A DNA stretch of 35,288 bases, taken from an uncultured bacterium. Lineage in GTDB: Bacteria; UBP6; UBA1177. Below are positions 1 to 35,288 of the stretch, in pieces. The notes under the pieces were generated by a model. The model was not told the DNA's origin. It did no database searches and saw only the letters and a list, made by a program, of their open reading frames with translations. The stretch's first letter is position 1, and each line of letters opens with the position of its first letter. The stretch covers positions 1 through 35,288 of the forward strand of contig CAJOMF010000024.1 of the NCBI GenBank assembly GCA_905235605.1, given 5' to 3'. The position numbers and the translations under genes are program-made.

Positions 1-1377
1 GTCGAAATCGCGCACGACCTCGGAAAAAAACTCGGCGAAGAGCTCGATTATCCGGTTTATTTCTATGAATACGCGGCTACAAGCCCCGAAAGAAGGAACC
101 TTGCGACTGTCCGTTCCGGCGAATACGAAGGTCTTGAAGCAAAACTCAAAGATCCTGCATGGAAACCCGATTTCGGACCGGCGGAATTCCGCCCGACAAA
201 AGGTGCAACGGCTGTTTCAGCGCGTGATTTCCTCATCGCTTACAACATCAACCTCAACACGACGAATGCGAAAAAAGCAAATGCGATCGCTCTCAGACTG
301 CGCGAGCAGGGTTACCCTGAAAAAGACGCGGACGGCAACCCGAAACTTGACGCAAACGGCAAAAAAATCATGCATCCCGGCATGTTCAAGAACTGCAAAG
401 CCATCGGCTGGTACGTCGATGACTTCAAAAGAGCGCAGATCTCGATAAATCTCACGAATTACCACGTCACGAACATGTATCACGTTTTTGACGCGGCAAG
501 CAAACTTGCTGAAGAAAAGGGACTCAGAGTCACGGGAAGCGAGATCGTCGGCGTTCTTCCGAAAGAAGCTCTTATCGAAGCAGGCATCCACTACCTTGAA
601 AAACAGGGAACATGCGCAGGTCAGAGCGAAGCCGAGCTCATCAAAATCGCTGAACAGTCTTTAGGCTTAAGCGATGTAGTAAAATTCAAACCCGAAGAAA
701 AGATAATCGAGTACATGGTGAAGGAGACAAAAGGACTTTCCGACATCACGGTTACCGAATTTTCAGATCTTCTTGCAAGTGACGCTCCGGCTCCGGGCGG
801 CGGCTCCGTTGCAGCTCTCTGCGGCTCTTTAGCTGCGGCTCTCGGAAGCATGGTTGCCAACCTTACCTACAACAAAAAAGGCTACAAAGAGCACAATGAA
901 AAGATGAACTGCGTTGCGAAAGACATGCAGATAAGAAGAAGGGAACTTCTCAACCTCATCGACGAAGACACGAACGCCTTCAACATCATGATGGCGGCGA
1001 TGAAAGCTCAGAACGCGGCTAAAAAAGGCTCTGACAAGGCTGCGATCGCTGAAGCTGATAAAAATATGGACGCAGCAAACAGATACGCGATTTCGGTTCC
1101 GCTTCAGGTCATGGAAAAGATCTATGAGCTTCTTCCCAACCTTAAAACTGTCGGTGAATTCGGCAACATCAACGCTGCAAGCGATGCCGGAGTAGGTGCG
1201 CTGCTCGTTCAGGCAGGTGTCAAGGCGGCAGGTCTCAACGTCAAAATCAACCTCAAGAATTTCGCAAAAGACGATCCTTTCTACGGCGAAACCTTCAACG
1301 CGATGAACAAGATCCTCGCAGTTGTTGACAGGGAGGCTGAAGAGATCCTTGCAATCGTTGACAAAAAAATAAGTTAG
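1..1377 (+). CDS. ftcD: Formiminotransferase-cyclodeaminase, 5' end outside the window
   Basis: The frame is open from base 1 to TAG at 1375-1377 (458 codons), so the true start lies upstream. The first ~235 residues match the glutamate formimidoyltransferase module (for example NCKAIGWYVDDFKRAQIS and INLTNYHVTNMY). From about residue 239 the sequence is the cyclodeaminase module, with the conserved SDAPAPGGGSVAALCGSLAAAL stretch spread around residues 262-283. The bifunctional enzyme moves the formimino group from formiminoglutamate to tetrahydrofolate and then releases ammonia to give methenyl-THF, linking histidine degradation to one-carbon metabolism in the cytoplasm. Full-length family members are roughly 500-540 residues, so perhaps 50-80 residues are missing. 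queE follows with no gap. Confidence 0.93.
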   Translation, partial: VEIAHDLGKKLGEELDYPVYFYEYAATSPERRNLATVRSGEYEGLEAKLKDPAWKPDFGPAEFRPTKGATAVSARDFLIAYNINLNTTNAKKANAIALRLREQGYPEKDADGNPKLDANGKKIMHPGMFKNCKAIGWYVDDFKRAQISINLTNYHVTNMYHVFDAASKLAEEKGLRVTGSEIVGVLPKEALIEAGIHYLEKQGTCAGQSEAELIKIAEQSLGLSDVVKFKPEEKIIEYMVKETKGLSDITVTEFSDLLASDAPAPGGGSVAALCGSLAAALGSMVANLTYNKKGYKEHNEKMNCVAKDMQIRRRELLNLIDEDTNAFNIMMAAMKAQNAAKKGSDKAAIAEADKNMDAANRYAISVPLQVMEKIYELLPNLKTVGEFGNINAASDAGVGALLVQAGVKAAGLNVKINLKNFAKDDPFYGETFNAMNKILAVVDREAEEILAIVDKKIS

Positions 1378-1380
1378 TTG

Positions 1381-2028
1381 ATGAAACTCAATTCGATTTT
1401 CCAATCCATTCAGGGCGAAGGGAGATTCCAAGGCTATCCTTCCGATTTTATAAGGTTTTTCGGCTGTAATCTGAACTGCTCATACTGCGACACGAAATAT
1501 ACTCTTTCGGGTGATTCATTCTATTTCGCAACTCCTGAAGAAGCGGCTGCAAAGCTGAATAAAACGGGTGTTTTCGATCTCTGCGTTACGGGCGGTGAAC
1601 CGATGTGTCAGGAAGATGAACTTCTGAAATTTCTCCTTCTGCTTTCAAAAAAGCGCATATCTCTTGAAACCAACGGAAGTTTTGAGCTGGAGCCGATTTA
1701 CCGCGCTTTTTCGGCTGCAAAAACCGATTCTCAGCTTTATTTTTCGACAGACTGGAAAACTCCGGGATCGGGAAATCCCGTTTTTGACGAAAGCAACATT
1801 GATTTTTTGAGAAAAAGCGGTGCAGGGTGGATCAAATTTGTTGTAGAAAGTCAGGAAGATCTTGATTTTGTTGAAGAAAAGCTGAAACTTCTTGACGGGA
1901 TCGAAACATACTTAAGTCCTGTTTTCGAGCAGGGAAAAGAGTGGTTTTCATCAGTCGAAAAATTCGTCAAAACTCACAAAAATATAAGATTGCAGCTCCA
2001 GCTGCACAAAATTCTGGGTATAGAATAA
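1381..2028 (+). CDS. queE: 7-carboxy-7-deazaguanine synthase QueE
   Basis: This is a radical SAM enzyme of queuosine/7-deazaguanine synthesis that converts 6-carboxytetrahydropterin to 7-carboxy-7-deazaguanine. The N-terminus SIFQSIQGEG is the QueE signature. The 4Fe-4S ligands are Cys29, Cys33 and Cys36 (FFGCNLNCSYCDT, the CX3CX2C form). TGGEP follows near residue 77, and at 215 residues the length is normal. I chose ATG 1381. A TTG at 1378, directly after the upstream TAG, is an alternative that adds one residue. No clear Shine-Dalgarno is visible, so translation may be coupled to the upstream gene. No other queuosine gene (queC, queD, queF) is in the window. Confidence 0.95.
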   Translation: MKLNSIFQSIQGEGRFQGYPSDFIRFFGCNLNCSYCDTKYTLSGDSFYFATPEEAAAKLNKTGVFDLCVTGGEPMCQEDELLKFLLLLSKKRISLETNGSFELEPIYRAFSAAKTDSQLYFSTDWKTPGSGNPVFDESNIDFLRKSGAGWIKFVVESQEDLDFVEEKLKLLDGIETYLSPVFEQGKEWFSSVEKFVKTHKNIRLQLQLHKILGIE

Positions 2029-2041
2029 AAAGAGGTAATTC

Positions 2042-3154
2042 ATGGATAAGGCTTATTTTTCCTACGAAAATTTCAAAAAAGACGATATCCGCGGCGTTGA
2101 TGCAAAGTTCGAGGCGCAGAAAATAGCGTTCGCTCCGCTTGCGTTTCAGGCTGTGAATTCGATGCTTGAACTCGGAATCATGAAAATCATCGAAGATTCC
2201 GGCGATTCTGGCATAACGGCTGCTGAAATAGCTGAAAAATCGGGAGTTTCGCTTTACGGGATTTCGGTTCTTTGCGAAATGGCGCTCGGAATGAACGTTC
2301 TCAAACTTGCCGCAGATTCAGATGAAGGAAATGAGAAATTCGTTCTCGGAAAAATCGGCTGGATGCTCCTTGAAGACGACCTTACCCGCGTAAATTTCCG
2401 CTTCACGAACGACATCTGCTTCAAGGGCTCTTTCGATCTGGAAGAATCGATAAAAAACGGAAAACCGGAAGGGCTTAAAGTCTTCGGCGACCAGTGGGTA
2501 ACGGTTTACGAGGCGCTTTCAACTCTTCCCGAAAAGGCGAAAAAAAGCTGGTTCGAGTTCGACCACTACTATTCCGACATAGCCTTTCCCGAAGCGCTTC
2601 CGATAGTTTTTGCAGATAACCCGGAAACGATAGTCGATATCGGCGGAAACACGGCAAAATGGTCGATCGCGTGCTGCAAATACGATCAGAATGTAAAAAT
2701 GATAATCGCCGATCTTCCGGGGCAGACGAAAGTTGCTGCCGAAAACGCGGAAAAAGAGGGCTTTGCCGACAGGATTTCCTACTGCGAAGGAAATATTCTC
2801 CACGAATCGACGAAACTGCCTGAAAACCCGGACGCTTTCTGGATGAGCCAGTTCCTTGACTGCTTCTCGCTTCATCAGATAACGAAAATAATGAAAAAAA
2901 TATACGTTGCGGCTAGCGTAAAGACGAAAGTTTACGTTCTGGAACCTCTTTGGGACTGCCAGAGATTCAACGCTGCGGCATATTCGCTTCAGGCAACTTC
3001 TCTTTATTTCACTTGCATCGCGAACGGAAACAGCAAGATGTACCGCTTCAAAGAGCTTTGCGATGCGATATGCGAAGGCGGCTTCAAACTTGAATGTGCG
3101 CACCACAATCTCGGTTCGAACTCTTATTCACTGCTTGTATTCAGAAAGGCATGA
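2042..3154 (+). CDS. SAM-dependent O-methyltransferase-like protein
   Basis: The 370-residue protein has the layout of plant/CrtF-type O-methyltransferases. An N-terminal winged-helix dimerisation part (residues ~30-105, with ITAAEIAEKSGVSLYGISVLCEMAL) precedes a Rossmann-like SAM domain with motif I IVDIGGNTAKWS near residue 200, then IIADLPGQ and a C-terminal strand pair SYSLLVFRK. The start has GAGG a few bases upstream (AAAAGAGGTAATTCATG). It overlaps the next gene by ATGA, so the two are probably translationally coupled. Methyltransferases of this class sit in aryl-polyene and flexirubin clusters next to the same two downstream gene types seen here. That role is inference, and the substrate cannot be read from sequence. 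Confidence 0.8.
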   Translation: MDKAYFSYENFKKDDIRGVDAKFEAQKIAFAPLAFQAVNSMLELGIMKIIEDSGDSGITAAEIAEKSGVSLYGISVLCEMALGMNVLKLAADSDEGNEKFVLGKIGWMLLEDDLTRVNFRFTNDICFKGSFDLEESIKNGKPEGLKVFGDQWVTVYEALSTLPEKAKKSWFEFDHYYSDIAFPEALPIVFADNPETIVDIGGNTAKWSIACCKYDQNVKMIIADLPGQTKVAAENAEKEGFADRISYCEGNILHESTKLPENPDAFWMSQFLDCFSLHQITKIMKKIYVAASVKTKVYVLEPLWDCQRFNAAAYSLQATSLYFTCIANGNSKMYRFKELCDAICEGGFKLECAHHNLGSNSYSLLVFRKA

Positions 3155-3816
3155 GCGAAGTTTTTGTTTCAAAGCCGGTGATGTGGGCGCCGGGGCTTGA
3201 GGATGACCCGGAAAGGTGGAATGAATGGCTGGCTGTTGCAGCTGATATCGAAAAATCGAAGGCAGCTCCGAAACTTGAATATACCGATCCTCTTTTCAGA
3301 CGCAGGCTGAGTCAGGTTTCGAAAATGACGGTTCATGTTATTCACGATTTTTACGAAAAATACGGCTTGGATAAGGATACAAAAGTGATTTTTGTTTCGC
3401 TTCGCGGAGAAATCGCCCGCGAATTTTCGATAAACAAAGGGATAATCGAAGAAAAAACGATCCTTCCGGCAGGTTTTTCGCTCTCTGTCTTCAATACTCC
3501 GGTTGCTCTCGCAACTATCGCTTTCGGGCTCACCGGCGGATATTCGGCGGTCTATCCGTCCAAAGGGGATTTTTCTTCTGCCTTGAAAACGGCTGTCGTT
3601 CCGGTTTTATGCGGCTCTGAGAAAAAGGTGCTTTTAGTTTATGCCGACGAGCTTGTTCCCGAGTGTTACGGCGTTGATTCGACTCCGCTTGCATTTGCCG
3701 CTCTTTTAAGTTCCGAAAAAGCGGAAAACAATGTTGAATTTGCTGATATTATTGAAGAAAAATCGCCGGTTGATTTTTTGAAGGCTCTTTTGAAGAGGTG
3801 CGGAAGCGATGTTTAA
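3151..3816 (+). CDS. Beta-ketoacyl synthase-like N-terminal domain protein
   Basis: This is a short (221 aa) stand-alone protein resembling the 'ketoacyl-synt_2' family (PF13723 type) of aryl-polyene clusters: SLRGEIAREFSINKGI, then LPAGFSLSVFNTPVALATIAFGLTGG, where the family often has SP..FS.SVHNA. The C-terminal thiolase half, with the His residues of a working ketosynthase, is absent. I therefore expect a non-catalytic partner or chain-length factor rather than an active synthase. The open frame extends up to 3094, but ATG 3151 is preferred because it overlaps the upstream stop as ATGA and has AGAAAGG just upstream. It overlaps the acyltransferase by 8 bases. Assignment to the family is by pattern recognition, not a search. 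Confidence 0.72.
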   Translation: MSEVFVSKPVMWAPGLEDDPERWNEWLAVAADIEKSKAAPKLEYTDPLFRRRLSQVSKMTVHVIHDFYEKYGLDKDTKVIFVSLRGEIAREFSINKGIIEEKTILPAGFSLSVFNTPVALATIAFGLTGGYSAVYPSKGDFSSALKTAVVPVLCGSEKKVLLVYADELVPECYGVDSTPLAFAALLSSEKAENNVEFADIIEEKSPVDFLKALLKRCGSDV

Positions 3817-4648
3817 AACTCCATCAAATCTGCCGAAGATAAACAGCTTTTTCTGGTACTCTTACCACTCGCTCGGAAAAATTGCCGCGATACTCTACAT
3901 CGTTTTCGGCTCGATGGTGATCGGATTCCTTATTTTTCCCGTCATCAGGCTTTTTTCAAAAGACAAAAACGACTTTTTTGTTAAAGCGAGAAGGTATGTT
4001 TCGAATGTTTTCAAACGCTTCCTTTTCATGCTCAGGATAACAGATATCGTCGAAATGAAAGTGCCGGAAATGGAGCGCTTAAGCAACATGAAAGGAAAAG
4101 TGATAGTCGCAAACCACCCGTCGCTGCTTGATTTCGTCTGCATGACGGCTCTCGTTCCGAATGCAAACTGCATCGTCCGCGCAAACCTGACGAAAACGCC
4201 CTATGTCGGCATAATCAGCCAGATATACATCACGAATGACGAGAATTATGACGATCTTTTCAAGGCGTGCAAAGAGGATCTCGACAACGGCAACAATGTC
4301 CTGATCTTTCCTGAAGGAACGCGTACTCCGCGCTTCAAAAGAAACATTTACCAGAAAGGTGCAGCACGCATTGCCCTTCACGCCGGATGCGACATTCAGC
4401 CTGTTTTCATCGGCGGAAGCGACAAATACGGTCTCGGCAAGCACGATCCGCTCTTTTCGTATAACCCTGTCGAAGAGTATTTCTACGATTTTCAGCTTCT
4501 TCCCGAAATAAAAATTTCAGACTATGCAGGAATGCCCGCTCCCGCAGCGGCAAAGCGCATCACCGATAAAATCGAGGAAGAGATCCTTGCAGCAGATGCG
4601 GAATACAGAAAGAACAACACAGAGTGCAGAACTTTCAATAACGTTTAA
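3809..4648 (+). CDS. PlsC-family lysophospholipid/acyl-lipid acyltransferase
   Basis: This 279-residue membrane-associated acyltransferase has the catalytic NHPSLLDF (HX4D: His103, Asp108) and the substrate motif FPEGTR (Glu169-Arg172). A hydrophobic stretch at residues ~22-48 probably anchors it in the inner membrane. In phospholipid synthesis such enzymes acylate the sn-2 position of lysophosphatidate. In aryl-polyene loci a homologue is thought to attach the polyene to its lipid carrier. The start ATG 3809 lies inside the preceding gene, with GAAGAGGTGCGG ahead of it. The position as third gene after a methyltransferase and a ketosynthase-like protein favours the specialised role, but a housekeeping plsC is possible. 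Confidence 0.85.
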   Translation: MFKTPSNLPKINSFFWYSYHSLGKIAAILYIVFGSMVIGFLIFPVIRLFSKDKNDFFVKARRYVSNVFKRFLFMLRITDIVEMKVPEMERLSNMKGKVIVANHPSLLDFVCMTALVPNANCIVRANLTKTPYVGIISQIYITNDENYDDLFKACKEDLDNGNNVLIFPEGTRTPRFKRNIYQKGAARIALHAGCDIQPVFIGGSDKYGLGKHDPLFSYNPVEEYFYDFQLLPEIKISDYAGMPAPAAAKRITDKIEEEILAADAEYRKNNTECRTFNNV

Positions 4649-4664
4649 GTTTTACCAGCTAAAT

Positions 4665-5702
4665 TCAATAAATTATCTTAAAATCATCAAAGCTTACATC
4701 AAAATCTGCACCGGAACCTGTCCTGAAAGAGAGGCGGCACAGCTGATTCCGCCAAAAATCTTCCGTCATCTCGTCACCGAATTCGATCGAGATGCCTGTC
4801 CAGTCTGAGATCTCGATCTGATTGTAAGAATAATTGCTTGATTTGATAAAAGTTTTTGTATCATCTGCATATTTGTATTTTAAACTGTTTTCCCCGCATA
4901 CGAGCTCGGATGCAATTTTTGACAGAGCACCTGTTTTTAACTTGAATTCGATCCTCTGAGGGAGCGGAGTTTCTGGAAATGTTTCAAACTCATCGGATTC
5001 AAATCCCGGCTTGTTCCTGCTGTTCTGCGGCTGAGTAACCCTGAGGGCTGACTCTCCGTTTCCTGAAGTTTCCTTCTCTAATTTCAGTGTTGCCAAAGCA
5101 CCTTCGCTCTTCTTCCATCCGAGCGGTAAATCATCGACCCAATTCTGCATATTTCCGTTAATAAATTGAGGTTCATTCTGGTTTGGCAGCTGCTCATCAG
5201 AATCGGCAGTTTCTTCATGATCATCATCCGCAGAAGGATCGGTATCTTCATCAAGATCGGCAGTCTCTTCATGATCATCGTCCGCAGAAGGATCGGTATC
5301 TTCATCAAGATCGGCAGTTTCTTCATGATCATCGTCCGCAGAAGGATCGGTATCTTCATCAAGATCGGCAGTTTCTTCAGGATCGTCATCCTCAGAAGGA
5401 TCAGGATATTCCCCCTCTGAAAAATCGAAATCCTGAGATTCGCCATCATCATTTTTCCCGGCAAAATCACTGTCATTCTGCTGATTGTGGTTGTTTTCAT
5501 CTTCCGAATCGGCTCCTGCATTGTCAGAATCGTTTGTTTCATGGCTGCTGTCGTAGCTGTCAGAGTCCGAAATGTCAGAATCTGATTCGTAATCGTCAGC
5601 CTGTGATGCAGAGTTGCTCCCCATATCAGGTTTATCAACACCGCAGGAAAACAGCAAAAGTGTAATTGCTGAACTTAAAAAATAAATTTTAAAAATTTTC
5701 AC
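4665..5702 (-). CDS. Asp/Glu-rich surface lipoprotein with jelly-roll-like C-terminal domain
   Basis: This is a 345-residue predicted lipoprotein. Lys residues at the N-terminus are followed by a hydrophobic stretch and lipobox LLFSC (Cys20). GTG at 5702-5700 is chosen because AAAGGAGG lies 4 bases upstream; an ATG two bases earlier runs straight into TGA. Residues ~30-175 are a very acidic linker containing four 18-residue repeats (DPSADDDHEETADLDEDT type). The rest starts with FINGNMQNWVDDLPLGWKK and ends with DVSFDDFKIIY, a pattern typical of carbohydrate-binding-like beta-sandwich modules. The likely site is the cell surface, with the acidic stalk lifting the domain off the membrane. No enzymatic residues are recognised. 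The gene is convergent with the acyltransferase, 16 bases apart. Confidence 0.82.
   Translation of the reverse strand: MKIFKIYFLSSAITLLLFSCGVDKPDMGSNSASQADDYESDSDISDSDSYDSSHETNDSDNAGADSEDENNHNQQNDSDFAGKNDDGESQDFDFSEGEYPDPSEDDDPEETADLDEDTDPSADDDHEETADLDEDTDPSADDDHEETADLDEDTDPSADDDHEETADSDEQLPNQNEPQFINGNMQNWVDDLPLGWKKSEGALATLKLEKETSGNGESALRVTQPQNSRNKPGFESDEFETFPETPLPQRIEFKLKTGALSKIASELVCGENSLKYKYADDTKTFIKSSNYSYNQIEISDWTGISIEFGDEMTEDFWRNQLCRLSFRTGSGADFDVSFDDFKIIY
5202..5417 (-). repeat. 54-bp tandem repeat inside the lipoprotein gene, four units
   Basis: Units begin at 5202, 5256, 5310 and 5364 with a strict 54-base period (marker ATCGGCAGT on the + strand). The middle two are almost identical, differing at a few third positions, and the outer two are more diverged. 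Each unit encodes 18 acidic residues, so copy-number change keeps the frame and alters stalk length only. Confidence 0.95.
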
Positions 5703-5755
5703 ATTGACCTCCTTTAAAATCGTTTATTAAATAGCATAAATGCAATATTTATATA

Positions 5756-5770
5756 TTGAATAAAATTCAA
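5756..5770. repeat. Perfect inverted repeat TTGAAT-AAA-ATTCAA
   Basis: A 6-3-6 palindrome lies in the AT-rich region between the divergent lipoprotein gene and dinD remnant. It could be an operator or a small hairpin. In such AT-rich DNA it could also occur by chance. No LexA-type box is seen next to it. Confidence 0.3.
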
Positions 5771-5841
5771 AAGTCAAATTTATTTTAAATTATAGTGAAA
5801 ATCTTTTAATTGTTTGATTTGTATTTTAGGAAAAACAAAAC

Positions 5842-5870
5842 TTGATTTTTTTTGATTTTATATTCATAAT
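5842..5870 (+). promoter_or_regulatory. Candidate sigma-70-type promoter for the dinD remnant
   Basis: TTGATT (5842-5847) and CATAAT (5865-5870) are separated by 17 bases. The expected start would be near 5877, leaving a leader of about 85 bases before the GTG at 5964. The whole stretch 5703-5963 is AT-rich and contains no gene that I can support. Confidence 0.45.
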
Positions 5871-5963
5871 ATATTTGTAAAGAGTTCCCTTTTTATTAAA
5901 ATATAGAATGAAAATGTCTGTTGCCTGCAATAGAAATAAAAGGGAGGTGTAAAAAAGGATTTA

Positions 5964-6797
5964 GTGAAGTATGACGAAAATTTGTTTGAAAACATTAAAC
6001 ATGTGAACGAATACGGACAGGAATTCTGGTATGCAAGGGAATTGCAGCCGTTGCTGGAATATTCACAGTGGCGATATTTAAAAGAAGCCATTGAGCGTGC
6101 CAAAACCGCGTGTGCAAACAGTGGACATGATGTTGAAGACCATTTTGCGGAGGTGCGCAAAATGGTCGAAATCGGTTCCGGAGCAAAACGCAATGTCGAT
6201 GATTATGAACTTTCCCGCTATGCCTGCTACCTTATCGTAATGAACGGAGATCCGCGAAAGGAAGTCATCGCGTTCGGTCAGACTTATTTTGCAGTAAAAA
6301 CGCGTCAGCAGGAACTTATTGAAGATTATGAAAAACTGACGGAAGAACAGAAGCGCTTGGCTATCAGAAACGAGATGAAACGGCACAATATCGCGCTTGC
6401 CGATGCTGCCCACAAAGCTGGTGTCCAGTAGCCGATCGATTACGCTGTTTTTCAGAATTACGGATATATGGGGCTTTATAACGGACTTAAGGCGCAGAAC
6501 ATAAAGGAGCGCAAAGGTTTGGAGAAAAACCAGAATATCCTTGATTTTATGGGAAGTACGGAACTTGCCGCCAATTTGTTTCGCGCAACGCAAACGGAAG
6601 AAAAACTTCGCCGAGAGAATATTAGGGGCAAAAACGAAGCAAACCAGACACACTACGAAGTCGGCAAAAAAGTCCGTCAGACCATAGCCGATCTGGGCGG
6701 CACCATGCCGGAAGACCTTCCGACACCCGAAAAAAGCACCAAGCAGATCGAAAAAGAACAGGAAAAGAAAAAATCGAAGATAAATAAGAAGCGCTAA
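5964..6797 (+). pseudogene. dinD: dinD (DNA-damage-inducible protein D) interrupted by an in-frame amber codon
   Basis: The two parts in one frame are 5964-6431 (155 codons) and, after TAG 6429-6431, an uninterrupted continuation to the stop at 6795-6797. The parts read as one DinD protein of ~277 residues: YDENLFENIKHVNEYGQEFW and ARELQPLLEYSQW at the start, then RKEVIAFGQTYFAVKTRQQE, HNIALADAAHKAGVQ, TAG, PIDYAVFQNYGY, GSTELAANLFRATQTEEKL and THYEVGKKVRQTIADLGGTMPEDLP. Homology continues across the TAG without any gap. DinD from E. coli is an SOS-induced inhibitor of RecA filaments. GTG 5964 has AAGGA 4 bases upstream. The gene is not expected to make full-length protein unless TAG is suppressed. 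A second start at 6468 would give a C-terminal piece. Confidence 0.88.
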
Positions 6798-6873
6798 CCG
6801 CAGTCAGTGAAATCCGGAACGATAAGAATATGTCGAAGAATCAAGCTATTGTGTTGTGAGATCGGAGAATTAA

Positions 6874-7369
6874 ATGGAAAATTGTGAAAATCAAATTGTT
6901 TTATTTGAATCCTCGGATAAAGTTGTCACTCTTGATGTTACTGTTGACAAAGACACCGTCTGGCTTACACAGTTATAAATGGCCATGCTGTTTGATGTGG
7001 AGAGAAGTGTTATTAGTAAGCATATAAGTAATGTTTTCAAGGAAAAAGAGGCTGACGAAAAAAGCAATGTGCATTTTTTGCACATTGCAAATTCTGATAA
7101 GCCGGTCAAACAGTATAGAGCGCGGAAGCGGAGTAACGGCAGAAATCTACACTCATACGCCGAATGAACAGCTGCAGCTTGATATTCAGCGGCACAACAG
7201 CCAATATATGCCGATACCGATTCATGTCTTTACACATTCGCACGACCGTTTTCTGTGTATTGACGATACCGTCTATCACATCGGAGCTTCACTGAAAGAC
7301 TTGGGCAAAAAGTGGTTCGCCTTCAGCCGGATGGAAATCAATACTGAATCTTTGCTGGAAAAAATGTGA
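6874..7369 (+). pseudogene. RhuM/ORF6N-family remnant with an internal stop and a frame change
   Basis: ATG 6874 (CGGAGA upstream) begins MENCENQIVLF...DTVWLTQL, then TAA at 6976-6978, then in the same frame MAMLFDVERSVISKHISNVF and a tail up to ...SDKPVKQY at about 7116. RhuM relatives read WLTQ-x-Q-MAxLF here, so the TAA most simply replaces a Gln CAA. After 7116 the similarity moves to the +1 frame: a fragment ending HDRFLCIDDTVYHIGASLKDLGKKWFAF runs to the stop at 7367-7369. I recognise that fragment as the C-terminus of ORF6N/RhuM-like proteins. The central part of such a protein is missing. This is a decayed accessory gene adjacent to the broken dinD. Confidence 0.75.
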
Positions 7370-7692
7370 AGTTTTTTGTCGGAGCGCGGGCGGCTCGCCT
7401 GCAACAAAATCAACTCTTTGTTTTGTGAAAGTGTGCATTAATCAGCGCTACGGACGCAACGGACTTTATATTTATGGTCCTTATTGTAATTTCCGACCTC
7501 GCCTGTGTCGAAATTAACCCGGAAAGCGACGATAGCATCTTCTGACCTTGCCGATGAAGACCAAAACCAACCTGAATCACCGAAAGATAAGTTTAATCAT
7601 TAAAAGTGCAAGAATTCTCACAAAAACTGATATCCTTGCCTCAAAAAAAGGTTTTTGTAAAATCGGGCGGCTGTTTTGGAACGAGGGGCGTG
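7370..7692. other. Non-coding stretch, no supported gene
   Basis: I see no recognisable protein, RNA or repeat. Short open stretches exist in all frames but none resembles a known family. It may be further debris of the accessory patch. The last 87 bases are open in the glycerate kinase frame (from a GTG at 7606), but the peptide there does not look like the family. Confidence 0.5.
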
Positions 7693-8778
7693 ATGTTTGA
7701 GAATGCAGGCGAATATCTCAGTTTTTTAAGAAATGTTCCTTTCGATTTTTCTGCTTTCGAAGCTGTTCGCGAAAAAACGCGGAAAGTCGTGATAAGTGTC
7801 GGAAAATCGGCGGCTTATATGTATGAAAAGTTTGTTTCGCAGTACCCTGAAGCGCTTTCTTTGCCTGTTTTCGCGGTGCTTCCAATGGGAAGTGAGACGG
7901 GAAGCCTGAAAAAGGAAAATGTCGTTTTTTCGAGCCATCCGCACCTTACGGAAAAGAGTTTTGAAGCGGCTGAAAAACTGATAAACTTCATCAAAATTCA
8001 TGAGCCTGAGAATGTGATCGTACTGCTCAGCGGCGGCAGTTCGGCGCTGATTGAAAAAAGCGCTGACGAAAAAGAGGCAGTAGAAATCAATGAAAATCTG
8101 CTTAAAAGCGGTCTTCCGATAACCGGAATAAATAAAAAAAGGGGAGAATATTCGCTTATAAAAAACGGGAAACTTGCCGGAATGTTCGGCAAAATAAACT
8201 GGTTCGTCTTCGTTGCGAGCGACATTCCGTTTGAAAACGGTGAAAAATTTGTCGGAAGCATGCCGTTTTTCAGGGATGATCTTAAAAATACGTACCTTTT
8301 CAAGTGTGCTGACAGCGATTCACTTCACGATGCGCTTTTGAAACTGCTTCCTGAAAATACGGAGTCTTTCAGGCGTTTTACCGGAAGTGTTGACGAGCTG
8401 AAAACCCTTCTTTTGATGAGAATTGAAGTGGGGGCAGAGGCTGTTTTAGTTACAGGCGAGCCTCTTTTGAAAATCGATTCAAAAAATGCGGGAACAGGCG
8501 GCAGGATGAGCCATTTCGCACTGACGATGCTTCCTTTTTTGAAAGCCGGAATGAAACTTTTCGCCCTTTCTTCCGACGGGATCGACGGAAATTCGCCTTT
8601 TGCCGGTGCGATCATCGAAGGCGGTTTGAAAAATATACCGGAAAACGAAATTTTGTCTGCGCTTGAAAATTATGACTCGGCAAAACTGCTTGAGAGATAC
8701 GGACTGACGGTAAAAAGCGGCTATACCGGACTCAATCTCAACGATTTCGTGATTTTTTTGAAAAAAAACAGGTTTTAA
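7693..8778 (+). CDS. Glycerate 2-kinase, MOFRL/GckA family
   Basis: This is a 361-residue cytosolic kinase of the DUF4147-MOFRL type, which phosphorylates glycerate to 2-phosphoglycerate. Visible landmarks are a first beta-strand ending VVISVGKSAAYM (usual GaGKAA), VLLSGGSSALIEKS, NKKRGEYSLIKNGKLAGMF (usual hxxxKGGxLA), VLVTGEPLL, NAGTGGRMSHFAL (usual G-GGRN-E), SSDGIDGNSPFAGAI and TGLNLNDFVIFL. Several positions are variants of the usual motifs, including Met-Ser in place of Asn-Gln/Glu in the GGRN motif, so the substrate may differ. ATG 7693 has GAGGGG 4 bases upstream and fits the family's N-terminus. GTG 7606 would add 29 residues that do not look like the family. It is convergent with the next gene. 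Confidence 0.85.
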   Translation: MFENAGEYLSFLRNVPFDFSAFEAVREKTRKVVISVGKSAAYMYEKFVSQYPEALSLPVFAVLPMGSETGSLKKENVVFSSHPHLTEKSFEAAEKLINFIKIHEPENVIVLLSGGSSALIEKSADEKEAVEINENLLKSGLPITGINKKRGEYSLIKNGKLAGMFGKINWFVFVASDIPFENGEKFVGSMPFFRDDLKNTYLFKCADSDSLHDALLKLLPENTESFRRFTGSVDELKTLLLMRIEVGAEAVLVTGEPLLKIDSKNAGTGGRMSHFALTMLPFLKAGMKLFALSSDGIDGNSPFAGAIIEGGLKNIPENEILSALENYDSAKLLERYGLTVKSGYTGLNLNDFVIFLKKNRF

Positions 8779-8784
8779 AAACCT
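8770..8784. terminator. Possible bidirectional terminator at the convergent gene ends
   Basis: AGGTTTT and AAAACCT around a single A form a small hairpin. It is flanked by an A run on the left (8761-8768) and TTTT on the right, so it could act in both directions. It overlaps both stop regions. The stem is short and AT-rich, so this is weak evidence. Confidence 0.35.
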
Positions 8785-9478
8785 ATTTTCCGCTTTCGAT
8801 TTTTTTAAGGTATTTTATTTCGCTCATCGAAAGCGCCAGCGGCTTGTAACTGTCGGAAAATTTTGATTTTAATAGCGAATACAAAAACGGGACGACAAAA
8901 ATTTCCGGAATTGAGGCGAAAAGAAACATCATCAGGAGATTCTGCGTCTTGTTTTTCATGTTTTCGTCGCCGTAAGTGAACATCGAACAGTTGTAAAGAA
9001 GAGATGAAACAAGGGAAAATCCGGTAAAATATGGAACGAGGAACCATTCGGTGAACGAAAGCAGCAGAAATGCCGAAGCGTAAAGCTGAAACACCATTCT
9101 GACGTCGTTTGCTCCCGCGATGAATCCGATCATCGTTATTATCGCAGACATCAGATAAATCGAGACTATCCCGCCGAAAAAGCAGGCGCACTGCTGTCTG
9201 CGCGGAATTTCCTGCCACTGCTCGTTTCCGAGAAGGATGATCCCTTCTTCTTTCGATATTTCGTCGAGGCTGATGCTTCCCATGTTCGCAATGTTCGTCA
9301 TGGTGAAATCGGACGAAATGAACTTGCTCTCGATGATGTCGATCACTTCTTCGATAAAATCTGATGATGAAGATTCTTTTCTTTCTGCAGGTTTCGAAAT
9401 GAAGGGGATTTTCCTTCCGCAGCCTTTGCAGTAGTAGAAATTGTTGTTTTCGCTTTTACAGTGCGGACAAGTCGTCAT
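8783..9478 (-). CDS. Zinc-ribbon integral membrane protein of unknown function
   Basis: The 231-residue protein starts with a one-domain zinc ribbon (CPHC...CKGC, Cys4/7/17/20). A charged cytosolic stretch follows, including QWQEIPRRQQC. Residues ~97-208 then contain about four hydrophobic segments (starting CFFGGIVSIYLMSAIITMIGF). The topology suggests a small multi-pass inner-membrane protein with a cytosolic zinc ribbon. ATG 9478 overlaps the stop of the upstream gene as ATGA, so the two genes form a coupled operon. No family with a known function is recognised. Confidence 0.78.
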   Translation of the reverse strand: MTTCPHCKSENNNFYYCKGCGRKIPFISKPAERKESSSSDFIEEVIDIIESKFISSDFTMTNIANMGSISLDEISKEEGIILLGNEQWQEIPRRQQCACFFGGIVSIYLMSAIITMIGFIAGANDVRMVFQLYASAFLLLSFTEWFLVPYFTGFSLVSSLLYNCSMFTYGDENMKNKTQNLLMMFLFASIPEIFVVPFLYSLLKSKFSDSYKPLALSMSEIKYLKKIESGK

Positions 9479-10401
9479 TTTCCTTCCTTTTCGCTGCCTG
9501 AAATGTTGACGGGCTCGTGTTTGAGAGCCTTTGCGATGATTTTTGCAGCTTCAGCCTGATTCATTGCCGTTTTTTCCGGGAGAAACCACAGATCAATAAG
9601 TATTTTATCGTTTTTCGTTCCTTTTATATACCTTCCGTCAAAGGAGAGCAGGGGATCTTTTTCGATCTTCTTTTCGACATTTTTTATCGCGTCGTGGATG
9701 AATTGAGCCTCTTTGATGTTTTTCGCAATGATGTTTTCGTAAAGCTCGCCGGTGTATGCGATCTCGTATGCGATGTTCGGGATCCTTATGAAGTAAAGCA
9801 TCTTGCTTTCTTCGAATTTCGTGCGGTAGAACTTTTCCGCCTGATTGAATACAGGCTTGAAATCCTTGATGTTTTCAAGCGAACTTAAAACCATGTTCGT
9901 GAGTTTGTTCATGTTTATGAAAAATGTGAGCGAAATAGAAAGGTCGAACTTGTCGGCGCCTAAAACGAGATTATCAACGACTTTTCTTTTGAAGGGAAGC
10001 CCCATCAATCTCATTTCAGTATAGTCGAGGCTCATGAACTGCGAATTTGCCGAAGCTGAAATTTTGCCGGAGTGAAGGATTTCCATTAAATCTTCACCGA
10101 GCCTTTCTTCACCTTTTTCATCGGAGTAAGCAAAGTTGGGAACTACCTGCAAAAACATGAAATCATTGAGAGTTTCTATCACGACGTGGCTACTTTTAAG
10201 CGCTTTTCCTATGATCTCGTCGATCTTTTTTTCCTGCTGATTCCCTTTCGAATTTTTGATAAGTTCATCGTAATTCGCGGGAAGTTCCACCATCGGAGCG
10301 ACGGGAAGCTGCCTCATTTCGAGGTCGTCAGGAAGAGACTCCTGAGCAGAAAGAAGCGTTCCGAAAAAGAATAAAAGTAAGAAAAAAACGATTTTTTTCA
10401 C
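9475..10401 (-). CDS. Exported protein of unknown function
   Basis: The 308-residue protein has a Sec-type signal peptide (KKIVFFLLLFFFGTLLSAQES, cleavage probably after LLSA). The start GTG at 10401-10399 is favoured because GGAGGTGAAC lies just upstream; a GTG four codons earlier overlaps that Shine-Dalgarno. The mature part is mixed alpha/beta with no transmembrane segment. It has FMFLQVVPNFAYSDEKGEE near residue 100 and DGRYIKGTKNDKILIDLWFLPE near the end. I recognise no domain. It is coupled to the zinc-ribbon membrane protein and divergent from the small exported protein at 10563, so the three may act together in the periplasm or envelope. That is inference. Confidence 0.75.
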   Translation of the reverse strand: MKKIVFFLLLFFFGTLLSAQESLPDDLEMRQLPVAPMVELPANYDELIKNSKGNQQEKKIDEIIGKALKSSHVVIETLNDFMFLQVVPNFAYSDEKGEERLGEDLMEILHSGKISASANSQFMSLDYTEMRLMGLPFKRKVVDNLVLGADKFDLSISLTFFINMNKLTNMVLSSLENIKDFKPVFNQAEKFYRTKFEESKMLYFIRIPNIAYEIAYTGELYENIIAKNIKEAQFIHDAIKNVEKKIEKDPLLSFDGRYIKGTKNDKILIDLWFLPEKTAMNQAEAAKIIAKALKHEPVNISGSEKEGK

Positions 10402-10505
10402 GTTCACCTCCACAAAAAGCGAAAGATTTTATTTTTCCTGAGTAAAGAGTCAACAACAAAATTGAAAAGGAATATGAATTTTTGCGTATAAGGCTTTTTT
10501 TAAAC

Positions 10506-10534
10506 TTGTTTTTCATTTTTTTATCTGCTATCTT
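10506..10534 (+). promoter_or_regulatory. Candidate promoter for the exported protein at 10563
   Basis: TTGTTT (10506-10511) and TATCTT (10529-10534) are 17 bases apart, placing the start near 10541, about 20 bases before the ATG. AAGAGGT precedes the start codon. Confidence 0.45.
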
Positions 10535-10562
10535 TTCGAGAACTGACTGGCAAGAGGTCTAA

Positions 10563-11393
10563 ATGAAAAAAGTATGTTTTCTGATTTTACTGTTCCTCGC
10601 TTTTTCGATTTCCGCGGCAGAAAAAAAGCCCGAAGACTTTTCTCTTTTGCGGAAAGTGACCGACGGGACTTTGAATTATTCAACGTTCGAGCTCGTTATC
10701 ACCGGAAGCGGCATCCCCGAAACTAACGTCACGAACCTCAACTCCGCACGAATAACGGCTGAGAAGGCTGCTGCGGCCAACGCAAGGCTGAAGATCGTGA
10801 AGGTGCTTTCCGGGCTCACTCTTTCGGGCAAAACGAAAGTCGGGGCATACTTCGAGGAGAAAGGGGATCCCGATTTTGTTGACAGGCTCGTAAATGTTGC
10901 AGACATAAAGGATGTGACTTACGAAAGGTTTTATTCCAATTCATCGGTCGATGTGACTTATAAAGTCAATGTTTCCGGATATTTGCGTAAAATAGTCGAA
11001 GAGGGACGCGCAGAGTTTTCAAACAAAAAGGAGACTGTTGCAGCCTCTGGCGACGAAGCGGCAAAGACGAAATCAGTTTTAGTCATAAATTTCAAAACGA
11101 AAGTCGAACCCCAGCTTTTCTTTTCCGTTGTTACCGAAAAAGGTGAAAAAATCTACGACATTTCGATGAGTAAAGAGACCAGCAAAAGCCCGGTATCACT
11201 TTTTTTCGCAAAGAAAAAGGCTGAAAAACTGATTGAAAAAGAAAAACTTGAAGGTGAAATCCTTTCAGTTCCCGCATTTAAGATCAGTGGCTCCGAGATC
11301 GTTATAAAAAACAGCGATGCCGGAAAAATAGCGGCTGAACTCAAAAAAGAGTGCTTCGAAGAAGGAAAGATCGTTGTCGTTTCGGCGGAATAG
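10563..11393 (+). CDS. Exported LPP20/FlgT-like protein
   Basis: This is a 276-residue secreted protein with signal peptide KKVCFLILLFLAFSISAAEKK. Residues ~35-140 follow the LPP20/FlgT N-terminal pattern: a G-x-G-x-P strand (ITGSGIPET), then a helix of repeated Ala (SARITAEKAAAANARLKIVKVLSGL), then strands with alternating hydrophobic residues and a second YKVNVSGYLRKIVEEG. The C-terminal half has SVLVINFKTKVEPQLFFSV and a final NSDAGKIAAELKKECFEEGKIVVV. FlgT/LPP20 proteins are periplasmic or outer-membrane-associated, some in flagellar or curli-like secretion settings. No flagellar gene is nearby, so the role is unknown. The two lipoproteins at 19048 and 20258 share parts of this plan. Confidence 0.65.
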   Translation: MKKVCFLILLFLAFSISAAEKKPEDFSLLRKVTDGTLNYSTFELVITGSGIPETNVTNLNSARITAEKAAAANARLKIVKVLSGLTLSGKTKVGAYFEEKGDPDFVDRLVNVADIKDVTYERFYSNSSVDVTYKVNVSGYLRKIVEEGRAEFSNKKETVAASGDEAAKTKSVLVINFKTKVEPQLFFSVVTEKGEKIYDISMSKETSKSPVSLFFAKKKAEKLIEKEKLEGEILSVPAFKISGSEIVIKNSDAGKIAAELKKECFEEGKIVVVSAE

Positions 11394-11407
11394 CGGCAAA
11401 AATTTCT
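11388..11407. repeat. Left copy of outer direct repeat (GAATAGCGGCAAA)
   Basis: GAATAGCGGCAAA followed by AATTTCTTAA matches GAATAGCGGCAAA followed by TTCTTGACA at 13392-13413. The two share 13 identical bases and then TTCTT after a small gap. This copy contains the stop codon of the exported protein gene. Confidence 0.5.
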
Positions 11408-11473
11408 TAATAAAATCAAATGGTTGTAAAATTTTCGGGGGGGGTAAAATTTTCTCAATAAAAATCGGATTTT

Positions 11474-11745
11474 GTGGTACTCGCAACTGATTTCTGTCAG
11501 ACTTCAACTTGCAGTGACGGTTCCTTCTATTTTTTGGATTGGGAAGCCTGTGAACATTGTTATTATAGCGTTTTTGATGATCCTGAACACACCGACAACA
11601 ACGCTGTGATCGGAGACAAGTATGATTCACCTGTCCTGACGGCAGCAAAGTCGACTGGTGCGAATGCGTTGCTGACGATAAGGACATTTTCGGACAGAAA
11701 TGGAAATGCGCCGACAGAGTCGATCTGAACTGCCCGAAAGAATAA
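11474..11745 (+). pseudogene. Frameshifted remnant of a Cys-rich protein
   Basis: Two reading frames together look like one Cys-rich tail. From about 11474 the frame reads FCQTSTCSDGSFYF and DWEACEHCYYSVFDD. From about 11624, two bases out of phase, it reads FTCPDGSKVDWCECVADD and IFGQKWKCADRVDLNCPKE, ending at TAA 11743-11745. The alternation of Cys pairs and C-x-DGS-x-x-W resembles the tails of the Cys-rich lipoproteins found in such genomes. There is no start region or signal peptide. The rest of 11394-11994 holds an eight-G run (11437-11444) between two copies of TAAAATTTTC, the inner repeat copy at 11751 and the 33-bp array below. Confidence 0.55.
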
Positions 11746-11750
11746 ATTAC

Positions 11751-11767
11751 AAATCCGGCGGCTGTTC
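11751..11767. repeat. Left copy of inner direct repeat (AAATCCGRCGGCTGTTC)
   Basis: This 17-base sequence recurs at 13353-13369 in the same orientation with one A/G difference. The two copies flank the DUF4143 ATPase gene. Confidence 0.6.
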
Positions 11768-11853
11768 ATCTGAAAATTGCAGGCTGGCAACCCGCATTCC
11801 GGTAAATATACTTCCCTAAATTTCTGCCACATACTATAAAAAAGTCTAAATTC

Positions 11854-11952
11854 TGCGCTCAGATGTAGTTTTGACAGAAAAAATTTTGCGCTCAGCTGTA
11901 ATTTAGGCGAAAAAAATTTTGCGCTCAGCGGTATTTTCTTGAAAAATGCAAT
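11854..11952 (+). repeat. Three tandem 33-bp repeats upstream of the ATPase gene
   Basis: Copies start at 11854, 11887 and 11920, each opening TGCGCTCAG and closing in an A-rich then T-rich block. The first two run AAAAAATTT into the next copy and the third diverges in its second half. The array ends about 40 bases before the ATPase start codon, overlapping the place where its promoter should be. It could be an operator array, an iteron-like site or a transposon-end relic. Confidence 0.8.
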
Positions 11953-11994
11953 GAAATCAGTATGATTGCGGTGTGATTTTGAGAGGAGGTCGTT

Positions 11995-13332
11995 TTGGAG
12001 AAAATTTTTAAGAGAAAAGCTTACGAAAAAATGCTTAAATGGAAGGTTGAATCCAACGGAAAAAGTGCTTTGCTGATAGAAGGTGCAAGGCGTGTCGGAA
12101 AGTCAACTCTGGCAAGGCTGTTTGCTGAAAACGAGTATGAATCATACATCCTTATCGATTGTTCCAAGCTGTCGGCAGAAGTCAGGAACCTGCTGGATAT
12201 AGGTTTTTCCGATCTCAACTACTTTTTCATGCGGCTGCAGATTCTTTACCGCGTAAACCTTTATGAACGCAAATCAGTTGTCATTTTCGATGAAGTGCAG
12301 CTCAGACCTGATGCGAGACAGGCGATCAAGCATCTTGTCGAAGACGGAAGATACGACTACATCGAGACCGGTTCGCTTATCAGCATCAAACAGAATGTGC
12401 AGAATATCGTTATTCCGAGCGAGGAAGAGCGTATTCAGATGTTTCCGATGGATTATGAGGAATTTTCGTGGGCGGTCGGCGATACTGCCACGATTCCGAT
12501 TCTGAAAAATCTTTTTGTAAGCCGCACTCCCTTGGGAGAAACCGTAAATCGCAAAATCATGCGTGATTTCAGGCTTTATATGCTGGTCGGCGGTATGCCT
12601 CAGGCAGTTGAGACTTATCTCGAAACAAACAATCTTCAGGCTGTAGATGCTGCGAAAAGGAGAATCATCAATCTCTACATTGAAGATCTCCACAAGCTCG
12701 ATTCAACAGGTAAACTGCGCGCAATGTTCCGTGCGATACCCTCTGAACTCGGCAAATCAGAAAAGCACTATCAAGTGACTACGGTTGTGGAAAACATCAG
12801 AAAGGAAAAGACTTTTGAACTGCTGGAAACGCTTTATGAAAGCATGATCGTCAATATCGCGTACCATTCTTCTGATCCGAATGCCGGACTTGCTTTGAGT
12901 CGGGAAACTACACGCTTTAAAATGTTTATGGGCGATACGGGGCTTTTCGTGACTCTTGTCTTCTGGGACAAGGATTTTACCGAAAATATCATCTATCAGA
13001 AGCTGCTTTCCGATAAACTTGAAGCCAATTTGGGCTACATTTATGAAAATGCCGTCGCGCAGATGCTCCGTGCTTCGGGTTATGAGCTTTACTACTACAC
13101 TTTTCCGGCATCAGGAAACCACAGTTATGAAGTCGATTTTCTCTTGTCGAAAGGGAATAAGCTGGTTCCGGTCGAAGTCAAATCTTCCGGATATAAAACA
13201 CATAAATCTCTGGATGCCTTCTGTGAAAAGTTTTCTTCGCGCGTATCTGAAAGGATCCTGCTTTATACGAAAGATCTTCAGAAAGACGGTCAAACTACAT
13301 GCCTTCCTGTTTACATGACTCCTTTTCTGTGA
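11995..13332 (+). CDS. AAA ATPase with C-terminal DUF4143-type nuclease-like domain
   Basis: This 445-residue protein belongs to the large AAA_14 + DUF4143 family. Walker A is GARRVGKST (Lys36), Walker B is VVIFDEVQ (Asp99-Glu100), and a sensor-like ETGSLIS follows. The C-terminal domain carries a restriction-endonuclease-like core, Asp381 (YEVDFLL), Glu394 and Lys396 (VPVEVKSSG). Family members are common, often multicopy and exchanged between distant bacteria. Their function is not established. TTG 11995 is preceded by GAGGAGGTCGTTT, a strong Shine-Dalgarno. The flanks show direct repeats and remnants, consistent with an acquired single-gene cassette. Confidence 0.9.
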   Translation: MEKIFKRKAYEKMLKWKVESNGKSALLIEGARRVGKSTLARLFAENEYESYILIDCSKLSAEVRNLLDIGFSDLNYFFMRLQILYRVNLYERKSVVIFDEVQLRPDARQAIKHLVEDGRYDYIETGSLISIKQNVQNIVIPSEEERIQMFPMDYEEFSWAVGDTATIPILKNLFVSRTPLGETVNRKIMRDFRLYMLVGGMPQAVETYLETNNLQAVDAAKRRIINLYIEDLHKLDSTGKLRAMFRAIPSELGKSEKHYQVTTVVENIRKEKTFELLETLYESMIVNIAYHSSDPNAGLALSRETTRFKMFMGDTGLFVTLVFWDKDFTENIIYQKLLSDKLEANLGYIYENAVAQMLRASGYELYYYTFPASGNHSYEVDFLLSKGNKLVPVEVKSSGYKTHKSLDAFCEKFSSRVSERILLYTKDLQKDGQTTCLPVYMTPFL

Positions 13333-13352
13333 TTGAAAAAAAAATAATAGCT

Positions 13353-13369
13353 AAATCCGACGGCTGTTC
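13353..13369. repeat. Right copy of inner direct repeat
   Basis: AAATCCGACGGCTGTTC matches 11751-11767 with one difference. It begins 20 bases after the ATPase stop codon. Confidence 0.6.
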
Positions 13370-13391
13370 GATGCTGTTTGTCTAATTGACA

Positions 13392-13413
13392 GAATAGCGG
13401 CAAATTCTTGACA
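13392..13413. repeat. Right copy of outer direct repeat
   Basis: GAATAGCGGCAAA plus TTCTTGACA corresponds to 11388-11410. Its end overlaps the probable -35 box of the fabD promoter. Confidence 0.5.
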
Positions 13414-13436
13414 AAAGTACATAATTTTTAATAAAA
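13408..13436 (+). promoter_or_regulatory. Candidate promoter of the fabD-acp-fabF operon
   Basis: A consensus TTGACA (13408-13413) is followed by AT-rich DNA with two possible -10 boxes, TAATAA (13429-13434, spacing 15) or ATAAAA (13431-13436, spacing 17). fabD starts at 13468 with GAGGTG ahead of it. Confidence 0.45.
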
Positions 13437-13467
13437 AAGCGCCCGTAACGCGGCTTTTTGAGGTGAT

Positions 13468-14412
13468 ATGGCTAAAACAGCTTTTGTTTTTCCCGGCCAG
13501 GGTTCGCAATACGCCGGAATGGGGCGGGAATTCGTAAATAATTTCAAAGTTTTTTCCGATGTTTTCGAAGAGGCTTCGGCCAGGCTCGGTTTCGATCTGC
13601 TCAAAACGGTGACTGAAGGATCTAATGAAGAGCTGATGCAGACGGAAGTGACGCAGCCGGCGATACTCACGGTTTCAAAGGCGATCCTCGAAGTCGTAAA
13701 GCAGGAATTCGGCGTAAACAGCGATTTTACGGCGGGACTCAGTCTGGGTGAATACACGGCGCTCGTTCATGCGGAAGCTTTGAATTTTTCTGATGCTGTA
13801 GCTCTGGCGAAAGAACGCGGCAGGATCATGCAGGAAGCTGTTCCGGCAGGTGTCGGCGCGATGGCGCCGATAGTCGGGCTTACTTATGATGAAGTTGCTG
13901 AATTTATTAAGGAAATAAAAGGTCTTGGGGTTGTTGAGATTTCAAATTTCAATTCTCCCTCGCAGGTTGTTGTTTCGGGAAACACCGAAGCAGTCCAGGC
14001 GGCGGTAGATTTCATAAAGACGAACGCGAAAAAAAGGGTCAAGGCTCTTTTTCTTCCTGTGAGCGCTCCTTTCCACACTTCGATGTTAAAAAGCGCTTCT
14101 GAAAAATTTGCGGAAGTTATCGGAAATGTCGAGGTTTCGCCGATGGATCAGCCTGTTCTCTCGAACGTGACGGGACTTCCTTACACCGATAAATCGGAAA
14201 TAAAGCTGGCACTCGTAAAACAGTTCTACAGCACGGTGCTTTGGAAACCTTCAGTCGATTTCATGCTTCAAAACGGAGTTGACAGTTTTGTCGAAATAGG
14301 TCCGGGAACTTCGCTGTCAGGGCTTGTCAGAAAGACTGCGGCCGCGGCGGGAATTGAAGTGAAAATTCAAAATGTTGAAAATATGGAAACTTTTAAAAAC
14401 CTGAATTTTTAG
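13468..14412 (+). CDS. fabD: Malonyl-CoA:ACP transacylase FabD
   Basis: This 314-residue cytosolic enzyme loads malonate onto ACP for fatty-acid synthesis. The N-terminal FVFPGQGSQYAGMG is the family signature. The nucleophile is Ser92 in AGLSLGEYTAL, the malonate-binding Arg is in KERGRIMQEA, and the catalytic His203 lies in SAPFHTSML. All are intact and the length is normal. It is followed after 9 bases by the acyl carrier protein with AGGAG upstream, then by fabF, so the three form one operon. fabG, fabZ and fabH are not in the window. Confidence 0.96.
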   Translation: MAKTAFVFPGQGSQYAGMGREFVNNFKVFSDVFEEASARLGFDLLKTVTEGSNEELMQTEVTQPAILTVSKAILEVVKQEFGVNSDFTAGLSLGEYTALVHAEALNFSDAVALAKERGRIMQEAVPAGVGAMAPIVGLTYDEVAEFIKEIKGLGVVEISNFNSPSQVVVSGNTEAVQAAVDFIKTNAKKRVKALFLPVSAPFHTSMLKSASEKFAEVIGNVEVSPMDQPVLSNVTGLPYTDKSEIKLALVKQFYSTVLWKPSVDFMLQNGVDSFVEIGPGTSLSGLVRKTAAAAGIEVKIQNVENMETFKNLNF

Positions 14413-14421
14413 GAGAAAGTC

Positions 14422-14655
14422 ATGTATTTCGAAAAAATCGCGGACATCGTAAGACATCATCTTGCTCTTGATGAGAATATCGAGATCACACCGGCATCGT
14501 CGCTGAAAGGTATGAAGATCGATTCTCTGGATGTCGTTGAAATCATTATGAAAATAGAAGATGCTTTCGAAATCGAGATCCCTGATGAAAAACTCAAGGA
14601 ATTCCAGAATTTGGGCGATATCGCAGACTACATCAAATTGGTAAAAGAGTCTTAG
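14422..14655 (+). CDS. acpP: Acyl carrier protein
   Basis: This 77-residue acidic four-helix carrier protein has the phosphopantetheine site Ser35 in MKIDSLDVVEI. Helix III, with EIEIPDEKL, is intact. It lies between fabD and fabF, the place usual for the housekeeping ACP, and AGGAGAAAGTC precedes the ATG. The sequence is a little unusual for an AcpP (SLKGMKIDSLD rather than DLGADSLD), so a dedicated role cannot be excluded. Confidence 0.93.
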   Translation: MYFEKIADIVRHHLALDENIEITPASSLKGMKIDSLDVVEIIMKIEDAFEIEIPDEKLKEFQNLGDIADYIKLVKES

Positions 14656-14658
14656 TTC

Positions 14659-15900
14659 ATGCGGAAAAGAGTCGCTGTCACCGGTCTTGGATGCGTAACA
14701 CCTTTCGGGATCGGAAGGCGCGCGCTTTTTGAGAGCCTTGTTGCCGGAAGATCGGCGGTATCTCTGATTTCTTCATTCGACACATCGGATTTCAAGACAA
14801 AAATAGCGGCTGAGATAAAAGATTTCGACCCTGATCCATACTTTCCGAAAAGCGAAACGCGCAGAATGGACCGCTTTACGCAGTTTGCCGCAGTCGCCGC
14901 AAAAGACGCGCTTTTTGATGCGAAAATCGATTTGAACCATCTTGACAAAAGCCGTGCCGGAATAATTCTGGGAAGCGGTTTCGGCGGGATTTCGACCACT
15001 TTGGAGCAGCACAAAAACCTGCTTGAGCGCGGTGCGAGAAGGGTCTCTCCGATGTGTGTCCCGATGATGATCCCGAATATGGCGGCCGGGAATCTTGCGA
15101 TACTTTTTGGTCTGCGCGGCCCGAATGAAACGATATGCACGGCGTGCGCATCTTCATCTCATGCGATCGCTGCGGCTTTCAGGATGATTAGTAGCGGAAA
15201 GGCTGATCTGATGTTCTGCGGCGGAAGCGAAGCACCTGTAAATCCGCTTGTTCTTGCGGCCTTTTCATCAATGAATGCCCTTTCAAAGCGCAACGGCGAG
15301 CCTGAAAAAGCGTCTCGGCCTTTTGACAAAGAGCGCGACGGATTTGTTCTGGGCGAGGGGAGCGGGATAGTGATTTTAGAATCTTTCGAGCACGCTCTTT
15401 CGCGAAATGCCAGGATTTATGCCGAGATTGCAGGAGCCGGAAGTTCGGCCGACGCTTATCACATAACTTCGCCCGATCCCGATGCAAAAGGTGCTGAAAG
15501 CGCGATGCGTGCGGCGCTTCTCGATGCAGGAACGGATGCTTCGGAAGTCGATCTGGTCGTTGCCCACGGAACTGGAACTTTGGCGAATGACCCGATTGAA
15601 ACAAAGGCAATCAAAGCGGTTTTCGGCGAAAAAGCTTACAAAACTCCTGTCATTTCAATAAAATCGATGATCGGGCACACTCTGGGTGCGGCTGCGGCGC
15701 TGGAAGCTGTTGCTGCTGTTTCAACGATTGCTGAAGGCGTGATCCCGCCGACAATAAACCTTGAAACGCCTGATTCCGAATGTGATTTAGACTATGTTCC
15801 GAAGTTGGCGCGGAAAGCCGAAATAGAATGCGTTATGACCGATTCATTCGGCTTCGGCGGTCAGAATTCAGTTCTTATTTTTAAATCTGTAAATAGTTGA
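14659..15900 (+). CDS. fabF: 3-oxoacyl-ACP synthase II FabF
   Basis: This 413-residue condensing enzyme elongates acyl-ACP with malonyl-ACP. The catalytic triad is complete and in E. coli FabF numbering: Cys163 (ICTACASSSHA), His303 (VVAHGTGT) and His340 (MIGHTLGAAAALE). The C-terminal SFGFGGQNSVLIF is canonical. ATG 14659 is 3 bases after the ACP stop, so translation is likely coupled. The gene ends 10 bases from the end of gmd on the opposite strand. No convincing hairpin lies between them. Confidence 0.96.
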   Translation: MRKRVAVTGLGCVTPFGIGRRALFESLVAGRSAVSLISSFDTSDFKTKIAAEIKDFDPDPYFPKSETRRMDRFTQFAAVAAKDALFDAKIDLNHLDKSRAGIILGSGFGGISTTLEQHKNLLERGARRVSPMCVPMMIPNMAAGNLAILFGLRGPNETICTACASSSHAIAAAFRMISSGKADLMFCGGSEAPVNPLVLAAFSSMNALSKRNGEPEKASRPFDKERDGFVLGEGSGIVILESFEHALSRNARIYAEIAGAGSSADAYHITSPDPDAKGAESAMRAALLDAGTDASEVDLVVAHGTGTLANDPIETKAIKAVFGEKAYKTPVISIKSMIGHTLGAAAALEAVAAVSTIAEGVIPPTINLETPDSECDLDYVPKLARKAEIECVMTDSFGFGGQNSVLIFKSVNS

Positions 15901-15910
15901 ATTTTTTAGA

Positions 15911-17050
15911 TTATTCGCCGTAATTTTCGCGGACGAAGTAGTTGTTGCCGATGAGCAGAGCCTCTTTTTTCGCTTCATCGATATCTGCGAGCATCATCTC
16001 GCGGGCAAGTTCTTCGACTGTTGTTTCTGCAATCCAGCCGAGTGTTTTTTTCGCTTTTTCGGGATTGCCGAGAAGGATATCGACCTCGGTCGGGCGGAAG
16101 TATCTCGGATCGACGCTGATTACGACCTGACCTTTTTTGATTTTGATTTCTTTAGTAAATTCAGAGAGTTTTGCTGTGTCGATATCTTCGATGACACCTT
16201 TTTCATCGACTCCTTTGCCTGTGAACGCGATTTTCACTCCGACGCATTCGAAGACAAGTCTTACAAAATCGCGGATCGAAGAAGTCCTGCCGGTGGCAAT
16301 GACGAAATCATCAGGTTTTTCGTGCTGCAGAATGAGCCACATTGCCTTGACGTAGTCACGCGCATGTCCCCAGTCGCGCTTTGCATCGAGGTTACCGAGG
16401 TAAAGCATATCCTGAAGAGCGAGGATTATCCTTGCCGCGGCGCGGGTGATTTTTCTCGTTACGAAAGTTTCTCCTCTGCGCGGAGATTCGTGGTTGAAAA
16501 GTATGCCGTTGCTTGCGAAAATTCCGTAAGATTCGCGGTAGTTTACAGTTATCCAGTATGCATAGATTTTTGCTGCGCCGTACGGGCTTCTCGGATAGAA
16601 GGGTGTTTTTTCGCTCTGCGGGATTTCTGCGACTTTGCCGAAAAGTTCCGAAGTTGAAGCCTGATAAAATTTCGTTGTTTTTTCCATTCCCAGGATCCTG
16701 ATCCCTTCGAGGAGCCTCAAAGTGCCCAAAGCATCGGAATTTGCGGTGTATTCGGCTGTTTCGAATGAGACTTTTACGTGCGACTGCGCCGCTAAGTTGT
16801 AGATCTCGTCGGGTTTCACTTCCTGCATGATGCGGATGAGATTCGTCGCGTCGGTAAGATCGCCGTAGTGCAGCTTGAATGCGCTGTTTTTATCGTGGAT
16901 GTCTTTGTAGATGTGGTCGATCCTGTCGGTGTTGAAGGATGAACTTCTCCTTTTTATGCCGTGGACTTCGTAACCTTTTTCAAGCAGCAGTTCCGCCAGA
17001 TAGGAGCCGTCCTGCCCGGTGATCCCCGTGATAAGTGCTTTTTTCGTCAT
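15911..17050 (-). CDS. gmd: GDP-mannose 4,6-dehydratase
   Basis: The 379-residue short-chain dehydrogenase/reductase turns GDP-mannose into GDP-4-keto-6-deoxymannose, the precursor of GDP-fucose, GDP-rhamnose and related surface sugars. The NADP-binding motif is [27 protein letters not shown]. The active-site region has [16 protein letters not shown], then [12 protein letters not shown] (YxxxK). [15 protein letters not shown] follows. ATG 17050 is chosen for its GGAGGAATC Shine-Dalgarno; an open frame reaches 17110 but lacks one. It is a lone gene: no fcl/wcaG, rmd or glycosyltransferase is within the window. The C-terminal [20 protein letters not shown] is usual for the family. Confidence 0.96.
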
Positions 17051-17191
17051 GATTCCTCCAAATAAAACAGCAAAAACGCAGAATTTTATTGAGAGACGGT
17101 TTTGAGTCAAGAACGGAAGTTTTTTTTATAAATATTTGTTTTTTGAGCCGACTTTTCAATAATAATACGACTTTTGTTTTGTGAGGAGATC

Positions 17192-18994
17192 ATGAAAAAA
17201 ATCCTGCTCATAATGGTTTGTTTAATATCGGTTTTTCAGCTTTCCGCCGTTGAAGATGCCTCTCTTATTAAATCCGACGAGACTCAGAAAAGTTACGAGC
17301 GCAAAGCTGTCATGGGCTTCGGTGACATCGGTTTCATGCAGGATTCGGTGAGGATCCCGATGCGCTACTGCGAGATCAACGAAAAAGGCGAGGGAAGATG
17401 CATCCCGTGGAGTTTCAAAATAAACTATCCGCTTGACAGCAGGGAAAAACTCAAGGCGGCGAAGATTTTCTACCAGTGGACGATTACAAACCGCTTCGAC
17501 AAGATAATCCTGGGTGACAACGAGGCTTTCATGCGGACTAAAGGGGGCGAAGTGAGGATCGGTCTCGGAGGGCGCATCCCGACTTTCCGCTCCGGAACGA
17601 GCGACAGGGAGTCTTTCAGAAGACATCTCGAGCACTATCTCAATTCGGATGTGAGAAAAGTTTTCGGAAACCTGCTTGATGCAAGTGCGGAGCAGAGGTA
17701 TTCCGAGCTTTCCGAGAAAGAGCAGGAGACTTTCATGGTGACGAAGGCTAAGGAACTCGGTCTTTCGGCGGCTTTTGTCAAAAATCTCCTCAACTCATCT
17801 TATGTTTTTGCGGCTCACGTCGCACCTATCGGAGGAGACGGCAGAGTCATCCGCTCCAAACACAAATCGGCGGTAAAAGGGCTTCACTACTATTCCTTCG
17901 ATGTCGAGATCGAGCTTTCGGTGAACGTCGTTTTCATGATCTACCGCTACAACTATGAAAAGAAGCGCTTCGAGCATTACGGCGATATCGTGGGTCATTC
18001 AGGCAGGATCTCAGGTTCTACCGATACCGCACTTCAGATAATCCCGACACCTGCGCAGGTAATGTCAGTTTTCAACGATGTTTTCCGCACTGCGGTCAAA
18101 GCTGCTTCGGTGAACGCAAACTTTCAGCTGAAACAGGACGACAATTTCGCGATTTTCATGCCTGTCCGCTCAACTGACGGCAAAAAGATCGAAAGCGAGT
18201 TCGGAGTTATGGAAGATATCCGTGTCGACCATCCTTTCGAAATCTTTGAAACGGTTGACGGAAAAACTCAGCGCAAAGGTTTTGCCCGTGCCAGCGATGT
18301 TTCTCTAAACTGTAAAGACGGTGGCCAACCTACAATTATCAAAGTTACGAACGGTGACGCTGAAGAGGGCGACCAGCTGCGCGAATATCCGTGGACTGGA
18401 CTTTATTTCAACCTCGGTTTCGAGACGGATTCTGTCAAAATTATCGGAAATAAAAGCGGTGATAATGCCGGAAACATGTTCGCTTCTCCTGGGCTTCACC
18501 TCGGAGTTGATGTCGATTTCGGCTATGTCATGAACAGACCTGCTTTGAGCGAATTTTATTTCAGAGCGTTTCTCGATCTCAATTTCGGATTGAATTCCGA
18601 CAGCGAAAATGTAGAACCGGATCTTTTGGGCTGGTTCGGCGGCGGAGTCGGCATCGCAAAAAGGTTTTATACCGGCGGAGCGGGATTTTTCATAGCTCCG
18701 GCTATTGACGCGTCATACCATGGCACTCTGAATGACAACTGGGATTTCCAGCGTTTTGTCGTTACGCCGCAGCTGCATTTCGGTTTCAGCGCAACTCCGA
18801 GTTTTGACTTCATCATCAAAGGAGGTTGGAATGTCGGATTTCTCACAAATGCCGAATACGAAAAAGAGGATATTTCCGCAAGATATTCGGGTTTTGTCCA
18901 CGGTCTTTACGTATCGCTTGATTTCAATTTTCATCTTCCGGTCGTAGGTGCGATGGCGAGAATGTACAAGCCGGCTTCGAATGCGTGCAGATAA
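17192..18994 (+). CDS. Exported protein with C-terminal outer-membrane-type beta-barrel
   Basis: This 600-residue protein has a signal peptide (KKILLIMVCLISVFQLSAVED). ATG 17192 follows TGAGGAGATC. Residues ~20-370 form a soluble part with no family I recognise: IPMRYCEINEKGEGRC, KAAKIFYQWTITNRFDKIILGD and the helical NSDVRKVFGNLLDASAEQRY. A short SH3-like module (RVDHPFEIFETVDGKTQRKGF) follows near residue 350. From ~400 to the end it shows alternating-residue strands with aromatic edges (WTGLYFNLGFETDSV, ALSEFYFRAFLDLNFGL, HGLYVSLDFNFHLP), typical of an 8-stranded porin-like barrel. It heads an operon with two lipoproteins. Confidence 0.75.
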   Translation: MKKILLIMVCLISVFQLSAVEDASLIKSDETQKSYERKAVMGFGDIGFMQDSVRIPMRYCEINEKGEGRCIPWSFKINYPLDSREKLKAAKIFYQWTITNRFDKIILGDNEAFMRTKGGEVRIGLGGRIPTFRSGTSDRESFRRHLEHYLNSDVRKVFGNLLDASAEQRYSELSEKEQETFMVTKAKELGLSAAFVKNLLNSSYVFAAHVAPIGGDGRVIRSKHKSAVKGLHYYSFDVEIELSVNVVFMIYRYNYEKKRFEHYGDIVGHSGRISGSTDTALQIIPTPAQVMSVFNDVFRTAVKAASVNANFQLKQDDNFAIFMPVRSTDGKKIESEFGVMEDIRVDHPFEIFETVDGKTQRKGFARASDVSLNCKDGGQPTIIKVTNGDAEEGDQLREYPWTGLYFNLGFETDSVKIIGNKSGDNAGNMFASPGLHLGVDVDFGYVMNRPALSEFYFRAFLDLNFGLNSDSENVEPDLLGWFGGGVGIAKRFYTGGAGFFIAPAIDASYHGTLNDNWDFQRFVVTPQLHFGFSATPSFDFIIKGGWNVGFLTNAEYEKEDISARYSGFVHGLYVSLDFNFHLPVVGAMARMYKPASNACR

Positions 18995-19047
18995 AGAGGT
19001 AAATATGTTCTGGTTTGACTATAAATTTTTTTGATTCGGAGGAAAAA

Positions 19048-20250
19048 ATGAGAAAATTTTTGGTATTCATGCTTGTTTTGGCGCTTTCTTTGGCCGGTTG
19101 TTCCAATAAGTGCGATTTCAAAAAACAGCAGACACCGGCTTTGTACGAGGCTTCTTTTGTTGAAAGTTCCGGAACGGGCGAAATGATGATCAAGGCGACA
19201 GGTATAGGCTGCTCGGTCGAAGAGGCACTGGAAGAAGCCAAAAAGACTGCCGTCTGGTTCGTTTTGGAAGGGGGTGACAAGCCGATCCTCAAGACTCAGG
19301 CTGAAAAAACGAGAGCTTACGGGCTTGAGATCCAGATGTATGCTGATCCGGTGAAGTATATCCGCTGGGTTTCCGACATTAAATCGAAGAAAAAAGAGGG
19401 AGGCAAAACGAAGGTCACATATCTTTTCAAGATCGATGTAGCGATGATCCAGCAGGAACTTGCGGCGGCTGAAATAATCACGTCTACTGAGGATTTGGGT
19501 GAGAGCATCGGTCTTCCGACGATCTCGGTTTTTGCCGACAAGGGCGGCGATTTTGCGAAAACTGCGGTCAGTGCGCTTCAGGAATACCTGCAGGACAACT
19601 CTTTTGAAGTTTACAAGGCGGCTCAGGGCGACACTGTCAACAAGATCGTTGCAAAAATGGCTGCTCTCGAAAGTGCCGAGACCGATCCGATGCATGACAT
19701 GGCTTTGAGTTTCGGAACAGACATCTACGCGAAAGTCAACTATTCCGGTGTTAACGGAAGTGTCGGCACGAAGGCATCGGTCGCAGTCGAAGTTTTTGAA
19801 ACGGCGACCGGCAAAATGCTCGGAACGACGACCGGATATTCGGCTGAAAGGCGTGTTACCGACGCGAATGCACTCGTTCAGGAAGCGGTAAACGATGCAA
19901 GCGCCAAAGTCATCAGCCAGATCCGCAAAGAGTGGATGAAAATGAGCAAAAAAGGGAAACCTTTCAAACTTGTAGTCCTTTCCAACAGCACTGACGGCGC
20001 GGCAGTGAGTGATGCGGTTTACGCTGTGCTTAAAGGACTTTCAACAAAGCCGGTAAAACCGCAGGCGGGCGGCAAATCGACATTTTCATACATCGTTTAT
20101 CTCAAGGATATTCCTAATGCTTACGAGTTTTTCATGGCTCTCAAAAAGGCTTACAGCGGCCCGGGACAGCTTGAGAAAGTGAGCGACGCAGGATCTTTCC
20201 TCGTCATCAAGGCTGCCGGGAACGGAGAAGTCGAACTTGTAATAGAGTAG
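19048..20250 (+). CDS. Lipoprotein related to the LPP20/DUF6175-type fold
   Basis: This is a 400-residue lipoprotein with lipobox LSLAGC (Cys16). ATG 19048 has CGGAGGAAAA just upstream; an open frame from 19015 lacks this. Residues ~35-140 contain GTGEMMIKATGIGCSVEEALEEAKKTAVWFVLEGG, the G-x-G then Ala-rich helix then 'AV..VL..G' pattern of LPP20/DUF6175-like domains, ending in TKVTYLFKIDVAMIQQEL. Residues ~155-290 (TISVFADKGGDFAKTAVSALQEYLQDN and FGTDIYAKVNYSG) look like a CsgG/TolB-N-like alpha/beta domain that senses or binds other secreted proteins. It is the middle gene of the barrel-lipoprotein-lipoprotein operon. The family match is a pattern judgment. Confidence 0.68.
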   Translation: MRKFLVFMLVLALSLAGCSNKCDFKKQQTPALYEASFVESSGTGEMMIKATGIGCSVEEALEEAKKTAVWFVLEGGDKPILKTQAEKTRAYGLEIQMYADPVKYIRWVSDIKSKKKEGGKTKVTYLFKIDVAMIQQELAAAEIITSTEDLGESIGLPTISVFADKGGDFAKTAVSALQEYLQDNSFEVYKAAQGDTVNKIVAKMAALESAETDPMHDMALSFGTDIYAKVNYSGVNGSVGTKASVAVEVFETATGKMLGTTTGYSAERRVTDANALVQEAVNDASAKVISQIRKEWMKMSKKGKPFKLVVLSNSTDGAAVSDAVYAVLKGLSTKPVKPQAGGKSTFSYIVYLKDIPNAYEFFMALKKAYSGPGQLEKVSDAGSFLVIKAAGNGEVELVIE

Positions 20251-20257
20251 GGGTTAA

Positions 20258-21490
20258 ATGAAAAAGGTGCTTTTTTATAACTCGCTGTTTTTACTGCTTG
20301 TTTTTGTTGTTTCGTGTGCTACTGCAGCAAAATCGGAAAATTATGAAAGCGTTCGACAAAATGCCTCGGATTCTTTTGCCGGACTTGAAGGAAAAGAAGC
20401 GGCTTTTGATGAGGCGGAGAGCGCTGACGATGCTCTTTTTGCGGCAGTTCTTAAAGGAACGGGAACCGGGGAAGACGAAAAATCGGCTAAAAACGACGCT
20501 CTTTCTCAGCTTGCGAATTCAATAGTGACAGACATAGTTTCCAAAACTGTGATAACGCAGGAGGAGCGCGACGGCAAATATACCGAATCGCTTAAAAACG
20601 ACATACTTATCCGCTCGAATGTCTTTTTGAAAGGGGTCCTTTTTACAAAACCTGCAAAAAAGGAGGGATTTGTTGAAGTAACGGCGTTTATGACTCGTAA
20701 TTCGACAGTAAATACGATAACTTATCTTCTTAAAACCATGCCGGAAGACATTGAGGCGCTTCCGCCGGAAAAGTATGACGACGTTCTCACGATGATCTAT
20801 CTTTCGTATTCGCTGCTTTATGCCGTAAGCGACAGGCAGGTTCCCGAAAGAGAAAAGTACATTGCGGCGCTGAGTGCTCTGAAAGCCGAAATAGAAAAGC
20901 TCGCTTCTCACGGTTCCGTCTATTTTCAGGCTGGTTCCGATGTAAAAGGAGAAGTTGAGATTGGCGGAAAATCATACGAACTCAATAAAAAGATATTTCT
21001 TAAACCGGCAAGCTATAAATTTTCAGTAAAATTAGATGGTTATAGAAATGTCGGCGGTTCGTTGGATCTTTTTAAAGGAGATAAAAAATTTGTAGAAATC
21101 CCGCTTGTTCCCGAACTTTCAGACAAAAAAGAGATATTTCTGAGTGTCGAAAGTCAGGTTGAAATGACCGGGGAAATCGAAAAGGCGCTTCTTGATTTCG
21201 GCATCGTTCCGACGCAGAAAAAGGAGCTGCCGCATCAGGTTTCAGTTGTTGTCAAAACTGCTTCAGTCCGAGTCGAAGGCTATGAAAGAATAACAGTTGC
21301 AGTCGATATCGACACGTTTAAAAACGGTGAAAAATTCAAAATCTCGCACTATGACCACAAACCGTTTTTTGTTACAGCTGAGAATAAAGACGAAAAAGTG
21401 AAGGAAGAGAGTCGGAAAGTCGCTCTCGCAGTCGTAAAAAAGTTCCTTTCCTCAATAGATCTCAGAGCGTTTTTCGACGTTCCGGAGTAA
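20258..21490 (+). CDS. LPP20-like lipoprotein with PEGA-like domain
   Basis: This 410-residue lipoprotein has lipobox FVVSC (Cys20). Residues ~65-165 have the LPP20 pattern KGTGTGEDEKSAKNDALSQLANSIVTDIV and a second half FVEVTAFMTRNSTVNTITYLL. Residues ~225-290 look like a PEGA-type sandwich (SVYFQAGSDVKGEVEIGGKSYELNKKIFLKPASYKFSVKLDGYRNV). The C-terminal ~110 residues have a strand-rich unit with VVVKTASVRVEGYERITVAVDI. It starts 7 bases after the preceding gene, so it shares its transcript. The role is envelope-associated and otherwise unknown. Confidence 0.72.
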   Translation: MKKVLFYNSLFLLLVFVVSCATAAKSENYESVRQNASDSFAGLEGKEAAFDEAESADDALFAAVLKGTGTGEDEKSAKNDALSQLANSIVTDIVSKTVITQEERDGKYTESLKNDILIRSNVFLKGVLFTKPAKKEGFVEVTAFMTRNSTVNTITYLLKTMPEDIEALPPEKYDDVLTMIYLSYSLLYAVSDRQVPEREKYIAALSALKAEIEKLASHGSVYFQAGSDVKGEVEIGGKSYELNKKIFLKPASYKFSVKLDGYRNVGGSLDLFKGDKKFVEIPLVPELSDKKEIFLSVESQVEMTGEIEKALLDFGIVPTQKKELPHQVSVVVKTASVRVEGYERITVAVDIDTFKNGEKFKISHYDHKPFFVTAENKDEKVKEESRKVALAVVKKFLSSIDLRAFFDVPE

Positions 21491-21501
21491 GAAAATATTC
21501 C

Positions 21502-21529
21502 TTGAAATTTTTGCAAAAATCGGTAAAAT
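21502..21529 (+). promoter_or_regulatory. Candidate promoter for the lipoprotein-rsfS-rlmH operon
   Basis: TTGAAA (21502-21507) and TAAAAT (21524-21529) are 16 bases apart, 30 bases before the ATG at 21559. TAGGTGAGA supplies the ribosome binding site. Confidence 0.5.
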
Positions 21530-21558
21530 ACTGCGTTTTTTTGTTTTGTAGGTGAGAA

Positions 21559-22539
21559 ATGAAGAAAATTTTGTGTTGTTTTGCCGCTATTTTGATGATC
21601 GTTTCGTGTTCGGGAAACAGTGAAAACGTCGAAAGCAAGTGGCGCGTAATAAATGAAGAGACTTACGAACCGAAAATAGACGAAAGTCAGCTCTACACCT
21701 CGCTTGACGAGCTTGAAAAGCTGATTGTCGCTCCGGTTTCCTATTTCCGCGACAAAAACGGGATCTACTCGTTTTCACAGAGTGTCGATTACGAGACTGT
21801 TTCCGTTATAAAAACCGCTTCCAGCGATGCCGGAAATGAAAAGACGACCGAAAGAAAGCTCTCGCTGCATGAAAATTCGAAGTATAAAAGCGATAAATCG
21901 GGCAACTTTTCGATGAGTTACCAGAACAGCAAAAACGAAGGCTGGGATATAATCTGGAGAAACAACTTTTTCTACCGCAAGCAGTTCGGCGGCGAGTTTA
22001 CGAAGACTTTCAGCATGGGTGAGCACATTACGCTGCGGGACAACCTTTTCGGCGCGATCCCTTCGATTTATCTCATGCTCCGCGACCACGCTTCGATAGA
22101 GTCTGAAAAAGGATGGAAAATCGGTTCATTCAAAGGACATCTCGTAACGATAGTTTTCAGCGATAAAAAAACCGACCGCGCGGCGCTTCCCGAAAAGAAG
22201 TATCTCCAGAATCTTCAGGGAACCGAGGAGATGCGCGACGATTCTCTTATTGCGGGTCTCTCCGGCAAAAAGAAAGATCAGATCAAAGGAAAAATGACGG
22301 TTTTCGTCTCTCTTGACGGGGCTGTTGCCGAAATGAAAATAGAAGAACTTTCGTTCAGGTTCAGCGATGAAGACGTAACTTTCAGTATTAAAGGAACGCG
22401 CACCCTTTCGACCGATTCCGCCGAAACTATCTCCGAGCCTGAATACAACGAGGAATACCACAGAAGAACGCTTGATTCTTCGGTAAACATAATGAAGAAA
22501 AAGTCAGAAAAAAAGGAAGAAAAACATGACGAAGAATGA
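21559..22539 (+). CDS. Lipoprotein, LolA/LppX-like fold possible
   Basis: This is a 326-residue lipoprotein with lipobox LMIVSC (Cys17). After a short linker the sequence is a series of long beta-strands with polar turns (NKNGIYSFSQSVDYETVSVIK, YKSDKSGNFSMSYQN, MTVFVSLDGAVAEMKIEELSFRF), as in the half-barrel LolA/LppX superfamily that carries lipids or lipoproteins. That link is structural guesswork. The C-terminus is Lys/Glu-rich. Its last 14 bases overlap rsfS, which is unusual, since rsfS is normally preceded by nadD. No function is assigned. Confidence 0.72.
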   Translation: MKKILCCFAAILMIVSCSGNSENVESKWRVINEETYEPKIDESQLYTSLDELEKLIVAPVSYFRDKNGIYSFSQSVDYETVSVIKTASSDAGNEKTTERKLSLHENSKYKSDKSGNFSMSYQNSKNEGWDIIWRNNFFYRKQFGGEFTKTFSMGEHITLRDNLFGAIPSIYLMLRDHASIESEKGWKIGSFKGHLVTIVFSDKKTDRAALPEKKYLQNLQGTEEMRDDSLIAGLSGKKKDQIKGKMTVFVSLDGAVAEMKIEELSFRFSDEDVTFSIKGTRTLSTDSAETISEPEYNEEYHRRTLDSSVNIMKKKSEKKEEKHDEE

Positions 22540-22879
22540 AAAATTAGAGACAGTCCTCCGCACGCTTTCCGATAAAAAAGGTGTCAACATCATGGCTTTC
22601 GATGTTGACAAGAAGTCAGGTTATACCGATTTTATCGTGTTCGTTACGGGGACAAGCACGCAGCACAATACGACGATGGCAGATTCGCTTTTCAGAGAAC
22701 TTAAAAATGCCGGATTTGCAAAACCGCTTGTCGAAGGCGAAACGAGCGCGAAGTGGATTTTAGTCGATGCGGGAAGCGTCGTAGTCAACATCATGCTTGA
22801 AGAACTGCGCGACTACTATTCTCTGGAGGATATCTGGTCGGGCTGCGCGAAAGTCGACGTAAGTTCTTATATTCAGTAA
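22526..22879 (+). CDS. rsfS: Ribosomal silencing factor RsfS
   Basis: This is a 117-residue RsfS/Iojap protein that binds uL14 on the 50S subunit and blocks subunit joining when nutrients are short. It has the family pattern VDKKSGYTDFIVFVTGTSTQHNTTMADSL (positions ~30-58), then EGETSAKWILVDAGSVVVNIMLEELRDYYSLEDIW. The start lies within the preceding lipoprotein gene with AAGGAAG ahead. The stop overlaps the rlmH start as TAATG. Confidence 0.94.
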   Translation: MTKNEKLETVLRTLSDKKGVNIMAFDVDKKSGYTDFIVFVTGTSTQHNTTMADSLFRELKNAGFAKPLVEGETSAKWILVDAGSVVVNIMLEELRDYYSLEDIWSGCAKVDVSSYIQ

Positions 22880-23310
22880 TGAAAATCACTTTAATCGTTG
22901 TCGGAAAGCTCAAAAGTCAGTTCAAGGAAATCGATGATTTTTTCCAGAAAAGGATAAAAATCTATTCTCCGCTTGAAGTGATCGAACTGAAAGAGCGCAA
23001 CGATCTTGTTCTTGAGACTGAAAACATAATAAAATCAATGCCTTCCAACTCTTTTGTTGTTGCTTTGAGAGAAACGGGAAAATCTTTTGATTCGCTAACT
23101 TTTGCAAAACTTTTAAGCGAAAAATCGGTCTCTCACGGATCACTTTGCTTTGTGATAGGCGGCGCATACGGTTTCGGTGACATAAATGAAGACCTCGCTC
23201 TTTCGATCGCGCCGTGGACCCTGCCGCACCAGCTTGCCCGGATCAACATTTTGGAGCAGATCTACCGTGGACTTTCAATAAACAGCGGATCAAACTACCA
23301 TCACGGGTAA
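22879..23310 (+). CDS. rlmH: 23S rRNA pseudouridine(1915) N3-methyltransferase RlmH
   Basis: This 143-residue SPOUT methyltransferase modifies pseudouridine 1915 in helix 69 of 23S rRNA. The SAM-binding knot residues are visible in LCFVIGGAYGFGDI, then LSIAPWTLPHQLARINILEQIYRGLSI, ending in SNYHHG (family: YH-K/H). Length is normal (usual ~155). The upstream overlap with rsfS reproduces a widespread gene pair, so the two are co-translated. Confidence 0.94.
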   Translation: MKITLIVVGKLKSQFKEIDDFFQKRIKIYSPLEVIELKERNDLVLETENIIKSMPSNSFVVALRETGKSFDSLTFAKLLSEKSVSHGSLCFVIGGAYGFGDINEDLALSIAPWTLPHQLARINILEQIYRGLSINSGSNYHHG

Positions 23311-23439
23311 ACAAAGATCTTTGGCGCTGCGACCCTAGGGACCTTAGTGGCGGCGTCTGAATTTTTCGGTAAAAGCACTTTTTATTATTGAAAAACATTC
23401 TTTTTTTCTTAAGATTACCAGGATTTTTAAGGGGTTCGC

Positions 23440-25809
23440 ATGAAACCGTCGCTTTTTGTTCTGTTTTCATTTTTGTTTCTCACTTTTCCGCTGTTTTCAT
23501 ACCACGACTGTCTGAATGACGAAAATGTAACGGAGGCCTGCATCAGAGAGCTTTTCAAGGCGAACGAATTTGCCCTCGCCGCATCGCATATCGACAAGGC
23601 GGAGTTTGCCTCAAAAACCGATTCGACGATACTGAAGATCGAGCTTTTCATGAAGCTCGCAAGGTATGACGAGACCGAAAAACTGATCAATACTCTGCCG
23701 AACGACATCAGGAACACGCTTTACTACAAAATGATCCTCGTCAAGACTTTTATTGCGCGGAAGCGCTTCAATCAGGCTCTTGAGATAATCGATGAGATCA
23801 AAAGTTCGTATCAGATCTACTATCTTTTCAGCGATCTTGAGTGCATAAAAGGCGATATAGCGCTTTACAGGAAACAGTATGATTCGGCGATCGAATTTTA
23901 CGACAGATGTCTCGACGCGCAGGATAACGGTGCGGCCGCTTTCAACAGGATCCTTGCTCTGGAAAAAAACGGTGAACCGCAGGTCACGTTCCTCAAGGAT
24001 TATGTCGAATATATGGACAGTTACGGCTCTCTTTCGTGGAAAAACCAGGTCGTGGAGAGACTTGTAAAACTAAAGAAGAGCAAAGGTGTGCCGAACTCTT
24101 CTTCGCCTTATTATGTCAGATGGCTTTCGATCATGCGGCGCGAAAACAGGCTTTCTCAGTTTTTCAGCGATGAATATATGACGCTGCCGTATCCTGCAAA
24201 CCTTGAGATCGCAGATTATCTGATGTCGAAAAAAAGATATTCCGATGCGCTGAAGATGCTTGACGACGCCGTTTCAAAGCAGACGAAGGCAAACGATGCG
24301 AAATACAAGCTCGTGAACAAAAAATACAGAGTTCTTAATCAGGCGGGGCGCGAAGTAGAAGCAGCCGATTTTCTGCTCAAATCGTCGGAGGATTTTGCCG
24401 GAACGCAGAAAGACAGGATGAAATTCCTTGCTGCGCTTGTTTACTTCGAAAACGGCATGGCGGAAAAGAGCAAGGAGATCCTCGGCGGGATAGTTGCGAT
24501 GAAGCAGAACTCCAAATATTTCATGCTTTCGCTTTACAAACTGGGACTCATATATCTTTTTGAAGGAAACGACCTTTACGCTTTCACGATGTGGTCGGAG
24601 TTCCTTCTTTCGGAAAAGATGAATTACGACAAATTTGTGGACGGAAAGGGTAGTTATGAAGCGATAACAGGACTCACCGCGCTTCTCGACAGGATAAACG
24701 GCTACTGCGCCGCGCTGTCTGATGTCAATTTCAAGTGTTCGGTCGATGAAAACGGCATTTCCGAAAGCGTCAGCAGCTTCATTTCCTATTACGATTTCAC
24801 CTATTTCCACATAATCGAGCGCGATGAATTCAAAAAGAAACCCGATTTCAGCAACGTCTCGGCAACTTCGCAGAAGTGGCTTGCAAACAAAGCCGAGACC
24901 GGTGCTACGAAAGAGGAGTTCATTGACTCTCTGGGTCAGCTCCCGCCTAAAATAAAGAAGCGTGAGCCCGCTTTTATGATCGACCTTTTTCTGAAAGCCG
25001 ACGATTTTGACGGAGTCGAGTTTTATGTCGATATGATGCGGATCTACACTTCTTACAACGAGGCAAAACACGCGAAAAACGCTTCTTCAATGAAGATCCC
25101 GATGCCGGAAGCACAGATCATTGATGAATTTTCATCCAACTACAAGGATATTCTTTCAAAAATCCACCTTGTCTACAACAAATTTTTCAAAAAAACGGCG
25201 AAAGTGACGAGTTATTACTACAACCAGCTGAGCCCGGATCTCACTTATTCGCCGCACTACGGCAAAAAAGAGGAGTGGCGGCTGCTCTATCCGACGCCTT
25301 ACCTTGAAGTCGTACTCAAACTTGCAGGGGAATTCAACGTTCCGGTCCAGCTGATCTATTCGATAATGCGTGCCGAAACATATTACCGCGAATCACTTTC
25401 ATCGAATGTCGGCGCGCTCGGACTTATGCAGATAATGCCCCAGACATTTGAAAAGATAAGCAAATTCGGCGGGATAAAGATAAAAGATCCGATGGACCCG
25501 TACGACAGCATGAAGGCGTCGGTCTGGTATCTTTCAAAACTTTTAAAGCGCTTCGACAACAACCTTATCGCCGCGACAGCCGCTTACAATGCCGGTCCGC
25601 ACAATGTTTCGGACTGGATCTCACGCTACGGCGGGAAGGAGGCGTATCTTTTTGTCGAAATGATCCCTTTTAAAGAGACCCGTGACTACGTCAAAAAAGT
25701 CATGCGCTTTTACATGATCTACAGCTATATCTACGAAGACGAGTTCTTCAATGTCGGTTTAAACGGCGTTTATGACGTGAATGAAAACCGCGATGTTGTA
25801 AATTTCTGA
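23440..25809 (+). CDS. Soluble lytic murein transglycosylase with TPR-like repeats
   Basis: This 789-residue periplasmic protein has a signal peptide (FVLFSFLFLTFPLFSYHD). It has a long alpha-helical superhelix of TPR-like pairs (residues ~35-470, for example YRKQYDSAIEFYDRCLDAQD and SKKRYSDALKMLDDAVSKQ). The C-terminal SLT domain has catalytic Glu646 (SIMRAETYYRES), NVGALGLMQIMPQT, and ATAAYNAGPHNVSDWI. It cleaves peptidoglycan glycan chains to 1,6-anhydro ends. ATG 23440 has AAGGGGTTCGC upstream. It resembles Slt70 in plan but is longer. It is a separate transcription unit; nothing certain lies in the 129 bases before it. Confidence 0.92.
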   Translation: MKPSLFVLFSFLFLTFPLFSYHDCLNDENVTEACIRELFKANEFALAASHIDKAEFASKTDSTILKIELFMKLARYDETEKLINTLPNDIRNTLYYKMILVKTFIARKRFNQALEIIDEIKSSYQIYYLFSDLECIKGDIALYRKQYDSAIEFYDRCLDAQDNGAAAFNRILALEKNGEPQVTFLKDYVEYMDSYGSLSWKNQVVERLVKLKKSKGVPNSSSPYYVRWLSIMRRENRLSQFFSDEYMTLPYPANLEIADYLMSKKRYSDALKMLDDAVSKQTKANDAKYKLVNKKYRVLNQAGREVEAADFLLKSSEDFAGTQKDRMKFLAALVYFENGMAEKSKEILGGIVAMKQNSKYFMLSLYKLGLIYLFEGNDLYAFTMWSEFLLSEKMNYDKFVDGKGSYEAITGLTALLDRINGYCAALSDVNFKCSVDENGISESVSSFISYYDFTYFHIIERDEFKKKPDFSNVSATSQKWLANKAETGATKEEFIDSLGQLPPKIKKREPAFMIDLFLKADDFDGVEFYVDMMRIYTSYNEAKHAKNASSMKIPMPEAQIIDEFSSNYKDILSKIHLVYNKFFKKTAKVTSYYYNQLSPDLTYSPHYGKKEEWRLLYPTPYLEVVLKLAGEFNVPVQLIYSIMRAETYYRESLSSNVGALGLMQIMPQTFEKISKFGGIKIKDPMDPYDSMKASVWYLSKLLKRFDNNLIAATAAYNAGPHNVSDWISRYGGKEAYLFVEMIPFKETRDYVKKVMRFYMIYSYIYEDEFFNVGLNGVYDVNENRDVVNF

Positions 25810-25836
25810 GCTTGATAAAATAAATCAAATTTATAT

Positions 25837-25864
25837 TTGACAAAATCCTTTTTGTGAGTAATGG
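25837..25864 (+). promoter_or_regulatory. Candidate promoter of the beta-helix lipoprotein pair
   Basis: Consensus TTGACA (25837-25842) is followed after 16 bases by TAATGG (25859-25864), a weak -10. This would place the start near 25871, after the ATG at 25861 and before that at 25906, which supports the shorter protein. Confidence 0.4.
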
Positions 25865-25905
25865 TTAACTGTTGTATTGTTGTTTGTATGTGCGGAGTTA
25901 AGTTT

Positions 25906-26943
25906 ATGTTTGTTTTTATCTTTATTTTTGTTTTATTAAGTTCGTGTTCACAGAATGTTTCTCACGATTATGATTTGCCCGAAGAGTGCGGCGGAAAGTG
26001 CTATGCGGCGCATGACATCAATTCTTTTCAGGATGCTCTTGTAAATTCGGCAGCCGCTTTTTCAAACTGCGTATGCTTGGGGAGCGGAGTTTTCGAAGGT
26101 TCTGTTACAGTGGCAAAACCTCTCCGTATCATTGGCAGGAAAGACGGCTCGACTTATTTGAAAAGACTTGCAATTTCGGATACTTCAGGAGTGGTACTGC
26201 GGGATTTTTCCTTTAAAAACGTCTCTACTGATTCGGCTGCGCTTTTTATTTCCGGCAGCTCTGTCGAAATGGAAAATATCTCTTTTTCGGGAATAAGCGC
26301 GGGTTCCGTTTTCGGCGGTCGCGGAATTGTGATTTCGGGTAAAGAGTCGGAAGTTTTCATAAAAAATTCAAAAATGGAGCGTACTGACGGAACTGGGATC
26401 CTGATAAACGGCGCGCACAAAGTGACTTTGGAAAATGTCGCTCTTTCAAAATGCGGTTTTGCTGCTCTCTGGGCTCAGAATCAAAGTGAAAACAGAGGGT
26501 TTTTGTCAGTTTCAGACAGCAATTTTTCAGATAACGGCGCAACTGCAATCGAAATTCTGGGTAACACAGCGCTTCAAATTTCGGGAAGTTCGATCGAAGG
26601 AGTGAGAAAAAGGGATGTCATGCTTGAAAGCGTGGGTGACGGGATCGTCGTTAAAAATTCTTTTCTTGCGGAAGCAGATTCGATTTTGATTGAAAACAGC
26701 TCGATAAGCGGTTTTCCGCGTGCCGGCATAATCTTAGACGGCGCTGAAGGCTTAACTTCGCTTGGTGCAAAATTCGAAAATCTTTCAGTTTTTTCGGAAA
26801 GCGGAAGTTTCGGGCTCGTCGTGCAGAATGCTGTCGAAGAAGCATCTTTGCGTGAAGGGATAACGCGGAACGATTTTTCGTCTGCAGACCTGAAACTGGA
26901 AGAAGAACTTTTTATAATCGATACTTTCTTTGAACTGCAATGA
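25906..26943 (+). CDS. Right-handed beta-helix lipoprotein
   Basis: This is a 345-residue predicted lipoprotein with lipobox LLSSC (Cys14 from ATG 25906). An ATG at 25861 is open too but lies upstream of the likely transcription start; GCGGAG precedes 25906. After a Cys-rich start (EECGGKCYAAHDINSFQDAL) the body has a Leu/Val-x-Asn/Gly-x-x-ladder of PbH1-type coils: VVLRDFSFKNVSTDSAALFISGSSVEMENISFSGI, VFIKNSKMERTDGTGILI and so on, with FSDNGATAIEILGN. This is the fold of pectate lyases and surface adhesins. No catalytic Asp cluster is obvious. Its stop overlaps the start of the next, similar gene (ATGA). Confidence 0.78.
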   Translation: MFVFIFIFVLLSSCSQNVSHDYDLPEECGGKCYAAHDINSFQDALVNSAAAFSNCVCLGSGVFEGSVTVAKPLRIIGRKDGSTYLKRLAISDTSGVVLRDFSFKNVSTDSAALFISGSSVEMENISFSGISAGSVFGGRGIVISGKESEVFIKNSKMERTDGTGILINGAHKVTLENVALSKCGFAALWAQNQSENRGFLSVSDSNFSDNGATAIEILGNTALQISGSSIEGVRKRDVMLESVGDGIVVKNSFLAEADSILIENSSISGFPRAGIILDGAEGLTSLGAKFENLSVFSESGSFGLVVQNAVEEASLREGITRNDFSSADLKLEEELFIIDTFFELQ

Positions 26944-28634
26944 TAGTGTTTGTTATTGTTTTTATTGCGCTTTCTCTCTTTTCATGCGGCGGAGTTTCCG
27001 AAAATGTTCCGGTAGAAAAGGAAGATTTTGATGAAATTAATGATGAAGCTATTGAAAAGTGCGTTGAAAACTCCGTTTCATATCAAAGGCCGGAATTGCC
27101 TCAAAAGCCGGAAATTGCTGAAATAAAGAAATACGGCGGAAATTCCGAATGCATTCCTCTACCTGACGCTGAAAGCGGAGAATTGATTTTAGGAGAAGGC
27201 TGTTTTTCGGGCTGTATCAAAGCAGAAAACAAACTCAGAATCTCTGGAAAGGGTGCGGAAAATACGATAATTGTCTGTAATGATGAAGAAAAACAGGCGG
27301 TTATTGAAGTCGAACAAAATGCGGAAGTGACACTTGAAAATGTTTCTATTTCAGGGAATGTCCGCTGCATTTTTGCTGAAAACGGAAGCAGGACAACTGT
27401 TAAAAAGAGCGTTCTTTCGCACTGCGCGAAAGGGGGGATAAACATTTGTCCCGATGAAGCCGGATGCCGCGCCGATCTTACGGTAACTGACAGTTTTATA
27501 GGCGATATCGACGAAGCTGCATCAGGGATAAGTTACGGGATTTCTTTCGGAAACGGTACTTTGAGCGTTTCAGGAAGCATGATTTCCGGTGTCAATTCTT
27601 TCGGAATAGCGGTCTGGGGCGAGAGCGGCAATTCGAATAAAATAAATATGGAAAATTCCGTGATATCAGGCGTTTACGGTGGCTTGAGAAGTTATGAAGG
27701 GCTCGGCTTTTATGCTGAAAACTCTGCCGACATAGTGATAAAAAAGAGTTCGATTTCAGATACGGCGACTTCATTTGTTTTTGTATCTTCGGAAAGTGAT
27801 GAAATAAATCTGAAACTTATTGATTTTACTGCCGAAAACATTCTTGAAACATTGGAAGAGCAGGGAGGAATTGTTCTTGACGGCAGGGTTAAAGGCTGTT
27901 TTGAGCGGATTTCAATGGAAATGAGCCGCGGAAACGGAATTTTTTCACGCGGAGCAGTGCTTTACGCCGAAGATCTGGCTGTAAAATCAGTTTTTTCTGA
28001 CGGTTTGGAAGAGAACGGTTTCGCTCTGCAGCTTGTTGACGGAAGCGAAAGTTTTATAAAGCGCCTTTCTGTAAATTCAGCAGAAAAGGCGGGGATCCTG
28101 CTCGACGGAGTGTGTAGCGCTGATATTGAGGATTTTGAAATTATTTCAACAAAATCTGATAGTTATACAGGGGAATTCGGAGTCGGTGCGGCGATTCAGA
28201 ATGGAGCTGCTGCAAGATTTGAAAACGGTCTTTTTTCAGAAAACAGAGAAACGGGAATCCTTGCAGTAAGTGCTGAAATTTCTTTGAAAAATGTAGAAAT
28301 CAAAAACACTCTGCCGCGCAGATGCACAGAAAATAAAAACTGTGTTTTTGCCCCGAAAACCGATTTCGGTCACGGAATATCGCTCTATTCTTCATCGCTT
28401 CTCAGATTCGACGCAATGACCATTTTCAATAACAACAACGGCTTGAACATTTCTGATTCAGAGCTGCTTAGTTTCGGCTCGAAAAAGCTCTTCTTCGGAA
28501 ACAACATGACTGCTGTCAATGCATGGAATATCAATGATTTCAATATGTTGGAAGAAAACCTCTCAAATTCTTCATTCTGCGGGAATGGTTCGGTCTTCAC
28601 TTCCGATTCGCAACCTGTTAGGGATGGTCTGTAA
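26940..28634 (+). CDS. Right-handed beta-helix lipoprotein, larger paralogue
   Basis: This 564-residue lipoprotein has lipobox LSLFSC (Cys16), with no positive residue before the hydrophobic stretch. An acidic linker (residues ~20-60) leads into a beta-helix of ~25 coils: AVIEVEQNAEVTLENVSISG, FAENGSRTTVKKSVLSHCAKGGINI and FFAENSADIVIKKSSISDT-like repeats, with regular N-x-x-I/V and G-I periodicity. It shares the DAFQDAL-to-RISGKGAENTII opening with the upstream gene (compare LRIIGRKDGSTYL), so the pair probably arose by duplication. Cys residues occur in each third (CIPLPDAESGELILGEGCFSGC). The target of the surface helix is unknown. Confidence 0.8.
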   Translation: MIVFVIVFIALSLFSCGGVSENVPVEKEDFDEINDEAIEKCVENSVSYQRPELPQKPEIAEIKKYGGNSECIPLPDAESGELILGEGCFSGCIKAENKLRISGKGAENTIIVCNDEEKQAVIEVEQNAEVTLENVSISGNVRCIFAENGSRTTVKKSVLSHCAKGGINICPDEAGCRADLTVTDSFIGDIDEAASGISYGISFGNGTLSVSGSMISGVNSFGIAVWGESGNSNKINMENSVISGVYGGLRSYEGLGFYAENSADIVIKKSSISDTATSFVFVSSESDEINLKLIDFTAENILETLEEQGGIVLDGRVKGCFERISMEMSRGNGIFSRGAVLYAEDLAVKSVFSDGLEENGFALQLVDGSESFIKRLSVNSAEKAGILLDGVCSADIEDFEIISTKSDSYTGEFGVGAAIQNGAAARFENGLFSENRETGILAVSAEISLKNVEIKNTLPRRCTENKNCVFAPKTDFGHGISLYSSSLLRFDAMTIFNNNNGLNISDSELLSFGSKKLFFGNNMTAVNAWNINDFNMLEENLSNSSFCGNGSVFTSDSQPVRDGL

Positions 28635-28658
28635 AGTTAAAAAAATGATTCTTTTCAG

Positions 28659-28686
28659 TTGACACGACTAAAAAGTAGCATAATAT
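28659..28686 (+). promoter_or_regulatory. Candidate promoter of the Asp-rich lipoprotein and protease genes
   Basis: TTGACA (28659-28664) and TAATAT (28681-28686) are 16 bases apart, 42 bases ahead of ATG 28728. CGGAGG supplies the ribosome binding site. It is the best promoter match in the window. Confidence 0.6.
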
Positions 28687-28727
28687 TTCCTGTTGCTTTT
28701 AAATAATCGGTTTACGGAGGTTCCGCA

Positions 28728-30047
28728 ATGCAAAAGTTCTTAGAATTTTTGATGATTTTATCGGTCTTTTTTCTTTTTTCCTGCTCGTCCTCCCAATCTT
28801 CGAATGATTCCGACTCAATTTCTGATTCAGACACGGACACGCAGGATTCAGAAACTCTTGTTGATGAAGACGCAGACAAAGATGCTGATCCTATCGAAGA
28901 TTATGACAAAACGCCGGATGCGGATCAGGATTTTGACTCTGATAACGATTCCGACTCCCCTGAAACTGTTGAATGTCTCGATCTTCGTTACAACGAAAAC
29001 ACTATCAAAACACCTTTTCCGTTCAAGAACAAAAACGGCAAACCCACTTTCTGCCGCCCCGGCTGCGACACGCCGACGGAAAACGATCCCCAGTGTGTCC
29101 GCAACATCTGGGATTGGGAAAATTGGGAAGAATATCAAAACTATTTGAAAGAACAGGAAAAAGATCCTAACCAAACAAAAGAACGAGCCTGTTATCCGTG
29201 GCCGTGCAAACTGCCGGATATGCATGCAAAAACCAAAGAAACTTTGGACACCTTTGTCAGCAGTTGCGACCGGTTGCTTACAGTGAATGGTTTTTCTGTC
29301 ACAATGGGAACTGTCTGGTCAAATGGTATGTATGACGGAGTTGTCGGAATACAATTGCAGCACAGCAGTATGATAGTTGAATATGATCCTGAAAAAGATG
29401 AGTATATGACTTTGGGTCAGAACAGAGCTTTATCATTCAACGAAGGTCGTTATGTTGCTGAAATTTATGACCGCGTTCCTGGAGATTACCCGAACAACTA
29501 CAAAGTTTTTACAGTTTCTGTTTTGAGAACAGAAAACGGTTATTTCTATGAACTGATTCGTAATAACTATAAACACAAAGATAAGTTTTCCGATCCTCCA
29601 TTTGCCGGAAAGAACTGGGTTCTTCTTCGTCTCACAGGCAACAAAACAGTTTATGCCTCTTCCAAAGACTGGGAATGGCATGAACTTGCCGGAATCAACA
29701 ACTATGCCGGAGAAGGCAATATAGTCGGAGACCACCTGACTTTCATCACAAACAATCGTGAGCTTTATTACTGTGATTTACGGAAATATCCGAAACACAT
29801 TGACGAGTGTTTCAAGCTGAACAGAAAAGATGAATCCGGCAATGAAGAAATCGGTCACAGTCCGAGAATTGACATAGAAAATGAATACCGTGTTGTTTAT
29901 AATATCTATCATAAACATATTTTTGTTGAAGTTGATCTGCATGATTTACAGAATCCGAAGTATACGGAATATAAAATAGAAGACAGCACAGACACGGCAT
30001 TCAGTCTGGAAAAAAATTTCATATCAGAAGTTTTTCATGTTACCTGA
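28728..30047 (+). CDS. Asp-rich lipoprotein, C-terminus lost by frameshift
   Basis: The 439-codon frame has lipobox FFLFSC (Cys19). An acidic Ser/Asp/Glu linker (residues ~20-80) precedes a Cys-rich segment (CRPGCDTPTENDPQCVRNIWDWENWEEY, then YPWPCKLPD near residue 165). The rest is an all-beta body with blade-like repeats (VVGIQLQHSSMIVEYDPEKDEYMTLG, LTFITNNRELYYCDLRKYP, FVEVDLHDLQNPKYTEYK), probably a six- or seven-bladed propeller at the cell surface. It ends abruptly at FISEVFHVT, TGA. The next 230 bases in the +1 frame continue the protein (see next entry). Removing one T from the run 30031-30035 restores a single frame to 30267. Confidence 0.82.
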   Translation: MQKFLEFLMILSVFFLFSCSSSQSSNDSDSISDSDTDTQDSETLVDEDADKDADPIEDYDKTPDADQDFDSDNDSDSPETVECLDLRYNENTIKTPFPFKNKNGKPTFCRPGCDTPTENDPQCVRNIWDWENWEEYQNYLKEQEKDPNQTKERACYPWPCKLPDMHAKTKETLDTFVSSCDRLLTVNGFSVTMGTVWSNGMYDGVVGIQLQHSSMIVEYDPEKDEYMTLGQNRALSFNEGRYVAEIYDRVPGDYPNNYKVFTVSVLRTENGYFYELIRNNYKHKDKFSDPPFAGKNWVLLRLTGNKTVYASSKDWEWHELAGINNYAGEGNIVGDHLTFITNNRELYYCDLRKYPKHIDECFKLNRKDESGNEEIGHSPRIDIENEYRVVYNIYHKHIFVEVDLHDLQNPKYTEYKIEDSTDTAFSLEKNFISEVFHVT

Positions 30048-30267
30048 TGGAACAGTTGATGTTATCGGTTGTTTTTACCGCTTTGACAAGAAAAAAATAT
30101 ATTGTCCTAAAGAACATACATCTTCCACAGATCCTTCAGATTTGATGGGCTATAATGTTTTCTGGGGGAAGTGGCATTTGTGGAAAAGAATCGGCAGACC
30201 CTCAGCCATAATAAGGAATTTAGAGTGTTATTGTAAGGAAACGGATGTGTGTCCAATAGAAAAATAA
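30037..30267 (+). pseudogene. Detached C-terminus of the Asp-rich lipoprotein
   Basis: This open frame (76 codons) lies +1 to the upstream gene and overlaps it by 11 bases. It reads LPDGTVDVIGCFYRFDKKKI, with Cys pairs in the tail (LECYCKETDVCPIEK), and GKWHLWKRIGRPSAI. With one T deleted the joined protein passes smoothly from ISEVF into MLPDGTVDVIGC. There is no ribosome binding site or signal peptide, so it is unlikely to be a gene of its own. It may be a real mutation or an assembly error in a homopolymer. Confidence 0.75.
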
Positions 30268-30285
30268 TTTTTTAAGGAGAGCAAA

Positions 30286-33200
30286 ATGAAAAAATTCATG
30301 CTTTTTATCGTTTTATTTAGTTTTTCATGCCTTGTTTATGCCGAGGTCTGTATTGATGGAAGTGATTCCTGCGGCGAGCCGGACGATGAAGTATGTATTC
30401 CTGCTGAAATTATGGATGAAATAAAAGCCAGCAATCAGGCGTTGAGAAGATTTCCTCGTCATCGGGTTTCTGCAAATATTAACAATGGTAATGCCGGAGT
30501 TGTTCCTTTTGAAGTTACTATAAGCGATGCTGAAGGAAATCCGCAAAAATATACAGTTTATTCTTTAACGAATTATGTTGACGAGCAAGGACATGTTCAT
30601 GACTTGGTTTCAAGTATAAAAAGTCAGGGTTCTTCCGGTGACTGTACAAGGTTTGCATCAACAGGAGCAATAGAAATCAAACTGGCAAAACAATATGCCG
30701 ATATTTTTCAGACAGCAAAGAATGTCGTGAGTACAAATAGGGGAAACCCGGGAATTGTCGAAGCCAATCTTTCAGAGGCTTATGCAAAAGAAATTGCCGG
30801 TTGTGAAAATCATGGAACTAATGTGATGATAAGGCTTGCAGCAAGAGGAATTATTCAGGAAGAACATTATCCCTATTATGTCAGGTCTTTTGGTGAATTT
30901 GAATATCTCAGCAAACGGGATACTGAACGATATGGGGATTTTTACAATAAAGGTTGTAATAAAGAGAATAGTTGGAACAGTGGACTTAGAGAAAAAGCAA
31001 AAGATGAGCAATGGCTTAGGTTTTATCCTGGATTTCCTGAGACTACTACAGAGATAAATGATGTGAAGGATTCTATACAAATTGGAGAACCTATTGTTAT
31101 GACTTACAGATATGATTGTATGTTTGATAGTGATGATAAAATTGCCCCCGGTTCTTGGGGAAAATTCACTAATTTCATAGTTAAAGACAATAGAGCCATA
31201 GAGGGTGGCGGTGGGCATGCGGTAATTATTGTAGGGTATATGGAACCAGTGGATACTGGAACTGGACCGGATTATTTTATAATAAAAAACAGTCATTATT
31301 TTGAAAGCAAACTTGAGTTGTTTACAGTTGACCAGAATTTTGCTAAAAATTGCAATCCTGAATACAACATTTTTGGGGGGGATGTTAAAATTTTTACCGA
31401 GGGTTCTGAAAGCTCATTGGTTTTAGAAGTTTTAACTGAAGTAGAAAATCTGTTGGAACATGCACAAACTCCGGAAGATAGAGAAAGGTGGCAAAATTTA
31501 TTAAATGATCTGCAAGATCTGAGAAATTTTGAAAAAGATGGCGATCCTGGGCAAAAAACATATTTGTCTGCCGACAATTTGGTAAAAATAGATTTTGATC
31601 AAGATGCTATTCCGGATATTTTTGACAATAGTGTTTACTCCAAAATCTATGCACCGGCAGATCTCGCCGATGTTTCCCATAACCCGGCTCAAGGAAGTGC
31701 AGACGGAGACCGTTTCCCTTTGGAAAGGGATGGGTGCCCATATAGATCAGATCATGCTCTTTGGAATATGGATATGGACAGCTTTGGCGATTTTTGTGAC
31801 AAAGATATTGACGGTGACGGGATCAGTAATGTCGAAGAGGGGTTAAGTGATGAATACCTTTACCGTGTGTATGAACGTCTGGTAAGTACTGATTCAAGTT
31901 TGTCCATAGAGGAGTATGCCGTAGTGAATCCGTTTATAGATGGGAAAACCGGTAAAATTTCAGGCAAGTATTTTGTTTCTGAAAAATTTGTAGAAGGTAA
32001 AAAGAAAGAACTCATATTGACAGACAAATACATCTCAGGAATCGATTTTTATCTATTGCCTTTCCATGATAATATAGAAAGTACGCCCAAGTTTCAATTC
32101 ATCAAAAACGCGAGTTTTTTTCACAATTGGTATTTAAGTTTAAAAGCCAAAGAGACAGATCCATGGATTCGTAAATTTTCATATAAAGACGATAACAAAA
32201 TGGAACAGGTTTCTTATGGTCTGAAATGGAATATTCCCGGTCTCTTTGAAATGAAAGATATTCCATATAGGGACTATAAAGATGATAATTATGGCGAGAA
32301 TTATCCTGAAAATTTCAATAATTGCCTTTTACATTGTGAACAACTTGTTAAGAGATACGCAGGGCAGGATTTTTTGAAACTGAAAGATTGTCAACAGGCT
32401 TGTCGAAATGCTTATCAATGCACAGAAGGGGAAGGAATTGACAGAGATTGTGACGGAATCAGAAACGATTACGACAAGTGCCCCGATACTTATAATCCGG
32501 AACAGCTTGACTCGGACGGAGACGGAGTTCCTGATGCCTGCGACAACTGTCCCGGTATCCCGAATCCGCTGGTAAGCCGTGAATTGAAAAGTGAATTTAT
32601 TCTTGCCGAAGATTTCGGCGCATACGCACTGGATTTATGTAAAGTCAGCGAAAATGATTCTGAATTTTCGAGAAGACCTGTATGTATGATGCAACCCGAT
32701 AGTGATTTGGACGGAATCGGTGATGCATGCGATTTCATGGATCCTAACCAACCTCTTAAAATACAGAAAAAACTCGGCTTTGCAAACAGCAGGATAACAA
32801 ATATTCAACCACATTCTTTTACAATGAACTATCTTTTTCAGGAATTTGATGATTACGCCAATGTCAGATTGAATATGCCGGAAAACAGCGGAAGGGGTTT
32901 AGATATTTGCAAACCACGCTATAGAAAAAACGATATCGAGTGCAATGCTGCAATCCATTATTGTGCGATAAATCACATTGATAAAACAAGAGATTTGTGG
33001 GGAACCAGAGGACATTGTTCAACAGCGGAAAAGGAAGGCGGTTCTTCGGTGTCAGGTAAAAATTTCGGTTACAGCCACGGTAGCGATGATTTTTCAGACG
33101 ATTCAATACTCAGTTGGCAGCACCGTATTTCTTTTGCTGATTCTTCAAAATTCACAAAAAGTTACAATTGGAAAGATAGTTTTACCGAAACTGCTTTGAA

Positions 33201-35288
33201 TAATAATCCTGCAAAAAAACCGATTAAAGTTCCGACAACCGGAGAAACTGTAATCTGGAACTGGCGGAGAGACTGGTACGAAAAAAGTGATTGTTTGGGG
33301 ATCAACAAAGATAGTAATCTGTGTTTGAACATTCTCCATGGTGGTGACTACAACGTTGCAAACACAATGTATTACGCACTTTCAACGAGTATTCTGCCAG
33401 TCAAAGACGGCAGTAAGTTAGAAGAAATTCCGTCTTATATAAAGTATGGTGACAATGGAGAACCGGAAATAAACAATGATTATTTTCCATCGACAAATAC
33501 CAACAAATTCGCCCGTGCATCCAGATACAACATTGAAGCTATGAAACTCAACTATCATACGAAAATGATTACTCCGCCGGTTTCTGCGCCGATCGAATTT
33601 CCAGATATCGAGCTTTGTGCATCGTGCTATTTCGATATGCCGATACGCTATTTCGGGATAAATGAGATCCTACCTTATGATTATGTTTCACGTTATGAGG
33701 TCAGAAAAGACAGTGAAAACAAAGTGTTGCTTGATTCGCAAAGGATCATGTTTCAAAAGGATCAGATTGCTTTCAGCGAGATTTCTCCCAAAGAAATGAT
33801 CGGAATTGAAACCAACGGCAAAGAATATTTCCTGACGATAAATACTTCTGAAAGCGGTGCCGACTGGAGCAGAATCGGCAGGATAGAAAACTGGGATCCT
33901 GAAATCGGGGAAATTGAAAGTTTCTCGGCAAATTATTTCATTGCGAAGAATGCTAATGGCGTAAAAACACTCTACTCGCTTGAATTGATTAGTGAAATTC
34001 CGCAGAACTTTAATGCCTTCATTGATGATGGTGAACTGCCTGAAATGGTTTATACTGTAAACAATCTGGGGGAAACCGGTTTCGACCGGGAACAAACAAA
34101 ACTTGTTTTTGCAAACGGTATGCTTTACCTTTTTGCCAACAGCGGAAACGGTTTCGGAACTTATCTGCACAACGGCAAAATATTTGAAGAAATTCAAGGT
34201 GTTATGCCGCAGCAAAGAAAAATAGTGAATGTCTCTGTTTCCGGCAGATATCTGTTTTTGGCAGGCGGAACTGACTTCAACAATGAAACAATGAACGATT
34301 TGTGGCGTTTCGATACGGAAGCAAACAGCTGGGAACAGATTCTGGTCACACTTCAGGGCGATTTCAGCAAAGTTATTATGCAGGAAGCAGGCGGCAAAAT
34401 CGTCGGTTTCAATCCAATAATTGATGACAATACCACTTTCCCTGTTTTCGAGTTCGAAAACTTGGAAGATGTTGAAAACATTGAAGTTTCATACTCGCAA
34501 ATAAAGATTGAAAACCTTGATTTTGAGCAGACTTTCTGCATTTCCGAAACCGACAACTCAATTTTCCCCGGCATTACGAATTTTTACGGAGAGTGCGTGA
34601 AAGTTGAGAACTATGACTTCGATGAAGTTACTTTTCCGGACTACAAACTGAGTGTCGCAGGCTATAGAAACAGCCTTTATCTGGGCGGTCTCTCAGGGAT
34701 CCGCAGAGTTGAGATCGGAGAGAACGGTGAAATCACCAAAAAAGAGATGATTTACAGCGGGGAATCGAACAATCTGGCAGTTTACGGAAACACGCTTTAT
34801 GCAGCCAACTACAGCGAAATCGACATTTTTGAAATTGCCGAAGACGGCTCGATTGAAAGAAAATCGTCAGTAAAAACAAGTAACTGCAAAAACATCAGGA
34901 TCGATGGCGGAAAACTTTTTGCTGCAGAAAATAAAAGAGTCAGAATATTTGATTTGAATGATCCGCGTTCACCTAACCTGCTGAAAACGATCTCCCTCAC
35001 CAAGACCGTGGAAGACCTCGAAACCGCTGCAGGCAAACTCTTTGTGTATGAAAATCTCAACGGGTTGCTGACAAGAAAAGGAAAAGTTTCCGTTTTTGAC
35101 ATTTCAGACATTGCAACTCCGCAGAAAATCAAAGAATTTTCTCAATATTGCAGCGATCCTGAGATGCAGAAATCTGGAAACAGCGTATACTTGGGCTGCA
35201 AAAACGGTTCTTTCAAGGTCGAAGAAACTGGTTTGCAGAAAGTGAACGGCTCAAAGAATTACCTTCGTGAAGGTTATGTCTTTGACGG
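30286..35288 (+). CDS. Giant secreted papain-like cysteine protease with TSP3 repeats and propeller, 3' end outside the window
   Basis: ATG 30286 (AAGGAGAGC upstream) opens a frame with no stop to the window end: 1667 codons, still open. The signal peptide is KKFMLFIVLFSFSCLVYA, cleaved before EVC. Residues ~85-350 are a C1A (papain) domain: Gln114 (oxyanion) six residues before Cys120 in IKSQGSSGDCTRFASTGAI, His311 in GGGGHAVIIVGY, Asn335 in FIIKNSHYF. Calcium-binding TSP3-type repeats occur near residues 495-520 (DMDSFGDFCDKDIDGDGISN), 718-755 and 800-815. A Cys-rich middle follows, then a kelch-like blade near 1320 (LAGGTDFNNETMNDLWRFD) and LVIVD-type blades from ~1480 (RVRIFDLNDPRSPNL, KVSVFDISDIATPQKI). 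It lies 18 bases after the Asp-rich lipoprotein tail, probably the same transcript. No classical inhibitor propeptide is clear. An extracellular or surface protease is inferred. Confidence 0.88.
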   Translation, partial: MKKFMLFIVLFSFSCLVYAEVCIDGSDSCGEPDDEVCIPAEIMDEIKASNQALRRFPRHRVSANINNGNAGVVPFEVTISDAEGNPQKYTVYSLTNYVDEQGHVHDLVSSIKSQGSSGDCTRFASTGAIEIKLAKQYADIFQTAKNVVSTNRGNPGIVEANLSEAYAKEIAGCENHGTNVMIRLAARGIIQEEHYPYYVRSFGEFEYLSKRDTERYGDFYNKGCNKENSWNSGLREKAKDEQWLRFYPGFPETTTEINDVKDSIQIGEPIVMTYRYDCMFDSDDKIAPGSWGKFTNFIVKDNRAIEGGGGHAVIIVGYMEPVDTGTGPDYFIIKNSHYFESKLELFTVDQNFAKNCNPEYNIFGGDVKIFTEGSESSLVLEVLTEVENLLEHAQTPEDRERWQNLLNDLQDLRNFEKDGDPGQKTYLSADNLVKIDFDQDAIPDIFDNSVYSKIYAPADLADVSHNPAQGSADGDRFPLERDGCPYRSDHALWNMDMDSFGDFCDKDIDGDGISNVEEGLSDEYLYRVYERLVSTDSSLSIEEYAVVNPFIDGKTGKISGKYFVSEKFVEGKKKELILTDKYISGIDFYLLPFHDNIESTPKFQFIKNASFFHNWYLSLKAKETDPWIRKFSYKDDNKMEQVSYGLKWNIPGLFEMKDIPYRDYKDDNYGENYPENFNNCLLHCEQLVKRYAGQDFLKLKDCQQACRNAYQCTEGEGIDRDCDGIRNDYDKCPDTYNPEQLDSDGDGVPDACDNCPGIPNPLVSRELKSEFILAEDFGAYALDLCKVSENDSEFSRRPVCMMQPDSDLDGIGDACDFMDPNQPLKIQKKLGFANSRITNIQPHSFTMNYLFQEFDDYANVRLNMPENSGRGLDICKPRYRKNDIECNAAIHYCAINHIDKTRDLWGTRGHCSTAEKEGGSSVSGKNFGYSHGSDDFSDDSILSWQHRISFADSSKFTKSYNWKDSFTETALNNNPAKKPIKVPTTGETVIWNWRRDWYEKSDCLGINKDSNLCLNILHGGDYNVANTMYYALSTSILPVKDGSKLEEIPSYIKYGDNGEPEINNDYFPSTNTNKFARASRYNIEAMKLNYHTKMITPPVSAPIEFPDIELCASCYFDMPIRYFGINEILPYDYVSRYEVRKDSENKVLLDSQRIMFQKDQIAFSEISPKEMIGIETNGKEYFLTINTSESGADWSRIGRIENWDPEIGEIESFSANYFIAKNANGVKTLYSLELISEIPQNFNAFIDDGELPEMVYTVNNLGETGFDREQTKLVFANGMLYLFANSGNGFGTYLHNGKIFEEIQGVMPQQRKIVNVSVSGRYLFLAGGTDFNNETMNDLWRFDTEANSWEQILVTLQGDFSKVIMQEAGGKIVGFNPIIDDNTTFPVFEFENLEDVENIEVSYSQIKIENLDFEQTFCISETDNSIFPGITNFYGECVKVENYDFDEVTFPDYKLSVAGYRNSLYLGGLSGIRRVEIGENGEITKKEMIYSGESNNLAVYGNTLYAANYSEIDIFEIAEDGSIERKSSVKTSNCKNIRIDGGKLFAAENKRVRIFDLNDPRSPNLLKTISLTKTVEDLETAAGKLFVYENLNGLLTRKGKVSVFDISDIATPQKIKEFSQYCSDPEMQKSGNSVYLGCKNGSFKVEETGLQKVNGSKNYLREGYVFD

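Follow-up and report, generated by a model that had tools for sequence, protein, structure and literature searches.

Domains of the LPP20/SHS2 class and of the FlgT_M/LptE/CsgG type build the rings of FlgP, FlgT, CsgG, TraT, and PelC, and work on them has centred on the machines of flagella and curli. Most FlgT/CsgG/TraT/PelC-type domains are ring builders, and the membrane strands of CsgG are located at the hairpin position of the FlgT_M-like domain. PEGA and LPP20 domains are frequent among envelope proteins, and eight-strand barrels form no wide pore. The SHS2 domains of FlgP are reported to assemble into concentric rings, and the ability of this family to form rings is linked to a segment inserted after the SHS2 helix, before the second strand (PMC12222027).

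Here, we describe three neighbouring genes (P1, P2, and P3; hereafter the trio) from the window, i.e., the whole 35,288-nucleotide stretch of DNA that was analysed. Their fold classes are known, but their combination outside flagella seems to be unreported: a predicted FlgT_M-like domain fused to an eight-strand barrel, alongside a DUF6175 lipoprotein and a protein of the LPP20-PEGA-LptE/CsgG type. In the open-access literature, no paper joining LPP20 with PEGA or CsgG with "PEGA domain" was found, nor was DUF6175 or FlgT together with "LPHT ring", in line with the original prediction that the set is undescribed. That this set is conserved in an order lacking FliF suggests that such ring-building domains are used there in an envelope structure of another kind; the three genes offer a handle for seeking that structure, and DUF6175 gains its first gene context.

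Gene order of the trio in related genomes

The three envelope genes lie next to each other on the same strand, as predicted from the sequence, with gaps of 53 bases (P1-P2) and 7 bases (P2-P3) (Table 1). For P2, the ATG at 19048 was preferred as the start, which gives MRKFLVFMLVLALSLAGC with the lipobox at the end of the signal peptide; an in-frame TTG is present upstream, at 19015. The result of a promoter and terminator scan was near chance.

Table 1 Positions and parts of the features described (window positions, unless a locus is named)
Feature	Coordinates	Strand	Description
P1	17192-18994	+	600 aa; Sec signal peptide, soluble domain, predicted 8-strand outer-membrane barrel, tail
P1 parts (residues, model numbering)			soluble domain ~33-323; low-confidence part ~320-402; predicted barrel ~397-584; 17-residue tail with conserved Cys
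P2	19048-20250	+	400 aa; lipoprotein; DUF6175
P2 parts (residues)			lipobox LSLAGC; putative LPP20/FlgT_N-like N-part; DUF6175 170-310; small C-terminal domain
P3	20258-21490	+	410 aa; LPP20/SHS2, PEGA, and modelled LptE/CsgG/FlgT_M-type domains
P3 parts (residues)			lipobox VVSC; LPP20/SHS2 60-215; PEGA sandwich 219-286; modelled LptE/CsgG/FlgT_M-type domain 287-406
Possible trio partner	10563-11393	+	276-aa Sec-signal protein; homologue of the LPP20 gene heading the f3 cluster
P4	21559-22539		rejected as fourth member
Fourth gene after P3	L094:9429-10328, L095:6182-7111, L096:3288-4181		three genomes of the same family
Protein in place of P1	L082:3189-6278		1029 aa, secreted
Repeat lipoprotein	4665-5702	-	acidic tandem repeats (DPSADDDHEETADLDE type)
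TPR protein	23440-25809	+	789 aa; C-terminal lytic transglycosylase SLT domain
Two adjacent lipoproteins	25861-28634	+	parallel beta-helix look (by eye)

A DNA search gave 15 loci as the nearest relatives of P1, most of them from rumen metagenome genomes and several labelled UBP6. Alignment A1 holds the window and 14 of the 15 loci (the partial L008 was excluded), while A2 and A3 hold the window with 10 and 9 of them, respectively, the others being without the gene, truncated, or frameshifted; the diverse members in A4 (13) and A5 (12) were picked by hand. Whole-genome protein searches covered 61 genomes for P2 and 41 each for P1 and P3. P2 was detected in 25 of the 61, five of which, from family f3, gave weak partial matches only, and P1 and P3 were each found in 20 of the 41, the same 20. 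The complete trio was present in 20 genomes (G000-G019), i.e., every f1 and f2 genome examined. The original prediction had pointed to gene order in related genomes as a check, and here P2 and P3 adjoined each other in all 20 genomes, with P1 immediately 5' of P2 in 16. In the remaining four, P1 was detached, being located on another contig (G008, G009, and G013) or 8 kb off (G019).

The outer neighbours of the trio differ. In four loci sharing most of the neighbourhood of the window (L001, L005, L009, and L013), it stands between a GDP-mannose-dehydratase-like (GMD) gene and P4-RsfS-RlmH, and GMD is the gene 5' of P1 in several genus-level loci; in two genomes of the same family (G016 and G017), it lies 3' of ribosomal protein L17- and rpoA-like genes (all these names were assigned by eye). 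The persistence of the trio amid such variation speaks for a genuine unit, in which P2 and P3 are the most tightly linked. P4 was considered as a fourth member and rejected, since in L010 it stays with RsfS-RlmH where P2-P3 are gone. In G015, G016, and G018, a fourth gene encoding a TolB-N/CsgG-type domain follows P3, and the profile of this family aligned with that of CsgG (96% probability); no such gene was seen after P3 in the loci read from the window's genus.

Two further arrangements were observed. A secreted protein, amidase-like by eye, takes the place of P1 before P2-P3 in L082. Two genomes with a detached P1 (G008 and G013; loci L078 and L079) have P2-P3 pairs that are divergent and lack lipoboxes, which gives the impression of a replacement of the pair.

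Domain composition of the three proteins

P1 was modelled by AlphaFold2 from a 15-sequence alignment (mean pLDDT 63, pTM 0.45). The model contained eight strands at residues 403-583 (block pLDDT 45-87 in the barrel), and VIA-align matched the region ~397-583 to NspA (Z 13.6), the OprF N-domain (Z 12.6), and OmpA (Z 11.9). The hydrophobic alternation of the strands, with strand limits taken from the model, exceeded that of 2000/2000 within-strand shuffles. These results suggest that the C-terminal part of P1 is an OmpA-sized, closed barrel of eight strands, and they agree with the barrel predicted at this end of the protein.

The soluble part of P1 was modelled as a mixed alpha/beta domain (residues 39-314) with long hairpins. 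The top VIA-align match among those listed was FlgT (3w1e; Z 8.0, 157 aligned residues, rmsd 4.0), followed by matches to the LPHT ring (Z 7.9), CT253 (7.9), XCC0632 (7.9), HpaA (7.7), and Cj1090c (7.6), all of which we take to belong to one common fold class. This half of P1 thus appears most like the FlgT middle-domain fold, by fold only, and since a Z of about 8 is modest, a common arrangement may be all that the likeness means. By profile, P1 gave no match in the PDB and no hhalign signal against the CsgG (n=5) or FlgT-like (n=4) proteins of the sister family. This ~350-residue half, described earlier as unrecognised, is not entirely so, in that its model matches the FlgT middle domain and related outer-membrane lipoprotein folds at Z 7.6-8.0. 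CsgG was not among the 50 VIA-align matches listed for P1, and a relation of P1 to CsgG by sequence was set aside in view of the lack of Pfam, PDB profile, and hhalign matches, the fold resemblance alone being kept.

Residues 320-402 of P1 were hardly modelled; a likeness of this part to the SH3 domain of FlgT_C, noticed by eye, was dropped (mostly pLDDT <50, no profile match). Four cysteines (Cys60, 70, 374, and 599) are kept in 18/18 full-length relatives, including the window protein, and Cys599 is in the tail beyond the barrel; our guess is that a 374-599 disulfide might bind this tail to the periplasmic part. P1 paralogues of ~870 residues, with 25-28% identity and additional C-terminal sequence, were seen in L057 and L058 (G018:C30 and G017:C39).

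P2 matched Pfam DUF6175 (PF19672) with 39.5 bits against a cut-off of 23, as did 12/12 diverse members of its family (A5). In one distant relative, CsgG and DUF6175 matches fell on overlapping residues; these findings support the CsgG/TolB-N-like part proposed for P2. Against FlgT-like proteins of the sister family (n=4), hhalign gave an E of 2.7e-5 and 74% probability over profile positions ~109-336. Two of the FlgT-like P2 relatives were scanned; both are above the Pfam FlgT_N cut-off, and one has a CsgG match in addition, which points indirectly, through these relatives, to a putative LPP20/FlgT_N-like N-part in P2. A distant genome holds a standalone 403-aa homologue of P2 (L075) that is alignable over its full length with 26% identity. 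In the PDB, the best P2 matches, a YTH domain (E 0.31) and PelC (E 1.7), were set aside. For these hhalign comparisons, homologues shorter than 580 residues (P1) or 395 residues (P2 and P3), those of at least 640 residues, and X-containing or identical ones were dropped; the P2 set holds the window protein twice, with its two starts, among 19 distinct sequences. Neither P2 nor P3 gave a usable signal against the PEGA (n=3) and LPP20 (n=3) proteins of the sister family.

The P3 model (10 sequences, mean pLDDT 74.5) comprises three domains. The first matched Helicobacter pylori HP1454 (4kzs) by profile (E 0.0025, profile residues 68-136) and by fold (Foldseek E 3.7e-5; VIA-align Z 8.3, with an rmsd of 16.7 across two domains), and we assign it as an LPP20/SHS2 domain related to HP1454. 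Pfam LPP20 (PF02169) stayed below its cut-off (13.1 versus 25.9 bits) and was a weak match in 8/13 members. Of the LPP20-like domains proposed for the two lipoproteins, that of P3 is thus borne out by the HP1454 profile and fold matches, while that of P2 is suggested indirectly by its FlgT-like relatives. The second domain was modelled as a sandwich resembling the transthyretin-like domain of carboxypeptidase D (VIA-align Z 8.9), and PEGA (PF08308) was a weak match in 8/13 P3 members (best E 0.0016; the cut-off of 20.8 bits was not reached); no PEGA match was listed by Pfam for the window P3 itself. The model and the family matches together favour the PEGA-like sandwich of the original prediction.

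The C-terminal domain of P3 was not part of that description. In the model, it appears to have the LptE/CsgG/FlgT_M fold, with VIA-align Z scores of 10.7 for LptE, 10.4 for HpaA, 10.3 for CsgG, 10.1 for TraT, and 8.7 for PelC, as well as 8.4 for the LPHT ring (8z5n). FlgT and HP1454 also align over the first and last parts of P3 with an rmsd >16, so that the domains agree with those of FlgT and HP1454, whereas their relative placement does not. In P3, the segment inserted after the SHS2 helix, before the second strand, was modelled as helices, whereas FlgP has a beta-hairpin there through which its ring forms; a ring built in the manner of FlgP is thus not supported.

Lipoproteins were called by a simple lipobox pattern. 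A clear lipobox was found in 9 of 18 P3 sequences, most of the others looking like ordinary secreted proteins, and among 19 distinct P2 sequences, two have no Cys near the end of the signal peptide and four more have off-pattern boxes. The description of P2 and P3 as two lipoproteins therefore applies to part of the relatives and is no defining feature of the trio.

Related clusters in sister genomes

Comparable parts (LPP20, FlgT-like, CsgG, and PEGA) are held by sister genomes, cut differently. In family f3, two genomes (G020 and G021) have consecutive LPP20, FlgT_N-like, CsgG, PEGA, and FecR-like genes; the Pfam scans of this cluster covered G020, and FecR was named by eye. In G024, LPP20, FlgT_N-like, and CsgG genes are consecutive, a FecR-like gene lies farther along, and no PEGA gene was seen in its ORF list, while G022 has LPP20-like, FlgT-like, and FecR-like genes with no CsgG between them. 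G047, a genome without FliF, holds FlgT_N-like, GNA1162, CsgG, and PEGA genes together. CsgG of the sister clusters scored 107-113 bits in Pfam. The f3 (L076, L097, and L098) and G047 clusters resemble the trio in their compact domain list and in coming from genomes without FliF where tested; unlike the trio, they carry CsgG and PEGA as separate genes. P1 and P3 had no sequence match in family f3, and no barrel gene was seen in the f3 and G047 clusters.

The possible trio partner listed in Table 1 lies 5.8 kb upstream of P1. Its product aligned with the LPP20 protein whose gene opens the f3 cluster (profile probability 98%, E 9e-14) and is itself below Pfam detection.

Comparison with known systems and possible roles

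FliF was not detected in any of the 25 genomes searched from the order, while the same search was positive in 4/14 control genomes and in 3/3 f4 genomes of the same phylum. CsgF was absent from all 28 genomes searched, and no CsgG match over the Pfam cut-off was found in the window's own genome. Pfam FlgT_N, FlgT_M, and FlgT_C had no match in P1, P2, or P3, FlgT_N being found only in P2 relatives. Because FliF (25/25) and CsgF (28/28) are missing, the trio is neither a flagellar H ring nor a curli system, and both were ruled out.

Vibrio FlgT (H ring/LPHT ring; 3w1e and 8z5n) may share its middle-domain fold with the P1 soluble part and the P3 C-terminal domain as modelled, and its FlgT_N occurs in proteins related to P2, but the trio occurs without a flagellum, P1 has a fused barrel, and P3 has an inserted PEGA domain. 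FlgP, Lpp20, and HP1454 of Campylobacter and Helicobacter belong to the same LPP20/SHS2 family as the P3 N-terminal domain; P3 differs in its modelled helical insert, its Pfam LPP20 score below the cut-off, and its non-conserved lipidation. The outer-membrane lipoproteins CsgG, TraT, PelC, and LptE have a fold in common with the P3 C-terminal domain (Z 8.7-10.7), whereas P3 is multi-domain, with no Pfam CsgG match, no sequence relation detected, and no CsgF. OmpA, OprF, and NspA have an eight-strand barrel as modelled in P1 (Z 11.9-13.6); in P1, this barrel follows the FlgT_M-like domain, while an OmpA-type barrel instead precedes an OmpA-C domain. Compared with LptDE, the P1 barrel has eight strands against the large LptD, and the LptE-like fold is seen in P3 only.

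The trio may well be a flagellum-independent, outer-membrane-attached scaffold in the periplasm that is probably an oligomer, perhaps ring-shaped, and is composed of FlgT/FlgP/CsgG-class domains, a reading that we hold with middling confidence. We infer a physical complex of P1, P2, and P3, its oligomerisation, and its role as follows. P1 would be fixed in the outer membrane by its OmpA-type barrel, which would anchor and not conduct, with the FlgT_M-like domain facing the periplasm; P2 and P3, as a partner pair, would join P1 via their LPP20/SHS2 and FlgT_M/LptE/CsgG-type domains, and the PEGA sandwich of P3 could offer an additional binding surface. Such a scaffold might stabilise or tether the outer membrane or form the outer-membrane collar of a predicted trans-envelope machine.

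A general outer-membrane-integrity module or outer membrane-peptidoglycan tether, with no ring or machine, is possible though rather unlikely; P1 would then be an OmpA-like anchor and P2 and P3 envelope maintenance lipoproteins. It would account for an OmpA-type barrel joined to a periplasmic domain, for the PEGA and LPP20 domains common in envelope proteins, and for the presence of the trio in all 20 f1/f2 genomes examined, as expected of a housekeeping role; however, Pfam finds no peptidoglycan-binding domain in the three proteins, and their FlgT/CsgG/TraT/PelC-type domains belong mostly to ring builders. We consider it distinctly unlikely that P1 serves as a channel for export or assembly, of the curli type or for polysaccharide, that is gated or plugged by the lipoproteins P2 and P3, as in LptDE, PelBC, and CsgG. 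The closeness of the P3 C-terminal domain to LptE, CsgG, TraT, and PelC, as well as the long hairpins of the P1 FlgT_M-like domain, where CsgG has its membrane strands, would fit such a channel, but an OmpA-sized barrel of eight strands is too narrow for a wide channel, which speaks against P1 exporting on its own; the lack of CsgF in the 28 genomes searched and of a Pfam CsgG match in the window's own genome, together with a trio that itself lacks a substrate or synthase gene, is also evidence against such a channel. Of the export or anchoring complexes that the original prediction had in mind, anchoring is thus the better fit, and export is unlikely for a lone eight-strand barrel.

Very doubtful, in our judgement, is the idea that the functional unit consists of P2 and P3 only, P1 being an independent outer-membrane protein that just happens to be found next to them often. 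P1 is indeed found elsewhere in 4/20 genomes, and one genome has the 1029-aa secreted protein before P2 instead; against this, P1 is directly 5' of P2 in the other 16, across different genomic contexts, and the 20 P1-positive genomes among the 41 are the P3-positive ones. Taking the scaffold further, a speculative and, in our opinion, unlikely extension is that the trio forms the outer-membrane collar of a predicted flagellum-independent trans-envelope machine, with rings of the FlgT/FlgP/CsgG type anchored by an integral barrel and not by lipids alone, and that the trio and the sister CsgG-PEGA cluster are among several rearrangements of an ancestral outer-membrane ring kit that was also the source of flagellar H rings and curli gates.

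Other genes were also noticed in the window (Table 1). D/E-rich lipoproteins similar to the acidic repeat lipoprotein occur in related loci. The two adjacent lipoproteins have the look of right-handed parallel beta-helices, and the TPR protein, whose SLT domain scored 91.9 bits in Pfam, is conserved near the trio in several loci.

Follow-up and report, generated by a model that had tools for sequence, protein, structure and literature searches.

A predicted papain-type protease on a body that carries unrelated predicted proteases across the candidate phylum UBP6

We describe a gene at the end of a UBP6 contig whose product is predicted to join a papain-fold (C1A) protease to a long body of TSP3 repeats, a Cys-containing domain and two tandem beta-propellers. 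Read from the sequence, the oddity lies not in a papain domain on such a body but in the many unrelated predicted proteases that relatives carry on this same, UBP6-specific body. This suggests a single surface chassis whose protein-cutting tools can be exchanged. No paper describing such an architecture was found in the open-licence literature searched. The candidate phylum UBP6 has been reported from rumen and anaerobic digesters and seems to have no cultured members. Unrelated proteases occur on one body across the phylum, and a lipoprotein tracks that body; together these findings point to display by a modular system, and such a protease family would explain where the amino acids that these bacteria ferment could come from.

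Gene and body architecture

The window, the whole stretch of 35,288 nucleotides that was analysed, is an entire contig (C24) of a genome of 136 contigs and 2.67 Mb. Its last gene starts with ATG and is free of stop codons up to the contig end, as expected from the initial annotation, which had described an open frame of at least 1667 codons ending outside the window and which proved right about the protein in nearly every detail. The gene and the parts of its body are as follows.

30286–35286, + strand: modular protease gene of 1667 codons, truncated 3′ by the end of the contig
30286–30345, + strand: Sec-type signal peptide MKKFMLFIVLFSFSCLVYA, read from the sequence and predicted, by inspection only, to be cut before E
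31573–31845, + strand: first TSP3-like calcium-binding stretch, degenerate, residues ~430–520 (profile scans)
32434–32571, + strand: TSP3 repeats, residues 717–762 (Pfam)
32689–34497, + strand: shared body middle (last TSP3-like motif, Cys-containing domain, first propeller)
34532–35288, + strand: 3′ cassette encoding the final beta-propeller and the tail, repeated within the genome

TSP_3 (PF02412) scored 43 bits against a cut-off of 25, over four stretches, and the TSP3 signal falls in three places: at about residues 430–520, at 717–762 and at 802–817, where the last TSP3-like motif (MQPDSDLDG) lies. The three TSP3 clusters initially described were therefore fair overall, although the first is weak and degenerate. 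Judging from the TSP3 family, these stretches would be stiffened by calcium. The description of a kelch/LVIVD propeller held in its kelch part, with Kelch_4 at 28.6 bits (cut-off 21.6), a single kelch repeat above the cut-off and a kelch motif at residues 1316–1352, in the first propeller. LVIVD (PF08309), by contrast, was not detected by Pfam in the present protein and was matched over the same region in 9 of 20 relatives. The model of the propeller region contains strand repeats resembling tandem-propeller proteins, at low global confidence.

A divergent papain-type head

The features of the head are listed below, each of the four residues being invariant in 7/7 heads.

30568–31395, + strand: predicted papain-fold (C1A) catalytic head, residues ~95–370 (Pfam, homologue alignment, AF2 model, Foldseek, PDB profile search)
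30625–30627, + strand: Gln114 (oxyanion hole)
30643–30645, + strand: Cys120 (nucleophile), in SGDCTRF
31216–31218, + strand: His311
31288–31290, + strand: Asn335, in KNSH

Peptidase_C1 (PF00112) matched residues 107–336 of the full protein at 24.6 bits (cut-off 20.7) and scored 29.0 bits against the head alone, so the C1A assignment stands. The four key residues, also named initially, are conserved far above chance in the seven heads, which come from UBP6 genomes and include the present one, the others being 24–65% identical to it. The best PDB matches to a profile of five heads included cathepsins L and H and a papain-like protease (E ~1e-7 to 1e-8), and Cys120 aligned with their catalytic Cys position. 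Structural comparison agreed as far as the fold is concerned: every one of the top 15 Foldseek matches in the PDB (E from 2e-4) was a papain or cathepsin chain, with a mediocre AF2 model as query (pLDDT 60, pTM 0.63) and with the catalytic residues placed by sequence. These results support a papain-fold protease with conserved catalytic residues, which would probably be proteolytically active.

The initial annotation had also pointed out that SGDCTRF lacks the first Cys and the Trp of the papain box, leaving no active-site disulfide, and this was confirmed in all seven heads. The position of papain Cys22 is occupied by S, L, F, L, F, G and S, that of Trp26 by T, A or S, and papain's NSW has become NSH or NSY in 7/7. 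As the Cys22 position is never Cys, no such disulfide can form, an absence that characterises this lineage of heads as a whole. Cys22 and the NSW Trp were each present in 17 of the 18 parsable bacterial C1A matches from a search of 290 genomes, a sample that favours the strongest matches. The departure in the present heads is thus real and lineage-wide, and with the active-site Trp absent and NSH in place of NSW, their specificity or activity could be altered. A different C1A domain, with the canonical CGACWTF box, occurs in a 1867-aa frame that adjoins another member of the body family (L148, G016:C113:14205-14834), so UBP6 has ordinary C1A heads too.

Bacterial C1A proteases of such size and layout had been considered rare. 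This view is weakened by a report that multidomain C1A proteases occur widely among bacteria (PMC10380794) and by the 290-genome search, in which frames of 700–1400 aa were common among PF00112 matches. Frames above 1500 aa numbered about three among the ~150 matches listed, two of them from the present bacterial family.

Unrelated heads on one UBP6-specific body

Alignment of the body against 84,980 named species returned 27 loci, all in UBP6 metagenome-assembled genomes (MAGs), whose habitats include yak, red deer, goat and buffalo gut as well as digester sludge. From about residue 802 on, the body is present in 23 of the 25 UBP6 genomes outside family f4, and matches in the remaining genomes of a 386-genome search were confined to propeller or TSP3-like segments (20–52 bits). 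Across both searches, the body as a whole was found only in UBP6. Rumen UBP6 has been reported as genus UBA1177 (PMC7820578), and UBP6 has been placed among the amino-acid-catabolising organisms of methanogenic bioprocesses, where it expresses amino-acid catabolism (PMC7382037). The present genome itself holds one full-length C1A paralogue, on contig C25 (43–55% identity, depending on the segment), and several further relatives that share the C-terminal half only.

Heads of full-length members fell into about 14 clusters in all. Eight C1A heads formed one BLAST cluster, and the same body also carries heads that match, above the Pfam cut-offs, S1 trypsin (L059), M12B (reprolysin-like, L078) and C25 (gingipain, L080, to which L058 and L082 are linked by BLAST), with a weak match to C39 in one further head (L081). 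An HExxH protein serves as head in L070, and HExxH is found in one of the two members of another head group (L073/L069). The other heads are ten that form a propeller-like group and several unknowns, which leaves room for members that are not enzymes. The C1A head is patchily distributed, occurring in 7 of 28 genomes, one of these by a weak partial match. At the level of sequence, then, heads have been exchanged on a body that is kept.

An upstream lipoprotein that follows the body

Directly upstream of the protease gene lies a lipoprotein gene (28728–30267) that is frame-broken in the present genome.

28728–30047, + strand: predicted partner lipoprotein gene, with a lipobox-type signal (...FLFSCSSS) followed by an acidic D/S-rich linker; the frame stops at 30047
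30037–30267, + strand: C-terminal end of the lipoprotein read in a different frame, by homology with an intact paralogue

The two adjoining genes ahead of it (25861–28634) encode right-handed beta-helix proteins. At the C25 locus, which has two lipoprotein copies, one is broken too (L003 12319–13647 and 11467–12309); phase variation, decay or assembly indels could account for such frames. The lipoprotein had no Pfam family, and a PDB profile search gave nothing convincing. Its family has 24 matches in the present genome, and carriers among the other UBP6 genomes outside f4 have 3–29 each. Genes of the family adjoin most body genes, often with an overlap of a few bases.

Considering 23 gene pairs, lipoprotein identity tracked that of the body middle (Mantel r 0.77, p 0.0005, the p value being indicative only because related sequences are not independent), with almost no relation to the tail once the middle was controlled (partial r 0.07). 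The head made no difference either. Where middles were similar (identity >0.45), mean lipoprotein identity was 0.71 with differing heads (n=17) and 0.72 with matching heads (n=10), and among the remaining pairs it was 0.35 in both cases. Wherever the lipoprotein is upstream, the head sits between it and the middle, so simple linkage does not explain this pattern. In these pairs, lipoprotein and body middle are thus inherited together, irrespective of head and tail.

A recombining 3′ cassette

Nucleotide identity between the protease gene and its paralogue on contig C83 steps from ~40% to ~90% at about window position 34530, a level kept up to the end of the contig. The cassette so delimited is 89–91% identical to C83 and C61 and 73% identical to C69 and C8. 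Genome G013 has seven copies with the same step (88–92%), extending over about 840 bp and ending at the stop codon. The last ~0.8 kb, encoding the final propeller and tail, is therefore near-identical between paralogues, and family members with similar middles can carry unrelated tails, and vice versa. Taken together, the identity step and the independent tails indicate that the final propeller is a recombining cassette with its own history. Repeats of this kind make assemblies of UBP6 genomes break inside body genes, and the present contig is a case in point: its last 60 nt recur without change at the start of C7 and within C132, and on C7 the frame runs 27 codons further, to EEIEEDGWF. Since the contig end is an assembly fork inside a repeat, the protease gene probably ends 27 codons beyond it.

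Several further observations concern the cassette and the C-termini. Orphan pieces of the cassette lie beside restriction-modification-like (methyltransferase-like) genes (L022 8536–9971 and L024 1646–1807) and look as if these genes had entered cassette genes. The family member on C69 (L019 222–4607) is split by an in-frame TGA within the cassette, and the C25 C1A paralogue (L003 4613–9892) ends frame-shifted in a cysteine tail, CGNGIVEGDEVCDG, which finishes ...NCSDDGW in other members. Family C-termini are either short and acidic (...EEDGW[FLI]) or DUF4215-like Cys tails, which finish in ...DGW or ...SGC, and these tails are a possible sorting signal.

Proposed function and alternatives

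The reading that we favour, with modest confidence, is that the gene encodes a Sec-exported, surface-displayed C1A protease that shares a common chassis and lipoprotein partner with its relatives and feeds amino-acid fermentation. The protease would be exported through Sec and would cross the outer membrane probably by type II secretion, given that 27 of 28 genomes have secretins and that no SprA (SprA_N) was found above the cut-off in these 28. The body would then be displayed outside the cell with the lipoprotein encoded next to it, both contributing to surface anchoring. Different family members would place different proteases on the same body, and the present head would cleave extracellular protein into peptides that the UBP6 bacterium ferments as amino acids. 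Counting against this are a body with no identified anchor motif, the broken frame of the partner lipoprotein in the present genome and the mediocre head model. We also considered a more specific and rather doubtful mechanism, in which the lipoprotein is a receptor that recognises the body middle and so displays any fused enzyme, with cassette exchange of the last propeller varying its aim. If the pairing of lipoprotein and body is real, it would be usable for enzyme display, and the export route of an uncultured phylum would become testable.

Other uses of the family were weighed. A surface weapon or host-directed factor, attacking prey cells, ruminant mucosa or plant protein, with the diversity of heads reflecting an arms race, would suit a large, secreted, many-headed family that recombines and of which many carriers live in the gut. 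C25, C1A and M12 heads are also protease types seen in virulence factors. We nevertheless regard such a role as unlikely, as the family is found in sludge-digester and other non-host MAGs as well. The host, prey or plant targets suggested initially are unsupported: nothing in the locus indicates a specific one, and for a known amino-acid degrader (PMC7382037) bulk protein digestion is the simpler use.

Slightly less likely still is a processing role, in which the enzyme would mature or shed other proteins on its own cell surface rather than digest food. The surface-type body, the several protease classes per lineage and the excess of lipoproteins over bodies (24 lipoprotein matches in the present genome) would fit, but no candidate substrate or cleavage motif was identified, and a battery of unrelated protease classes suits bulk digestion better. 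That the body does the work, as an adhesin or scaffold, and that the divergent head is a pseudo-enzyme seems improbable to us. The lost Trp and disulfide, the change from NSW to NSH and the propeller heads of some members argue for it, whereas all four catalytic residues are retained without change in the seven heads, even where identity falls to 24%, a conservation that would not be required of a pseudo-enzyme.

Comparison with known systems

In its fold (by sequence and structure searches), its Gln-Cys-His-Asn set and its signal peptide, the present protein resembles the papain family (MEROPS C1A / PF00112); it differs in lacking Cys22 and Trp26, in having NSH for NSW, in a body that brings it to at least 1667 aa and in the absence of a match to the I29 propeptide. 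The C1B enzymes (bleomycin hydrolase) likewise lack the first Cys, in the box SSGRCW. They are, however, intracellular, with neither a signal peptide nor such a body, and membership in C1B was rejected, no PF03051 match being listed at E <= 1.

Like the gingipains and other T9SS-exported proteases of Bacteroidota, the UBP6 family joins several secreted protease classes to a shared C-terminal body, and some of its heads are C25. The UBP6 body instead consists of TSP3 repeats and propellers, and T9SS export was rejected, as the present protein had no match to a T9SS C-terminal sorting domain in Pfam or NCBIfam and SprA was not found above the cut-off in the 28 genomes. Myxobacterial TSP3 surface proteins (MtsC, TraB) are similar in having TSP3 repeats in outer-membrane-associated proteins; membership in MtsC (NF047638) was rejected at 60.2 bits against a cut-off of 350, with the match confined to the TSP3 stretch.

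Polymorphic toxins likewise combine a constant part with many variable domains, recombination between paralogues and an adjacent many-copy gene family, so that the lipoprotein might be taken for an immunity protein against the head in an interbacterial system. This we rejected as very improbable, because immunity should track the toxin, whereas lipoprotein identity, with the middle controlled, is equal for shared and differing heads. Polymorphic toxins also usually vary at the C-terminus, whereas in UBP6 the variable part is N-terminal and a predicted protease, and the neighbour tracks the body.
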